From: Eucommia ulmoides
Taxonomy: Eukaryota; Streptophyta; Magnoliopsida; Garryales; Eucommiaceae
DNA length: 64,000 nucleotides
Assembly: GCA_016647705.1 (NCBI GenBank)
Contig: CM028334.1
Coordinates: 9,395,546 to 9,459,545 of the forward strand
Reading direction: 5' to 3'
Both the position numbers and the translations under genes were made by a program. Shown here in pieces: positions 1 to 64,000 of the stretch; position 1 is the stretch's first letter, and each line of letters starts with the position of its first letter. Below the pieces are notes generated by a model that did not search any database, was not told the origin of the DNA, and saw nothing but the letters and a program-made list of their open reading frames with translations.

Positions 1-700
1 ACCAACCTATAAAAAATATGAAAATTTTTCCAAAGGTCCTATAAGTGGAAAACACTACTTATGGGAACTATCCAAGGTTTTTTTTTTTTTAACTTTAGGA
101 TGGTCCTTAAAAAGTGATGATTTTCACTTATGGGACCTCTCAAGGGACCTCTCAACAAGAATCCCTAACAAAAATCCCTAAAAAATAAAAGAGGTTTTTT
201 ATTTTGATCCAAGAAGAAAATATTTTTATTCGGGAATTTAGAAAAAGGAGGAAAGAACCAAAAGTGCGTGAACATCTTTCACTCTTTCGGTGCGAAGTCC
301 TGCTATGTCACTAAAATAGCAGATTTTTTAAAGTCTTAAAAGTTAATTTTAAGTCCACGATTAATTTACACGTCTACCTCAACAATGACATTTTATATTA
401 ATTATTTGGTTTTTTTAATTATTGGACGGCCATGTGGTCGGTTCAAAATCTTAATTTAATTAATATTTGGGGACATATTTTGATTCAGACATCTTTGTCC
501 TAATTACACTAACTAAACTCCTCATATGTTTAATGATAATTTCTTTTTAGTAATTTCATGTTAGATTAACAAAGTTATTGTCATCATCATAGTTATTACT
601 TGTGCTATAATCTTTTACCAATAAGTGAAGTTTCTTACTCTTCAAATTTATAATTTAAAATTTTAAATCCAAATACAATTAATTTGGATTATTTAAGGGA
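1..700. other. AT-rich intergenic DNA
   Basis: I see no open frame, RNA gene or element boundary here. The stretch is AT-rich, with short homopolymer runs only. Confidence 0.6.
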
Positions 701-1023
701 AAAAATGATTTTTCCCCCTTCATATTTGGGATGAGTGTTCAATTGGTCTTCTAATATTTCGGAATTGATACATTTGGTCCCTAATTAATAAAATTGGCTT
801 CAATTTGGTTTAATTGATGATTCTGTTAGTCCAAATTGATAGGCAACCGTTAGTGTAGGGGCTTTTTGGTATTTTCAGGAAAATGATTTTTTGGCCCTTC
901 ATATTTGGGATGGGTGTTCAATTGGCCCCCAATATTTCGGGGTTGACACATTTGGTCCCTAATTAATGAAAATGGCTTCAATTTGGTCCAATTAGCAACA
1001 GTGTTAGTCGAAATTGAATGAAA
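701..1023. repeat. Two-copy degenerate tandem repeat, period about 179 bp
   Basis: Two copies of a ~145-bp block start near 701 and 879. Both share the phrases CATATTTGGGATG, TGTTCAATTGG, AATATTTCGG and CATTTGGTCCCTAATTAAT in the same order. The copies differ by scattered substitutions, so the duplication is old. No coding potential is visible. The phrase 'TTTGGTCCCTAATTAA' is typical of dispersed plant repeats, but I cannot name the family. Confidence 0.75.
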
Positions 1024-1560
1024 TAAGTCACGTGCTAAACACATTACCTTATAGTCAGGGGTACATGTGTCATTTCAAACCCAATTACTTCAGTATTCCT
1101 TGGCTTCCAATGACTCATTTGATGGGAACGAAAAAAATGAAGGTGGGAGAGAAAATATCAGAGTTGAAGAATGCAAAGGGTTAGGGTTTTCAATCAAAAT
1201 AGTTTGGGCAATTTGAACAAAGCTAGGATTTTCGATCACCCTAAGAACAAAAGAACTCGATGTATTTTGGCACTCCTTTATACAGTAAGTAATATATAAT
1301 TCTTAAATCATTTATCTTCTCGGTTTCGTTGCTTCTCTGAAATATTCTAGAATTATTCCTTTCTATTATCTAAGCAAAAAGTGCTTTGAAATTCTTAAAT
1401 AAAATTTTAATTTAGTTTTATTTTATTTTTCAGTGTTGTTTTATTTTATTCATCGTGTGATGTTATTCTACGTGTAGTTTATTTTTAATCTAGTTGTGTT
1501 ATTTTAGTGTAAGTGTATTTTTATTATTTTAATGTTGGGTTTGTGTATGAATCTAATACG
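1024..1560. other. Intergenic DNA
   Basis: AT-rich sequence with no supported gene. A short frame near 1160-1285 is followed by a GTAAGT-like donor at 1286, but I could find no continuing exon. Confidence 0.5.
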
Positions 1561-1734
1561 TTATGCATGAAATCCAAACCTGAACTTACTGAACTCTGTT
1601 TTCTAGAATTGTGTTTATGTTGTATTACGATATGCAATGAAAAAAAAAAAGAAAAAGAGATTAGCGGGGTTAGTTTTCGATTTCATGCATAACATGAGAT
1701 TTTATAATACAACATAAACACAATTCTAGAAAAC
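1561..1734. repeat. Perfect inverted repeats in non-nested order
   Basis: A 30-bp block at 1598-1627 recurs as its exact reverse complement at 1705-1734. A second 14-bp block (TTATGCATGAAATC, 1561-1574) recurs in inverted form at 1679-1692. The order is A, B, A', B' rather than A, B, B', A', so the two pairs cannot both form one simple hairpin. A purine/poly-A stretch (about 1639-1660) lies between them. This may be the scar of a local inversion-duplication. Confidence 0.85.
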
Positions 1735-1844
1735 ACGATCCTGCGCACACACACAAAAATAGAGTCCAACAAGCTCATTCTTAAAAAAATGAGAAGGGAA
1801 CCATGAAAAATCAACTTCTAATATTCTAAAGAGAAAATTATAAT

Positions 1845-2461
1845 TAGGGATGACAATTAAAATCGAATCAATGGGTAACCAAATGAAATCGAACGATCCA
1901 GTTTTTAAAACTGACTAAATGTTTTTGGTTGCGGTTTTGATTTTGAAATTAGCAACTAAAGCGATTTTGGATTTGGTTTTAGGATAGTAATCGCATGACC
2001 GAACCGTATAACTGACAATTTAGATATATTTTTATGATATATAAGCTATCATTTTTTATATATTTACTTTGGAGACCTTAATTTGTATTATTATGACCAT
2101 TATTTATCGTTATATTTTAATTATGGTTAGGAATGTTTATTGTAACAATTAATAATTTTGTGATTTGGTTTTGTTTTTTGGAATTTATATTTTATATTTT
2201 AGTTATGTTTTTGTTTATATATAAAAAAACAACGGTCTGAAGTTTTAGTTTTAATTTTGATTTTGATTTTTTATAAAATTGAAAAAATTTCAATGATTTT
2301 TGGGGTTTTGGTTTTGGTTTTGTATAAAGTTAAATTATTCGGTTTTGAAACCGTTCAAAAAACTGATAGTTTTGGTTTTGGTTTTTATTTGGTATATGTC
2401 TAATGGTTTTGATTTTGGATTTGTATGAAATTAGACCGAAACATGAGCATTGACATCCCTA
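1845..2461. mobile_element. hAT-like non-autonomous element (MITE)
   Basis: The ends are inverted repeats: TAGGGATGACAAT at the left and ATTGACATCCCTA at the right. The flanks ATTATAAT and ATTATTAC match at 6 of 8 positions, as expected of a decayed 8-bp hAT target duplication. The interior is built of GGTTTTGGTTTTG and GATTTTGATTTT runs and has no reading frame. TAGGGNTGNCAAT ends are known for hAT-type plant MITEs. The superfamily assignment is inferred from the ends. Confidence 0.65.
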
Positions 2462-2566
2462 ATTATTACAACACGATGTTACCTTATATTCACAGTTATT
2501 CATACAAAACCAAATAGAAAATGGTCCAAATGGAAAAGGAAAGAGCACTAGATATATAACATAGTG

Positions 2567-2930
2567 TTGAGTTTATCCTACATCGGATGTGGAAGGGGAT
2601 GATGGTCAGGTTATAAGTGTGAGGAAAATCCTCATCTTACGAGCTAGCTTTAGGGGTGAGACAGATCCAAGACCACCCAATACTAATTTCAAAGCTCAGG
2701 TTATAGCAACTTTAACTCAATAGTCATAAAGGAAGAAACTGGTCGAGGGTTAGCCGAACATTGTGAGGAAGCAATTGTTGGGTTTATCTCACATCGGATG
2801 TGGAAGGGGCTAATGATCAAGTTGCCTACAATCCAACAATATCCCTTTTACACATTGAGTATTTGACCAGCTAATCCTCGATCAGTCTTTCCTTTTATAG
2901 TTATTGAGTCAAAGTTGTTTTAACATGTGT
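2567..2930 (+). mobile_element. TRIM/SMART-like short repeat, copy 1
   Basis: Two direct copies of a block beginning GTTGRGTTTATC and reading CATCGGATGTGGAAGGGG start near 2568 and 2777. A further block at about 2700-2760 (ACTCAATAGTCATAAAGG) is repeated in inverted form at about 2860-2925, so the unit is partly palindromic. The same family occurs in the opposite orientation in intron 2 of the PSY gene (15242-15560). No coding sequence is visible. The TGTTGGGTTTATCCCACATC start resembles short plant LTR (TRIM) elements, but I see no 5S-like promoter of the Cassandra type. Confidence 0.7.
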
Positions 2931-3410
2931 TTTGATCCAAATGTAGGGTAGTCTTGTACTCTAATACCTGCACATTATATGGTTCTAAAACTAGTTTTGA
3001 CATTAAGAGAGAAGACACATGAAATGACGAAATTATCCCTCAATTAACGAATTCCATCCCTTTTGGACTAAATTGAAATAAAATTGCAACTTGAGGGACT
3101 AATATGTCATTTTAAAACTTCAAGATCCATTTAAAATAAAATTGGTTTGATTTCAATAATTAATTTAAAAAATACAGATATTAAATCTAAATCTGTTTCT
3201 TTTTGTATCTATTCTAAATTCCTGGTACCAAACGTGGCATAAAGAGCATAAAGTCCGTGTGATTATTTCCCAGTTATTTGTGCTTCAGTCTTGCCCGACT
3301 AGGATTCAAGGCCCAACCATGCGTATAAGCCCAATTTCCCACGCATTAATGATTCTCCGGCCCGCCATCTATTTCACTGTTAGCAGTCCAGATAAAATAA
3401 ACAGGATAAA
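2931..3410. other. Intergenic DNA
   Basis: No gene or element boundary is visible before the MITE that starts at 3414. Confidence 0.5.
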
Positions 3411-3413
3411 TAA

Positions 3414-4043
3414 GGCCCCGTTTGGTTAGTTTTCCTAACCAAACCCAACCCAAAATTTTTGTGTTTGATTTTGGGAACGCGTTTGACAAATATAAAACTC
3501 AACCCAACCCAACCTAAAAAATAGGAATTGATTCTCAAAATCCTAAAGAAATCAGAAACAAAAAAAAAATTGTTTTTTTTTGTACCCAAAAAACTCAACC
3601 CAAAGTTCTCAACTTCAGTCTTCACCTGCCGGCCGACCACCACCACCCGCCGTCGGCCACCGTCGGGCGACCATCGCTGGCCGCTGCTGCCACCGTCCGG
3701 CGACCGACCGCCGTCTCCGACCACCTCCGGCGACCTTCCGCTGCCGCCGACCACCTCCAGCGACTGTCCGCGCCACTGGTGTCCACCTCTGGCGACTGTC
3801 GCCGGCCACCTCCGCCGCCCATCCGGCCGCCGCCGCCAAACACAAAAAAAAAAAAATTCAGAAAAAAAAAAATTAGTTTTAAGATAAAATCGTTACCAAA
3901 CACATTCTGTTCTCAGTACAAAATAAAAATTGTCGTTACTAAACGCAATTCTATTTCCAAAATTCTCAACTCAACCCAATTCAACTCAACCCAACCCATT
4001 TTAGTTGGATTCAGAAAAGTGGGAACACTAACCAAATGCCACC
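3414..4043 (+). mobile_element. PIF/Harbinger (Tourist-like) MITE, family 1, copy 1
   Basis: The left end is GGCCCCGTTTGGTTAG and the right end, reversed, is GGTGGCATTTGGTTAGTG. They are flanked by TAA at 3411-3413 and TAA at 4044-4046. A 3-bp TAA/TTA duplication with GGNNNCGTTTGG ends is the signature of Tourist/Harbinger MITEs. The centre (about 3625-3840) is a GC-rich island of CGGCGAC-type repeats. The sub-terminal phrase AAAATCGTTACCAAACAC is shared with the copy at 24466-25124. Frames of about 100 codons cross the GC island in several phases and are not genes. Confidence 0.8.
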
Positions 4044-4046
4044 TAA

Positions 4047-4404
4047 GGAATTGTGTTAAAAAAAAAAAAAATATACAAAAACAAACAACAAACCAACATT
4101 AATGACCGAAGAGTTTCATTATTAGGAGTACAATTCTATCAAATTATCTCATAATTTTCCAATTAAACCAATTAATCATTACTTTCAAAATTATATTAAA
4201 GGTTAATCCCAAATTCAAATTTGGGGGAAAAAAATACGGACGATATTGCCCTTTTTCAATTTAATTATTGACATATATTTATGGAACGTATTTATAGGAT
4301 TAGGAATAATTATCAAATTAAAATTAAACTATATTTACATTCTTAAAATAACGATAATTTTTTTATATCATTTAGTTGATTTGATTATATATTTATGATC
4401 GAGT
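4047..4404. other. AT-rich intergenic DNA
   Basis: Nothing recognisable. Very AT-rich sequence leads into the tandem repeat that follows. Confidence 0.5.
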
Positions 4405-5052
4405 GATCATTGGTTTCAAAACAACATCCATTTGTACATATTTTGTTGCATGATTTAATATTTTGTTGAATTTAACACGATGATGAATTTTGTGTTGAAT
4501 TTAACACAAATATAAAAATTTAATTAAAAAAATGATGAACGTGATATCATTACTTCAAAACAATATACATTTTGAATTACCATATTGAATTGAACATAAA
4601 ATTGAAAACTATGAAATTCTAGAAGTAATATGTTGAAGTCAACATAAATTTAAAAAATACTAAAAAAAATAGCGAAAATGATATAATTTTGAAGATCTTA
4701 TTTAGATAAATCTGAATATATAATTAGATTACGAAAAAAAATACCGTACTAAACTCAACACGATGTAAAAAACTATGAAAGTTCGGAAATAGTATGTTGA
4801 ATTTAACATGAATGTAAAAAATTGATAAAAAAAAAAATAGTGAACATAATATCATTGGTTTCAAAGTAATATACATTTGAAGTACAATATTGAATTCAAT
4901 ACGAAATTGAAAAACTAAAAATTATGGAAGCATTTTGTTGAATTCAACACGAATATGAAAATTAATAAAATAAAAAAAAATGGTAAATGTTATATTATTT
5001 TGAAGGCCTTATTCGGACAAATCTAAATATATACTTGGATCACAAAAAAAAT
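4405..5052. repeat. Degenerate tandem repeat, period about 308 bp
   Basis: A block around 4539-4741 recurs at about 4848-5050 with shared phrases (ATATCATT, AATATACATTT, TATTGAATT, TTGAAG, GACAAATCT). A third, partial copy starts near 4406. Within each unit a shorter motif TGTTGAATTTAACACGA recurs several times. The array is AT-rich and non-coding. Confidence 0.7.
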
Positions 5053-5059
5053 TTGTAAA

Positions 5060-5321
5060 TTTTTTAGTATCAAGTGCCGTAGGCATAGGCCTTGTCAAAC
5101 TACTACAAATTCCCTATCAAATGCCTCTCTCTTTATTCCTTAATTGTGTTTGGTTGTGCTTGTGTGTGTGTTATTTTTATAATTATTTTTGTTGTATATT
5201 ATCAAAGTGCTCATATTTATCAAATTGATTTAATTTGCAAATTGATTTAAGTGTTTGAAATTTAATTGAGTTATTTGCCCAATACAATTCAACCCCCTCT
5301 TGGATAGTATTTAGACCAACA
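5060..5321 (+). mobile_element. Remnant of the 3' end of a copia-type LTR
   Basis: The sequence ends CAATTCAACCCCCTCTTGG followed by GACCAACA. The arrangement 'AATTCA-CCCCC-TCTTGG ... CCAACA' is the usual 3' end of several plant copia LTRs, and the LTR ending at 28292 in this window has the same layout. The left boundary is uncertain and no internal domain follows. Confidence 0.5.
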
Positions 5322-6784
5322 AAAAAGAAGAAAATGGGAGAATCGGTGTTAGAGATCCGGTGTGAAAAGAAGAAGAAGAAGAAGAAGAAGAAAAAGAAGA
5401 GGAAGGGCGTTCTGACGGGAAACCAAGTGGGTAGGTGGTGGGTGGGTGGGGGTGGGTGGGTTTAAGGGTTTATTTTATTTTAATTTTTAATTTTTAAAAA
5501 AAATAAAGGGGTGAAAAGTCATTTTAAAATGGAAAAAAAAAGGGTGGTTGGATTTGAAAAACAAAGGGGTGAAAATGTGTTTTTTTTTTTTAAAAAAGTT
5601 ATGGAAAAGAGTAGTTTTATTTTTAATCATGAAATATATAATCCAAGGGGTTGATTAATATTTTACAAATGATAGAGGAGATTTGTGGTTATGTGAGATA
5701 TGGCAAGGGAAATGTAAGTTGAAAACCCTCCAACATTCATCACCACCATGAATATTCACAGTCATCACAACCACCATCGGCCACCATAATAAACATTTAC
5801 CATCATCGCCATCACCGCCAACCAATAACTATCAAACATTTACCAACTCTGTGGCCATTGAAACAAAATCACCTTCGCAACAAATAATAAAAAATCAATA
5901 GTAAATAATCAAAACTATACAAGGAAAAATACTAAACAATAAGAAATTTTGTTTCGATGGAAATCAAAATAATAGTAAATTTAAAAAAAAAAAATTATAA
6001 TAAAAATTAATCAAAATTATACGAATTCAAAAGCAAATAATACAAAAAAATTCTTATAAAAGAAATCAAAACAATAATAATTTACAATAAAATTTGCAAC
6101 AACAAAGAAACCAAAAATAGAACAGTAAGAACATTTAACAAACACAACTGATAAATTCAAATCAATTCAATAAAGCAACAGGAAAAAAAATCACTAAGCG
6201 AACAACAACAATTCAATAACCATCAAAGAAAAACTTTCAAGATTTGGAAATCCAGATCCAAAAAACTAGATATGGAATTCTAGATATGGATAGTGGTGAT
6301 GGTGGATAGAAAGTGAGCAATGTTGTATAGATGACGAGGTGTTGGTGGTGTTCTACTCGCGTTGGTGGATGGATAGCACACAACATCTGGTTGTGGATGG
6401 ACATCATGATGATGGGTGGTGTTGGAGGTTGAGCGATAGTCGTGGTGGATCCTGTAAAGAGAAAAAAAATATTATAGATCGATGTGGCACAATTGTGGGG
6501 TTCAGTGGTAACTGTGTGATGTTTGGTGGTTGTGGTGCATTGTTTGCTATGGTCGGAGAAAGAGAGAGAGATGAATATTTTTTTTTTAAGATTTTCTTCC
6601 AAAACTCTCATTTGAAAGGGGAAAAACTTTTTAAGACCCACTCAAATAAAATATTGTTCATAAATACTATCTTTAAAAAAAAAAAACTGTATCAACTCTT
6701 ACTAGTATTTGTAAATGACAATATTACCCTTCAATATTAAATAAAATAGTCAACAATTTTTTTTTTAATTTCACTTTCACACAT
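5322..6784. other. Intergenic DNA with purine-rich microsatellites
   Basis: The stretch holds a (GAA)n run near 5367-5395, G-rich GGGTGGGTGGG runs near 5430-5460, and CAC/ACC-rich sequence at 5730-5830. Frames near 6237-6740 occur on both strands across low-complexity sequence, lack recognisable motifs, and are not called. Confidence 0.5.
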
Positions 6785-6841
6785 TCTCTCTCTCTCTCTC
6801 TCTCTCTTTCTCACACACATACACACACACACACACACACA
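6785..6841. repeat. (CT)n and (CA)n microsatellite
   Basis: A CT run (about 6785-6806) is followed closely by a CA run (about 6821-6841). Confidence 0.95.
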
Positions 6842-7489
6842 ATGTCACAGACTCACAGCTATATGATCGCTTATCGCTTGTTCTGACGCTACCGCCGCCA
6901 CTCGTGACCATCGCCGTTGCTACTTCTAATGCTAGCGTTGAGTTTTTCCACCACCATTGCTTCAATTCATCTACCTTTCGTCGTCTCCATCAATTCCACT
7001 TTTATCGTCACCTGCTGGCATTTCATTGTCTCCTTCATCAACCAGATCTTGGTTAGATCTTGAGTTCTCCTCACTACCACCACTCTCTTTCACCACCACC
7101 GCCCATCATTCGTCAACAATTACTCCGATTGCCTCTATCCTTCATTTCCATCTCATGTTCTGTTCGTTTTCTACCTTTGGTTGTTACCTCTAATTCACTC
7201 GTCATCTTAGTTCCTACCCGAATCCATTTTTGGATTTCTCTCTCTCTCTCTCTCTGCATTGGTACTACTATTTGATTGTTTTAGGTTTTGCCTCATGCAG
7301 GTTATGAGATTCCATTGATTGTTTTTGGTTTTGCTTCATCCTTCATGGAGGTTTTGCCCAAATCTATTTATTTTTTCATTTGAGTTCTCCAATTTTTGTT
7401 ATAATGTGTAAGGTAAAGGCTTGTCTATCACTTTGTTGATGGTTCGGCTTCTGATTGCTTTCATTTGGAACTTAAGTTTTAGAGTTTTA
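6842..7489. other. Intergenic DNA, CT-rich on the + strand
   Basis: Pyrimidine-rich sequence (TCACCACC and TCTCTC runs), with a short repeated phrase GTTTTGCCTCATGCAGG / GTTTTGCTTCATCC near 7287-7345. No gene could be supported. Confidence 0.5.
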
Positions 7490-7523
7490 GGTTGCTTTTG
7501 GGTACAGGATTTGACAAATCTAA

Positions 7524-8544
7524 GGTTGCGTTTGGGTAAGGGATTTGACAAATCTAAGAGATTTGTGAAATGAGGGGGATTTTGAAATCCGTTCATTTCA
7601 TAAATCTCTTATTTGGATAATAGTTTGAGTCGAAGCATTTGAACATGTAATTTCAACAAATTATAGGAATAAAATAGAATAGAATAAAATTTATGGGAAC
7701 AAAAACAGAAACCCACATACCAAACCCAAATCCAAGAACAAATTGAAGAACAAATTCAACCAAATCGAAGAACAAATTCAAGAAAAACCCTAATCTGCAA
7801 ACACAATCTTCACAAATTGACGTTCGATTTCGATTTCGAAGACGAAATCGTCGTTCAATTTCGACCTTCACAAACCCTAATCTGCCTTGACCTTCACAAA
7901 CCCTAATCTGCTTCGATTTCGATTTCGTAATCGTCGTTCGATTTCGATTTCGAAGTCAAAATAGTTTTTGCAATCAATTTCGATTTCGAAGACGAAATTG
8001 TTGTCGAAATCGTCTTCGAAGGCCCTAAACGACAATGAGTTCGGACGACGACCAACTTCCGAAGCAGAAGATTACGACGGATGATGGCCCTAGACGACGT
8101 TCGGACGATGGCCAACCTTCGATGCAGAAGACGACAACGGACGACGGCCCTAGACGACGTTCGGATGACGGCCAACCTCCGAAGTAGAAGATAACGATGG
8201 AGGACGGCCTTAGACGACGTTCGGATGATGGCCAACCTCCGAATCGACCTTTATATGCGAAGAGGAAGAGCAAAGATGGAAGAATGGCGACGAAGATGAA
8301 GAATGAATCGACGGGCGATTGGAGAAGAGCGATGGAGTACATGTTCAGCAAGAGGAAAGATTTCACAAATTACACCTCTCCCAAAAATATTTTGAAATCC
8401 TTCATTTTTACCCCCCAAAGAATTTGACAAATCCTCTTTTTTCAAATCCTTCCACTCTCCAAACAAGGGATTTGTCAAAAGAGAATTTACAATTCCTCTA
8501 CCTAAATGAAATCCCTCCTAGAATTCCCTTACCCAAACGCAACC
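7524..8544 (+). mobile_element. PIF/Harbinger-like MITE, family 2, copy 1
   Basis: The left end GGTTGCGTTTGGGTAAGG and right end CTTACCCAAACGCAACC are near-perfect inverted repeats, flanked by TAA at 7521-7523 and 8545-8547. Sub-terminal sequence is rich in GATTTCAAAATC-type inverted motifs. The interior holds GATTTCGATTTCGAAGACG motifs and a 60-bp tandem repeat. No transposase is present, so movement would need an autonomous Harbinger elsewhere. Confidence 0.8.
8039..8250. repeat. 60-bp tandem repeat, about 3.5 copies
   Basis: Units start at 8039, 8099, 8159 and 8219, each with GTTCGGAYGAYG followed by CCAAC and GCCYTAGACGAC. The exact 60-bp period keeps frames open across the array on both strands, which explains the apparent peptide repeats. 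It lies inside the MITE 7524-8544. Confidence 0.95.
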
Positions 8545-8720
8545 TAAGGGATTTGTAAATGATAGGATTTCAAAATCTTGAATTTTGAAATCCCATCGTT
8601 TACAAATTCTTTGTTTGGATAACTATTTTAGACGAAGAACTTGATCGTGTAATTTTATAGTTCCATTGTTTGGATAAGTAAAATATTTGTACATGTAATT
8701 TAGAAATTAGTGAATTTCAA

Positions 8721-10067
8721 GGGGCTATTGTGTATTTTCTTTTAATGTTTTTCCTAAGACCTCTCTCTCCGATTTTTCATTTTCTTCATTTCTTCTTTTC
8801 TTTCTCTACAATTTCAGGACCATCACTGCCACCTTCAACCCACCGTCGTCACCATCATCCAGATCCGATTGAGTTAAACTTAGATCTGGCCAAAATAAAA
8901 CTCACATTTGGCCATATCAAACTCAGATCTAGCCGAATCAACGACGACAGCTACTGCAACAGATCGAAGCGATGGTGGAGATGGCGCAATAGTGGTGGAT
9001 AAGGAAGACGACGCATCAGTGGTAGATAACATCGAAACGTGATGACGATGGCGCAATAGTGGTGGATGAGAAAGATGGCACAACAATGGTGGATGAGATC
9101 GAAACACAATGTCTCGAAGATGATATGGCGATGGTGACGGAACATAAGAAAGAGGGACTCGGCGCTAGGCTAGAGGAGTGGACGGCGATAGGGATGGAGA
9201 CGATGAACTGATGAAAAAGAAAGACCAATGACGATAGATGACTGCGACAAGAAGGCAGAAAAAAACAGTCCAAGCTAGAAATCCCTCTTTTGTTGTATTT
9301 ATAAATGACACCTAAAATAAAAGGATTTAGAAATCCTCCTTTATCCTATTTTTTTTAGATCCAAGGGATTTTACAAAGTTTTTTTATTTTTATTTTGTTT
9401 TATTATTATTTAGGTCTTTTTTCAGTTTTCTCTCTCTTTATTTAACTTGTTTTTTAAAAATGTTATTTTTAAAACCCTTTTGAAAACATTCTTTGAGAAA
9501 AGTCCTTTTTAAAAAAATAAAAAAACGAATGGACATTTATACCCCTATAAATAAATACCCAACCCATCCACTCATTTTCATCAAATACTCTTCTTTCTCA
9601 AACACTCCTATCTCGCCAAGGCCGCCGTAGTCACATGACTCACATAAATTCGGCAGATATGAGGAGTGGGACGATGAATGGACAAAGCTCAATGGTATCG
9701 ATGTCGCCGTGTCTGTTGCAAGTCTGGTCACCATGTGCGAAGACAATGAATGGCCCATCGCTGTCGTGCTCTGATTTGCAAAGATGATGACCAGACGCTT
9801 TGCCTCCGTGCTCCGATTTGTGAAGAAGATGAACGGCGGTGGTCGATCGACGATGAAACGACGGTGAGATTTTTCAGATCTGAAAATTTTCAAATTATGT
9901 GAATATTTTTAGTTCTGTGATTTGTGTGAGATTTTTGTTATATGTGAATGTTTAGATTATAGTGAATGTGCTTAGTGTTCACATTCAAGATTTATGAATG
10001 TTCATGTAAATTTTTATTGATTTATGTAGAGTTTTTATAATTCCTGTGAATTTTTTTTTGGTCTATG
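8721..10067. other. Intergenic DNA with GATGG-rich repeats
   Basis: Repeats of GATGGCGCAATAGTGGTGG (about 8970-9065) and related GATGG phrases keep several short frames open. A stretch at 9300-9380 (GGATTTAGAAATCCTCC) resembles MITE family 2 sub-terminal sequence and may be the remains of its outer copy. A frame on the minus strand at 9537-9893 has no recognisable domain. No gene is called. Confidence 0.45.
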
Positions 10068-11312
10068 AATATTCATATGAACGTATTTTTCTATGTAAAT
10101 GTTCATGCAGTGTGTTCATGGAATTTTTGTTCAAGCAGTAGAGTTTTTTGTTGATTTGGGTTTTGGTCTATGAATATTTATATGAATGCATTTTTCTATC
10201 TGAATGTTTAGGCCTCGTTTTGTTAGTGTTTCCAACTCAGCTCAACCCAACTCAAAAAATTTAGGAATGATTTTCGGGAGCGCATTTGATAACACAAAAC
10301 TCAACCGAACCCAATCCAAAAAATGAGGATGGATTCTCAAAATTCTAAGAAAATGAGAAACAAAAAAACTTTTTTTTTTTTTTTTTTTTTTTTTTGTGCC
10401 CAAAAAACTCAACCAAACTTAAGGGACACGCAGGGTATTTTTTGAAATGTTAATAAGATCCACGATAGACTTCTACTGAGCTTACTCTTTTTTTTTTTTC
10501 TTCCGTTCGTCTCTCTGCTCTTCTGTTCGCCTTCCTCCTTCGTCTTTTCTCTGCTCATCTTCTCTCTACTTGCCTTCATCGCAGATCGTCTTCGTTGCTC
10601 GAAGCTCTCCATCGTCGTTACCGAAGTTCCTCCTCCTCGCCATGCCTTACCGAGCTTTCTGTCAAAGCTCACCGTCGTTAGGGTTTCGATTTCGTTCGTT
10701 ACTAAAATCCAACAGGTTTGGTTGCTTGTTCATTCTCAAAATCGATTTCGTTTTTATTGTTCGTTCACGAAATCGAAATCGTTGTTCGTTCTTCATTCAT
10801 GAAATCGAAATCGAAATGGTTTTCGTTGCTCCTTTTGTTCATGATTAGGGTTTCGATTTGGTTACTGATTTTGGTTCTTGATTTTGGTTTGGTTACTGAT
10901 TTTGATTTCAATTTCGTTCATGAAATCGATTGTTCATTCAAGATTCTGAGTTAGTGATTTTGCTTACTGATTTTGGTTCTTGGTTACTAATCTTGGTTAG
11001 TGATTTTGGTTCGATTTGGTTACTGATTTTGGTTCGTTCGTTCATGAAATCGATTGTTTGTTCATGAAATCGAAATCCAAAAAAAAAATTAAAAAAAATA
11101 AATAAAAACTATTGTAAGAAAATAATTCTAGGGTGATATTGTTACCAAACGCGATTCTGTTCTCAGCACAAAAAAAAAATTATCGTTATCAAACGCAATT
11201 CTGTTCTTAATAGGAAATAGAATTCTCAACCCAACTCATTCCAGTTGGGTTGAGAAAAGTGAGAACACTAACCAAACACCACCTTAGGCAATGTGTTCAT
11301 GGAATTTTTGTT
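10068..11312. repeat. Two-copy ~100-bp host repeat, second copy split by a MITE
   Basis: A block TGAATATTCATATGAACG ... GTGTTCATGGAATTTTTG (about 10068-10132) is repeated at about 10171-10210 and continues at 11287 after the MITE. The first copy preserves the unoccupied target, with a single 3-bp site where the second copy carries TTA on both sides of the insertion. Confidence 0.8.
10211..11283 (+). mobile_element. PIF/Harbinger-like MITE, family 1, copy 2
   Basis: The left end is GGCCTCGTTTTGTTAGTG and the right end, reversed, is GGTGGTGTTTGGTTAGTG. TTA is duplicated at 10208-10210 and 11284-11286. Sub-terminal CTCAACCCAACTC and TTACCAAACGCGATTCTG match copy 1. The interior carries a long T run (about 10369-10395) and many GAAATCGAAATCG / GATTTTGGTT repeats instead of the GC island of copy 1. 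Frames inside it (10409-10954) are low complexity and not genes. Confidence 0.82.
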
Positions 11313-11954
11313 TCTCAATTTCCAGATCTGAAAAATTCTTGATCTGGAATTAGTTTGAATGTTTATGTTGAGTTGTTTTCGTTCTCAGATCTTGTTTGAA
11401 TGTTTTTAGATATGATTTCTCTTTTTCCATTTTCCAGATCTAGAAAATATTTTCTAGAACAAAATTTATTTGAATTTCTATCAATCATGAATTTGTTCAA
11501 ATAAATTTGATCTCCAGTTTTCAAAAAACATGAACATTCACCAATCAACAAAAAATTACCCAAAAAAATCAAAATTCATATTGTCGGAAAGAGGAATTTT
11601 CGTAAATTAATTTGGTGTATTTTTTTTTTTTAATTTCTATCAACGGTGAATCTCATGGGATGATTTTAGTGATTTGATGGGTTTTTGAAAAAAGAAACTC
11701 TCACATTTTTTAAAGGGGCTGACAGTTTGATTTGCAGAATGACATAAATTGTAAATACAATACAAATAAGGCGAAATAACCAGGGACTAAACTCTAAGAA
11801 GGTTACGAGGATAAAAAAAACTTAAGATAGTTATTTGGAGAACCATTTTCTCAATACACTACCTTATAAGGACCAAATAATAAAATTATCTTTTACAAAT
11901 TCCTCTTAATAAATACCCAAACAAGGGATTTGTGGAAAAGGAACTTTGAAATCC
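11313..11954. other. Intergenic DNA
   Basis: AT-rich, with repeated AGATCTG(G)AAAAT phrases at 11325-11460. The end (about 11895-11954) resembles MITE family 2 sub-terminal sequence (CCAAACAAGGGATTTGT), so the next MITE may have landed in a relic of its own family. Confidence 0.45.
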
Positions 11955-11957
11955 TTA

Positions 11958-12793
11958 GGTTGTGTTTGGGTAAGGAATTTCTAGGGGGGATTTCAAAATT
12001 ATTTTTTTAATAAATTCTTTATTTGGGGAGTGGAAGAATTTTAGGAAAGGGGATTTGTCAAATCCTTTTTTAGGTGAAAGAAAGGATTTCAAAATACTTT
12101 TGAAACAGGCAGAATTTGACAAATTTGCCGTGATCGTCATTGCTTATTTTGTTCTTCGTTCTTCTTTCGTTCTTCATTCTCTCTTCATTCTTCACTTCGC
12201 TCTTTTCTTTTGCACCTGAAGCCACTTTCGTCATCCGTCTAGGGTCTTCGTCGTCCGTCGTCATTGTCGTCTAGGGTGTTCGTCGTCGACTAGGGTTCGT
12301 TGTCGTGAATTGTGAATCGTCGTCGAAGATGATTTCGCGGGGGTTGGCCATCGTCCGTTGCCGTTGTCGTCTAGGGCCTTTGAAGACGATTTCGACGACG
12401 ATTTCATCTTCGAAATCGAAATCGAATGCAAAAATGAAATCGATTTCGAAATCAAAATCAAAATCGGACGACAATTTCGATTTTGTCTTCGAAATCAAAA
12501 TCGAACGACGATTTCGTCTTCGAAATCGAAATCAAACGTCGATTTGTGATTAGGGTTTGCAGATTAGGGTTTGGTTGAACGTCGTTTGGCGTTTGGTGAT
12601 GGTGATGGTTTTCTATTTTTGTTCCTATAAATTCTGTTATGTTTTGTTTTGTACCCATAATTTATTGAAATTACACGTTTAAATGCTTCGGCTCAAACAA
12701 TTATCCAAATAAGGAATTTGTTAAATGAAAGGATTTCAAAATTCAAGATTTTGAAATCCCTTCATTTCACAAATCTCTTACCCAAATACAACC
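11958..12793 (+). mobile_element. PIF/Harbinger-like MITE, family 2, copy 2
   Basis: The left end is GGTTGTGTTTGGGTAAGG and the right end, reversed, is GGTTGTATTTGGGTAAGAG. TTA is duplicated at 11955-11957 and 12794-12796. The interior has GTCGTCTAGGG repeats and GATTTCGTCTTCGAAATCG dyads like those in copy 1. No transposase is encoded; the short frames inside follow the GAAATCGAAATCG repeats. Confidence 0.8.
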
Positions 12794-12796
12794 TTA

Positions 12797-14186
12797 GAGT
12801 TCTATAATTTTTAGTGGATTTCTACTTTACTATTTTAGTAAATATCCACTTATTTATATTTAGTAGATTTCCACTTAGAGTACCTTTAAGTGGATTTCTA
12901 TGCATTTTTCAATTGTATTCCAGCCACAAGTTTAGTATTTTTTTAAACGGTTATATGTGAGCAAAGTTTGTTATTGAATGGAGATTTCTTCATTTTCTAA
13001 TCATCCATCAAAGCTTGCTTCTCTTGTCCCACCACCACCCAAGAAGTGATTGATTTTCATTCAATTTTGTTCAATAAAATGTTGTTCGATTGTTAATTTT
13101 GATATTTATATTTTCTTCAGTGGAATATAATTGAAAATAGAATTTAAAAGTGAATTTTCACTTTTGATGAATTTGTTTTATGAATATTTCATTTTTGAAT
13201 TTTAGACTTGTGTGAGTTTTTTTTTAGTGGAATTGTTTATTTTTTCTATATTTAGAATAAGTGGAATTGTACAAATTTAGTGGAAAAATGTTAATTGTAG
13301 AAATTTAGTGAAAAAATATTAATTGATTTTTGGTAACTAATTTATTTTATAAATATAATTTTTGCATTAAATAATTTTAATATTTTAAAATTTATTATTT
13401 TTTATGTTTTTAAATGTTCAATAGAATGTTCCAAAAAATAAAATAAAATTCAATGGAATGTTTGTAAAGGTATTAGGGTATTTTAAATAAATTATATATT
13501 TTGAATAAAAAATAAAATTAGTGAAATTTTAATTAAACATCAAAATTTGGTGGAATTACAAAATAATTCAGCAGATATTACAAAAAGCGTATTTTTTTTT
13601 ATATTTTACAAGAAATTTTATATTTATAAGGAAATTAAAATTAAATGAATTTTTTATTTGAAATTTAAGAAATATGTTTTTATTTTTAGTTTCAGCAGCT
13701 TTGAAAAAAAGAAGAAGAGCAATGACGATTCTTATAAATTCTATAACTAAAAGGGTAATTTAAGAACATAATTGTTGATACTTGTGTTCGGGATAGAAAA
13801 GGTAGTCTTAAAAGAGTTATTTTTCGGTAAATTGGAGCGCCCAAAAAAAATTCTTCTTTTGGGAGGGGTTGGTTGTTTGAAGAAATGTTCTCTCTCTCTC
13901 TTTTTCCAAATATAGACCAAGGCTATTTTAAAATTAAAGAAAAAATTATTAAAAATTATCAAATGGTGCTAAATAATAAATTGAGTGATTAAATAAATAA
14001 TGGTTATTAACGAGTGGACAATAAATTGGTTCATGCACAATAATTGCCCCCACATCACTAAGTTGTCGCTCTCCGCTTTCACTGTCTTATCATCTTTTGC
14101 AATTGCGCCCCATTTTGACTTAATATATTTCATCCTTACTACCCACTCACCCCTCAAAAAAGATCAACATCTTCCCACATCGTTGT

Positions 14187-14187
<1 letters not shown>
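12797..14187. other. AT-rich intergenic DNA
   Basis: The phrase AGTGGATTTCTA and close variants recur at 12812-12900, and TTTAGTGGAA recurs near 13250-13320. No gene, RNA or element end is visible. Confidence 0.5.

Positions 14188-14220
<33 letters not shown>
14188..14220. repeat. Poly-T tract of 33 bp
   Basis: Uninterrupted T run, read directly. Confidence 0.95.
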
Positions 14221-14221
<1 letters not shown>

Positions 14222-14907
14222 GAAAAGTGTTGTTTGGACTGACTTATAAGTACCTCAACTAATTATTTCTTTAAACGATCTTCAAGACACACTCTTTCAT
14301 ATTGACCCAGTGTATTTAGAACTAAGTTTAAGATTTAATTCTTAAACTCCTCTATATGAGAGTTGAACTCTGATTAACAAGGAAAAAAAAACACTTTTCC
14401 TCGCGGAATAACACTTCTTTGGTATCTTCCCACTATTCTTATCATTTCATTAATTTAAACTTTCAAATAAAATAAAAAGTGTTTAGCCGTAATTGAAACC
14501 GCGCTATGTAAGCTTCCACAACAATTATTTTCATTTTTAAATTAAATTACACTTTGTACATGTATTTACGTTGAACTTGAAGTTTACCCCGACCAATTTT
14601 TTATTCTTCGACACACACAAAACAAAATGAATAAAATTAAGCATAAACTGACGAAAGTATTATCATAAGTAACTAAAAGTGCAAATAACATGATCAATAG
14701 ATCAACATTTTTAGCCAATTTTCCTTTTAAAGATGACAATTCGGCCCGAATAAAAACTTTGAGGGCTTGACCTGCAACAAATCAAAAGATTAAGGGAAAC
14801 AAATGTGATTACCCATGAATTCGTTACAACAAATCTATTGACTTTTGATGATTTCGATTGCCACAAAGAAAGGTGGCGGACAACTCATAGTTCCCACATT
14901 GACACCG
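14221..14907. other. Upstream region of the PSY-like gene
   Basis: No open frame is visible. The last part should contain the promoter of the gene starting at 15008. I could not identify named regulatory motifs beyond the TATA box. Confidence 0.4.
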
Positions 14908-14915
14908 TATATAAA
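14908..14915 (+). promoter_or_regulatory. Probable TATA box of the PSY-like gene
   Basis: TATATAAA lies 93-100 bases upstream of the ATG at 15008, a usual plant spacing once a short 5' leader is allowed for. A CAAA/CCCGTG-rich stretch follows where transcription would start. This is inferred from sequence alone. Confidence 0.55.
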
Positions 14916-15007
14916 TGGACTCCCGTGTAGCAAAATTTAATAATGAAATTAACGTTTAGGCAGCGTTTGGGAGTGTTTTTATATATTTGTAAGGAGAAGA
15001 GAGAACC

Positions 15008-15941
15008 ATGGCTGCAGGAGCTTCACAGATTCGCCTGCTGATGTTTCTCGTGTGTTTTTCTCTCCTTGTCTGTATGCATGACGCTGTTCCAATTACAAGT
15101 AATTCCTAAGAAACACTCTCTCAAATAGAACTTTATGTTCTATCTTTTCTTGATCATGATGTTGTCTTTTTCTTTTTGGGAGGAATTACCGGAAGTTTAT
15201 TGCATGAATCAGGAGAACAACAATCTGCAGAGAACACGCAACAATCCCAAAAATTAGCTCACGAGGTGAGGTTTTTCCTTACACTTATAATTTGACAACT
15301 AGTCATTTTCATATTCAATTTGAGATTAAACCCAACAATCTCTCCCCTTACATATTGGGCCCTTGGTTGGCTAACTCTCAATCAGTCTCTCATTTTGTGG
15401 TTATTGAGTCAGAATTGTTGTAACATGGACTATAATACTAGTGTAAGATGATTTTCGGCCTCTCAATCCCATAAGTTAACTTATGAAGTGAGACTTTCCC
15501 TCACGTTTATAACATGATCATAGCCCCTTCTACGTTTGATGTGGGATAAACCCAACAAATTTATCATATTTTTTAGGGATAAGAGTTGGACCAAGATATC
15601 TAATTAAAAACTTTAATATATATGGGAAATTCATTCAAAGTTAAGAGTTCAATAAGTAAAGTGCAAATATGATATAATTGAAGGGTAAAAGCCATAATTT
15701 AAACCAAAAAATGGATATTTTTGTTTCCTTTCCCCCCCTTTTTCTTCTTTTGCATATCTCCACCTTGCTATGTAATGAATTTGATAGTCTTTAGTTTTTT
15801 GGGGGGGAAAATTTCAATAATCAGGCAAAAATAAAGGAAAGCTGGATGGTGGGAACAATTGTTAGAAGGATGGACGTGGAGCTCAACGACTATCCCAGTT
15901 CAGGGGCGAATCGCCGGCACACGCCGATGCCGCAACCATGA
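15008..15941 (+). CDS. PSY-type tyrosine-sulfated secreted peptide precursor (3 exons, 96 residues)
   Basis: Exons are 15008-15098, 15183-15265 and 15825-15941. Introns of 84 and 559 bases both obey GT-AG, and the phases match. The precursor starts with a signal peptide (hydrophobic core about residues 9-22). A glutamine/glutamate-rich middle follows, then a C-terminal motif beginning at residue 80, DYPSSGANRRHTP, which fits the plant PSY family pattern DY-x-GAN-x-H-x-P. In that family the Tyr (here Tyr81) is sulfated in the secretory pathway by TPST, prolines may be hydroxylated, and the processed peptide acts outside the cell on LRR receptor kinases to tune growth against stress responses. 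Length and layout suit a peptide precursor. The ATG is the first after the TATA box and directly precedes the signal peptide. Intron 2 holds a TRIM-like repeat, and the last ~24 bases of exon 2 also resemble it. Expression is not shown by the sequence. Confidence 0.85.
15242..15560 (-). mobile_element. TRIM/SMART-like short repeat, copy 2, spanning the exon 2/intron 2 border
   Basis: Read on the minus strand it begins TGTTGGGTTTATCCCACATC (near 15560), as in the copy at 2567. Two direct blocks, 15242-15290 and 15464-15512, align without gaps at 37 of 49 positions by eye, and 11 of the 12 differences are transitions. The first block contains the last 24 bases of exon 2 and the GTGAGG splice donor. 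Both blocks lead into AAACCCAACAA. Copy 1 (2613-2661, reversed) has the same block, which shows that it belongs to the repeat and is not host sequence. Confidence 0.75.
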
Positions 15942-16386
15942 ATGTTAAATTCATTTTTTTTTCTTTTTTCTTCATCTTTACTTTTTAGCTAGGTTATGAT
16001 ATATATTGAGTCTTTAATTATATTGAGAAAAAAAAATTTGTAGAAGTAATTTTACTACCATATTCACTTATTCATTATATTTAGGGTTTTCTCTCCTTGA
16101 TTTGTGAGTTAGAAATGGGATTGAATTTGGTTTTCAGGGCATATTATTGAGTTCAATTTTTTTACAGTTTTGTAAGAGATGGAGAGGGTGAGAGCATGAA
16201 ATGTTGAGGGAGATTTAAGAAAAAAATATGTGAATGGAATATGTGAGGTTGGTTCATCATATCTTTAATTGTAATTGAAATTCTAATAATTTTTTTTTCA
16301 AGTATTACTAAAATTAATTTTCAATTAAATCCGTAACTAACGTGATAGAATACACTACTAAAAAAAGTTGTATAAATAATGATTGG

Positions 16387-16423
<37 letters not shown>

Positions 16424-16870
16424 AATTATATTTTAATGTTTGTAAAATTATATGTGTACATGTTACTCTTTAGAATCTAAACCCGATGAATTTTATTAAA
16501 AAAATATAACTTACACTACAAAAATAAAATAAAATTACAATACAAACTAAATCATGAAATTACAAGATTTTATATTAGTTATTAATACGCACTAAGCATG
16601 TGAAGGTTAGTTTAAAAAAAAAAAAAAAAAAAAGTTTGTGTTTGATAGAATCTAAAATCTTCAAATGCCTAAAATCACAAATTTTCGCTATTGAGATTGA
16701 TTAGTCTCGAAGTGTGGGTAAAATTGTCTGAAAGTATTCTTTAACCGTTTATTTATATAAAAAAAAAATAACAAAAATAATGCAAAAATTAATGCTTAAA
16801 ATCATAAGCAATAAGCATACCAACATTCATTACTATTACCATTAATTTAGGTCAAATTTATAGTAGAACT
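15942..16870. other. Downstream and intergenic DNA with an AT microsatellite
   Basis: AT-rich 3' flank of the PSY-like gene, with a (TA)n run at about 16389-16420 and a poly-A tract at about 16614-16633. I see no clear polyadenylation signal. Confidence 0.5.
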
Positions 16871-17288
16871 GGTTAATTATATTTTGTACTTCTGTGGTTA
16901 GGTTGAATTGTAGTTTGTACTCCTATAGTATTTTCCTCACATTTACACTCAATTTACTTAAGATTTAAATGCAACAGTTAAAAATTTAACACAATTGAGG
17001 GAATTTTCGTCATTTCACTTAAAAAATAAGAGTAATTTTATCATTTATTTCAACTAATTAAATGGTGTCTGTTTGAAAAAGTTTCTAAACATAGAGGGTC
17101 AAAAATATAGTTAACTCTTCCAAAAGCCCCTCCCATGTTCGACATTTTCTTGATTTCTCCACCCCCACCCCATCCCTGCTCTGGTGACGCAAATTGAGCA
17201 ACCGTCACGACACCCCTATGGAAAAACGATCAACCCACAACGCTGACACCCTCTCCTGTCTCCCAAACTCAATTTCTCTCCTTCTCTA

Positions 17289-17328
<40 letters not shown>

Positions 17329-17440
17329 GGAGAGAGAGAGAGAGAGAGTTTTGTTTCAGATCTGCAGATCCAAAGTCTTTTTTTTTTTTTTAATACACCA
17401 TGATGGATTGATGAGAGGAGAGAGAGAGAGAGAGAGATAT
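17289..17440. repeat. (AT)n-(AG)n compound microsatellite and GA-rich runs
   Basis: AT repeats at about 17289-17310 pass directly into AG repeats to about 17348. A second GAGA run lies at about 17419-17438. Confidence 0.95.
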
Positions 17441-17517
17441 GAGGGTAGGTGAGAGAAGAAAGAGATAAAATAGAAAGAGAAAGAGAAAAAAAAAGAGGTC
17501 GTATATGTGGTGGTGGT

Positions 17518-19184
17518 TGATAGGTGTAAATTACCTATCTATTTTCAAACCGAAAATTGTTAGTTTTTTAGTAGGTTTATTATGTTTTAATAGATTTTAA
17601 TATTTTTTATTTGTTTTTGTCTAAATTAGGTGTTTGAGATGAAAAGGTATGTAAACAGATAAAAAACGATCAAATCGGATCAAGAACGGTGGAAAAATGG
17701 TGGAAATGTGCAAAATCGGTACAAGTGCTGTAACTTCAAGGCTATTGTTGACTACGATTCAATCCGATTTTGGAATACTCAAAACATGGACGTTATATAT
17801 ATTTTTCTTAGCTTTCCACCGGTTTTTGAATTACCACAATCGGAGTTCGGACGAAGAAATTACAGCCAAAATACCAAAAGGTGTCATCGCCGCAGCTGTT
17901 ACACCACCGCCGCAACGGTAAAAATATAGGATGGGAAGCATTTTCTCTGCATTCCCATCGCCGCAACCGTTACCTCTGCGCCAGTTTAGATATTATTTTA
18001 GATATTTTAGAATATTTTGATCCTTATTTTCTCCTCCTCTCCTCTCTATTCGGCCAAGAGCTCCATAGACTTTAGGAGGCTAGATTGAGAGGTTTTGGGA
18101 GTACTCATTCAAATCCTAAGGAGAAGATCACGTTGCAACGAAGGAGGAGTGATCTCGGAACGTTTTTAGCGATAAATCTTCGGATTACGCTAAGTTTCTC
18201 TTGTTCCTTCTTTTATTTCTTAACTTAGGATTGTTGTTTGAGTATGTTTAGCTTAGTTTTCATTGTATAATCGGCTATGGCTGTGATCTAAACGGGTTTT
18301 TGTCTAGGGATTAATATATTTATGAGAATGTTGTTTTGTTGAGTTTGTGTTTGGTTAGCGGTTGTTCTTCGTTATTTTGATTATGTTTGCCGTATTGTTT
18401 GTTTATTATGCTTAGAATGATATATGGAGAATATGAGGTTTGACAAACCCCGGATTCGGATTAGGGTAAACAAACGCCACGATCCAATAATCCGGTCGGG
18501 GTTTGGATTGTGGACAATCGATGACGTTGAGGCAAGACTCATGTGACCTAGGGTCATTAAGACGTTGAGGGGGACTTCTTTGTTGACTCGAAGTCATGTA
18601 TTCCCCTGTCTTACACTCGGGAGAGGTGGTTGTGGAGTTTTAAAACTGAAATTGTCGATAGGGTAAACACGACATGACGATCCAATAACCCGGTCAGGAG
18701 TTGGATTGTGTGCAATCAATGACGTTGGGGCGAGACTCACGCGACCTAGGGTCGTTAAGACGTTAAGAGGGACTTATTCGTTTACATGAAGTCGCGTTAA
18801 ATCCCTCGTCTTATACTCAGGAGAAGTGGCGAGGGAGTTTACGAACAGAGATTGTCGGATAAGTCGAACGCCGTTAACGTAAACTAAAACGAGACCAAAT
18901 ACGTTTTTGTAAACAAAAGTTAATCCCTAGATAATATTTTCCCTAAACATCTCATAGTAATATTAGTATAGTTAATTTAATTAGATTAATTAACTTAGTA
19001 TTAGTATAATTAATTTTATTCAATTTATCTTCGCCTAGATAAAATTAAGTCATGATAGACGCAGTACTCAATAATAGTCAAAACCAATCCTTATGGACAC
19101 GATAACCCTTACTCTCTCAATCTATACTAAAACTTGACCTCATATACTTGCGAGTGAAAATAACGGCGTATTTACGCGCTACCA
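17518..19184 (+). mobile_element. Solo LTR of an Athila-like gypsy family (family C, near B)
   Basis: The LTR begins TGATAGGTGTAAATTACC and ends CGCTACCA. GTGGT is duplicated on both sides (17513-17517 and 19185-19189), so this is a clean solo LTR left by LTR-LTR recombination. The start matches LTR families A and B (48940, 49254, 59355). The palindrome-rich U3 part (about 17886-17975) has CGCCGCA-type cores. Later parts share GATCACGTTGC, the ACGTTGGGGCGAGACTC phrase and the GTCTTACACTCGGGAGAGG phrase with B. Frames inside it are not genes. Confidence 0.88.
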
Positions 19185-19669
19185 GTGGTGGTTCGCCATT
19201 GGTGCGGCAATGGTCGTGGTTTGATCGACGGTGATAAAAGATGGAGGGACGGTGATGAATCTGATTCATTTGCAAAGGAAGAGAAAAGGGATGAATGATT
19301 ATGTCAAATTGCATTTTGTACCCTTGACTTTTAATTGTGTCTAAGTCATCCCTATGAAATTAATTGGATGTGATTTATTTAATTTAAAGAGTATAAATAT
19401 TATTTAACATTAATTGATAGAAAAATTTGGACTTATATCTTTTGACTGTGTTAACAAAAAACTTAACTGTTGCACTTAAGTCTTAAGCATAGGGGTGTAA
19501 GTGGTAACAAAAATGTCACAGGAGTGCAAAATATAATTAAGTCTAACTACAAGGGGTACAAAGTATAACTAACCCTAATAGAGTTTATATAATTTTGGCA
19601 TTTTATTTCAGATAAGTAAACTAAATAACATTGGGTCAGCAGATCAGTGCAAAGTGTAATTAACCCAAG

Positions 19670-19827
19670 TGTTAAGATAATTGAGAAGTGGGGAATATGA
19701 ACAATATATTGGTTTTGTGAAAGCGATACAAAAAATGCAACGATATACACAACTATTTATGGGAGAAGTGGAGTTAGAGTTTTTCCCTAATGGGCCAAGT
19801 GGGCCAAGCACATATATTACATTAACA
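19670..19827 (-). repeat. 3' LTR of the small copia element
   Basis: Bounded by TGTTAAG and TTAACA. It pairs with 23593-23751 over its full length with scattered substitutions. It contains GTATTTATAG-like TATA sequence on the + strand and CCCTAATNGGCCAAGTGG shared by both copies. Confidence 0.92.
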
Positions 19828-19837
19828 CCTCCTAAAC

Positions 19838-21310
19838 TCAAGGTGGAAAGTAGGAGGTGAACTTGAGTTTGAAAACTAGAAAGTGAAAGCGTCCAAGTGG
19901 ATGAGCCTTATTGAAAATGTCTGCTGTCTGATCGGCTGAACTGACTGATTGTAAACGAATCATATTCTGGAAAATATGATGATGGATAAAGTGACAATCA
20001 GTCTCGATGTGTTTTGTACGTTTGTGGAAGACATCATTGTGATGATCTGAATAGCACTCCAATTGTCACAGTGTAGGATAGTGGAAGTAGAAGAAGAGAT
20101 GCCCATATCAGCGAGTAACCATCGAAGTCAGAGAAGTTCTTAAGTTACATCAGCCATGGCACGATATTCAGCTTTAGTGCTAGAGCGAGCAACCATAGTT
20201 TGTTTCTTACTACGCTAGGAAATGAGAGAGTTACCCAAGAAGAAACAGTAACCAGTGGTTGAGCTTCTATTGGTAGGGTCTCCAACCCAATCAACATCAG
20301 AATAAGCTCGTAAGATGGGATCAAACTGAGTTAAGAAATGAAGTCTATGAAATAAAGTACTCTTGACATATCGAATGATACGAAGAACAACTGATTAATG
20401 GGTGGTCCGAGGAGTAGATAAGAACTGGGTGACCTGATGAACGACATAGGCAATGTCGGGGCGAATGATAGTGAGATATACAAGACTTCCAACCAGTTAG
20501 CGATATAGAATTGTACCCCGAAGATGTGAACCATTGAGTGGAGTAAGTCTGATTTTCAGCTCAAGAGGAGTAGTGGGAATAGTTGAGCCAGTAATCCCAG
20601 CCTTGGAAAAGAGATCCGAGGCATATTTGGTCTGAGAGAGAAAATATCCATCTGAACCAAATGAGACTTCGAGACTAAGAAAATAGGTGAGCATGCCAAG
20701 ATCTTTCATCTCAAATTGTCTGATGAGAAACATTTTGAGTTCAAAAATACCGCGTAGATCATCTTCAGTAATATCTATGTCATCCATGTACAATAAAAGA
20801 AAGATAGTTTTATTGGCAGTGTGGCGAATAAACAAAGTCAAATCATGAGCACTAGGTGTGAACCTAAACTGATGAATGGTAGTGCGGAATTTGGCGAACT
20901 AAGCACGTGGAGCTTGTTTCAAACCATATAGGGCACAATGAAGGCGACAAACTGTATTTCGAGGGGCAGCTAGGCCAGAAGGGGTATGCATATAGATTTC
21001 CTCAAAAAGATCTCCATTGAGAAATACATTTTTTATATCCATTTGAAAGAGAATCCATTTTTGAATGGTGGCGACGACAAGAAGTGTACGAATAGATGTA
21101 AGCCTCGCCACTAGAACAAATGTCTCTTTATAGTCAATATCATATTCTTAAGCAAATCCCTTAGAAACAAGTCAGGCCTTATGTCAGTTAACAGATCCAT
21201 AAAAAACGTCTTTTTCTTAAACACCCATTTGCACTCAATAAGAGTTTTTCCAAGGGGGCAGATCAACAATATCCGAGGTATAAGTTTTGGTTAGGGCCTG
21301 AAATTCTTCA
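19838..21310 (-). pseudogene. copia reverse transcriptase and RNase H remnants
   Basis: Minus-strand pieces read, in order, the start of the RT domain (QMDIKNVFLNG near 21045, then LYGLKQAPRA near 20915), the catalytic box LLLYMDD with DD intact (YMDD at 20779-20790), the MKDLG and LSQTKYASDL motifs of copia RT, and an RNase H part (YSDVDWVGD, SSTKAEYRAMAD) down to about 20130. The tail at 19838-20062 (SADQTADIFNKA) is the usual copia RNase H end. Several in-frame stops and frame changes separate the pieces. Confidence 0.88.
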
Positions 21311-21493
21311 TCAATTGCTTTCTGCCAAAAAAGGAATAGTACTATCTTACTTATAGGATTGAAGCTCATGTATATGAAGTATAGTAGAAAAACAATGAAA
21401 ATAGTAAGGTAAGGTGGATGATAAGTTCCCTGGTAGAACGACAGGAGTGATCTGGAGCGTGGGTCTCAGATGCAGTTGGTATAGAATCATCGG

Positions 21494-22400
21494 CTACAGG
21501 AGAAGTCTCAAGTATGGTCGCTGAAGTTGGAGGGGTAAGATCAGCTGGTGGTTCTGGAGTGGGTTCAGCTGGTGGTTCTGGGGTGTACTCAGGTAAGGTG
21601 CAGGACTGGGCTTAGCTAGTGGTGTTGGAGTGTACTGAACAGTACTTGAAACTGTATCCTCAGGAAATAACTCAATGGATGGATCAGTTAAAAATCTGGA
21701 GTTGCTAATGACTGACATGTCAAATGACTGTAAGGAAGAAAATATTTGATATTCCCAAAAAACAACATGTCGAGAGATACAAAAAGTTTTAAAAATGGGA
21801 TCCTAGTACCGATACCCTTTGTGTTTGATGTCATATCCAAGAAAACAACACAAACTAGCCCTTTAGATGAAGTGTGGCCTAACCGAGAATGTCGAATTTT
21901 GGATAGTGATAGAAACACTGGTGGCTGTGGAGATAAGGATGATGAGGAGGAGGACGATAGTAGGGGTAATGATGAGGTTGCACATGTTGATGAAGGGATA
22001 TGTAGTTATGGTGGAGTTGGAGATAAAATGTGTAAATTTCTGAGTTCAAATAGAAGTCTAACTTTAAGACCATTCCCAACAGTTTCTCCTGTTCGAATAT
22101 CCTGCACACGATAACCACTATTAGAAAATATGATTTCAAATCGCAATTGACAAATTTTTCCAATAGGCAAGAGATTTAAGGTGAGTTTCGGAATCAAATA
22201 CATGTCAAGAATAGAAATATGAGAAGTATAAACCTGACCGGTATGAGCAGTACGCATTTGAGAACTATCAACGGTATGAATACTAGGGATATTCATAGCG
22301 AAAAGTTTGGTTGAAAAAAATGTTAGGATTAGATGTCCTTTGATTACAACAGGCATAATCAAATAATCAAGAAAAGTTACCTACAGTAAGTGAGAGAAGA
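21494..22400 (-). pseudogene. copia protease, gag-pre-integrase and integrase-tail remnants
   Basis: A piece ending near 22352 reads like the protease start of this copia type, but the catalytic Asp is followed by Tyr-Ala (DYA, 22352-22360) instead of Ser/Thr-Gly/Ala, and a stop precedes it. NLLPIGKICQL (near 22160) is the usual protease/gag-pre-integrase segment. The next recognisable part (about 21720-21860) is the integrase C-terminal segment (VCVVFLDM, FGNIKYF). The integrase core is therefore missing. The segment at 21494-21718 is the Pro/Ser-rich linker before RT. Confidence 0.75.
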
Positions 22401-23592
22401 AGAGAAAGATTTGTACCATTTTTGGAGAAGATATGATGGAGGAGTGAAGCCAAATCTGCGATAAACATAGTAACAGTAATAGAGGTAAAATCTGAATCCT
22501 CTTTGATAATGATAATGAGTGAAGAACCCACAAACATCGTCGTAGAATATGGAGAAACTGCTATCATGGATGGATTCATAACTCTGAAATTGTCTAGGAA
22601 TAGGTCTATACTCGTGAAGAACCGATTGAGAGCCCCTTGAACCAATCAAATCTCTGTAGTGAACTGAATCAATAATATAAAGAGAATTATACTATATGAT
22701 CCAAATTTGATTAAACGAAGATCATAAATAGATCCAGAATGTTGAAATTGTCTAGGAACCGATATTAAATCTTTAAGAATCTGGTAAAAAATGAGTGAAT
22801 CGATGTAAGAACCATACGAATATAATAGAAAGTATATTCTGTGAGTCTTAAACCAAAAAACGAAGTCTGGAAACAGAATCAGAACGTCAAAAAACCTTAA
22901 GAACCAGTCCAAATTTTCAGAAAACCAGTAAAAAAATGCCTGAATCGGTTTGAAGAAGATTAGCTCAAAACAATTGATGATGCGGCAGGCGAGGACTGAC
23001 TAGGCACTGAATTGGTAGGTCAACGACTGACGTGGCTGTTAAACACTGACGTGGAATTGATGTGGAACTGACATGGCGGTTGACTAAGCGATGATTGAGC
23101 GCTAACTGGCCAACTAAGGTTGACGTGGAAGCAAAAAAGAAGACAGAGAGAAGGTTGCGTGCATGGATTTGACGCGAACTGAAACTGACGCTTCTATCTG
23201 CGTGTGGGAGTGTGTGCGGCATCGGACAACCTTGATTTTTTCATCGTTTGAATCTTCTCATTGAGGTGGTTCTGATATTGTATTGTGAGATGGATTTGGA
23301 GCCCTGGTTGAGGCGGTAGCTCAAAATCTGAGACGACGCACCTTGGTGGTACTGTAGGCTCTAGGAGGTGCGTGAGGGCACGTCAGTACTATGGTGGCGG
23401 TGATTTTGGTGGTGTTGTGTTTGTCTCTGTAAGACGAAGACAGTGGTATGGTGATTGTTGATACCAGAGTGATATGAGGCCTATAGCAGTGACAAAAATT
23501 ACGGGAAAAAAGAGAAGACGACGGTGGAAGCTTTAGGGTTGCAAATATTTTTTAAAGAAAACAGGTCCAAGAAATATTTGCTCTTGATACCA
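22401..23592 (-). other. Degenerate leader/gag region of the small copia element
   Basis: Short frames exist but no gag zinc knuckle (CX2CX4HX4C) is visible. Two blocks repeat the phrase AAATTGTCTAGGAA (about 22587 and 22746). The primer site lies at about 23578-23592. Confidence 0.55.
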
Positions 23593-23751
23593 TGTTAAGA
23601 TAATTGAGAAGTAGAGAACATCAACAATATATTGATTTTATGAAAATGATACACAGAATTCAATGATATACACAAGTATTTATAGAAAAAGTGGGGGTTA
23701 GGGTTTTGCCCTAATAGGCCAAGTGGACCAAACCCATATATTACATTAACA
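23593..23751 (-). repeat. 5' LTR of the small copia element
   Basis: Partner of 19670-19827 with the same TGTTAAG and TTAACA ends. The differences show that the insertion is not recent. Confidence 0.92.
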
Positions 23752-23756
23752 CCAAG

Positions 23757-24462
23757 AATTTCCAATGAAACAACGTTTCTGACGATAACTTTCTAAAATA
23801 ACATTTGAATTCGTATTTTTACTCATTTTATGTAATTTGTGTCAATTAAGTACTTTATCTTTCAAAATTTTGTAAACTAATACCAAAACATTAAAATCGA
23901 AGCGTACTTTTTGTTCAGAAGACCAGTTTACAACCATTCTTAGTTTTTTCATTTGTTGACAAGAAAAATACTATTAGAATATTTTACAATAATATTTACA
24001 CACTTACTAACCAAGAACACTCAAATTTTCTGTAATTTGACGGGATTAGAAACCTTGGTATCAATACTTATTTATAGAGAGAATCTTAAATGGTGTGTCA
24101 TTTTCAATGGATTTATATCAAATAGACATAATCTTTGAGGTCAAAAGTCGCACCCATTCATATGGTGATTATTCACTGAACTTATTACCAACGTGGACAG
24201 TCTATGGATCGACCCGACCTGTTCCATAATCCACCAATTTTATAATGATTTTTTATTTTTATTTTTATTTTTTTAATATTAATTTTGATAGGGGACACCG
24301 GTGAAAAGCACGTGTTCGGACGATATTAAACCAGTTCATTTAATTTAACTATTAAAATGATGAAATGGTTATATGCAATGATAACAAGTTTAAAAAGTTA
24401 AAAAGTTTAGGGATTTATTAAATAAAAGTAAAACAACCACCGACTGGTTTTAGCATCGAAGT
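23757..24462. other. AT-rich intergenic DNA
   Basis: No gene, repeat or element end that I can support. Confidence 0.5.
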
Positions 24463-24465
24463 TTA

Positions 24466-25124
24466 GGTGGCGTTTGGTAACCGTTTCTGTTTCCATTCTA
24501 GCAGTGGGATGGAAATGAGATGGGATGGGATGGAAATTTTGTTTTCTTCTTGGGAGTAGAATTGCGTTTGGTAACGATATTTTTTTTTTTTTTTTGTTTT
24601 GGGAAGGGAATGTGTTTGGTAACGATTTTATCCTAAAATCTTTTTTTTTTTTTTTTTCTTTCTGTTTTGGCCGGACGGCAGTGGCTCTGGCGCTGGCAGT
24701 AGCTCCGGCACCGGCGACGACTGGCCGGCCGTGACGGTGGTGACGCCGGTCGGAGACGACCGGACTGTAGTGGCGCCGTTGCCGGCAACGGCAGGTGGGT
24801 GACAGTGGCCGGCGACCGGATGTGGCCGGAAAATTTCCGGCCGGACGGTGATGGGCGACGGTCGCCGGAGATGATCGGCGACGGCGGCGGACGGTGGTCG
24901 GCCGGTGGATGAACAATGACCATGTGTTTTGGGAATGGAATGGGAATAATGAGAAACAATTTTTTTTTGTTTCTCATTTCTTAAGAAAAAAGTATGCACA
25001 ATTCTCAAATGGGAATGAAATGGAAACAGAAACAAAAATTACCAAACGCTATTCTCAAAGAGAATTTTCAAAAATCTGGGAATGGAATGAGAATTTCTGA
25101 AATAGAAATAGTTACCAATCGGCC
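24466..25124 (-). mobile_element. PIF/Harbinger-like MITE, family 1, copy 3 (inverted)
   Basis: The left end is GGTGGCGTTTGGTAACC and the right end, reversed, is GGCCGATTGGTAAC. TTA is duplicated at 24463-24465 and 25125-25127. Read on the minus strand, AAAATCGTTACCAAACACATT matches copy 1 at the same place. The centre (24670-24905) is a GC-rich island of GGCGACGG/CCGGC repeats. Long frames on the minus strand (to 169 codons) run through the island in several phases and are rejected as genes. Confidence 0.8.
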
Positions 25125-25127
25125 TTA

Positions 25128-26189
25128 GTGACGTGTTGGACAACCAAATGCATGCATATCCACATAAATATAAACCACCAATAGAAAAGTGTGTTAGGTA
25201 AAGCACTTTAAAGGCCTCCAAAATATCTCGAGAGCAATTTAGGAAGAAAAAACAGTTGTATTGAATTAAGTGGAGGTCGTGAGGTGGAAGGCATCACCAT
25301 AGTTTGTTTAGTTTCCAATTTGAATGGTCTTAAAAAATTGTTTCAAATTGTGATTACATTCCTATCAATACTTTGGTATATGTAAATGTATATGTTGATT
25401 GCTTAAAATAATATAAAAAGAGTCGTCGAATCAAAATACAATTATTATACCGTTACATCAAATCATCCCTCACATCTTATAAAATTAGGTTTGCGTCAAA
25501 TTCAATTGTCGTACACTCTCTTTGCCGCTCCATCTTTTAGCTCTCAGATTCCATTCATCAGGCTAATTGGATGTCGGAGATCTCCTTATCGTGTCTCTCT
25601 TTCTTTGCTTCTCTTCTCCCTCATGATCTTGAGGGCCTGTTCCTCCTCAAACTCACACGTGACACCATCGCTTTTGGCGAAGGACCGTACAGGGGCTTAG
25701 AATTTGTTCTCTGGACTTCGAAGTCTCTCTCTCTCGGGAATTACCACAACCCTATTTCAACCTTTTATTCTGACAGTTTCTCTCGTGCTCACAAACCTTT
25801 GCATCTCTCATTCAGGTTTCTCTCTCTCAATCGAAAGGATTCCATCACCACTATCGTATTCCTGCGACACTATCACTACCATTTCATCGTCGACACTCTC
25901 ACTGTCGTGAACGACCATGTCCACCACCTTATTTCTCTCTCAATTCCAACATCCATCAATAACCTTTTATCCCGAACAGAAGTCGATGTTGTCATTTCAT
26001 TGAAAAACAAGGACCCAATGGCGATTAGGGCGCCGTTTGATATTGTAATGAAGCACTTAAAATTGAATGTATTAAATACTTATCAAATTAAGTATGTTTG
26101 ATAACAAAATTAAACAACCACTTAAAATATAAGCATGACTTGAACTTTTTAGCAATTTTCACTTAATACCATAAAATATTTTATTGATC
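25128..26189. other. Intergenic DNA with one unexplained 176-codon frame
   Basis: A + strand frame at 25571-26101 is open for 176 codons. It is rich in Ser, Leu and His and has no motif I recognise. The CT-rich composition (TCTCTCTC, CCTCATG) resembles other non-coding CT-rich parts of this window, and there is no clear promoter or intron context. I do not call it a gene; RNA evidence would be needed. Confidence 0.4.
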
Positions 26190-28292
26190 CTAAGATTTTG
26201 ATGAACAATTAAGTATTGATCTTTTGATCGAACTAATGTTTAATTGAGTGTTTCAGTGATTTAAAGTTCCAGTAATGAAGACGTCAAATTAAATGGATGA
26301 GAAATGAAGATGTCAAGATGATGAAGAAGAATTAAGGGTTTGAAAAAATTAGGGAAAACAAATCAGGTGAATCTTAACTCTTAATATTTCATTTAGGAAC
26401 ACACACATGACACAAAAAGTATTTTATCTTTTATATGTGTTTTGATTAAGTTAAATTATTTGCTCATAAGTGAAATAAGAAGAAGTAATTTTGAATGACT
26501 AAAATGAAATATAAGAATATTAGTGGAGCTCGTGAAGGGAAGAAAATAGTTAAAGGGGCGAAATCGTAAAAGAAAATAAGTTAAAAATGTATTCAGATAA
26601 GAGATTTAGTGACAACAGTCGACTGGTGAGTCGACCGGACATTGAAGCTGTAACATTTTGTATCTTTAAGTTGATCGACAGGTCGATCGGCCAAGAAGGC
26701 TGAACTCTCTTAATTAACAAGTCGACCGATAGGTCGACCGGTGAAGTAGTGTTGAACTCTCTGAATCTATGATTCGACTGGGTGGTCGACCTATGCACGC
26801 AGCGACGATAGTTTTGTTACAACCTGAGTTGGGCAGTCGACCGAACGCGCTGTTTCAGGATACTATTTGATCCGAGATTATATCCAAAAGTAGCCATTTT
26901 TTGTTGGGATTTGAGAGAGAATTGTGGGATATTTTCTATATTTAAAATATGATTCATATACTAATTAAATCCTATTAATATGGTTCATTAAATATTAATA
27001 TTTCTCAATTTGGTACTTGAAATAAATTCTATACTTATTGAGAAATACTTTGGGGGTTTCATTGAGAGATTTGAAAGATGTTTCTAAGTGGAATTTAACC
27101 TAAATGAAGTCCTTATGATATAAGGGGTCTATAAGAGTTTTTAATTATCATGATACATGTAAACTAGCTGTTAGAATGTTGATTACATATTCCTTTAAAT
27201 AGACCTGTGAATTTTCATTTTGGGACTAATTATTTATTGGGAGAGAGCAAAAAAGAGTTTATATCATTTGTGAGTTTTTATAAGAGTTATCATTTTTCGA
27301 TATTGTGAATTTTTCTAAGAGTGATTTTGAGAATCAATTGCGATAAATTTTTGCTGATATCGAATTTGAAGCTACATTGTTCTAATCATTATTTCGGTGG
27401 ATTTCGGGTGAGATCTTTCCATATTGCTTATTGTTTTTTTATTATTCTATATTTGGAAATTGATTTTAGAAATTGTTTCTGATTTTTTGAAGAAAATATT
27501 TTTTACAAACAATTTCTTGAATCTGATTATGTGCTCTAATTTGCTACCCATATCTTGTTGAAAACAAATTTTTGTATCTCACGTATTTCTATCACTAGTT
27601 GGGATATTAATTAAGTTAGTGTTTAATAGGGGTGGTAGAAATTTCGAGTGAGATTTACTTGTTATCAATTTTTGTATTGGTGAGTTGTAGCGGGTTAAAT
27701 ATTATTAGGGGTATTTAATCAAGGGTAATCAGGTTTCAGTCTCTTCTTGTAAAGAGATTGAGATAGTGATTTTTCCTCGATAAGAATTGCGTTGTGAGTG
27801 ATTTGTAAAGGTTCTATCCTTACTTGTGAAAATGATAGTTGGAGTGTTTTGAGAGATTTTGATTCTTGTGCCTTAGTGTTAAAAAAGAATGAGGTTATTC
27901 TTTAACCTGTAAAAAGTAGAGGTTCTTCCTTAACCTGAGAAAAGGATATTGTAAAGGTTGATTCTGAACCTGTAAAAGAATCGGTGTGCGAGTTTGGTTC
28001 CTATCTTTAAAGGGATCTTGGTTTTAGTGGGTGCGACCTCTATGGAGCTCGGGGGACTGGATTAGCCAAGAATAACTTGGTGAACCAGTATAAATTTTTT
28101 GTATGCTGCATTACTACTTTGTTATTTTTGCTGTTTGGGTGTGCACATAGATTGATAATATTATTCTGCTATGTTACAAAGATAATAATTAATTTAGACT
28201 TAAAATTAATTATTTGATTATTCAAGTTTTATTCGGATAAATTTTTTAATTACCCAATTCACCCCCCTTTTGGGTATTCTATTGGGCCAACA
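26190..28292 (+). mobile_element. 5'-truncated copia-type LTR with a GTCGAC palindrome array
   Basis: The right end reads ACCCAATTCACCCCCCTTTTGGG and then GGGCCAACA, the usual 3' end of plant copia LTRs. The region 27590-28290 matches the minus-strand sequence 47429-48250 in order (GGGATATTAATT, AGGTTCTTCCTTAACC-like blocks, CCAAG-AACTTGGTGAACCAG). Clustered SalI-type palindromes lie at 26615-26860, upstream of a possible TATA at about 27189. The expected TGTTGGCCC start is absent, so the left boundary is a guess. Confidence 0.65.
26615..26860. repeat. Array of GTCGAC / GGTCGACCGG palindromes
   Basis: GTCGAC or one-base variants occur about nine times in 245 bp, often as pairs 8-14 bp apart (for example GTCGACCGATAGGTCGACCG). 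The GC-rich sites stand out in AT-rich surroundings, in the presumed U3 of the LTR. Confidence 0.85.
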
Positions 28293-28665
28293 TATCTAAA
28301 TATCACAACCAACATTTTATACCAATACTATAAAGTCTTATAAAAAAAAAAAAGTTTATATATAAAAAACTATAATAGAGAAAATACCAAATTGAGAAAA
28401 ATAAAGAGAGAACTTACTAGAGAGAGAATATTTGAGAAAAATAAAATTGTAAAAATTATTTTAGGAACAAAAATTTGTACAAAGATTTTTTTTTTTTTTG
28501 AGGTAAAAAGTATTAAATAATTGAAACTCAGCACATAATAAATTCAACACTTATAATTTCAGCAGTAAAATTCAACACTTAAAATTTAAGTGTTATTGGC
28601 CTATATCTCTCAATTTTTCCTCATATAAGCAATAATTCTTCAATCTCCAGGTAATCTTTCACTCT
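28293..28665. other. AT-rich intergenic DNA
   Basis: It contains a short repeated phrase AATTCAACACTTA (about 28540-28580). Nothing else can be supported. Confidence 0.5.
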
Positions 28666-29101
28666 TGTTGGGGATCGAACCGACTCTTAATAACACAACA
28701 ATAGTTGGAAAGCAAATAACACTAAAAGATTCACAAATAATAATAGAAACGACATAAGAATTTAACGTGGTTTGACGTAAGCCTAATTTTCACCACAAGA
28801 AGAAATTACTATATTGAGAGAAAGAGAGATTTGCAAGAAATAATATATAAGTGAGATTATTGTTTCTCACTTCACTTGACACATTGCATTTCACCACTAC
28901 TATTCAACCCTTTATTTACAGGGGCGGAGTTCATCAACCAATCACCTCATTAATGAGGTTAGCCAACTACCTCATTAATGAGAGAGACAATTATTTTATT
29001 TCATTAATTAGGCTAGCCAACCACTTTGACATAATGTCAAAGTATTTAATGAGAGCATTAATGGTGATAACAACCTATGTTTTAGGCTTTAACTCCCAAC
29101 A
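28666..29101 (-). mobile_element. 3' LTR of a second copia element
   Basis: The LTR is bounded on the + strand by TGTTGGGGATCG and AACTCCCAACA, so it has 5-6-bp TGTTGG/CCAACA inverted ends and is 436 bp long. On the minus strand it is preceded by the purine tract AAAGTGGGAGAT. The adjoining coding remnant is the copia RNase H end, which fixes it as the 3' LTR. The 5' LTR is not in the window. Confidence 0.85.
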
Positions 29102-30531
29102 ATCTCCCACTTTGGAAGCTGAAACTAGATTGTCCGTAAATCTACTATCTCCAACTCTCACTTGTCAAATAAACTCTCTCAATCACAGTAATTCCTCTCA
29201 TAGCCCACCTCGAAGCTACCGTTTGAGGCCAACTGAGGTTATCCACAACCTCAGTTTGTCAATTGTTATTGTCTTCATTAATATGTCCGCAAGATTTTCT
29301 TGAGTATGGATCTTCTCAAGTCAATCAAGCCCCCTCCAATAAAGATCGAACAAAGTAGAACTTGACGTCTATGTACTTTGTCCGTAAATGGAAAGCATAT
29401 TTCTTCACCCAAGTGTATAGAACTTTGAATGTCGCTATACAACTTAGGATCCTTTTGAACTTGTCCCAACTCTTCTATTAAGTGATTGAGCCACACCATC
29501 TCTTTGTCCACTTCTGTAGCTGCAACATATTCTGCTTCAATTGTTGAAATGGCCACCACCTTTTGCAATCAAGATATCCAACTTATCACAACACTACTGA
29601 GGGTAAAGACGTACCCTGTGGTGCTCATTCTGCTATCAATCTCGCTCGCAAGATTCGAATCAACATATCCTCGCAATCGAACAGTGCCACTACTATAACA
29701 CAATGTCCAATCTTTTGTACCAACAAGATACTAAAAGATCAACTTGACCGCCTTCCAATGCTCTCTTTTCGGATTGCTCATAAATCTACTCATAACTCCC
29801 ACTAAATGAGCAATGTCTGGACGCGTGCAAATCATGGTATATTTGAGGCTTCCAAAGGCGGAACATGTCACACCCCACCCTGGACACCCGTCACCGTGGG
29901 GCCTACGTGACGTCGACATGACATCACCTGACCGTGAAACCAACTCATAAAAAGACAATATATATATAAAACGATATAAAATCATCTATACAATATATAC
30001 AAAATTTAGTGCTATAGGGACACACCCGTTCCAAAAATAAGAACAACAAAATAAATCTCATAAACCTCTCTTAGGTTCACCTCTGATAGCTCGTCTTAAA
30101 ATACTCTCATATGACTCCATCACATGGCACGCATAACTCTAACTAGTGTCAGTAGGGGATCGACTCATAAATTTGTTCTACCTGCGAGTGTACTGCCTTC
30201 TTAGTAAAAATATTTTATAATAATAAATCATCCTACAACATCTAAATGGATCAAGCATAAGTATATAAATACCACATAGCTCGTAAAATCTCCAGTATAT
30301 AAGCAGTGAAAATAAAGCGATATAGATAAGTTCCATCCAAATTCATCTAGTATAAAATCATACCAATCAGCATAATAAATAATAAATCACCCAATATAAG
30401 TAAAACACCACATCTCAAACCACTACTCCACCACAACACACACTGACTAACCATAGTGATCGTTTTAACCTCACGATTGGGAGTTGCAACGGTACCGTAA
30501 CATTTGTAGGAAAGCCTTCCTATGAAATATC

Positions 30532-30672
30532 TACACCCCTTTTGGGGAAAAATATAATCCACACCCCTTATGGGGAGAAATATAATTCACACTCCTTTCG
30601 GGGAGAACAACTATGGCATCGTCAAAATCATCAGTATAGTTAAAAATCCACACCCTTTTCAGGGAGAATTTC
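30532..30672. repeat. Hairpin minisatellite CACCCC-TTA-GGGGAGAA
   Basis: Four units (near 30532, 30560, 30588 and 30647) follow the pattern CACNCCTTNNGGGGAGAA, most spaced about 28 bp apart. Each unit is a short perfect or near-perfect inverted repeat. Confidence 0.85.
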
Positions 30673-31006
30673 CAAAATCACGTTTTTCATTCTCCTTTTT
30701 AAAAGTACCACCAATTTCAGTAAAAAAAAAAAAAAAATCAGTTTTCTACCTTTGTACCACCGATTTAAGTAAAAATAGTTTTTTCGACCTTTGTTTTAAG
30801 AAAACCAAGCATTTTTTTGAAAACCATATATTTTTCACTCTCTTTTCAAAACCACCCATATCCAACAAAAATTATTTTTAATCTTTTTTTTTTTTTTTTT
30901 TTAAATCAACATAATTCGACAAAAATTCATTTCACCAACTCACCCAAAAACCTGTTTGATCCACATAATTTTAAAACCATCAAGTTTAAGTAAAACCATT
31001 TTACAC

Positions 31007-31009
<3 letters not shown>

Positions 31010-31054
<45 letters not shown>
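31010..31054. repeat. (AT)n microsatellite
   Basis: Uninterrupted AT repeat of about 45 bp inside the solo LTR. Confidence 0.95.
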
Positions 31055-31059
<5 letters not shown>

Positions 31060-32770
31060 AATAGTTTGGCAAGAAAACAATACACTCACCTGGTTATCCA
31101 CTCTGAACAGTTTTCACTTACTACCTTCTACCGATACTCCAGTGTCTGCGAACCTAACAGTAACAAGGCCTAAATTAATATTTTATGAAAAATAGCCTAA
31201 TCATGTAATGCAGGCCCTAAGTTCCATAATTTCCCATTCCCCACATTTTATTTATAACAATTTTTATTCGGTAAATTTAATTCAAGTTAATTACTGTATA
31301 AAATTTAATAATACGACGGTCCCAAATTTATTATTTCGGTTACAAAATTTTGATGCTAGAATTTGATTTAATAAACTAAAATAAACTTAACGAAAAACGT
31401 TACCCGTTCCGAATCATTCACGGGCCGCGAGATGGATTTTCAATTTTTGCTGGGGGTCATTTGTGTAATTTTTTTTTTCCTTTTTTCTTCTCTTCTTTTT
31501 CTTTTTCTGTTCTGTTTTCTGTTTTTCTGCTTCAGCCCGATCAGCCGACTCCCTTCACTGCCATTCACACCTCGGTGATCAGAACACCCCAGACGCAACA
31601 TCACAACCAGTCAATGACTGACTGCCGACTATGCAGAATGCGCACACACACACACCACCGGCAACACATACTTATAGCCAACGACAACCCACCACAGGCG
31701 AAGCTCTCTCTCTCTAACTCTCACTCGCCGCGGACCTTCCTCAACGATTCATGGCATGCACACACTTACACCCACGAAATCAACGACACCCACACCGAAT
31801 GACCTTCGTCGGACCAACCTCACACCATCGCCACCGGCGGCACCGACAACACATGCACGAAACACATACCCACACTGTCTGTACCAAACCAAAAACAGAG
31901 CACACTCACGCCTATGATGAACGATCGGACGAGCACATTCGTAATAATTTAAACATACATGCATGCGAAAATATACACACTCACCGAATGATGGCAACGA
32001 ATGACGACGATCACACCGTTGATGATCCACTTCCACGACCGCCGATCCCGCACCCAACCAAACGACGACAATCAATTCATCCCACGATCACTGGATAAGA
32101 CGACGAACGGAGAGCAGAACACACTCAAACTACCACACACACATTTACGCTAATTCCCCCACCCATCGCCGGAGGAGACACACCCACCAAACTCCCCCTC
32201 CGTTTCCCTCTCTCTCTCTAGAATTTCTCTGGAATGGGTTTTGAGATTTTGATTATTTTCACTTGCATGATCATATATATATATTGCATGATTTGGGTGG
32301 AGGAAGTTTTGATCTTAGCTTGCCACGTTGCCCATTTCCCGATTCCTTGCTCCGACTGATGATCGCTCATCTCACAGTGTGGGTATATATATATGTGTGT
32401 TTTTTTAAAATAATTCTTTAATTAATTACACTTTTCTCCCCAACTTCTTAAAGTCTCTTTTCTAGTTAAATTTTCATTTTTAACATTTTCTAAATTTGTA
32501 ATTTGATCCCTAATAGTTAATTTTTTTTATAAATTGAATGGAAATTTGAATCCCAATTTTAAATTTAATATTTCTAAATTTTCAATTTGGCCCCTAATAT
32601 TTTAATTTAAATTTGATTCACAAAAAATTTTATCCCAAATTTTCCCAATGCTTTAAACATGCAACTATTAATGACGTACGTGCTAAATCGGAGTCTTACA
32701 GAACATCTCTTTATGTTATTCCGTTATCATTGGTGATTGTTCTTTGGAGAGTTTGAAGTGCGCAGCTAAT

Positions 32771-33604
32771 GCAGTTTGTTTTCTCCTTGTCCAGGGGGTG
32801 GGGGTGATCGCTCAAATATAATACCCTTAAAGTAATACCGCGATACAAATGTAGTACGGTGCTCGAGTAAGATGTCAAATCACAAAAATCGGTCTTGTAA
32901 TTATAAAAAATATTATATAATTTCAAAAATACCTCACCACCATCACAACCTGGTAGAAGGAGGTTTAGTCGTATATCGCCGTTTGGAATGACATTATCTC
33001 TGGTACAACCTTCAAAAATATCAAACCAATTTATTCTTTATAATTTTGGCTACAACCTTCAAGAAGAAGAGGATGCAGGAAAAGGAAAAAGAAAACCTAA
33101 AAAAATCTTAAAACTATATACAAAAATGTTGTGTAGAGAAGAAAGTGGAAAATTGAGCTCTTTGATAGGCTTTGTTCAATTTTCTGTTATATAATGATAG
33201 CCTCCCCCCTCCCCTTCGGCAATTGGCTTGTGCTAGGAATACAAAAATATCAAAAAGTTCACAAAAGGTGACAAAAATAAAATGGAAAATTGAGGCGTGA
33301 AACAAAGGTGAAAATGCTAGGTTAATGCACAAATAGGTGAAAATGACAAGGTGGGGGCCAGGTACTGTTCGTGAATCACGAGGTACTGTGCACTTTCATG
33401 CAGACACTATTCATCCATGCTGAGCTACTATTCATACGTGCATTCGGTTTGACGTGATTTATTCGTTTTTCATCCGTTTTGCTCCAAATTAAGGTTGTTT
33501 TATTTCATTTTAAAAAACCTACAAAAATAAATAAAATAACTTAATTTCTAATAATTTATTTTATTTAGAATATTAACAAAACTTAATTTAGAGGTATTAG
33601 ATCA
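32771..33604. other. Intergenic or unassigned transposon DNA
   Basis: It contains recurring TACTGTTCGTG / TACTGTGCAC / CTATTCAT phrases at 33362-33440, a pattern common in plant LTRs. No boundary or coding part could be fixed. Confidence 0.45.
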
Positions 33605-34660
33605 CACAAAATGCGGTGCGATCAGGGGGGAGAGGGTATTGCTAATCCGGCTACACCCTGAGAATGCATCTAAGAAACTGAGTAGCACGTATCTAGACGT
33701 TGCATCCATGATCATGTCGATCTTCGAGAATGGGAAGCAATCTTTCGGACAAGCTTTGTTGAGATCGGTGAAGTCCAAACACATGCTTCACTTCCCATTC
33801 TTCTTCTTCTTCTTGATCAAAACTACGTTGGCCAACCAACGAGGAAAGTTGATCTCGTCAATGGTTTTAGAACCGAGCAATTTCTTAGTCCTTTCCTCGA
33901 TGACTTCTTGCTTTCTAACCCAAACTTCCTTTTCTTCTGCCAAACTCGTGGATAAGTTAAAGTCATAGCCTTCAACGCGTATAGACAAGGCCTCTTGATT
34001 ATCTCGTTGTATGCTGATGGGAAATCCACAACCATGAATCGTGCATCGATTGTCGAATGTTTCAGTTCTGTCCCCATCCTGACCTAGAGTGTAATCCATC
34101 CAAGAAGTTTGACCGATTTCACACCGAAACTGACCAGAGACGTCATCATCGACTTCAACTGGTTATGATTGATCCCCATTTTATTGAATGCGGCGAGGTT
34201 GATAATTTCCATGCAACTTCTACTATCAACCAAGACACGTCCAACATTATAGTTTGCAATCTGCAACGTGACTACCAGAGCATTATTGTGCGGTCTGTGA
34301 ACCCCACATATATCTTCATAGGTGAGAATAATGGATTCATTTTCAATGATGGCTCCCTTAGATACTTGTAACACATAGTCTTCTGTTCGGTTTTTGCCTT
34401 TTCAGGTATGGGCCTTCTGCTCGAACTTTGTTGTCTCGCCTAAGTGAATCACCCATGGATTATGCGGATCTCGCCTCGAACTTCAGGCCTCTCCCGTTTT
34501 TTATTGGGGTATTGACCTTCTTGTTCTCGTTCAGTAGTGACCATGTTCAAGTGGTCTCTTCGTATCAATTCTTCAATCTCCTTCTTGAGATCGTAGTAGT
34601 TATCTATGGTATGTCTATGGTCTCAGTGAAAGTCACATCACTTATCAGAATTCACAATAT
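33605..34660 (-). pseudogene. Ty3/gypsy (Tat-like) gag-end, protease and RT-start remnant
   Basis: Read on the minus strand, a gag-end segment (CDFH and DLKKEIEELIRR, about 34650-34565) is followed by an aspartic protease region (RVLVDSRSCMEI near 34225, with Arg in place of the usual Gly after DS). Then comes a linker ending FPRWLANVVLIKKK (near 33840-33805) and the RT start (MCLDFTDLNKACPKDCFP, near 33780). This order and the DLNKACPKD motif are typical of the Tat/Retand branch. Frameshifts separate the parts, and RT stops before its catalytic box. There are no LTRs that I can assign. Confidence 0.82.
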
Positions 34661-34699
34661 TCCCTTAATCACATCACATTTTACACGGTTTAATACCAC

Positions 34700-36130
34700 T
34701 AAAGTAAATTTTGTTATTCTTTAGAATAAATTAAATTAGTATAATTGATTTATTTTATTTGTTTTCATAGGTTTTTGAAATTGGAGCAAAAGAGCTGTAA
34801 TTTGAAGCAAAACGGAGCTAAAAAGGACAAAAAAATAGAGAGAAAACAAAGGCAACCCGCAATCTGACTCGAACCCCGGAACCAGTCCTGCCCGAACCGC
34901 GGTCCCGCTCAAAATCGCTGGCCCAACACTCTTTCTTGTTCTTTTTCCCCTTGGACCAATGTGTTGGTTTCCAAGACCCAACATACTTTTTTATTTACTT
35001 TGGCCCAATCCTCTCTGTTTCCCCTAGGCCAAGGCCCAATTTTTATTTTTATTTTTCACTTTAGAAACAACCCAACCGTTACTTGGCTGGAGCTTAGAGT
35101 GTGGTGGTCAGTTTTAATGTCCATCATGGCCATTAAAAAGAAAGATTCTTTTAGGGGTGAAAAAAAGAGGAAAGGGGGCATACAAAAGGAAAGAGAACAT
35201 TCATTATTGATTGAGATATTTTTTGGGTGCTCACATTTTTTGAAAGAGGAGGCCGGCAATAGGTTGGGAGAGGAGAATTTTGATTTTACTTTTTTTAGAG
35301 TTTTCTTTTAATTTGTTCGGCAGTGACCATTTAGACTAGTTTTTTTTTAGTTTTTTATTTTCTTCTGTTCAAAAACTCCACTGGAATTTTGAGAACTCGA
35401 AGTGAATATCAAATAAAGAACAATTCAATTCATGGCTAATCTACCTTCAATGAGGTTATGATTATGATATATATTTTATTTTTATGTAATATTGTATTTT
35501 TAAAATTAATTTTGGATTATGTGCAAACAATTATATGATGATGAATATTGTCGTTTAAATATATTTTAATTATGATTGAATTTAATCTCGAAATGTTATT
35601 ATAGAAATTTCGATTTTAGATTTAATTGTTACTAAAACATTAGATCTAGTACTTGTGACTTAAATTTAACGATCATATAATTGTATTTTTAGTATTTAAT
35701 TATTAGTTTGGATAGTTTATGTCTATATTGTAATTCACTTTAACTTAGTGTAACGTAGGAATAAGATATTGAAGATAAATCATGCCGAAAAATAATAAAT
35801 ATAATATTTCTGAGTAGTTCCGGTTTATACCTAGAAAAACTCGTTCACAGAAATTTGAATTAAAAAGAAAATACGAAAATAACATAATTCCAAAATACGA
35901 AAGCCACAATTCCTAACCCGGTTCCCTATTTTCACTGCCTAAATTTATTAATTTATTTTCTTGCACTTAAAAACCCAAATTAAGAACCAACACCCATTTT
36001 CCTTAAAGAAAGAAAAATAATTAGAAATTAATAATTACAAGACTGATCCCTATGGTTCGACACCCTATTTGAACCCGTACTACGTCAATATTGTAGAACC
36101 ATTAAAAAAGTATTATTTTTTAGCAATCAA
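34700..36130 (+). mobile_element. Probable 5' LTR of the Athila-like element
   Basis: It is placed by the primer site at 36135 and by sequence typical of Athila LTR ends (GATCCCTATGGTTCGACACC near 36046). The left part (TTTTTGAAATTGGAGCAAAAGAGC near 34770, quoted here in part) resembles Athila LTR starts. No TG start or target duplication could be fixed, so the left boundary is approximate. Frames inside are not genes. Confidence 0.5.
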
Positions 36131-36134
36131 ATTT

Positions 36135-36152
36135 TGGTGTCGTTGCCGGGAT
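36135..36152 (+). other. Primer binding site (tRNA-Asp type) of the Athila-like element
   Basis: TGGTGTCGTTGCCGGGAT differs at a few positions from TGGCGCCGTTGCCGGGGA, the complement of the tRNA-Asp 3' end used by Athila-type gypsy elements, which is seen intact at 50874. Confidence 0.75.
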
Positions 36153-36250
36153 CGGCATCACTAATTATTGAATTTAATTATTATTATTCTTTCTCTTGTT
36201 TAATAATAAATAAAAAATCAAAAAAATAATATAAAAATAAATAAAGGAAA

Positions 36251-36295
<45 letters not shown>

Positions 36296-36712
36296 CAGAA
36301 ACAGAAACAGGAGCGAAAAAACCTATAACAAATAAAGAGATAAATAAAGAAGTAAAATAATAATAATAAAAAACAAAACACAAAACAGTTCATATTTCAA
36401 CAATTTCTGTTGAGTATTATTTAATAATAATAAAAAAAAATTAATAAATAAATATAATAATAATAAAAAAAAACAGTAAAAAACCAAAAATATTAGGAAT
36501 AAAAAAAATGACAATTCAAATAGTTATAATAATAACAATAAACAGAGAAATAAATAAATAAATAAGTTGCAAGTGGTCTTTGGGGGTGCACGCTTTTATG
36601 CCCAAGGAAAAACCCTCCGAACGAAATTGACCTTGATAAAATATTAGAAAGCATTCATAGGAGACCCATAACTGAAAATAAACCAATAAACTTACAAACT
36701 AAACCCACATAA
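36153..36712 (+). other. AAT-rich leader of the Athila-like element
   Basis: An (AAT)n microsatellite at about 36253-36293 lies in an A/T-only stretch to 36550. The leader lies between primer site and gag. Confidence 0.75.
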
Positions 36713-38433
36713 ATGGCTACGGAACCAACTAGACCGTTGAGGGAATATTACGTTCCCTCAGTTAATACATCGCCTTCATGCATTAAGTTGCCTGAATTTG
36801 GGGGTGCGATTTCATTTGAAATTAAACCCTCGACTATTCAAATTCTTCCATCATTTCATAGGCTTAGTCTTGATCATCCCTATAGGCACCTTAATGATTT
36901 CCTCGAAATTCACATCACGTTTAAATTTTCCCATTTATTTGAGTATGTTGTTTACCTCAGACTTTTATCGTTCTCCCTAAAAGATCAGGCAAATGAATGG
37001 CTCCATTCTTTACTCCCGGGATCCATCACTACTTGGAAAGAGCTTCAAAAAGATTTCCTACGAAAATTCTTCCCAATCAGGAAAACCAACCAAATTAGGA
37101 AAGCAATAACTTCCTTCTCCCAACAACCTACTGAACAATTCCATGAATGTTGGGATTGAATGAAGGATCTTTTGAGGCAATGCCTACATCACGGGGTACC
37201 GAAGTGGAAAATAGTGCAAAATTTATATAAGGACCTAATTGAACGCAATTGCCATATGGTGGATGTGTTTTGCGGAGGAACGTTCCTCGCTAAAAGCGAA
37301 GATGAGGCTTGGACAATGTTTGAGAATTTAATTGAAAATTCTTTACAACATACGTCCACAAGTAGGCAAGAGGACCTTGGACAAACACAAGGAGGAAGGA
37401 TGTACACGATCAAACAAGTAGACCTCACTACACAAGTTGATTGGATTTCCTAAAAGTTAGATAAAATCATTTTACAAAATCAACCATCTCCTTCTCCTCC
37501 TCCAACTATGGCATGTTCAATTTGCCTAAACCCATCCTATAATGTCATTGAGTGTCCTGTGGGGGTGCAATTTCCTGAATATGTTCAAGTATATAATAAT
37601 GTTGCACAAAACGTATCTCCGACTGGACAACAACTTGTAGTCCAACACTTATAATCCGGGAAGGTAAAATCACCCTAATTTTTCATGGAAGACACCCACT
37701 CAAGGACAGTCTTTTATTCCACCCTCTAGGCCTCAGTACCAGTTGCCACCCCCAAGATTTAACCAATCCCAAGGTCAAGCAAATACATAGCCGATTGAGA
37801 TGCAACAATTTCTTAAACTTTATCAAGAGCAAAATCAAAAAGTGAATTCACATTCTCAATCCCTAGCTAGGCTAGAATCCCAAATCAACCAAAGAGTGAA
37901 TTCGCATTCTTAGTCCCTGGTTAGGCTAGAAGCCCAAATTGGTCAGTTCGCTGAAGCTTTGAATAAGAGGGACGAGGGGACATTACCTAGCCAACCAATA
38001 AATAATCCTAGGGGTCAACACTTTATTGGAGAAATGAGTGAATCTCATGGGCACGTTCAATCGATTATGACCCTTAAGAGTGGCAAAAATGTTGACAATC
38101 GGGTAGGCATTGAGGAGAGAATTCAAGAGGATGAGAATGAAAATGAAGAGATAGTAGAAGAACCACAACATAGCAAGAAAGTTGAGGAGCCCAAAAGTTC
38201 AAACTCCAAACTTGATACACCTAAGGAAATACGTTCCGTTCCTCGGCCTCCATTTCCTCAATGTTTGACTCAACCTTCACCATTCAGTCAAGATAACACT
38301 AGAATGGAAGATATCATAGAAACATTTAAACAAGTAAAGATTAATCTTCCATTCTTGGACGCTATTAAACAAGTTCCCGCATATTCAAAATTCTTGAAGG
38401 ACCTTTGTATACAGAAAATAAAATCTAAAACAC
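36713..38433 (+). pseudogene. Athila-like gag remnant
   Basis: The ATG at 36713 starts a frame with the Athila gag segment (PYRHLNDFLEIHITF, LRLLSFSLKDQANEWL, GSITTWKELQKDFLRKFFP). A single TGA at 37157 interrupts it in frame, and the same frame goes on to 37453 (RQCLHHGVPKWKIVQNLYKDL). A Cys-containing piece (CSICLNPSYNVIECP, about 37507) corresponds to the gag C-terminal region. A further frame from 37959 covers the gag-protease linker and reaches NLPFLDAIKQVPAYSKFLKDL near 38345-38405. Stops and frame changes make it inactive. Confidence 0.88.
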
Positions 38434-38781
38434 GTGTCAAAGAAGGTCTTGCTAACCCAACAAGTGAGTTCCATCTTAGGATGTCAAACACCACCAAAGT
38501 TTAAAGACCCTAGAGTCCCGACTATAGCATGTGTGATAGAAGACCAGCCCATCGCAATGGCTCTCTTTGATTTGGCCGCAAGTGTAAATTTGCTGTCATT
38601 TTCTGTGTATGAGCGTCTAGGTTTGGGGGATCTAAAGCCTACATCGGTGACACTCCAGTTAGCCAATAGGTCAGTCAGAAGACCAAGGGGCATAATTGAA
38701 GATGTATTCGTAGGAGTAGTGAAGTTTTTATTCCTCGTGGATTTTATAGTCCTAGACATGGAAACCAGTCCCAAGCCTTAG
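38434..38781 (+). pseudogene. Athila-like aspartic protease remnant
   Basis: The frame contains FKDPRVPTIACVIEDQ, the active-site segment ALFDLAASVNLL (Asp codon near 38569) and TSVTLQLANRSVRRPRGIIED. The usual Athila motif is DLGASVN; here the Gly is Ala, which would be expected to harm the flap-side geometry. It ends at a stop at 38779. Confidence 0.85.
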
Positions 38782-38882
38782 CCACAATATCCTAGTTATA
38801 TTGGAACGTCCATTCCTAGCCATAGCCAATGCATGCATTGATTATAGGTCGTGAGTCATGGATGTGTTATTCAGAAACATAA

Positions 38883-40288
38883 ATGTGGCAACTCAATGCT
38901 TTTAAGACGATTAACCAACCCCTGGATGAGAACTCGTCAAAGTGCTTTGGGGTTGATCAAATCGATGAATTAGTGGAAGAATCTTTACCTTCTATGTTGT
39001 CCCGGGATTCTCTTAAGGCAATTACCATATACATGGAGAATAAGGGGTTGGGACCTGAGGAGTTATGTGAAGAAGTCCATGAACTAGGGATATACCAAGA
39101 TGCAACCTCATGGTTTAGGAAACCTGAACTGTTACCGCCGCTAACAGGTGGGCCACTGATATTGTCAATTGAATCCCCACTAATACTTGAGCTGAAACCT
39201 CTCCCGGGTTCACTCAATTATCCCTTACTTGGCCACGATGATATGCTACCTATGATTATTTTAGCCGAACACATAGGTGAGCAAGAAGAAAAGTTGGTTA
39301 ATGTCCTTAAATGATATAAAAAGGCTATAGAATGGAGAGTATCAGATCTGAAGGGGATTGACCCTTTGGTATGTATGCATAAAATCCGCCTCGAAGACGA
39401 TGCAAAACCAATGAGTGAGTTTCAACGAAAGTTGAACTCGAACATGAGAGATGTACTGAAGAATAAAGTTCTGAAGCTATTGGATGCGGGTATCATTTAC
39501 CCAATTTCTGATAGCAAGTATGTGAGTCCTATACAGGTGGTGCCAAAAATGTCAAGAATCACAATGGTAAAGAATTCTGAGGGAGAGTTGGTCCCAACTA
39601 GAGAAACCACAGGATGACGAGTTTGTATTGATTATCGAAAACTCAACGCCATTTCGCACTACCATATATTGATCAAATTATGGAGAAGTTAGTGGGATTT
39701 CTTTACTATTATTTTCTTGATGAATACTCGAGATATAACCAAGTCCCGGTGTTTCCCGAAGATCAAGAGAAAACCATATTCACGTGCCTCTTTGGTATTT
39801 TTGCATACCTAATGATGCCCTTTGGAATGTGCAATGCACCGACAACTTTTCAAAGGTACATGTTAGAAATTTTCTCTAATATGATCGACAACTTCCTAGA
39901 AGTCTTCCTAGACGACTTTTTAGTTTTTGGGACATCAATCGAAGGATGTCCTAACAATCTTGAGAAGTTCCTAGAGAGATGTGAGGAAACAAATTTGGTG
40001 TTGAGCTGAGAGAAAAGCCATTTCATGGTTCAACAAGGCATTGTATTAGGACATGTGGTCTCAAAGAAATGGATTGAGGTGGATCGTGATAAGATTGATG
40101 TCATCACAAATTTCCCCCCGCGCACAACAGTGAAGCAAATTCGATCATTTCTAGGGTACGCGGGATTTTATCAATGTTTCATCAAGGATTTTAGCAAGAT
40201 TGCACGTCCCCTCAACAATATGCTCGCTATAGATGTGCCCTTCGTTTTTTATGAGTCATGCCAAAAGGTATTTGAGACAATGAAGGCC
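38883..40288 (+). pseudogene. Athila-like reverse transcriptase remnant
   Basis: Pieces in order are LELKPLPGSLNYPLLGHDDMLPMII (quoted in part; about 39187-39260), the RT start (EFQRKLNSNMRDVLKNKVLKL, about 39418), the palm segment LDEYSRYNQV with its first catalytic Asp, MPFGMCNAPTTFQRYM (about 39813) and the catalytic box VFLDDFLVFG (about 39903). Then follows the thumb/connection (SFLGYAGFYQCFIKDFSKIARPL, cut here, about 40145). Four frames are joined by stops and shifts. The sequence is broken at 40288 by the insertion 40294-47321, and a short continuation sits at 47322-47428. Confidence 0.9.
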
Positions 40289-40293
40289 ACACT

Positions 40294-40377
40294 TGTAATA
40301 CCCTAAAAATTTGTATTTTTAAAAATATTATTTTATATAAATTTAATATTTTTTAAGACGATTTTTTTTTTCAATTG

Positions 40378-40436
<59 letters not shown>

Positions 40437-40709
40437 TTTATAATTTTTGGAGTTAAATATTAAATTTATATTTTTGAAAATATAAGTTTAATATTTTTGT
40501 ATTGTTTTGTATATTTTAAAAAATTTATGATATAAATAATATTTGATAATTTTTTGGAAGATAAGTGTGATTATTGAATTTAATATTAATTATTTTATAA
40601 TTATAGGGTGTTAAATGTAATTTTTAATTCTTAAGAATTAAGTAATCTGACTTGTGGACACGAAATTAACAAAAAAAAAAGATGTGGCCATGAATTTGCC
40701 TCGGTTAAC

Positions 40710-40742
<33 letters not shown>

Positions 40743-42111
40743 TTTACACATACACATACACATTACACATGTATGTGTTAGTATATAAGAATAATGATCA
40801 TAATCAATAAGAAAAAAAATGATCTATTTGCCTTATAACTCACTGTTCATATATATGGGATATGTTTTGAGTTTTTTTTAGCGAGAAAAGATTATGAAAA
40901 GAAAAATAAATTATACAATGTCGATTTCAATTTAGATTTCGACTTCGGATTTCAGGTAGAATTTCTAACTCTTTTCATATATTTATTTATTTTTTTCTAT
41001 TGTGTGATTTATGCTATTGCTGTTGTCGAATTTTAACTGTTAAATTTTATGAAATAATTATGACTATGTGAAAATCATGTCAATGTGCTTTAATTGTTGC
41101 ATCAATTAAATGCATGTATTAGAGGGGTTAAAATTCAACTGAGCGTTGGCTCAAACCTCACAGTTTTGATTATAAGGCCGGTGAGAATGAAACGACATCG
41201 AAAATTACATTAAAATTTCTATTTGTAATGATTGTAATTATTATTCACCGTTGAAAAAAAAAATTGACTCTATAAAGTGGGTATAATTGTTGTCGTCATA
41301 TTATAAAATTCCTCATATTTTATTAATTAAAATATTGATTATTAAAGGGTCAGATATATATATGCACATACATAGCTGCACATTCTTGTTAAAACCCGCA
41401 TTACCTTTATCGGTTTATACATAGAATGAGTAAGATATTAAAATCGCTTATAAGTTTTTACGTTGTATTTTATGGGTTTAAACCACAGAAATGTTATCTG
41501 CAGTCTGAATATCCTAAAAATATGGAGGTGAATTTTGTGCATAGACTCTAGTTAAGTGGTGCAATGGACAAGGCACCTGCAACCTGGAGACTCCTTCTTC
41601 TTGTGTTCTGGGAATTATTATTTGGGTTTTGGCTTAAGCTTGATTTGAACTCTATTGTGTCATGTCTACATATGGCATGAAAATCATTTAAATTAATATA
41701 TACGATTCTCTTGTACATCAATAAAATGAAAACCAGTTGCTCAAATGCTAATTATGATTTTCCTATTTTAAATAATTACATTAACTCGGTCAACATTTAC
41801 TTTGGCACAAGCCTCTTTCTCAATTCAGTTTAGTTATATATTATTTGATTTTTTTGTTTAATTTATAATAGTCGAATTTATTTTTCATTGTTGAAAAAAA
41901 AATTGATTTGATAATTATAATTATCGTCACCGCCGCATTGTGAGTTAAAATAATTTTATAGAACGAATTATTAATTATTTATCGTTGTCGCTTTATAAAA
42001 TTTATCCAAATTTATGGAATAAAAAAAAATAAAAATTGGGTCAATCGGTTTTAGATTTAATTCTCCAACGAGAAAATCTATGTGACGACCTTGGAAAATC
42101 GGGTCATTACA
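40294..42111 (+). repeat. 5' LTR of the Tekay-like element
   Basis: 1818 bp, with an (AT)n run at about 40380-40434 and a (CA)n run at about 40714-40742 that are much longer than in the 3' LTR. It ends GGGTCATTACA. A degenerate TATCAAAGTAGG follows where the primer site should be. Confidence 0.9.
41550..41612 (+). repeat. tRNA-Arg-like relic inside the 5' LTR
   Basis: TGGTGCAATGG (41557-41567) fits the tRNA A-box consensus TRGYNNARNNG. It continues ACAAGGCACCTG, close to the D-arm and anticodon stem of plant tRNA-Arg(UCU/CCU). No good B box or acceptor stem is visible, so it is not a functional tRNA gene. It could be a SINE/tRNA relic or chance. Confidence 0.35.
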
Positions 42112-43468
42112 GTAAATATCAAAGTAGGTTTGCGACCGCCCTAGGTTTGGGTTATAGTACTCATTACTTATTATAAGTGAAATAATGCTTGAAAATAATA
42201 ATTTTCGTATAACTCATTAAAAAAAAGAAGAAGAAAGGTTTCCACTACAATAATAAGACTAACAAATTTCCATATGAATAGTATGCCTATGTATGCCAAC
42301 AAGTATAAAGTAACCCGAAGCAATTCCTAACCATGAAAAAACTAACAAAACTGGCAAATTAGACTTGATAGACACCGCTGGGCATAGTTCTCACATCAAA
42401 GACAATTAACAAAGTTTACTTTAGGCTATAAATAACTAGCCGAGTAGAGGACTCAATATGCTTACCAAAGATATCAATTCTAAGCTGAGCATTTGGTAAT
42501 ACACATATTTTATAATACAACCATGGAATTCTCCTAACAATGTTAATGATCAGTACCTAGTGTAACTAGGACCATAATATGTTTACTGAGCGGAATTTTA
42601 ATTACAAGTATCATGTATATATTGGCCCGGGTGGGACATTGTATTAAAACTGTGGGATAATTACCAAGGGGACACTGGGCCTTGGGAAAACTCTTGTTAC
42701 AAAAATACTCATTCCTAACCATAAGATTATGGTTACCAACCGAAATTCCACGTACGTTGGGGATTTAGAAGTCATTCTAGAGGTTGCCATTTTTGGTTCT
42801 AGGCTAAATTCATTGGACTAGATAATTCACTTGGTTAAGCCCAAGGATATTAAATATACATAATATGAACCACAAATAAGCATGTCATGCAACATAAGTC
42901 TAAATCATAAGTTGAGCCCTAATAATATTATATATAGCTTATAAATAATATGGCAAACTTAGAAGAATCTGAACATTATATCTAAGGAAAAGATCGTTAT
43001 TTCAGGTACGTGGAATTAAATTCATGCATTGATGTCTTTGTTATGTTTTTTTTTTCCGGTGGTTTGACACTTAGCAAGTTTGCAGCCTTGTGTTGTTATC
43101 GTTATTTCACTTTGGTCTCTATAGTTTCAATTTGAATATATTAACATTTAGGGTGACATTTGATTAGTGTGACATATCTATAGTAGGTAAAGTGAGACAA
43201 GGTTAGTGTCGTGTTAGTCGTGGACCATAGAAATTATCGTTAAATTGGAATATTAATTTAAAAGTATTTACTGTCTTCTATATAAATTGTGAAATTATAT
43301 TTTCGTATTAAATTGGGGGAAAAAAAAGTATGGATGAAAATGAACAATTTTATGATGATTAATGGATCAAGTAAAATTGGAAAAGTGGAAAATTATTTAT
43401 ATTATCCTGCTATGCCATAGTTGTCTTCTCGTGAGGAGGGCATGTCCTGCGAGATGTGGATATATGTT

Positions 43469-43588
43469 GTTACCTGTCAGGCAAGACCTGCAGGGTAGAT
43501 ATATTATAAATGTTATTACTTGTCAGGCAAGTCCTACATGGTGGATATATTATATATTGTTACATATCAGACAAGTCTTGCAGGGTGG

Positions 43589-43641
<53 letters not shown>

Positions 43642-43757
43642 ATCTGTCAGACAAGTCCTGTAGGGTGGATATATATTATTACTTGTCAGGCAAGTTCTGC
43701 AGGGTGGATATATATTATTACTTGTCAAGCAAGTCCTACAGGATGGATATATGTTAA
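43469..43757. repeat. ~45-bp minisatellite with an internal (TA)n expansion
   Basis: Six units of the form TACNTGTCAGGCAAGTCCTGCAGGG (one unit quoted in short form: CTGTCAGRCAAGTCCTG then GGTGGATATAT) follow one another. The third carries a (TA)n run of about 44 bp (43592-43635). The repeats keep several frames open with Tyr/Ile runs; these are not genes. Confidence 0.9.
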
Positions 43758-44449
43758 GATCTGTTAGGAGTGCAAATCCTACAAGTGGCTGCCCCTACCA
43801 TTGGGGATATTGAATGGCCCTGACACTGTTGGCCATCTTAGATGGCACAGTTGTACAGGTTGCGATACTTTCCTAACTTTTGATCATGAGGTGAAATGAT
43901 CCTATGGCTAGTAGGGAAATATGTGTGCGGTATTTTATTATATATCAAAATGATTTGATTGGTGGATTTCAATGCATTATTTTATTGCGATAGTAGTAGT
44001 AGAATTTTATTTCGGATCTTATATTTATATTATATTTTGAAAGGTGGAATTTGATAAATATATTTGATCTATAAATTTGTTTTATATTATGAAGACAACA
44101 TGTACATTGTCTTCTATATAAATTGTCAAATTATATTTTCGTACTAAAATGTGGAAAAAAAAAAAGGTTTATTAAAATAGATTTTGATAAAAAATACTTG
44201 ATCCATAAAATACATTTATATTACAAAAACAGTACACCGTTAAAAAATAACTTAGATAGATATTGGTCTACTACTAGCATTAGGTAGAGTCGGGGTGTGG
44301 GATCATTGTGAAACTATTAGGAGCCAAATTGTTATGGAGATACTAGTTTGAATTTTTTAGCTTAATTGATATTTTAGAAATTCGATTGGGGGTTTTATGT
44401 AATATTTTCTTATATACATTTTACGTAATTATGGAACTCAGTATTGAAC

Positions 44450-44890
44450 TTGTTATGTTACGTGATTTTGGAGATATAATTATGTGATTTGAGATTTATT
44501 TTATTTTTATAGTTTGACACGAATTAAAGTGTTTGAAACGTATTTGTGTAATTGAAACATATTTACGTGGTTCCAGATATATTTACATAGTTTGGGATAC
44601 ATATGTATGTTAAGATGTAGTTGTGCGATTGATAAATATTTATGTGATTCATATATATTTATGTATTTCGCTACGTATTAATGTGATTGAGACGTGTTTT
44701 GACATGTATTTATGTAATTTGAGATGTATTTAATTGATTGACACGTGTGTATGTGTTTCAGGATGCATTTATGTGGTTCAGTTGCATTTATGTGTTTTGA
44801 GATGTAGTTATATAATTTTGACGTATTTATGTGTTTTGAGACGTATTTATATGATTGAGAAGTATTTACGTATTTTCAAATGTATTTAAA
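44450..44890. repeat. Degenerate minisatellite, GACGTATTTATGTGATT type
   Basis: The motif 'GANGTATTTATGTGATTTGAGA' recurs about 15-18 times with heavy decay, at roughly 22-26-bp spacing. Confidence 0.75.
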
Positions 44891-45526
44891 AAAATCTATT
44901 ATTTGAGGTTTGGATTGTGTTGATAAGTTTACGAGATTATTGAAATTTTAATATGGATATTGGAATTGATTATTTTTAGTCTTCTAGGACAGTCGATAAG
45001 GAATTGGGTTATTTGTTAGATAAGATGTTGATAGCGATATGTTGGCTTGAAATGTCAGACGGAATTGGTAAATGCTGGTTATGGAATATGACAGTGGACT
45101 TAAAAAGTCATGCCAATTGAAAAAATTATTGAGGTCGTGGACCTGTTGGAATTGAAATAAACCCAATCCAATGAGACTACTCTGATGTTTTTAGGGATAT
45201 ATTGTTATTTATTACTGTTTTTATCATAGTAATGCAGCGGAAGTATTTAGAAATATAAGATTCTTTGACAATTGGCCACCTGTGCTAGGTATTACCGACC
45301 ATAGTGCACCATGTCCGTAGGTTGTTGGATATAATGTAGGTCACTGCGAATGGGAATGTCGCGATATGTGGAATGAATTTTGACAGTTATGAATTATGGG
45401 TGACTTTCGGTTATGGAACCCTACATAGAGAACCATTGTTCGAGAATCAAGTGTGATTAACATGACCGTGCGATACGATTCATAATTATTATTGTTTTGA
45501 ACGAAATTTTGAGGACGAAATTATTT

Positions 45527-45538
45527 AAGTGGGGTAGA
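45527..45538 (+). other. Polypurine tract of the Tekay-like element
   Basis: AAGTGGGGTAGA lies one base before the 3' LTR and is preceded by GAGGACGAAATT, the conserved chromovirus 3' end. Confidence 0.75.
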
Positions 45539-45539
45539 T

Positions 45540-47321
45540 TGTAATACCTAAAAAATTTGTATTTTTAAAAATATTATTTTATATAAATTTAATATTTTTT
45601 AGGATGGTTTTTTTTTTTTTTTAAATTAGTGTTATAAATATATACTTTATAATTTTTGTAGTTAAATGTTAAATTTATATTTTTAAAAATATAAGTTTAA
45701 TATTTTTGGATTGTTTTATATATTATAAAAAAAAAAAATATGATATAAATAATATTTGATAATTTTTGGGGAGATAAGTGTAATTATTGAGTTTAATATG
45801 AATTATTTTATAATTATAGGGAGTTAAATGTAATTTTTAATTCTTAAGAATTAAGTAATCCAACTTGTGGACATAAAATTAACAAAAAAAAAAAAATAAT
45901 AGAGATGTGGCCATAAATATACACACACACACACATATATTTATTTTTACACTTTACACATGCACATTACACGTGTATGTGTTAGTATATAAGAATAATG
46001 ATCATTATCAATAAGAAGAAAAAAAAATGATTTATTTGCCTTATAACTCACTGTTTATATATATAGGATATGTTTTGAGTTTTTTTTTAGCGAGAAAAGA
46101 TTGTGAAAAGAAAAATAAATTATACAATGTCAATTTCAATTTAGATTTCAGTTTCGGATTTCAGGTAGAATTTTTAACTCTTTTAATATATGTATTTAAT
46201 TTTTCATATTGTGTGATTTATGCTATTGTTGTTATTGAATTTTAACTGTTAAATTTTATGAAATAATTATGACTATGTGAAAATCATGCAAATATTTTTT
46301 AATTGTCACATTAATTAAATGCATTGTATTAGAGGGGTTGAAATTCAACTGAGCGTTGACTCACAACCCCACAGTTTTGATTGCAGGGCCGGTGAGAATA
46401 AAACGACGTTGGAAATTACATTAGAATTTCTATTCGTAATAATTGTAGTTATTATTCATTGTTGAAAAAAAAAATTGACTCTCTAAAGTGGGTATAATTG
46501 TCATCGTCATATTGTAAATTTCATCATATTTTAATTAAAATATTGATTATTAAAGGGTCAGATATATAAGCACATACATAGCTGCACATTCATGTTAAAA
46601 CCGATACTACCTTTATCAGTATACAGTGAATGAGTAAGATACTGAAATCACTTATAAGTTTCTACATTGTATTTTATGGGTTTAAACCACAGAAATGTTA
46701 TCCGCAATCAGAATATCCTAAAAATATTGAGGTGTATTTTGTGCATAGACTCATAGTTAAGAGGTGCAATGGACAAGGCAGCTGCAAACCTGGGGGCTCT
46801 TTCTTCTTGTGTTATGGGAATTGTCATTTGGGTTTTGGTTTAAGCTTGATTTGAACTCTATTATGTCATATTTACATATGGCATGAAAATCATTTAAATT
46901 AATATATACGATTCTCTTGTACATCAATAAAATGAAAACCAGTTGCTCAAATGCTAATTATGATTTTTCTATTTTGAATAATTACATTAATTAGGTCAAC
47001 ATTTACTTTGGCTCAAGCCTCTCTCTCAATTCAGTTTAGTTATATATTGTTTGAATTTTTTTGTTTAATTTGTAATAGTCGAATTTATTTTTCATTGTTG
47101 AAAAAAAAATGATTCGATAATTATAATTATCGCTGCCGCTGCATTGTAAATTAAAATATTTTATAGAACGAATAATTAATTATTTATCATTGTCGCTTTA
47201 TAAAATTTATTCGAATTTATGGAATAAAAAAAAAATAAAAAAAAATTGGGTCAATCGGTTTTAGATTTAATTCTCCAAGAAGAGAATCCGTGTGACAGCC
47301 TTAGGAAACTAGATCATTACA
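45540..47321 (+). repeat. 3' LTR of the Tekay-like element
   Basis: 1782 bp, collinear with 40294-42111. The AT run is reduced to a few units, and the tRNA-like relic is at 46751-46812 with AGGTGCAATGG. It ends AGATCATTACA. Confidence 0.9.
46751..46812 (+). repeat. tRNA-Arg-like relic inside the 3' LTR
   Basis: Counterpart of 41550-41612. The A-box-like core has lost its first T (AGGTGCAATGG) and ACAAGGCAGCTG follows. Confidence 0.3.
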
Positions 47322-47428
47322 ACACTAGTCTCGGTCCCTATCATCTAGCCCCCAGATTACTCTCAGTCCTTTGAGATTATGTGTGATGCTTCTAACTATG
47401 CCGTCGGCGCAGTTTTGGAACAAGAGCG
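47322..47428 (+). pseudogene. Athila-like RT/RNase H junction, downstream piece
   Basis: After the duplicated ACACT the + strand reads the usual start of the gypsy RNase H region (FEIMCDASNYAVGAVLEQ, about 47366-47420). It is the continuation of the gene broken at 40288, cut again at 47429 by the next insertion. The first RNase H Asp (CDAS) is present. Confidence 0.85.
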
Positions 47429-48939
47429 TGTTGACTCATTGAGCAACCTAAGAGGGGAGTGAATTGGGTAGTTATAAAAAATTTAAACAAATATCTTATC
47501 TTCTCAACACTTAATTAATCAAATAATCAATTTATCCTAAATCAATTATTGTCTTTATAATGTACCGGATAAGTGTATTTAATCTAGGTGCACACCCAAT
47601 TAACAAAATATAAATAAAGTAAACAAAGTAGCACACAAGGATATATCTTGGTTCACTAAGCTACTCTTAGTTGATCCAACCCTTCGAGCCCCCACGGAGA
47701 TTCACACCTACTAAACCACTTGATCCCTTTACCAGGTAGGAACCAAACACTTACAACGATTCTTTTATTAGGTTCAGAATCAACCTTTACAATTATCATT
47801 TTTCCAGACTAAGGAAGAACCTTATCTTTTTACCAGGTTAAAGATTAACCTAATTCTATTCAGGAGTAATCAGTACCTAATCCTTTTCCCAGGTGCAGGA
47901 AAAGGATCAAATCTCTCAAAACACTACAAGTATCATTTTTACCAGTAAGGATGGAACTCTTACAATTCATTCACAATTAATTCTAATTAGGAATAATCAA
48001 GCCTAATTCTTTTTCAAGGGAAAAGAATAATCTAACCTTTTTATTCACTAGGTAAAGATCAAACCTCAATCTTTTTCCCCAAAAAAGATTGAAACCCAAG
48101 TGACCCCTGACTAGATACTCCCAATAGCATCTAATTCGCACAAACTCACCAATTACAAAAATCAATGAATTTCTTCCCACTCGGAGCTTCTACTATCTCA
48201 AGCCAATTAAACTCAATTAATATCCCGATAATTACTATGTGATAGAATTTAAATGAGGAATTCAATATTTGATTATAATATGTGTGGGTAGCACAAAATT
48301 AAGCACGTAACCAAATAATCACAAAAAATATTTTAAAAATATTTTTTAAGCTCTTTAAAGTTCAAAAACAATTTTACTACGATCTTTAAACCAAGTAATG
48401 AACGATCATATAAATTCACAATAAAAGATAAATAGCTTAAAAAGATCTAACCAGGATAATAACGAAAGATTATAAATTGAATCGCTAGACAGCTTAACTC
48501 GGTGACGTCAAAACAATCGCCGCTTTAATTCAAGAACTTCTCAAACAATTGATCTCTCCAATATATCTCTTAATAACAAATCTTAGAAAGCTCATAAACT
48601 CTTTGTTCATGATTGATGGGTTTATGATACGTAAAAATCGTAGGTTTATTTAAGCAGATTTGAAACGGGTCTTATAATGGTTAGTTTCCTCAAGATATGA
48701 CATTTAAATGCACCAATACAAATCCTTATATCATTACCATTCATTCTTGGTTTAATTTACTCAGATATAGCTTCTAAAACATTCAATTTAGTCTCCAAAT
48801 TAATTCTTAATCTCAAATCGTATAGATAGAAAGTATTGAAAGAACCAAATGATAAACACTTTAATTTTATGAACCATATATATAGAGATATTAAAATAAG
48901 TGTATCATATCTTCAATATATCCAAATCCCAAAAATATC
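47429..48939 (-). mobile_element. Copia-type LTR, 3' end at 47429, cut by element B
   Basis: On the minus strand the end reads TTCACTCCCCTCTTAGG and then GAGTCAACA. The sequence matches the LTR ending at 28292 over several hundred bases (GTTCAGAATCAACCTTTACAA, quoted in part, and the ACCAGGT/AACCTGA blocks). Element B begins at 48940 where the upstream part of this LTR should continue. GAGCG at 47424-47428 would be its target duplication, but the partner is not found. Confidence 0.7.
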
Positions 48940-49253
48940 TAATAGGTGTGATGTACCTATCTATTTTCAAACCAAACTAAATTAGTTTTCGAGTATTTTT
49001 ATAGTATTTTAATAGGTTTTAATGTGTTTTTATTCTTTTTGTATTAAATCAGGTGTTTGAGGTGAAAAGGTATGAATTAGAGTATAAATGATCAATTCGG
49101 ACTAAGAACGGTCGGAGAATGGTGAAAAAACAAGCACGGAGGCAATAATCAGAATAACAGCCCACCGCCACGGCGTCTAGACCACCGCCGCGGCGGTGAA
49201 AATTTAGAGAAGGGCCAAGTCTTGCTGGACATCCACTGTCGTAGCGGTGACAT
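48940..49253 (+). repeat. 5' LTR of B, first part
   Basis: It starts TAATAGGTGTGATGTACC (TG mutated to TA, compared with TGATAGG at 59355). It contains CCGCC(G/A)CGGCG palindromes at 49161-49200 and 49231-49253 and is interrupted by element A after GACAT. Confidence 0.85.
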
Positions 49254-49450
49254 TGATAGGTGTAAAATACCTATCTAATTCTAAACCGAATTTGCCAGTT
49301 TTCGAGTACTTTATTGAAGTTTGAATATCGTTTTAGCTGTTTTTATTAGTCAGGAACAGGGAAGTAAACAATCGACAAATCGAGCGAAATGGTGCAAAAA
49401 GGGTAGCCAAAAAGATGAAAAAAAGAGATTTCAAATAACAGAGTAATTCC

Positions 49451-49840
49451 GTTGAGGCGAAGTTTCCACCGCCTAGGCGGAAATTCAGCAGAAAGATGCA
49501 AAAACTGAAGATTTGAAATCCACCTAGGCGAAGTTTCAACCGCCTAGGCGGAAATTCGTCAGAAGGTTGCAAGGGCTGAAGTATTGAATTCGCCTAGGTG
49601 AAGTTTCCACCGCCTAGGCAGAAATCCATCAGAATGTTGGATGAACTGAACTGCTGGATTGAGCTGCACTGCTATAAATCCGCCTAGGCAAAGTAGCTAC
49701 CGCCTAGGTGGAATTCCGTCAGAAAGATAAGGAGCCAAGAAGTTAGTCCTCTGCCTAAGCGAAGATTTTACCGCTTAGGTGGAATTCTAACCGACTTAAA
49801 CTCCGCCTAAGCGAAGTTTCTACCGCTTAGGCGGAAATCG
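49451..49840. repeat. Array of six GC-rich palindromic dyads in U3 of the 5' LTR
   Basis: Each dyad has two arms of the type CCGCCTAGGCG separated by about ten bases (AAGTTTCCAC type), with dyads 50-90 bp apart. In dyads 1-4 each arm is itself palindromic around CCTAGG. In dyads 5 and 6 the arms are CCTAAGCG and CGCTTAGG, no longer self-palindromic but still complementary to each other; dyad 6 (49803-49813 with 49824-49834) is a perfect 11-bp stem. Confidence 0.92.
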
Positions 49841-49887
49841 CAGAACAGGTCAAAATATCTGTTTAGATATTTTTGAACCCCTAAGCC

Positions 49888-49895
49888 TATAAATA
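49888..49895 (+). promoter_or_regulatory. TATA box of element A, 5' LTR
   Basis: TATAAATA followed by CCCCTTGG lies about 50 bp downstream of the dyad array. It is conserved in the 3' LTR (55497-55504) and in the solo LTR (near 61357), so it is the likely LTR promoter core. Confidence 0.7.
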
Positions 49896-50873
49896 CCCCT
49901 TGGCCACGTCTAAAACTTGTAGTTGAAGAACCCTAACCCTAGTAAAGAGCTCTTAAGCCATATTTTGAAGATCAAGAAGGAGGTTCATCATTCGGATAAA
50001 GAAGGATAACTTGCGGACCGATCATTAGTGACAGTGAACCGTTTCACTTCCAGATTTGATCGTTTCTCTCTTGTTTTATTCTTTGTAATCACTTTTTCAT
50101 ATCTAAGAATGTTGAATCCCTCTTATTTTGTATGGTATATGGCTAAGATCTTATAGTGGTAGTTAAATGTTAATTAGGTGTAGTCGAAATCATGTAATCG
50201 TTTAGTTGAATGAATTAATGTTACTTTAACGTGTTGTTTGTCTAAATCTAATTGTGTTTACCATTATTCCTGATATTATTCTTGTATAGATAAAACAAGA
50301 ATACGGGGTTTGACACTCGGGAGAGGTAACCCCGAATTCGGATTAGGGTAAATACAACGTGACTTTCTAACGACCAGGGAAGGCGTTAGAACGTATACAA
50401 CCCATGACGTTGGCTCAAAACTCACATGACCTAGGGTCTCTAAGGCATTGAAGGGGACTTCTTCGCTGGCACGAAGTCGTGTAATCCCCTGTCTTACACT
50501 TGGGAGAGGTAGCGGATGAGTTATTGATACAGAGGTTGTCGGATTAGATAAAAACTGTTATAGCTAACTAAATGACATCGATTATGCATTATATGAAAGA
50601 TATTAATACCTAAGTAATTAGTATAATTAGAACTAACCCAATAGTTGTAGTCTATCTTAGTATAGTAAATAGAAAACAAACGAATTACGATTAGTCGAGA
50701 TAATACGAAACTGTGTAAATCACAATACTCAACCGAATTACACGAATTTCCCAGTAGAATGATATCCGATCCTAAAAGATCCATTATATTAAAACTAGAT
50801 CTCGTACACTTGCGAGTAGTCCAATTACCGCGAGGAGGAAACAAGGTTGTGAATCTGAGCGCGTACAAGTTTT

Positions 50874-50891
50874 TGGCGCCGTTGCCGGGGA
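50874..50891 (+). other. Primer binding site of element A
   Basis: TGGCGCCGTTGCCGGGGA is the complement of the tRNA-Asp 3' end and starts six bases after the 5' LTR, as in Athila-type elements. Confidence 0.9.
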
Positions 50892-51000
50892 AAGGTGTCG
50901 TAATTTGGTTGATATTGTGACCAAGTGGTTGAATATTAATATTGACAATTCTTTTCTTTTATTTTCTTTTAAATTATTTGTTTAATTTGTTTCGAGAGAT

Positions 51001-51174
51001 GTGATCAAACAGAGCATACAGCGAAGAAGGAGTTTGGAATTTTTTGCTTTTGATCCCGAGATTGAGCATATGTTGAAAAGGATAAGGAGAGAGAGAAGAA
51101 ACCAACTTCAATACAATGAATCACGATCCAACAAAACATTCTATCCAAAATACCTTGTCTATGAGGGATTTTGG
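51001..51174 (+). pseudogene. Athila-like gag N-terminal stub in element A
   Basis: A + strand frame reads FDPEIEHMLKRIRRERR, the usual start of Athila gag, and stops at 51172. The expected ATG context is replaced by ATG-TGA just upstream. Only the first ~55 codons survive. Confidence 0.65.
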
Positions 51175-51199
51175 TAAAAAATGCTCAAGCAAATGTCCC

Positions 51200-51322
51200 G
51201 TAGGTACTATCGAGTTAGAAGGTGACGACGGACGAACTTTTCGAGTCAATGGGGACCGGATCAAGCTCTACTTCAAGGATGAAGAGCGAGTTGTGGAGAA
51301 CATCTCCATCGTGGAAGGATAG
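51200..51322 (+). pseudogene. Integrase C-terminal stub in element A
   Basis: In a second frame the sequence reads GTIELEGDDGRTFRVNGDR and then IKLYF before a stop at 51320. The 'FRVNGxRIKxYF' ending is the C-terminal end of Athila-type integrase. It lies within 30 bases of the gag stub, so nearly the whole gag-pol gene has been deleted between them. Confidence 0.65.
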
Positions 51323-51597
51323 AGCCGGAATTCTTAAACGTCCATGCTAGGGACGTAAAACCAAGCAACATCTTTTGATATGACATCGAGGGTAACGAAT
51401 ATTCCTAACTTTTGTATAAATACCTTTTTGGAGATCGTATTGATCTTGTAATACTAATTTTTTGTGGTGAATTGATGAGGTTAGATACTTAGGATTGATT
51501 TGCATGCTAAAACTAATTTGAGGATTGAAGAGGAAATAAGAGGTGTAGAGAAACAATGTGAAAACCTAAAGGAATCCAGCTTAGGTCCACACTGGCA

Positions 51598-51995
51598 AAA
51601 ATTCGCCTAAGCGGTAAAACCACCGCCTAGGCAAAAATTGGACAAAAAGACTTAGAAAATATTCTGGCGTAATTTTGCCTAGGCCGTAAAACCACCGCTT
51701 AAGCGATAATTGGACAGAAAAAGTCAGTATTTTTACATTGCCGAATTTTCGTCCAGGCGGTAAAACCACCGCCTAGGCGGAAAATTGAAGAAATGCTGAA
51801 CCTTCACACTGGTGTAAACTCGCCCCGGCGGAAAACCTACCGCCTAAGCGGATTTACAACCAAATCAGGGTTTCACACTGGTGTAAACTCACCCCGGCGG
51901 AAAAACCACCGCCTAAGCGGATTTACACCAGAAAGTTTTTAAAAAGAAAAAGGCGCTCATTCACCTAAGTGGAAAAACCACCGCGTAGGCGAATT
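51598..51995. repeat. Second palindromic dyad array, inside element A
   Basis: Six units at ~70-bp spacing (near 51602, 51676, 51750, 51822, 51891 and 51961) follow the plan CGCCTAAGCGGT-AAAACC-ACCGCCTAGGCG. The inner stem GCGGT/ACCGC and loop AAAACC differ from the AAGTTTCCAC spacer of the LTR array, so this is a related but separate array. It lies between the integrase stub and the downstream transposon-protein trace. Confidence 0.9.
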
Positions 51996-52640
51996 CACGC
52001 GACCCCTGTTTTAAAAAGCAACAGTCCTCTTCACAAACGACATTTCCCTCCTAAAAATTTCAAGAAACCTCTCAACTTCACCATCCCAAATCCCTTCCTC
52101 CCATTAAAGATTCACCCTACATTGCTAAAAATTGGATTTTCGCCAAGAATCTTCATCCAAACGTGGAATTTCTCCTCCCATTTTTGAAAATTAGGGTTCG
52201 AACGGTAAAACAATGCAATATCGCCATTCTCCAATGATTTGATCTAAATTTTTCAACAAGTAAGTGTCAATGATCCTATTTTTCATTTAGTTGTTGAAAT
52301 ATGTGCTTCATTTGCTTATTTATTTCAAAAAATAATTGGATTTGGTTAGAACCCTAAACCCCTTTAAACCCTAAGTTGCAGTTTTTATGTTATTTGGGAT
52401 TGAGGAATGATTAATGGTAAACCCTATCATGTTTTTGTGTTTCTATACAATGTGAATCATTTATTGAATGCTACATTGCGACAAAAATGTGATTTGGTTA
52501 TGGTTGGTGGAATATCTTGTGAAATTTGTATTGATTGGCTTTGGTTGGCATATGTTTGAGAAAATAGGGCATTGTGTGTTCGCTGACCGGGGTTTGAAGT
52601 GCGAGTTCTATTGTTATTATTGTGGTTGGTGTTATGATTG
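51996..52640. other. Non-coding interior of element A
   Basis: Leader-like sequence with no domain that I recognise. It contains GGGTTCGAACGG and TTAGAACCCTAAACCCC phrases. Confidence 0.5.
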
Positions 52641-52646
52641 TGATTT

Positions 52647-53173
52647 ACAGGAAAAATGGCAAAGCGGCACTGGTTTCTAAAATCGATCCCAAAGATTTGG
52701 CATTAATTTATCTGCGCCGATCTGCTCCCTACCTCTAATGTGTCTGATGTTGCCAAGGAACGAGCATTTATGCTATACGGCATTGATAGAGGGACGCCCG
52801 TCAATGTTGGTTGGCATATCTACTCGTCAATAATTCATACTGCCAGGTTAACAAAAGGTCGTGGAAGGGCGAATCAGGTGAAGGTGAAGAGGGTCAGGAA
52901 GAGGAAGAAGCCAGCCCTTCGGAGCCACCGACGCCCACAACCAGCCGCGGCTAGCTCATTCAACTTTCACGAGATGTTCGTAGTCTCCTGTCCGATATGA
53001 GCTAGCTCCAAGAAAAATTTTCTCGGATGGAGAACTACATGGAGTCCTACATCCGGCAACAAGATCAAAACTAATGAGTCATATTTGAGCATCTTGGAAT
53101 CGATATGGCGCGTTATATGCCCGTGCCGCTCTTCGTGCCGGATGAGCTGCCACCGCCATCTCCTCCACAATGA
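52647..53173 (+). pseudogene. Plant transposon-associated protein remnant (PF20167-like)
   Basis: One frame reads DVAKERAFMLYGIDRGTPVN and VGWHIYSSIIHTAR, which resembles the 'putative plant transposon protein' domain often found downstream of pol in Athila elements (ERA-LLY-I-G--INVG). It runs on into a Lys/Arg-rich stretch. A different frame near 53000-53173 holds MENYMESYIRQQDQN and, after a stop, a Pro-rich end (PPPSPPQ), as in the tail of such proteins. Stops and shifts make it inactive. The domain assignment is from memory of the family pattern. Confidence 0.5.
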
Positions 53174-54852
53174 ACGGTAGGAGGTTAGATTTCTATGTCT
53201 TCCCTCCTAGGTATGTGTCCGCCCCAGTTTCAATACATATTTTTCTATTCTGCTCTTGGGTTCGCTGCTTAGGCAGTGGGGACACTGCCTCGTTTAAGTT
53301 TGGAGGAAATATGACATGCAATGCATGTAGTTTTTGTTTTTTGTTTTTTTTGTCTTTGGGGGATAAGAAGGATGAAAAAATTTTGATGTAAAGGGGACAA
53401 AAATTCTTTTTGTGTACAAATTTATGTATTAATGTTAAAATTTTTGTAAATTTTGAAATTCTTTTTGTTATACATGTGTAATTTTAGCTATGCATGTGTA
53501 AGGATAATTAGCATAGGTAATATTAGTTTGTAGAATTAGAATAGAATTGTTAATGAATTGAGTTGTACAAACATGCTGAGTTTTTGAGTTCGTTCGAACC
53601 ATGTCCCGATGATGAAAATCACTCCCTAATTTGTGTTTTAAGGTCGGGGGTAATGCCATTCACGTGTGTTTTGTGTGCTTAGCATGTCGATTAGGTAAAA
53701 ATTATTTTGATTCTAAAATTGCACAATTGCATAAACTCGTTGTATAATTAATTGAACGATTGGATATCGATTATTCAGTAATAAGTTCATGACAGAAATG
53801 AGGAATCTAGAACTTGACTGGGGGAGGCTTGAGGCAAAATTATAGATAAGGTAATTCCGGAGGCATGATATAGGCTCTCGTTTTTATCGCTTGAACCTTT
53901 TGAAACTAACTTGAAAAGTTATTTCCTCGTTCTCCTATTGAAGCCATAAAATTGTGTCACTTCTAAACTTGTTTCTATACTTTAACCAAGTAAATCTTTC
54001 AGAACCATTTTCGCTAGGAATAAAAGTGATAATTGAGTGAAAATAAGTAGCATTAGATTATGCTAACTTGAAGCGAGCAATCGGGGTTTCAGTATTTTTG
54101 GTTAAGTATAAGAGTATTCACTTGTCAATCCTGTAGTTGTATCTAAACACCACTAACATTGTATAAAATTGAATAAGTTTGGGGGTGTACTTAAAAAAAA
54201 AAAAACCTATGTGAATATAGTGTTTAAATTCGATTGTTTTGACAAGTGAATACAAGTTTACTAAATCCTGTTCAGGGTAATATCTTCAAAGATAAGGGAG
54301 TCATGAGAGAGATTTAGCGACAAGTGTATGTACCTCGGGTATCGTTAAAAGTATAACGAGTTTATATTTCTACGATACCCTTGGCCGTTATCCAAAGCCT
54401 GACCAAGCCCTATTGATCTCGGTGAATGTCCGAACCTACATTAGTGGATAGTTGAGCCCAGTCAAGCATATGGATTCCCTAAATGTTTTAACAAGTTTAA
54501 GTCATGACCTTATTCGTTGAATAATCCAATCTGGCATTTGATTTGTTATATATCCGAGTTCTCACACACACACATTTCAATAGGATCTAAAATGATTTGA
54601 ACTGATATTGAGTGTTGAAATTCTGGAACACCACGTGGTGTGTGTTATTCCTTAACCGGATCTGATTACGGGTTGTTGAGGGAAGAAGAGCATGGTTTCT
54701 TTGACTAAACTTGTATCTCACAGGTGTGTACTTCTTAATTGTTAATGATTACGTATCTGTAGTTTAGGATGTAGCTAATTAGTGTAGTTAGTGTTATTTA
54801 GCATTAGGGTGTTTTGCTCGAGGACTAGCAAAATTTCAAGTTTGGGGGTATT
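53174..54852 (+). other. 3' non-coding region of element A
   Basis: It carries the Athila-type phrase GGGGACACTGCC followed by GTTTAAGTTTGG (about 53278-53303) and is collinear with B's interior (57880-59354), for example TGTGTGCTTARC and AATCTAGAACTTGA. It ends with the polypurine tract AGTTTGGGGGTATT (54839-54852). Short frames are not genes. Confidence 0.75.
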
Positions 54853-56466
54853 TGATAGGTGTAAAATACCTATCTAATTCTAAACCGAATTTGCCAGTTT
54901 TCGAGTACTTTATTGAAGTTTGAATATCATTTTAGCTATTTTTATTAGTCAGGAGCAGGGAAGTAAACAATCGGCAAACCGAGCGAAATGGTACAAAAAG
55001 GGTAGCCAAAAAGATGAAAAAATGAGGTTTCAAATAACAGAGCAATTTCGCCTAGGCGAAGTTTCCACCGCCTAGGCCGAAATTCAGCAGAAAGATGCAA
55101 AAACTGAAGATTTGAAATCCACCTAGGCGAAGTTTCAACCGCCTTGGCAGAAATCCGTCAGAAGGTTGCAAGGTCTGAAGTATTGAATCCGCCTAGGCGA
55201 AGTTTCCACCGCCTAGACGGAAATCCATAAGAATGCTGGATAAACTGAACTGCTGGATTGAGCTGTACAGCTGTAAATCCACCTAGGCGAAGTAGTTACC
55301 GCCTAGGCGGAATTTCGTCAGAAAGATAAGGAGCCAAGAAGTTAGTCCTCCGCCTAAGCGAAGATTCTACTGCTTAGGCGGAATTCTAACCGACTTAAAC
55401 TCTGCCTAAGCGAAGTTTCTACCGCTTAGGCAGAAATCGCAGAACAGGTCAAAATATCTGTTTAGATATTTTTGAACCCCTAAGCGTATAAATACCCCTT
55501 GGCCACGTCTAAAACTTGTAGTTGAAGAACCCTAACCCTAGTAGAGAGCTCTTAAGCCATATTTTGAAGATAAAAAAGGAGGTTCATCATTCGGATAAAG
55601 AAGGATAACTTGTGGATCGATCATTAGCGATAGTGAACCGTTTTACTTCCAGATTTGATCGTTTCTCTCTTGTTTTATTCTTTGTAATCACTTTTTGATA
55701 TCTAAGAATATTGAATCCCTCTTATTTTGTATGGTATATGGCTAAGATCTTATAGTGGTAGTTAAATATTACTTAGGTGTAGTCGAAATCATGTAATCGT
55801 TTAGTTGAATGAATTAATGTTACTTTAACGTGTTGTTTGTCTAAATCCAATTGTGTTTACCGTTATTCTTGATATTATTCTTGTATAGATAAAACGAGAA
55901 TACGGGGTTTGACACTCGGGAGAGGTAACCCCGAATTCGGACTAGGGTAAATACAACGTGACTTTCTAACGACCCGGGAGGGCGTTAGAACGTATGCAAC
56001 CCATGACGTTGGCTCAAAACTCACACGACCTAGGGTTGTTAAGGTGTTGAAGGGGACTTCTTCGCTGGCACGAAGTCGTGTAATCTCCCGTCTTACACTC
56101 GGGAGAGGTAGCGGAGGAGTTATTGATACAGAGGTTGTCGGATTAGATAAAAACTGTTATAACTAACTAAATGACATCGATTATGCATTATATGAAAGTG
56201 ATTAATACCTAAGTAATTAGTGTAACTAGAACTAACCCAATAGTTGTAGTCTATCTTAGTATAGTAAATAGAAAACAAACAAATTACGATTAGTCGAGAT
56301 AATACGAAACTGTGTAAATCACAATACTCAACCGAATTACATGAATTTCCCAGTGGAACGATATTCGATCCTAAAAGATCCATTATATTAAAACTAGACC
56401 TCGTACACTTGCGAGTAGTCCAATTACAGCGAGGAGGAAACAAGGTTGTGAATCCGAGCGCGTACA
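54853..56466 (+). repeat. 3' LTR of element A
   Basis: Same length and ends as the 5' LTR. The dyad array is at 55047-55436 and TATAAATA at 55497-55504. Dyad 6 here has arms CTGCCTAAGCG (55402-55412) and CGCTTAGGCAG (55423-55433): both arms differ from the 5' LTR at the matching position, so the stem remains perfect. Confidence 0.93.
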
Positions 56467-56471
56467 GACAT

Positions 56472-57572
56472 CCACCGCCGCGGCAGTGAAACTACAAGAT
56501 GGTCCTTGAATCTACTTCCTTCTCCACTGCTGTAGCGAAGATTAAACCAACATACCTACCGCCGCAGCGGTCACCTCTGCACAGAGTTAGGATATTTAAG
56601 ATATTTTGTGATATTTTTGAGCCTACATATATCATCATTTTTCCTCCATTTCAAGGGTTAGACATTTTGGGAAGTCTTGAAAGCTCTGAGGCCATTCGAC
56701 CAAGGGAAGATCACGTTGCGAAGAAGGAGGAAGCATTCTCGGAATGGTTTTAGCGTCGGATCTTCGGATAAACAACTAATTTTCTTGTTTATCTCTTTCT
56801 CTCTTAGATTTGGTTGAATGTTTGTGTATGTTTAGCTCATTTATGTTGTATATAGGACTACGACTATGTTTAGCTAAACATATATTGTCTAGGGCTTGAT
56901 TGAATTCATGAAAACGTTGTTTATATAAAATTGATGTTTTGTTAGTGGTTGTTCATGTTTATCTGATTGTGTTTTCCATGTTGTATTGTTTATTATGCTT
57001 GTTATGATATACCAAGAATACGGGGTTTGATACTCAGGAGAGGTAACCCCAGATTCAGATTAGGGTAAATACAACGCCACGATCCAATAACCCGGGAGGG
57101 AGTTAGAAAGTATGCAATCGATGATGTTGGGGTGAGACTTACGTGACCTAGGGTCGTTAAGACATTGATCGGGATTTATTCGTTGACATGAAATTGTGTA
57201 TTGCCCCGTCTTACACTCGGGAGAGGTAGCGAGAGAATTTACGAAGTGAGATTGTCAGATAGAATGAACACCATTAATGAAAATAGATTGAAACGAACAC
57301 GTTTAAGTGAACGATATTAATCCCTATGCAATAATTCCCATAAACGTTCTACCAATATATTAGTATAATTAGATTAATTAATTTAGTATTAGTATTAATT
57401 AATTATAAATACCATTTTTGACACCTAGATAAAGTCAGGTTATGATAATTACGGTACTCAACAATATTCTCAACCAATCCCTATGAAACGATATCCGACC
57501 GAAAGGTCCACTATATTAAAACTTAACCCGTACGCTTACGGTAAAAGTGGCGATGCAAAATTGCGGCCACCA
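56472..57572 (+). repeat. 5' LTR of B, second part
   Basis: It resumes with CCACCGCCGCGGCAGTGAA after element A, which is the expected continuation judged from B's 3' LTR. It shares GATCACGTTGCGAAG and the GGGGTTTGATACTC phrase with solo LTR C and ends CGGCCACCA, before AGTTT and the primer site. Confidence 0.88.
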
Positions 57573-57578
57573 AGTTTT

Positions 57579-57596
57579 TGGCGCCGTTGCCGAGGA
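57579..57596 (+). other. Primer binding site of element B
   Basis: TGGCGCCGTTGCCGAGGA has one mismatch to the tRNA-Asp-type site seen at 50874 and lies six bases after the LTR. Confidence 0.88.
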
Positions 57597-59354
57597 TTGT
57601 GTTTTAGATTATTGTTGATATTGTGAGTAAATAACTTGATTTTAATTTAGGCATTTTTTAGTGTTTATAATTTTTCTTTGTAGTTTTGTCTTTGTTTTCT
57701 TGCAGGGTGCTTGAAAATGTTAGATCGACAGGTACTCTTACGTTTTTTTCATTGTAACATCTCTCCAGTCTTGAGGGCATGTGTCGAGCCGAGGACATTA
57801 AACCATGCGCTTCTTGGGAGGTAACTTAAGTTCTAAAATAAGTTAGATCTATCTCCGCCAATTTGAGTCGGAGGTGAGATTCTCTCGCCTCCTAGGTATG
57901 TGTTCTAAACCTCCGTCTTCAATATCATGCTATATATTATCATTGGGATCGCTGATGGGTCATTTTGGGCAATGCCTGTGTTAAGTTGGTGGAGATGTGT
58001 AGTACGTTGTTAGTATGTGTTTATGTTATTCATTAAGTTTTACTGTTTTTATCGTGTGCATGCTTGTTTATCATTAGTTTGTTTAGTTTAGTTGTTGTTT
58101 TGTGTTGAGTTTTGACGTCATCTGAGCCTTTACTCAATGATGAGTCTGTCCCCTAGTTGTTTATTGAGGTCGAGCGTAAAGCTCATTCATCTGTGTTCTG
58201 TGTGCTTAACGTATCGTTTTAGTAAAAGTTATTGAAGATCCTAAATACACGAGCTCGTAAACTCAATATAGCACTATCTAATTAAATTGAAAACGATTAT
58301 CCTTCACTCAAATTCATGACAATAGGGAATCTAGAACTTGATTTGGGAAAAATTCGGGGCGAAATCCTAGGCAAGGTTGTTCAGGAGATATGATTTAGAT
58401 ATTCATTTGATCGCTTGAACCTTTTGAAGCCTACCATGCAATATCATTATCCCTCGTTACCCTATCGAAGCCTAATTTCCATTCAATTATGAATATATGA
58501 ACAAATACCCTGGCTAGTTGATTTTTTTCCAAACCTATATCACTGAATTAAAGGTATATTTGATTGAATCAAGTTAGCATTCATATATGCTACTTGATGT
58601 GAGCGGTTGGGTTTAGGGTGAACTTTGGATTGGTTCGGTATTAGTGTATTCACTTGTCATTTTCTTAATCCTTTTTACACACTCCTAAAACTATATAAAT
58701 TCAAATAAGTTTGGGGGTGTGTTATTCGAATTTTTTTTTTATGTTTCTTTTGATAAGTGAGTACGTCGGTCTAAAATGATTGTTTGGGATTGTTTATAAT
58801 TTTTCTATGGGGGTTCGAGAGTGAATGTGCCAAGCAATGTGCCTTGGTTAACGTTAAGTTAACGACGTTAACCCATTTTCTATTCAAATTTACCCTTGAC
58901 CATTTTTCCAAAACCGATCCAAGCCCTATTGATCTTTTTGAACCTCCGATCCTACATTAGTGGAGAAATAGATCCCAGGTCAGGCGTATGGATTCCCTAT
59001 ACCTAAAAGGTTTTAGTTATGAACTTTATTGAGGGATAATCCCATCTAATCAATGGATAGTTATATATTTGAGTTTAATCACACACAGTTTAACAGGATC
59101 TAGAATGGAGCTTACTATTTTTGAACGTTGAAATTCTAGAACACCACATGGTGTAATTTATGCTTGAATTTAATAGGATTGGGGACCGATGAGGGAACAT
59201 TTGTTTGGCTGGTAGATGATAATCAAAACTTACACATTATTGTTTTTAGTGTTTTTTCATTTTTAGTTTTTAATTTCGTAATTAGTTATCATATTTCTCG
59301 TATTGTGTGAGTGTTTTGCTCGAGTACTAGCAAAATTCTAAGTTTGGGGGTTTT
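57597..59354 (+). other. Non-coding interior of element B
   Basis: No gag or pol motif is readable. GCGCTTCTTGGGAGG (about 57806) and GGGCAATGCCTGTGTTAAG (about 57968) are Athila-type landmarks that normally flank the end of pol. The rest matches the 3' non-coding part of A. The polypurine tract AAGTTTGGGGGTTTT precedes the 3' LTR. Confidence 0.75.
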
Positions 59355-60445
59355 TGATAGGTGTGATATACCTATTTATTTCCAAATCGAACTAAGTTAG
59401 TTTTCGAGCATTTTTATAGTATTTTATTACATTTTAATGTGTTTTTATTCTTTTTGTATTAAATCAGGTGTTTGAGGTGAAAATGTATGAAATCGGAGCG
59501 TGAACGATCAATTCGGACCAAGAACGATTGGAGAACGGTGTAAAAACAAGCACGGAGACAATAATCGGATTAGCAGCCCACCGCTGCGACATCGAGACCA
59601 CTACTGCAGCGGTGAAAATGCAGAGAAAAGCCAAGTCTTGTTGGACATCCACCGCCGTAGTAGTGACATCCACTGCTGCGACGGTGAAATTGCAAGATGG
59701 TCCATGAATCCACTGCCTTCTCCACCGCTGCGGCGAACATTAAACCAACAGACCTACCACCGCGGCGGTGAATCCTACCACCACAACAGTCACCTCTGCA
59801 CATATTTAGGATATTTAGGATATTTTGTGATATATTTTTAGCATATATATATCCACCATTCTCCTCCATTTCAAGGGTTAGACGTTTTGGGAAATCTTGA
59901 GAACTTCGAGGCCATTCGACCAAGGGAAGATCATGTTGTAAATAAGGAGAAAGTGTTCTCGAAATAGTTTTAGCATCGGATCTTTGGATAAATGGCCAGT
60001 TTCCTCGTTTCTTTTTTTCTTTCTTAGATTTGGTTGAATGTTTGTATATGTTTAGCTCGTTTCTAGTTGTATATAGGGCTACGACCATATTTAGCTAAAC
60101 ATATATTGTCTAGAGCTTGATTGAATTCATGAAAACGTTGATGGGGACTTCTCATTGACACGAAGTCGCGTATTCTCCCGTCTTACACTCGGTAGATGTG
60201 GCGATGGAGTTTACGAACTGAGATTATCGGATAGGATAAACACCATTAATGAAAATAGATTAAAACAAACACGTTTAAGTGAACGATATTAATCCCTAGG
60301 CAATAATTCTCATAAACGTCTTACCAATATATTAGTATAATTAGATTAATTAATTTAGTATTAATATTAATTAATTATAAATACTATTTTTGTTGCCAAG
60401 ATAAAGTTGGGTTATAATAATTACGGTACTCAACAATATTCTCAA
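59355..60445 (+). repeat. 3' LTR of B, deleted and truncated
   Basis: It starts TGATAGGTGTGATATACC. Palindrome motifs (CCGCCGTAG, CCGCGGCGGTGA) lie at about 59579-59795. About 245 bp present in the 5' LTR are missing at about 60140, where the flanking copies share ATTG/GTTG microhomology. It stops at ATTCTCAA, where hAT-like sequence begins, so the last ~120 bp of the LTR are absent. Confidence 0.85.
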
Positions 60446-60770
60446 TTGGGGTGTGCAGCGGGAAGATTAACCTGCTAAACCAACCCAAACCGTCCAAAAA
60501 CTGCCTGAATTTTAACCAGCCTGAACAGACCCACGTATTGCGCGGGCTGCACTGCCCTTGCCCGCTACTGTTCTGGTCGGCTCGTGGGTTTGGAGTGTGT
60601 GTTTGGCGGGTTGACCTGCCCGCCCGAAATACATGCCTAAACGACGTCGTTTAGGCCTTGATCTATACCTCTTTCAGGCTTCAGTTCGTCTCATTCCATT
60701 ATCGTCGGCAAGGGCTACTACAACGATCACCACTTTTCTTTTTTCTTCCCCAAATCGAAGATCTCGTTGT
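60446..60770. mobile_element. hAT-like fragment with a 22-bp perfect palindrome
   Basis: It starts GGGGTGTGCAGCGGG followed by AACCTGCTAAACCAACCC, as in many plant hAT-derived repeats, and contains CGGGTTGACCTGCCCGCC. The palindrome with core CTAAACGACGTCGTTTAG lies at 60635-60656. No right end is seen; the solo LTR at 60776 interrupts the fragment and no matching continuation is recognised after it. Confidence 0.45.
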
Positions 60771-60775
60771 GTAAT

Positions 60776-62336
60776 TGATAGGTGTAAAATACCTATCTAA
60801 TTCTAAACCGAATTTGCCAATTTTCGAGTATTTTATTGAAGTTTGAATACCATTTTAGTTGTTTTTGTTAGTCAGGAGCAGGAAAGTAAACAATTGGCAA
60901 ATCGAGCAAAATGGTGCGAAAGGGGTAGCCAAAAAGATGAAAAAAGGAGGTTTCAAATAACAGAGCAATTCCACCCAGGCAAAGTTTCCACCGCCTAGGC
61001 GAAAATTCATCAGAAAGATGCATAAACTGATGATTTGAAATCCGCCTAGGTAAAGTTTCTACCGCCTAGGCCGAAATCCGCCTAGGTGAAGTTTCTGCCG
61101 CCTAGGCCGAAATCCGTCAGAAGGTTGCAAGGGCTGAAGTATTGAATCCGCCTAGGCGAAGTTTCCACCGCCTATGCGGAATTCCGTCAGAAAGATAAAG
61201 ATCCAAAAAGTTAGTCCTCCGCCTAAGCGAAGATTCTACCGCTTAGGCGGAATTCTAGTCGACTTAAACACCGCCTAAGCGGAATTTCTACCGCTTAGGC
61301 GGAAATCGCAGAACAGGTCAAAATATCTGTTTAGATATTTTTGAACCCCTAGGCTTATAAATACCCCTTTGCCCACGTCTGAAAGAAAAGGTTGAAGAAC
61401 CCTAACCCTAGTAGAGAACTCTTAAGCTATATTTGGAAGATCAAGAAGGAGGTTCATCATTCGGATAAAGAAGGATAACTTGCGGACCGATCATTAGTGA
61501 CAGTGAACCGTTTCACTTCCAGATTTGATCGTTTCTCTCTTGTTTTATTCTTTGTAATCACTTTTTCATATCTAAGAATGTTGAATCCCTCTTATTTTGT
61601 ATGGTATACGGCTAAGATCTTGTAGTAGTAGTTAAATGTTACTTAGGTGTAGTCGAAATCATGTAACCGTTTAGTTGAGTAAATTTATGTTACTTTAACG
61701 TATTGTTTGTCGAAATCTGATTGTGTTTATCGTTATTATTGATATTATGCTTGTATTGATAAACCGAGAATACGGGGTTTGACACTTGGGAGAGGTAACC
61801 CCGGATTCAGATTAGGGTAAATACAACGTGATGTTCTAACGACCCGGGAGGGCGTTAGAACGTATGCAACCCATGACGTTGGCTCAAAACTCACATGACT
61901 TAGGGTCGTTAAGGCGTTGAAGGGGACTTCTTCGTTGACATGAAGTCGTGTAATCCCTCGTTTTACACTCGGAAGAGGTAGCGGAGGAGTTATTGATATA
62001 GAGGTTGTCGGATTAGATAAAAACCGTTATAGCTAACTAAATGAAATCGATTATGCATTATATGAAAGAGATTAATACCTAAGTAATTACTGTAATTAGA
62101 ACTAACCCAATAGTTGTAGTTTATCTTAGTATAGTAATTAGAAAACAAACAAATTATGATTAGTCGAGATAATACGAAACTATGTAAATCACAACACTCA
62201 ACCGAATTACACGAATTTCCCAGTGGAACGATATCCAATCCTAAAAGATCCATTATATTAAAACTAGACCTCGTACACTTGCGAGTAGTCCAATTACCTC
62301 GAAGAGGAAACAAGGTTGTGAATCCTCGCGCGTACA
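60776..62336 (+). mobile_element. Solo LTR of family A
   Basis: It begins TGATAGGTGTAAAATACC and ends CGCGCGTACA. GTAAT is duplicated at 60771-60775 and 62337-62341. Its dyad array (60968-61302) has one dyad partly repeated and others missing relative to A. It is 1561 bp long against 1614 bp in A. Dyads 5 and 6 are perfect stems here (CCGCCTAAGCG with CGCTTAGGCGG). Confidence 0.92.
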
Positions 62337-62341
62337 GTAAT

Positions 62342-62533
62342 ACTTTCTTAAAGTTTTCGATTTCTTAATTCAATTATGGAAAGCATGTATTGTAACTTTC
62401 AAATTCTACATCTATATAATACAATGGTGAAGACGAAGACGAAAGAGATTTTGAGTTCGATTTCCAATTTCGATTTTGATTTCAAAAACGGAGAGCATAG
62501 CCTGATTTCGACTTCGAATCCTGTACACAGTTT
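62342..62533. other. Short spacer
   Basis: It contains GATTTCGATTTTGATTTC-like repeats similar to those in MITE family 2. No boundary could be fixed. Confidence 0.4.
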
Positions 62534-63025
62534 ATGCAAGACCCTGATTTGTTTTATCGCACAATTTGAGTTGCATTTTAATACATTTAGAAATAACAGG
62601 GTGAATGGCAAGGTTAATTTTGTGATTTAAAAATTTAGGGATCAAATTGTAGTTTTCAAAAATTTAAAATTATAGTTGGATTTAAGGTATTCCTTAAAGA
62701 AAGTTTAGGGGTCAATTTGCAAATTTAAAAAAAAAAACATTTATTATACACTTTGGGATTCAATTTGTCATTTATTTTTAAAAATTAAAATGTTAGGGTG
62801 AAATCAGAATTTAGAAAATCTTGAATTTGGAAATTGGACCAAGATGAGGATTTTAAGAAAATAGGGGGAGATAAGAGTAATAAAACAAAGTTTATTTTAA
62901 TATATTTATATACATATATTGTGTGTGTGTTTGTTGCCGTGAAAACAGCCGAAAGAAGAGAGTGGTAGGTGGGCGACATGGCATCAGGAGAGGTGAAGGG
63001 GACGACATACGGCCGAATTTCCATG

Positions 63026-63026
<1 letters not shown>

Positions 63027-63060
<34 letters not shown>
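63027..63060. repeat. (AC)n microsatellite
   Basis: Uninterrupted AC repeat of about 34 bp. Confidence 0.95.
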
Positions 63061-63063
<3 letters not shown>

Positions 63064-63431
63064 CACACACGAGGGAGAAGGGGAAAACAAAATAGAAACT
63101 GAGAACGAGGAAAACAGAAGAGAGAAGAGAAAGAGATGAGGCGGTTCGTCGGGGGTGAAAATTCAAAGCAGAAAATAGAAACGCAGCGTGGGTATGTGTT
63201 TGTGTCTTTCGCGAGGGTGTCATCCTCAAACTTCAGAGAGAAAGAAGGTGTCGTCAGCCGGTGGACGTCGTCAATTTCGTGGGTTGCAGTGGTTCGAATG
63301 CGTGAGTGTGTGGTTGTTCTTCAGTTTGATCCGTGTGTATGTGTTATCCCTGCAGTGTGTGTGCGTGTTGTGTGTGCATGGTGGTCGCCAGAGTTGGCCG
63401 AAAAGTTAGAGAGAGAGAAAGTGGGTTTGAC

Positions 63432-63472
<41 letters not shown>
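63432..63472. repeat. (TG)n microsatellite
   Basis: Uninterrupted TG repeat of about 40 bp. Shorter TG runs lie nearby (for example 63778-63792). Confidence 0.95.
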
Positions 63473-63478
<6 letters not shown>

Positions 63479-64000
63479 TCTGTTTTTGCCAACAGCGTGT
63501 ATGTGTGTGAGTTTGATCAAAACATGTGGGTTTGTGTGTGTTTATGTGTTCTGGGTGTGTATGTGTATAATCAGTGTGCATGGTGGTGTGTGGTGGTCGC
63601 CATAGTTGTCACTGGAAAGTTAGAGAGAGAGAGGGGAGTGAGCGTGTGTATGTGGACAATCGGCAGTGCATGTGTATAGCTGTGTGTGTGTTTTAGTTGT
63701 GTGTATGTGTGTATAGTCGTTAGGGGTAGTGATCATCGAAGTGGAGTGTAGAGTTAGAGAGAAAGAGAGAGAGCAGCGTGTGTGTGTGTGTGTTACTGTG
63801 TGTGTCGTGTGGGCGGATGGTGGGTGTGCATGGGGGTAGACGTGGAAGTGTGTGGATTCGGTTGTCCGATGGTGCATGAGTTCGGTTGGTGGGACGGTGA
63901 GGCTTGATCTACGGTGAGACAGCAAAACAGAAATGCAAAACAGAAAAAAGAAAAAAGAAAGAAGAAAAAGAAAAAAAAAAAAAAAAAAGGAAAAAGAAAA

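Follow-up and report, generated by a model that had tools for sequence, protein, structure and literature searches.

The second coding exon of a PSY-like gene very probably ends in retrotransposon sequence: a TRIM would have inserted antisense in intron 2, a deletion would have fused exon 2 to one of its LTRs, and the donor carried by that LTR would have taken over the splicing of the exon. The gene lies in the 64,000-nt stretch of DNA analysed here as a whole (C10:9395546-9459545, hereafter the window), which is part of a genome of 947 Mb in 391 contigs. Both this gene and the TRIM family are indicative of a plant.

A PSY-like gene with a TRIM in intron 2

The gene consists of three coding exons, as follows.

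15008..15098, forward strand: exon 1 of the PSY-like precursor, with the ATG at 15008; it ends in phase 1, the same junction phase as in the three paralogues found
15183..15265, forward strand: exon 2, 83 nt, ending in phase 0; its start is backed by comparison with the paralogues L017, L018 and L053
15266..15824, forward strand: intron 2, 559 nt, containing the remainder of the TRIM
15825..15941, forward strand: exon 3, including the stop codon
15888..15926, forward strand: PSY motif DYPSSGANRRHTP, residues 80-92 of 96, intact on translation

The splice sites of this gene and of the three paralogues were placed by hand. The precursor of 96 amino acids is encoded by the three exons with intron phases of 1 and 0, and all 96 codons are open. 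Its N-terminus, encoded by exon 1, is hydrophobic as judged by eye, while its C-terminal part, DYPSSGANRRHTPMPQP, matches the PSY motif DYXXXX[AP]NXXHXP given in the published passages (PMC7913133). As read from its translation, the gene encodes a PSY-like, predicted sulfated-peptide precursor. Nearly the same motif as DYPSSGANRRHTP is found in Arabidopsis PSY6 (DYPGSGANNRHTPH) and PSY8 (DYPGSGANNRHLPR), as quoted in PMC11534595, and in the sulfated tomato xylem peptide DyPSSGANNRHTpSHP, as quoted in PMC9028419, the comparison being of the peptides alone. In all three comparisons R replaces N after GAN; S for G is an additional difference from both PSY6 and PSY8, and PSY8 further differs by an L where the window peptide has T.

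Pfam and PDB sequence searches with the 96-residue precursor gave no match. In DNA searches of the genome, the region upstream of the gene matched solely the window gene itself, and the 3' region matched itself and four weak sequences of 56-67 nt, located outside the coding part. The acceptor of exon 2, GGGAG|GAA, is atypical, but its position is nonetheless backed by the paralogues.

Anatomy of the TRIM and of its family

Intron 2 and the end of exon 2 contain the following elements, together with a second copy of the repeat family elsewhere in the window.

15242..15557, reverse strand: TRIM (LTR, internal part, truncated LTR), antisense to the gene, 316 nt
15442..15557, reverse strand: 5' LTR of the TRIM, 116 nt, with TG...CA ends
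15338..15441, reverse strand: internal part, 104 nt, with a decayed primer site at 15430-15441 and a purine-rich tract at 15338-15347
15242..15337, reverse strand: 3' LTR, 96 nt, without the outer approximately 23 nt at the exon junction
15558..15562, forward strand: AATTT, candidate remaining target-site duplication (right flank)
2565..2823, forward strand: second copy of the repeat family, outside the gene, incomplete or diverged

The repeat was recognized from a 49-bp block, 15242-15290, which recurs without gap at 15464-15512 with 37 of 49 identities, in agreement with the original prediction. Among 300 letter-shuffled block queries, examined on both strands of the window, the best score was 31 and the mean 27.6. 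The reversed copy that had also been claimed does exist, again with 37 of 49 identities in the best ungapped match; it lies at 2611-2659, two bases off the position of 2613-2661 given before. When the 2565..2823 copy was scanned with the 119-nt LTR of the sister locus L007, no full-length LTR match was found.

The block is multicopy in the 947-Mb genome, as the same prediction had proposed. A 71-bp query gave at least 41 matches (40 scored out of 527 first-look candidates) and a 104-bp query likewise at least 41 (40 scored out of 1347 candidates); among the matches listed, the 104-nt query was 78-85% identical to 40 other places.

The proposal of a TRIM-like repeat is borne out by the LTR-internal-LTR anatomy, the target duplications and the primer site, and the element agrees with three TRIM criteria in the published passages (PMC4717578); its internal part of 104 nt is too short for the protein named in the TRIM criterion. 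The window element retains the purine tract GGGGAGAGAT ahead of its second LTR, and its primer site is decayed. Inspection of the exon junction by eye revealed no left target duplication. Over 93 sites the two LTRs differ by 21 transitions and 4 transversions (K80 0.36), indicating that the insertion is old. At two assumed rates its age would be 14-26 million years, or less if methylation sped the transitions.

Seven sister loci from the 71-bp search were taken in a first reading, and a scan for LTR pairs, using the 119-nt LTR of L007 as the query, then covered 36 loci (these seven plus 29 from the 104-bp search, the two sets overlapping at four of the seven) together with the second window copy. 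An LTR pair was detected in 27 of the 36 loci and was absent from the other 9; the paired LTRs are about 119 nt long and are separated by 86-130 nt, often by near 103 nt. After removal of repeats, 27 distinct LTR pairs were obtained, 12 of which keep both the TG and the CA ends. The 5-bp flanks of these pairs agree at 69 of 135 positions, against a mean of 45.6 and a maximum of 63 in 2000 shuffles, even though the statistic takes in pairs within tandem arrays, which dilute the signal; in 10 of the 27 pairs the flanks are alike at 4 or 5 of the 5 positions, with letters differing between pairs. The sister copies have 5-bp target duplications above chance. In the element sense of L007, the LTR is followed by TGGTATCAGAG, the complement of the 3' end of tRNA-Met(CAT) plus CCA; the identity of this tRNA is an ARAGORN call, and its first 24 bases have 22 exact matches in the genome.

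At L022, L032, L047 and L048, and perhaps at L027, at least three LTRs of the family lie close together. These clusters resemble the tandemly arrayed TRIMs described in passages of PMC4717578.

Fusion of exon 2 to the LTR and the origin of the donor

Two short features mark the contact between gene and repeat.

15242..15265, forward strand: LTR-derived final 24 nt of exon 2, residues 51-58 QSQKLAHE, assigned by the 37/49 block match and the gap in the L017 alignment
15266..15271, forward strand: 5' splice site GTGAGG from the LTR, predicted donor

Exon 2 ends at 15265, so that its last 24 bases and the GTGAGG donor both fall within the block, as had been proposed. The added residues are indeed in the spacer of the precursor, where they were expected at about 52-58; their actual extent is 51-58. 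The limit of the repeat was determined by comparison with 43 distinct LTR-end stretches. The outer LTR end is present in the intron-side LTR, whose score was equalled by none of 300 shuffles, whereas the exon side, 15219-15241, does not resemble an LTR, its score being reached by 130 of 300 shuffles. Since the outer end is found at the intron side but not at the exon side, the LTR part starts near 15242, and everything upstream of it is gene sequence. The exon is fused to the truncated LTR.

Within 15180-15299, GT dinucleotides occur only at 15195, 15266 and 15271. None starts within 15196-15265, indicating that the old donor is gone. The GT at 15266, which RNA splicing is predicted to use, is the only one that keeps the frame into exon 3 (phase 0). 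The GT dinucleotides at 15195 and 15271 might serve the cell instead, or exon 2 might be skipped. We regard this as improbable: GTTTAT and GTTTTT deviate at +3 to +5 from the donor consensus, and either donor, as well as skipping, leaves phase 1 or 2 ahead of an exon that requires phase 0, so that the hormone frame would be lost.

With respect to the favoured donor at 15266, the antisense strand of the LTR carries GAG|GTGAGG. Among 29 aligned LTR copies, the GT at the donor position is kept in 21, and 11 have exactly GAGGTGAGG (GAG|GTGAGG); because of this retention, the donor was most likely present at the time of insertion. A stop codon in the reading frame of the window gene is found in 7 of the 29 copies. 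The TRIM appears, from these alignments, to supply both the last eight codons of exon 2 and its splice signal.

Paralogues and the ancestral state of exon 2

Three paralogues, L017 (C2), L018 (C16) and L053 (C11), were found, a lower bound because 3, 3 and 4 candidates were scored in three protein searches. With exons placed by hand, all three are open and have three coding exons with phases 1 and 0. Their second exons are shorter, 62 nt in L017, 53 nt in L018 and 62 nt in L053, against 83 nt in the window gene (59 nt plus the 24 nt of the TRIM part). In the three paralogue gene regions, LTR matches did not exceed 13 nt, the lowest E value being 0.41, no more than expected by chance. The suggestion that exonization of a TRIM lengthened the PSY precursor is thereby supported.

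The TRIM part starts where exon 2 of L017, the nearest paralogue, ends: L017 reads ...SENMNM and then the donor, the window gene ...AENTQ and then the LTR. The global protein alignment of the two contains internal gaps of 4 residues, in the N-terminal part, and of 7 residues, corresponding to the LTR-coded SQKLAHE. Removal of the 24 nt raises the score from 127 to 134, a small gain, and turns the 7-residue gap into a gap of one residue. The upstream similarity to L017 gave a score of 52, compared with a shuffled maximum of 34 (n=200).

If the exon end were itself ancestral, its resemblance to an LTR would have arisen by chance or convergence. The phase 0 junction common to the paralogues would agree with such an origin, but the block extends beyond the splice site as part of a nearly full-length TRIM, each of its two matches reached 37 of 49 when shuffles attained no more than 31, and the three paralogues found have no LTR match beyond chance; we consider an ancestral exon end highly improbable. 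To judge from the aligned genes, it is the phase of the exon 2-exon 3 junction that is ancestral, and neither the place nor the sequence of the donor. The in-phase junction and the intact motif in exon 3 had both been correctly predicted. The supposed gain of a new donor is supported in that the LTR carries GTGAGG, and can be refined: an existing exon appears to have been extended and its old donor replaced, and the outer approximately 23 nt of the LTR were lost.

Intron numbers quoted for PSY genes of other plants are different from the two coding introns of the window gene: in the tobacco and wheat reports (PMC12153210, PMC11641228), whose passages give intron counts without phases, eight of the nine tobacco genes have three introns, while some wheat genes have two exons and the remainder three introns.

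A proposed history of insertion, deletion and donor replacement

The TRIM would have inserted, antisense, into intron 2 of the PSY-like gene, very near the old 5' splice site. In the simplest history, the target would be an AATTT just within the intron. The intron of L017 begins with GTAATTT, so that AATTT at intron positions +3 to +7 has the same letters as the right flank of the TRIM. AATTT occurs twice in 135 positions of the L017 intron and at a frequency of 0.6% in the window, and the match, which fits the insertion site weakly, is suggestive only.

A later deletion of about 30 nt, fusing exon 2 to what was left of the LTR, would have eliminated the old GT along with the left target duplication and approximately 23 nt at the LTR's outer end. 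As the left target duplication is absent, this step is inferred. Insertion before deletion is the order presumed here, and a different order or a larger deletion may also account for the arrangement. The pre-existing GAG|GTGAGG of the antisense LTR, usable by U1, would then have shifted splicing downstream by 24 LTR-derived nt. As the fusion was in frame and open, QSQKLAHE would have been added to the propeptide spacer. Since these residues lie upstream of the mature peptide, the hormone itself would be unchanged.

Selection on the gene and on the added codons

The 24 exonic LTR nucleotides gave no indication of slower evolution, column agreement being 22 of 24 against 71 of 80 in the other LTR positions (Fisher p = 1) in a test limited by its sample of 29 copies picked by similarity to the query; 7 of the 29 copies show a difference as large as that of the exonic LTR part. 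Since conservation is no higher here than elsewhere in the LTR, the added codons give no hint of selection. The spacer that separates the N-terminal signal from the mature peptide is highly variable among PSY precursors, according to passages of PMC7913133, and QSQKLAHE is located in this spacer, indicating that the addition was probably tolerated, near-neutral, rather than selected.

For the gene without its LTR part, comparison with L017 over 79 codons gave dN 0.51 and dS 1.27. The values were dN 0.60 and dS 1.01 for exons 1-2, and dN 0.40 and dS 1.43 for exon 3. All of these average both lineages, with dS near saturation.

These values bear on the question of whether the gene is a decaying paralogue, incorrectly spliced or not expressed, in which the LTR donor would be a mere pseudogene feature. 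The added part shows no selection signal and the acceptor of intron 1 is atypical, as expected of such a gene. We nevertheless consider decay unlikely, because the 96 codons are open, the phases match those of three paralogues, the motif is intact, dN is below dS against L017, albeit as an average of both lineages near saturation of dS, and the frame has survived despite the age of the LTR pair (K80 0.36).

Relation to known cases of exonization

TRIMs are enriched in or near plant genes and changes in gene structure by them have been reported; an average of 2.7% of the TRIMs in a given genome have become exons, either coding or untranslated (Gao et al. 2016, PMC4717578, in the passages considered). 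Exonization of TRIMs is thus already described, and the present case is a clear new example of it. Compared with the passages of that paper, the case here is resolved at the base level, an ancestral donor appears to be replaced by an LTR donor, the gene encodes a peptide hormone, and repeat-free paralogues serve as reference. In abstracts on mammalian Alu, L1 and LTR exonization, elements, some of them antisense, likewise provide splice sites adopted by genes; several of these abstracts describe new cassette exons, whereas in the window gene an existing exon would be extended via a shifted 5' splice site. Among the papers listed in literature searches, at the level of titles and abstract openings, no PSY or other peptide-hormone case of TRIM exonization was seen, although one may still exist in print.

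What makes the case valuable is that a single genome shows the replaced splice site together with the breakpoint and paralogues free of the repeat. It would mean that a very small retrotransposon can stand in for a splice site that was lost and extend the precursor of a hormone, leaving the hormone untouched. Since the LTR carries a ready donor, other genic copies may act likewise. A tentative extension, which we hold possible but doubtful, is that the LTR of this family, in antisense, acts as a mobile 5' splice site, whose genic copies could repeatedly capture exon ends and reshape genes, and which in this instance would have rescued a hormone gene after the deletion of its original donor.

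Other features of the window

A block of about 0.9 kb is present three times, at 49253-50195, 54852-55794 and 60775-61664, with a spacing of about 5.6-5.9 kb and pieces 90-96% alike. Short repeats around CCGCCTAGGCGG-like palindromes occupy 51586-52024, with several following one another at 51.6-52.0 kb, and are also found within 49449-61323. An imperfect inverted repeat in several pieces connects 7579-8480 with 12005-12742, its arms being 77-93% complementary and 3.5-4.9 kb apart. An open frame of 196 codons is located at 37914-38504, which we take, as an impression, to resemble a piece of a retrotransposon polyprotein.
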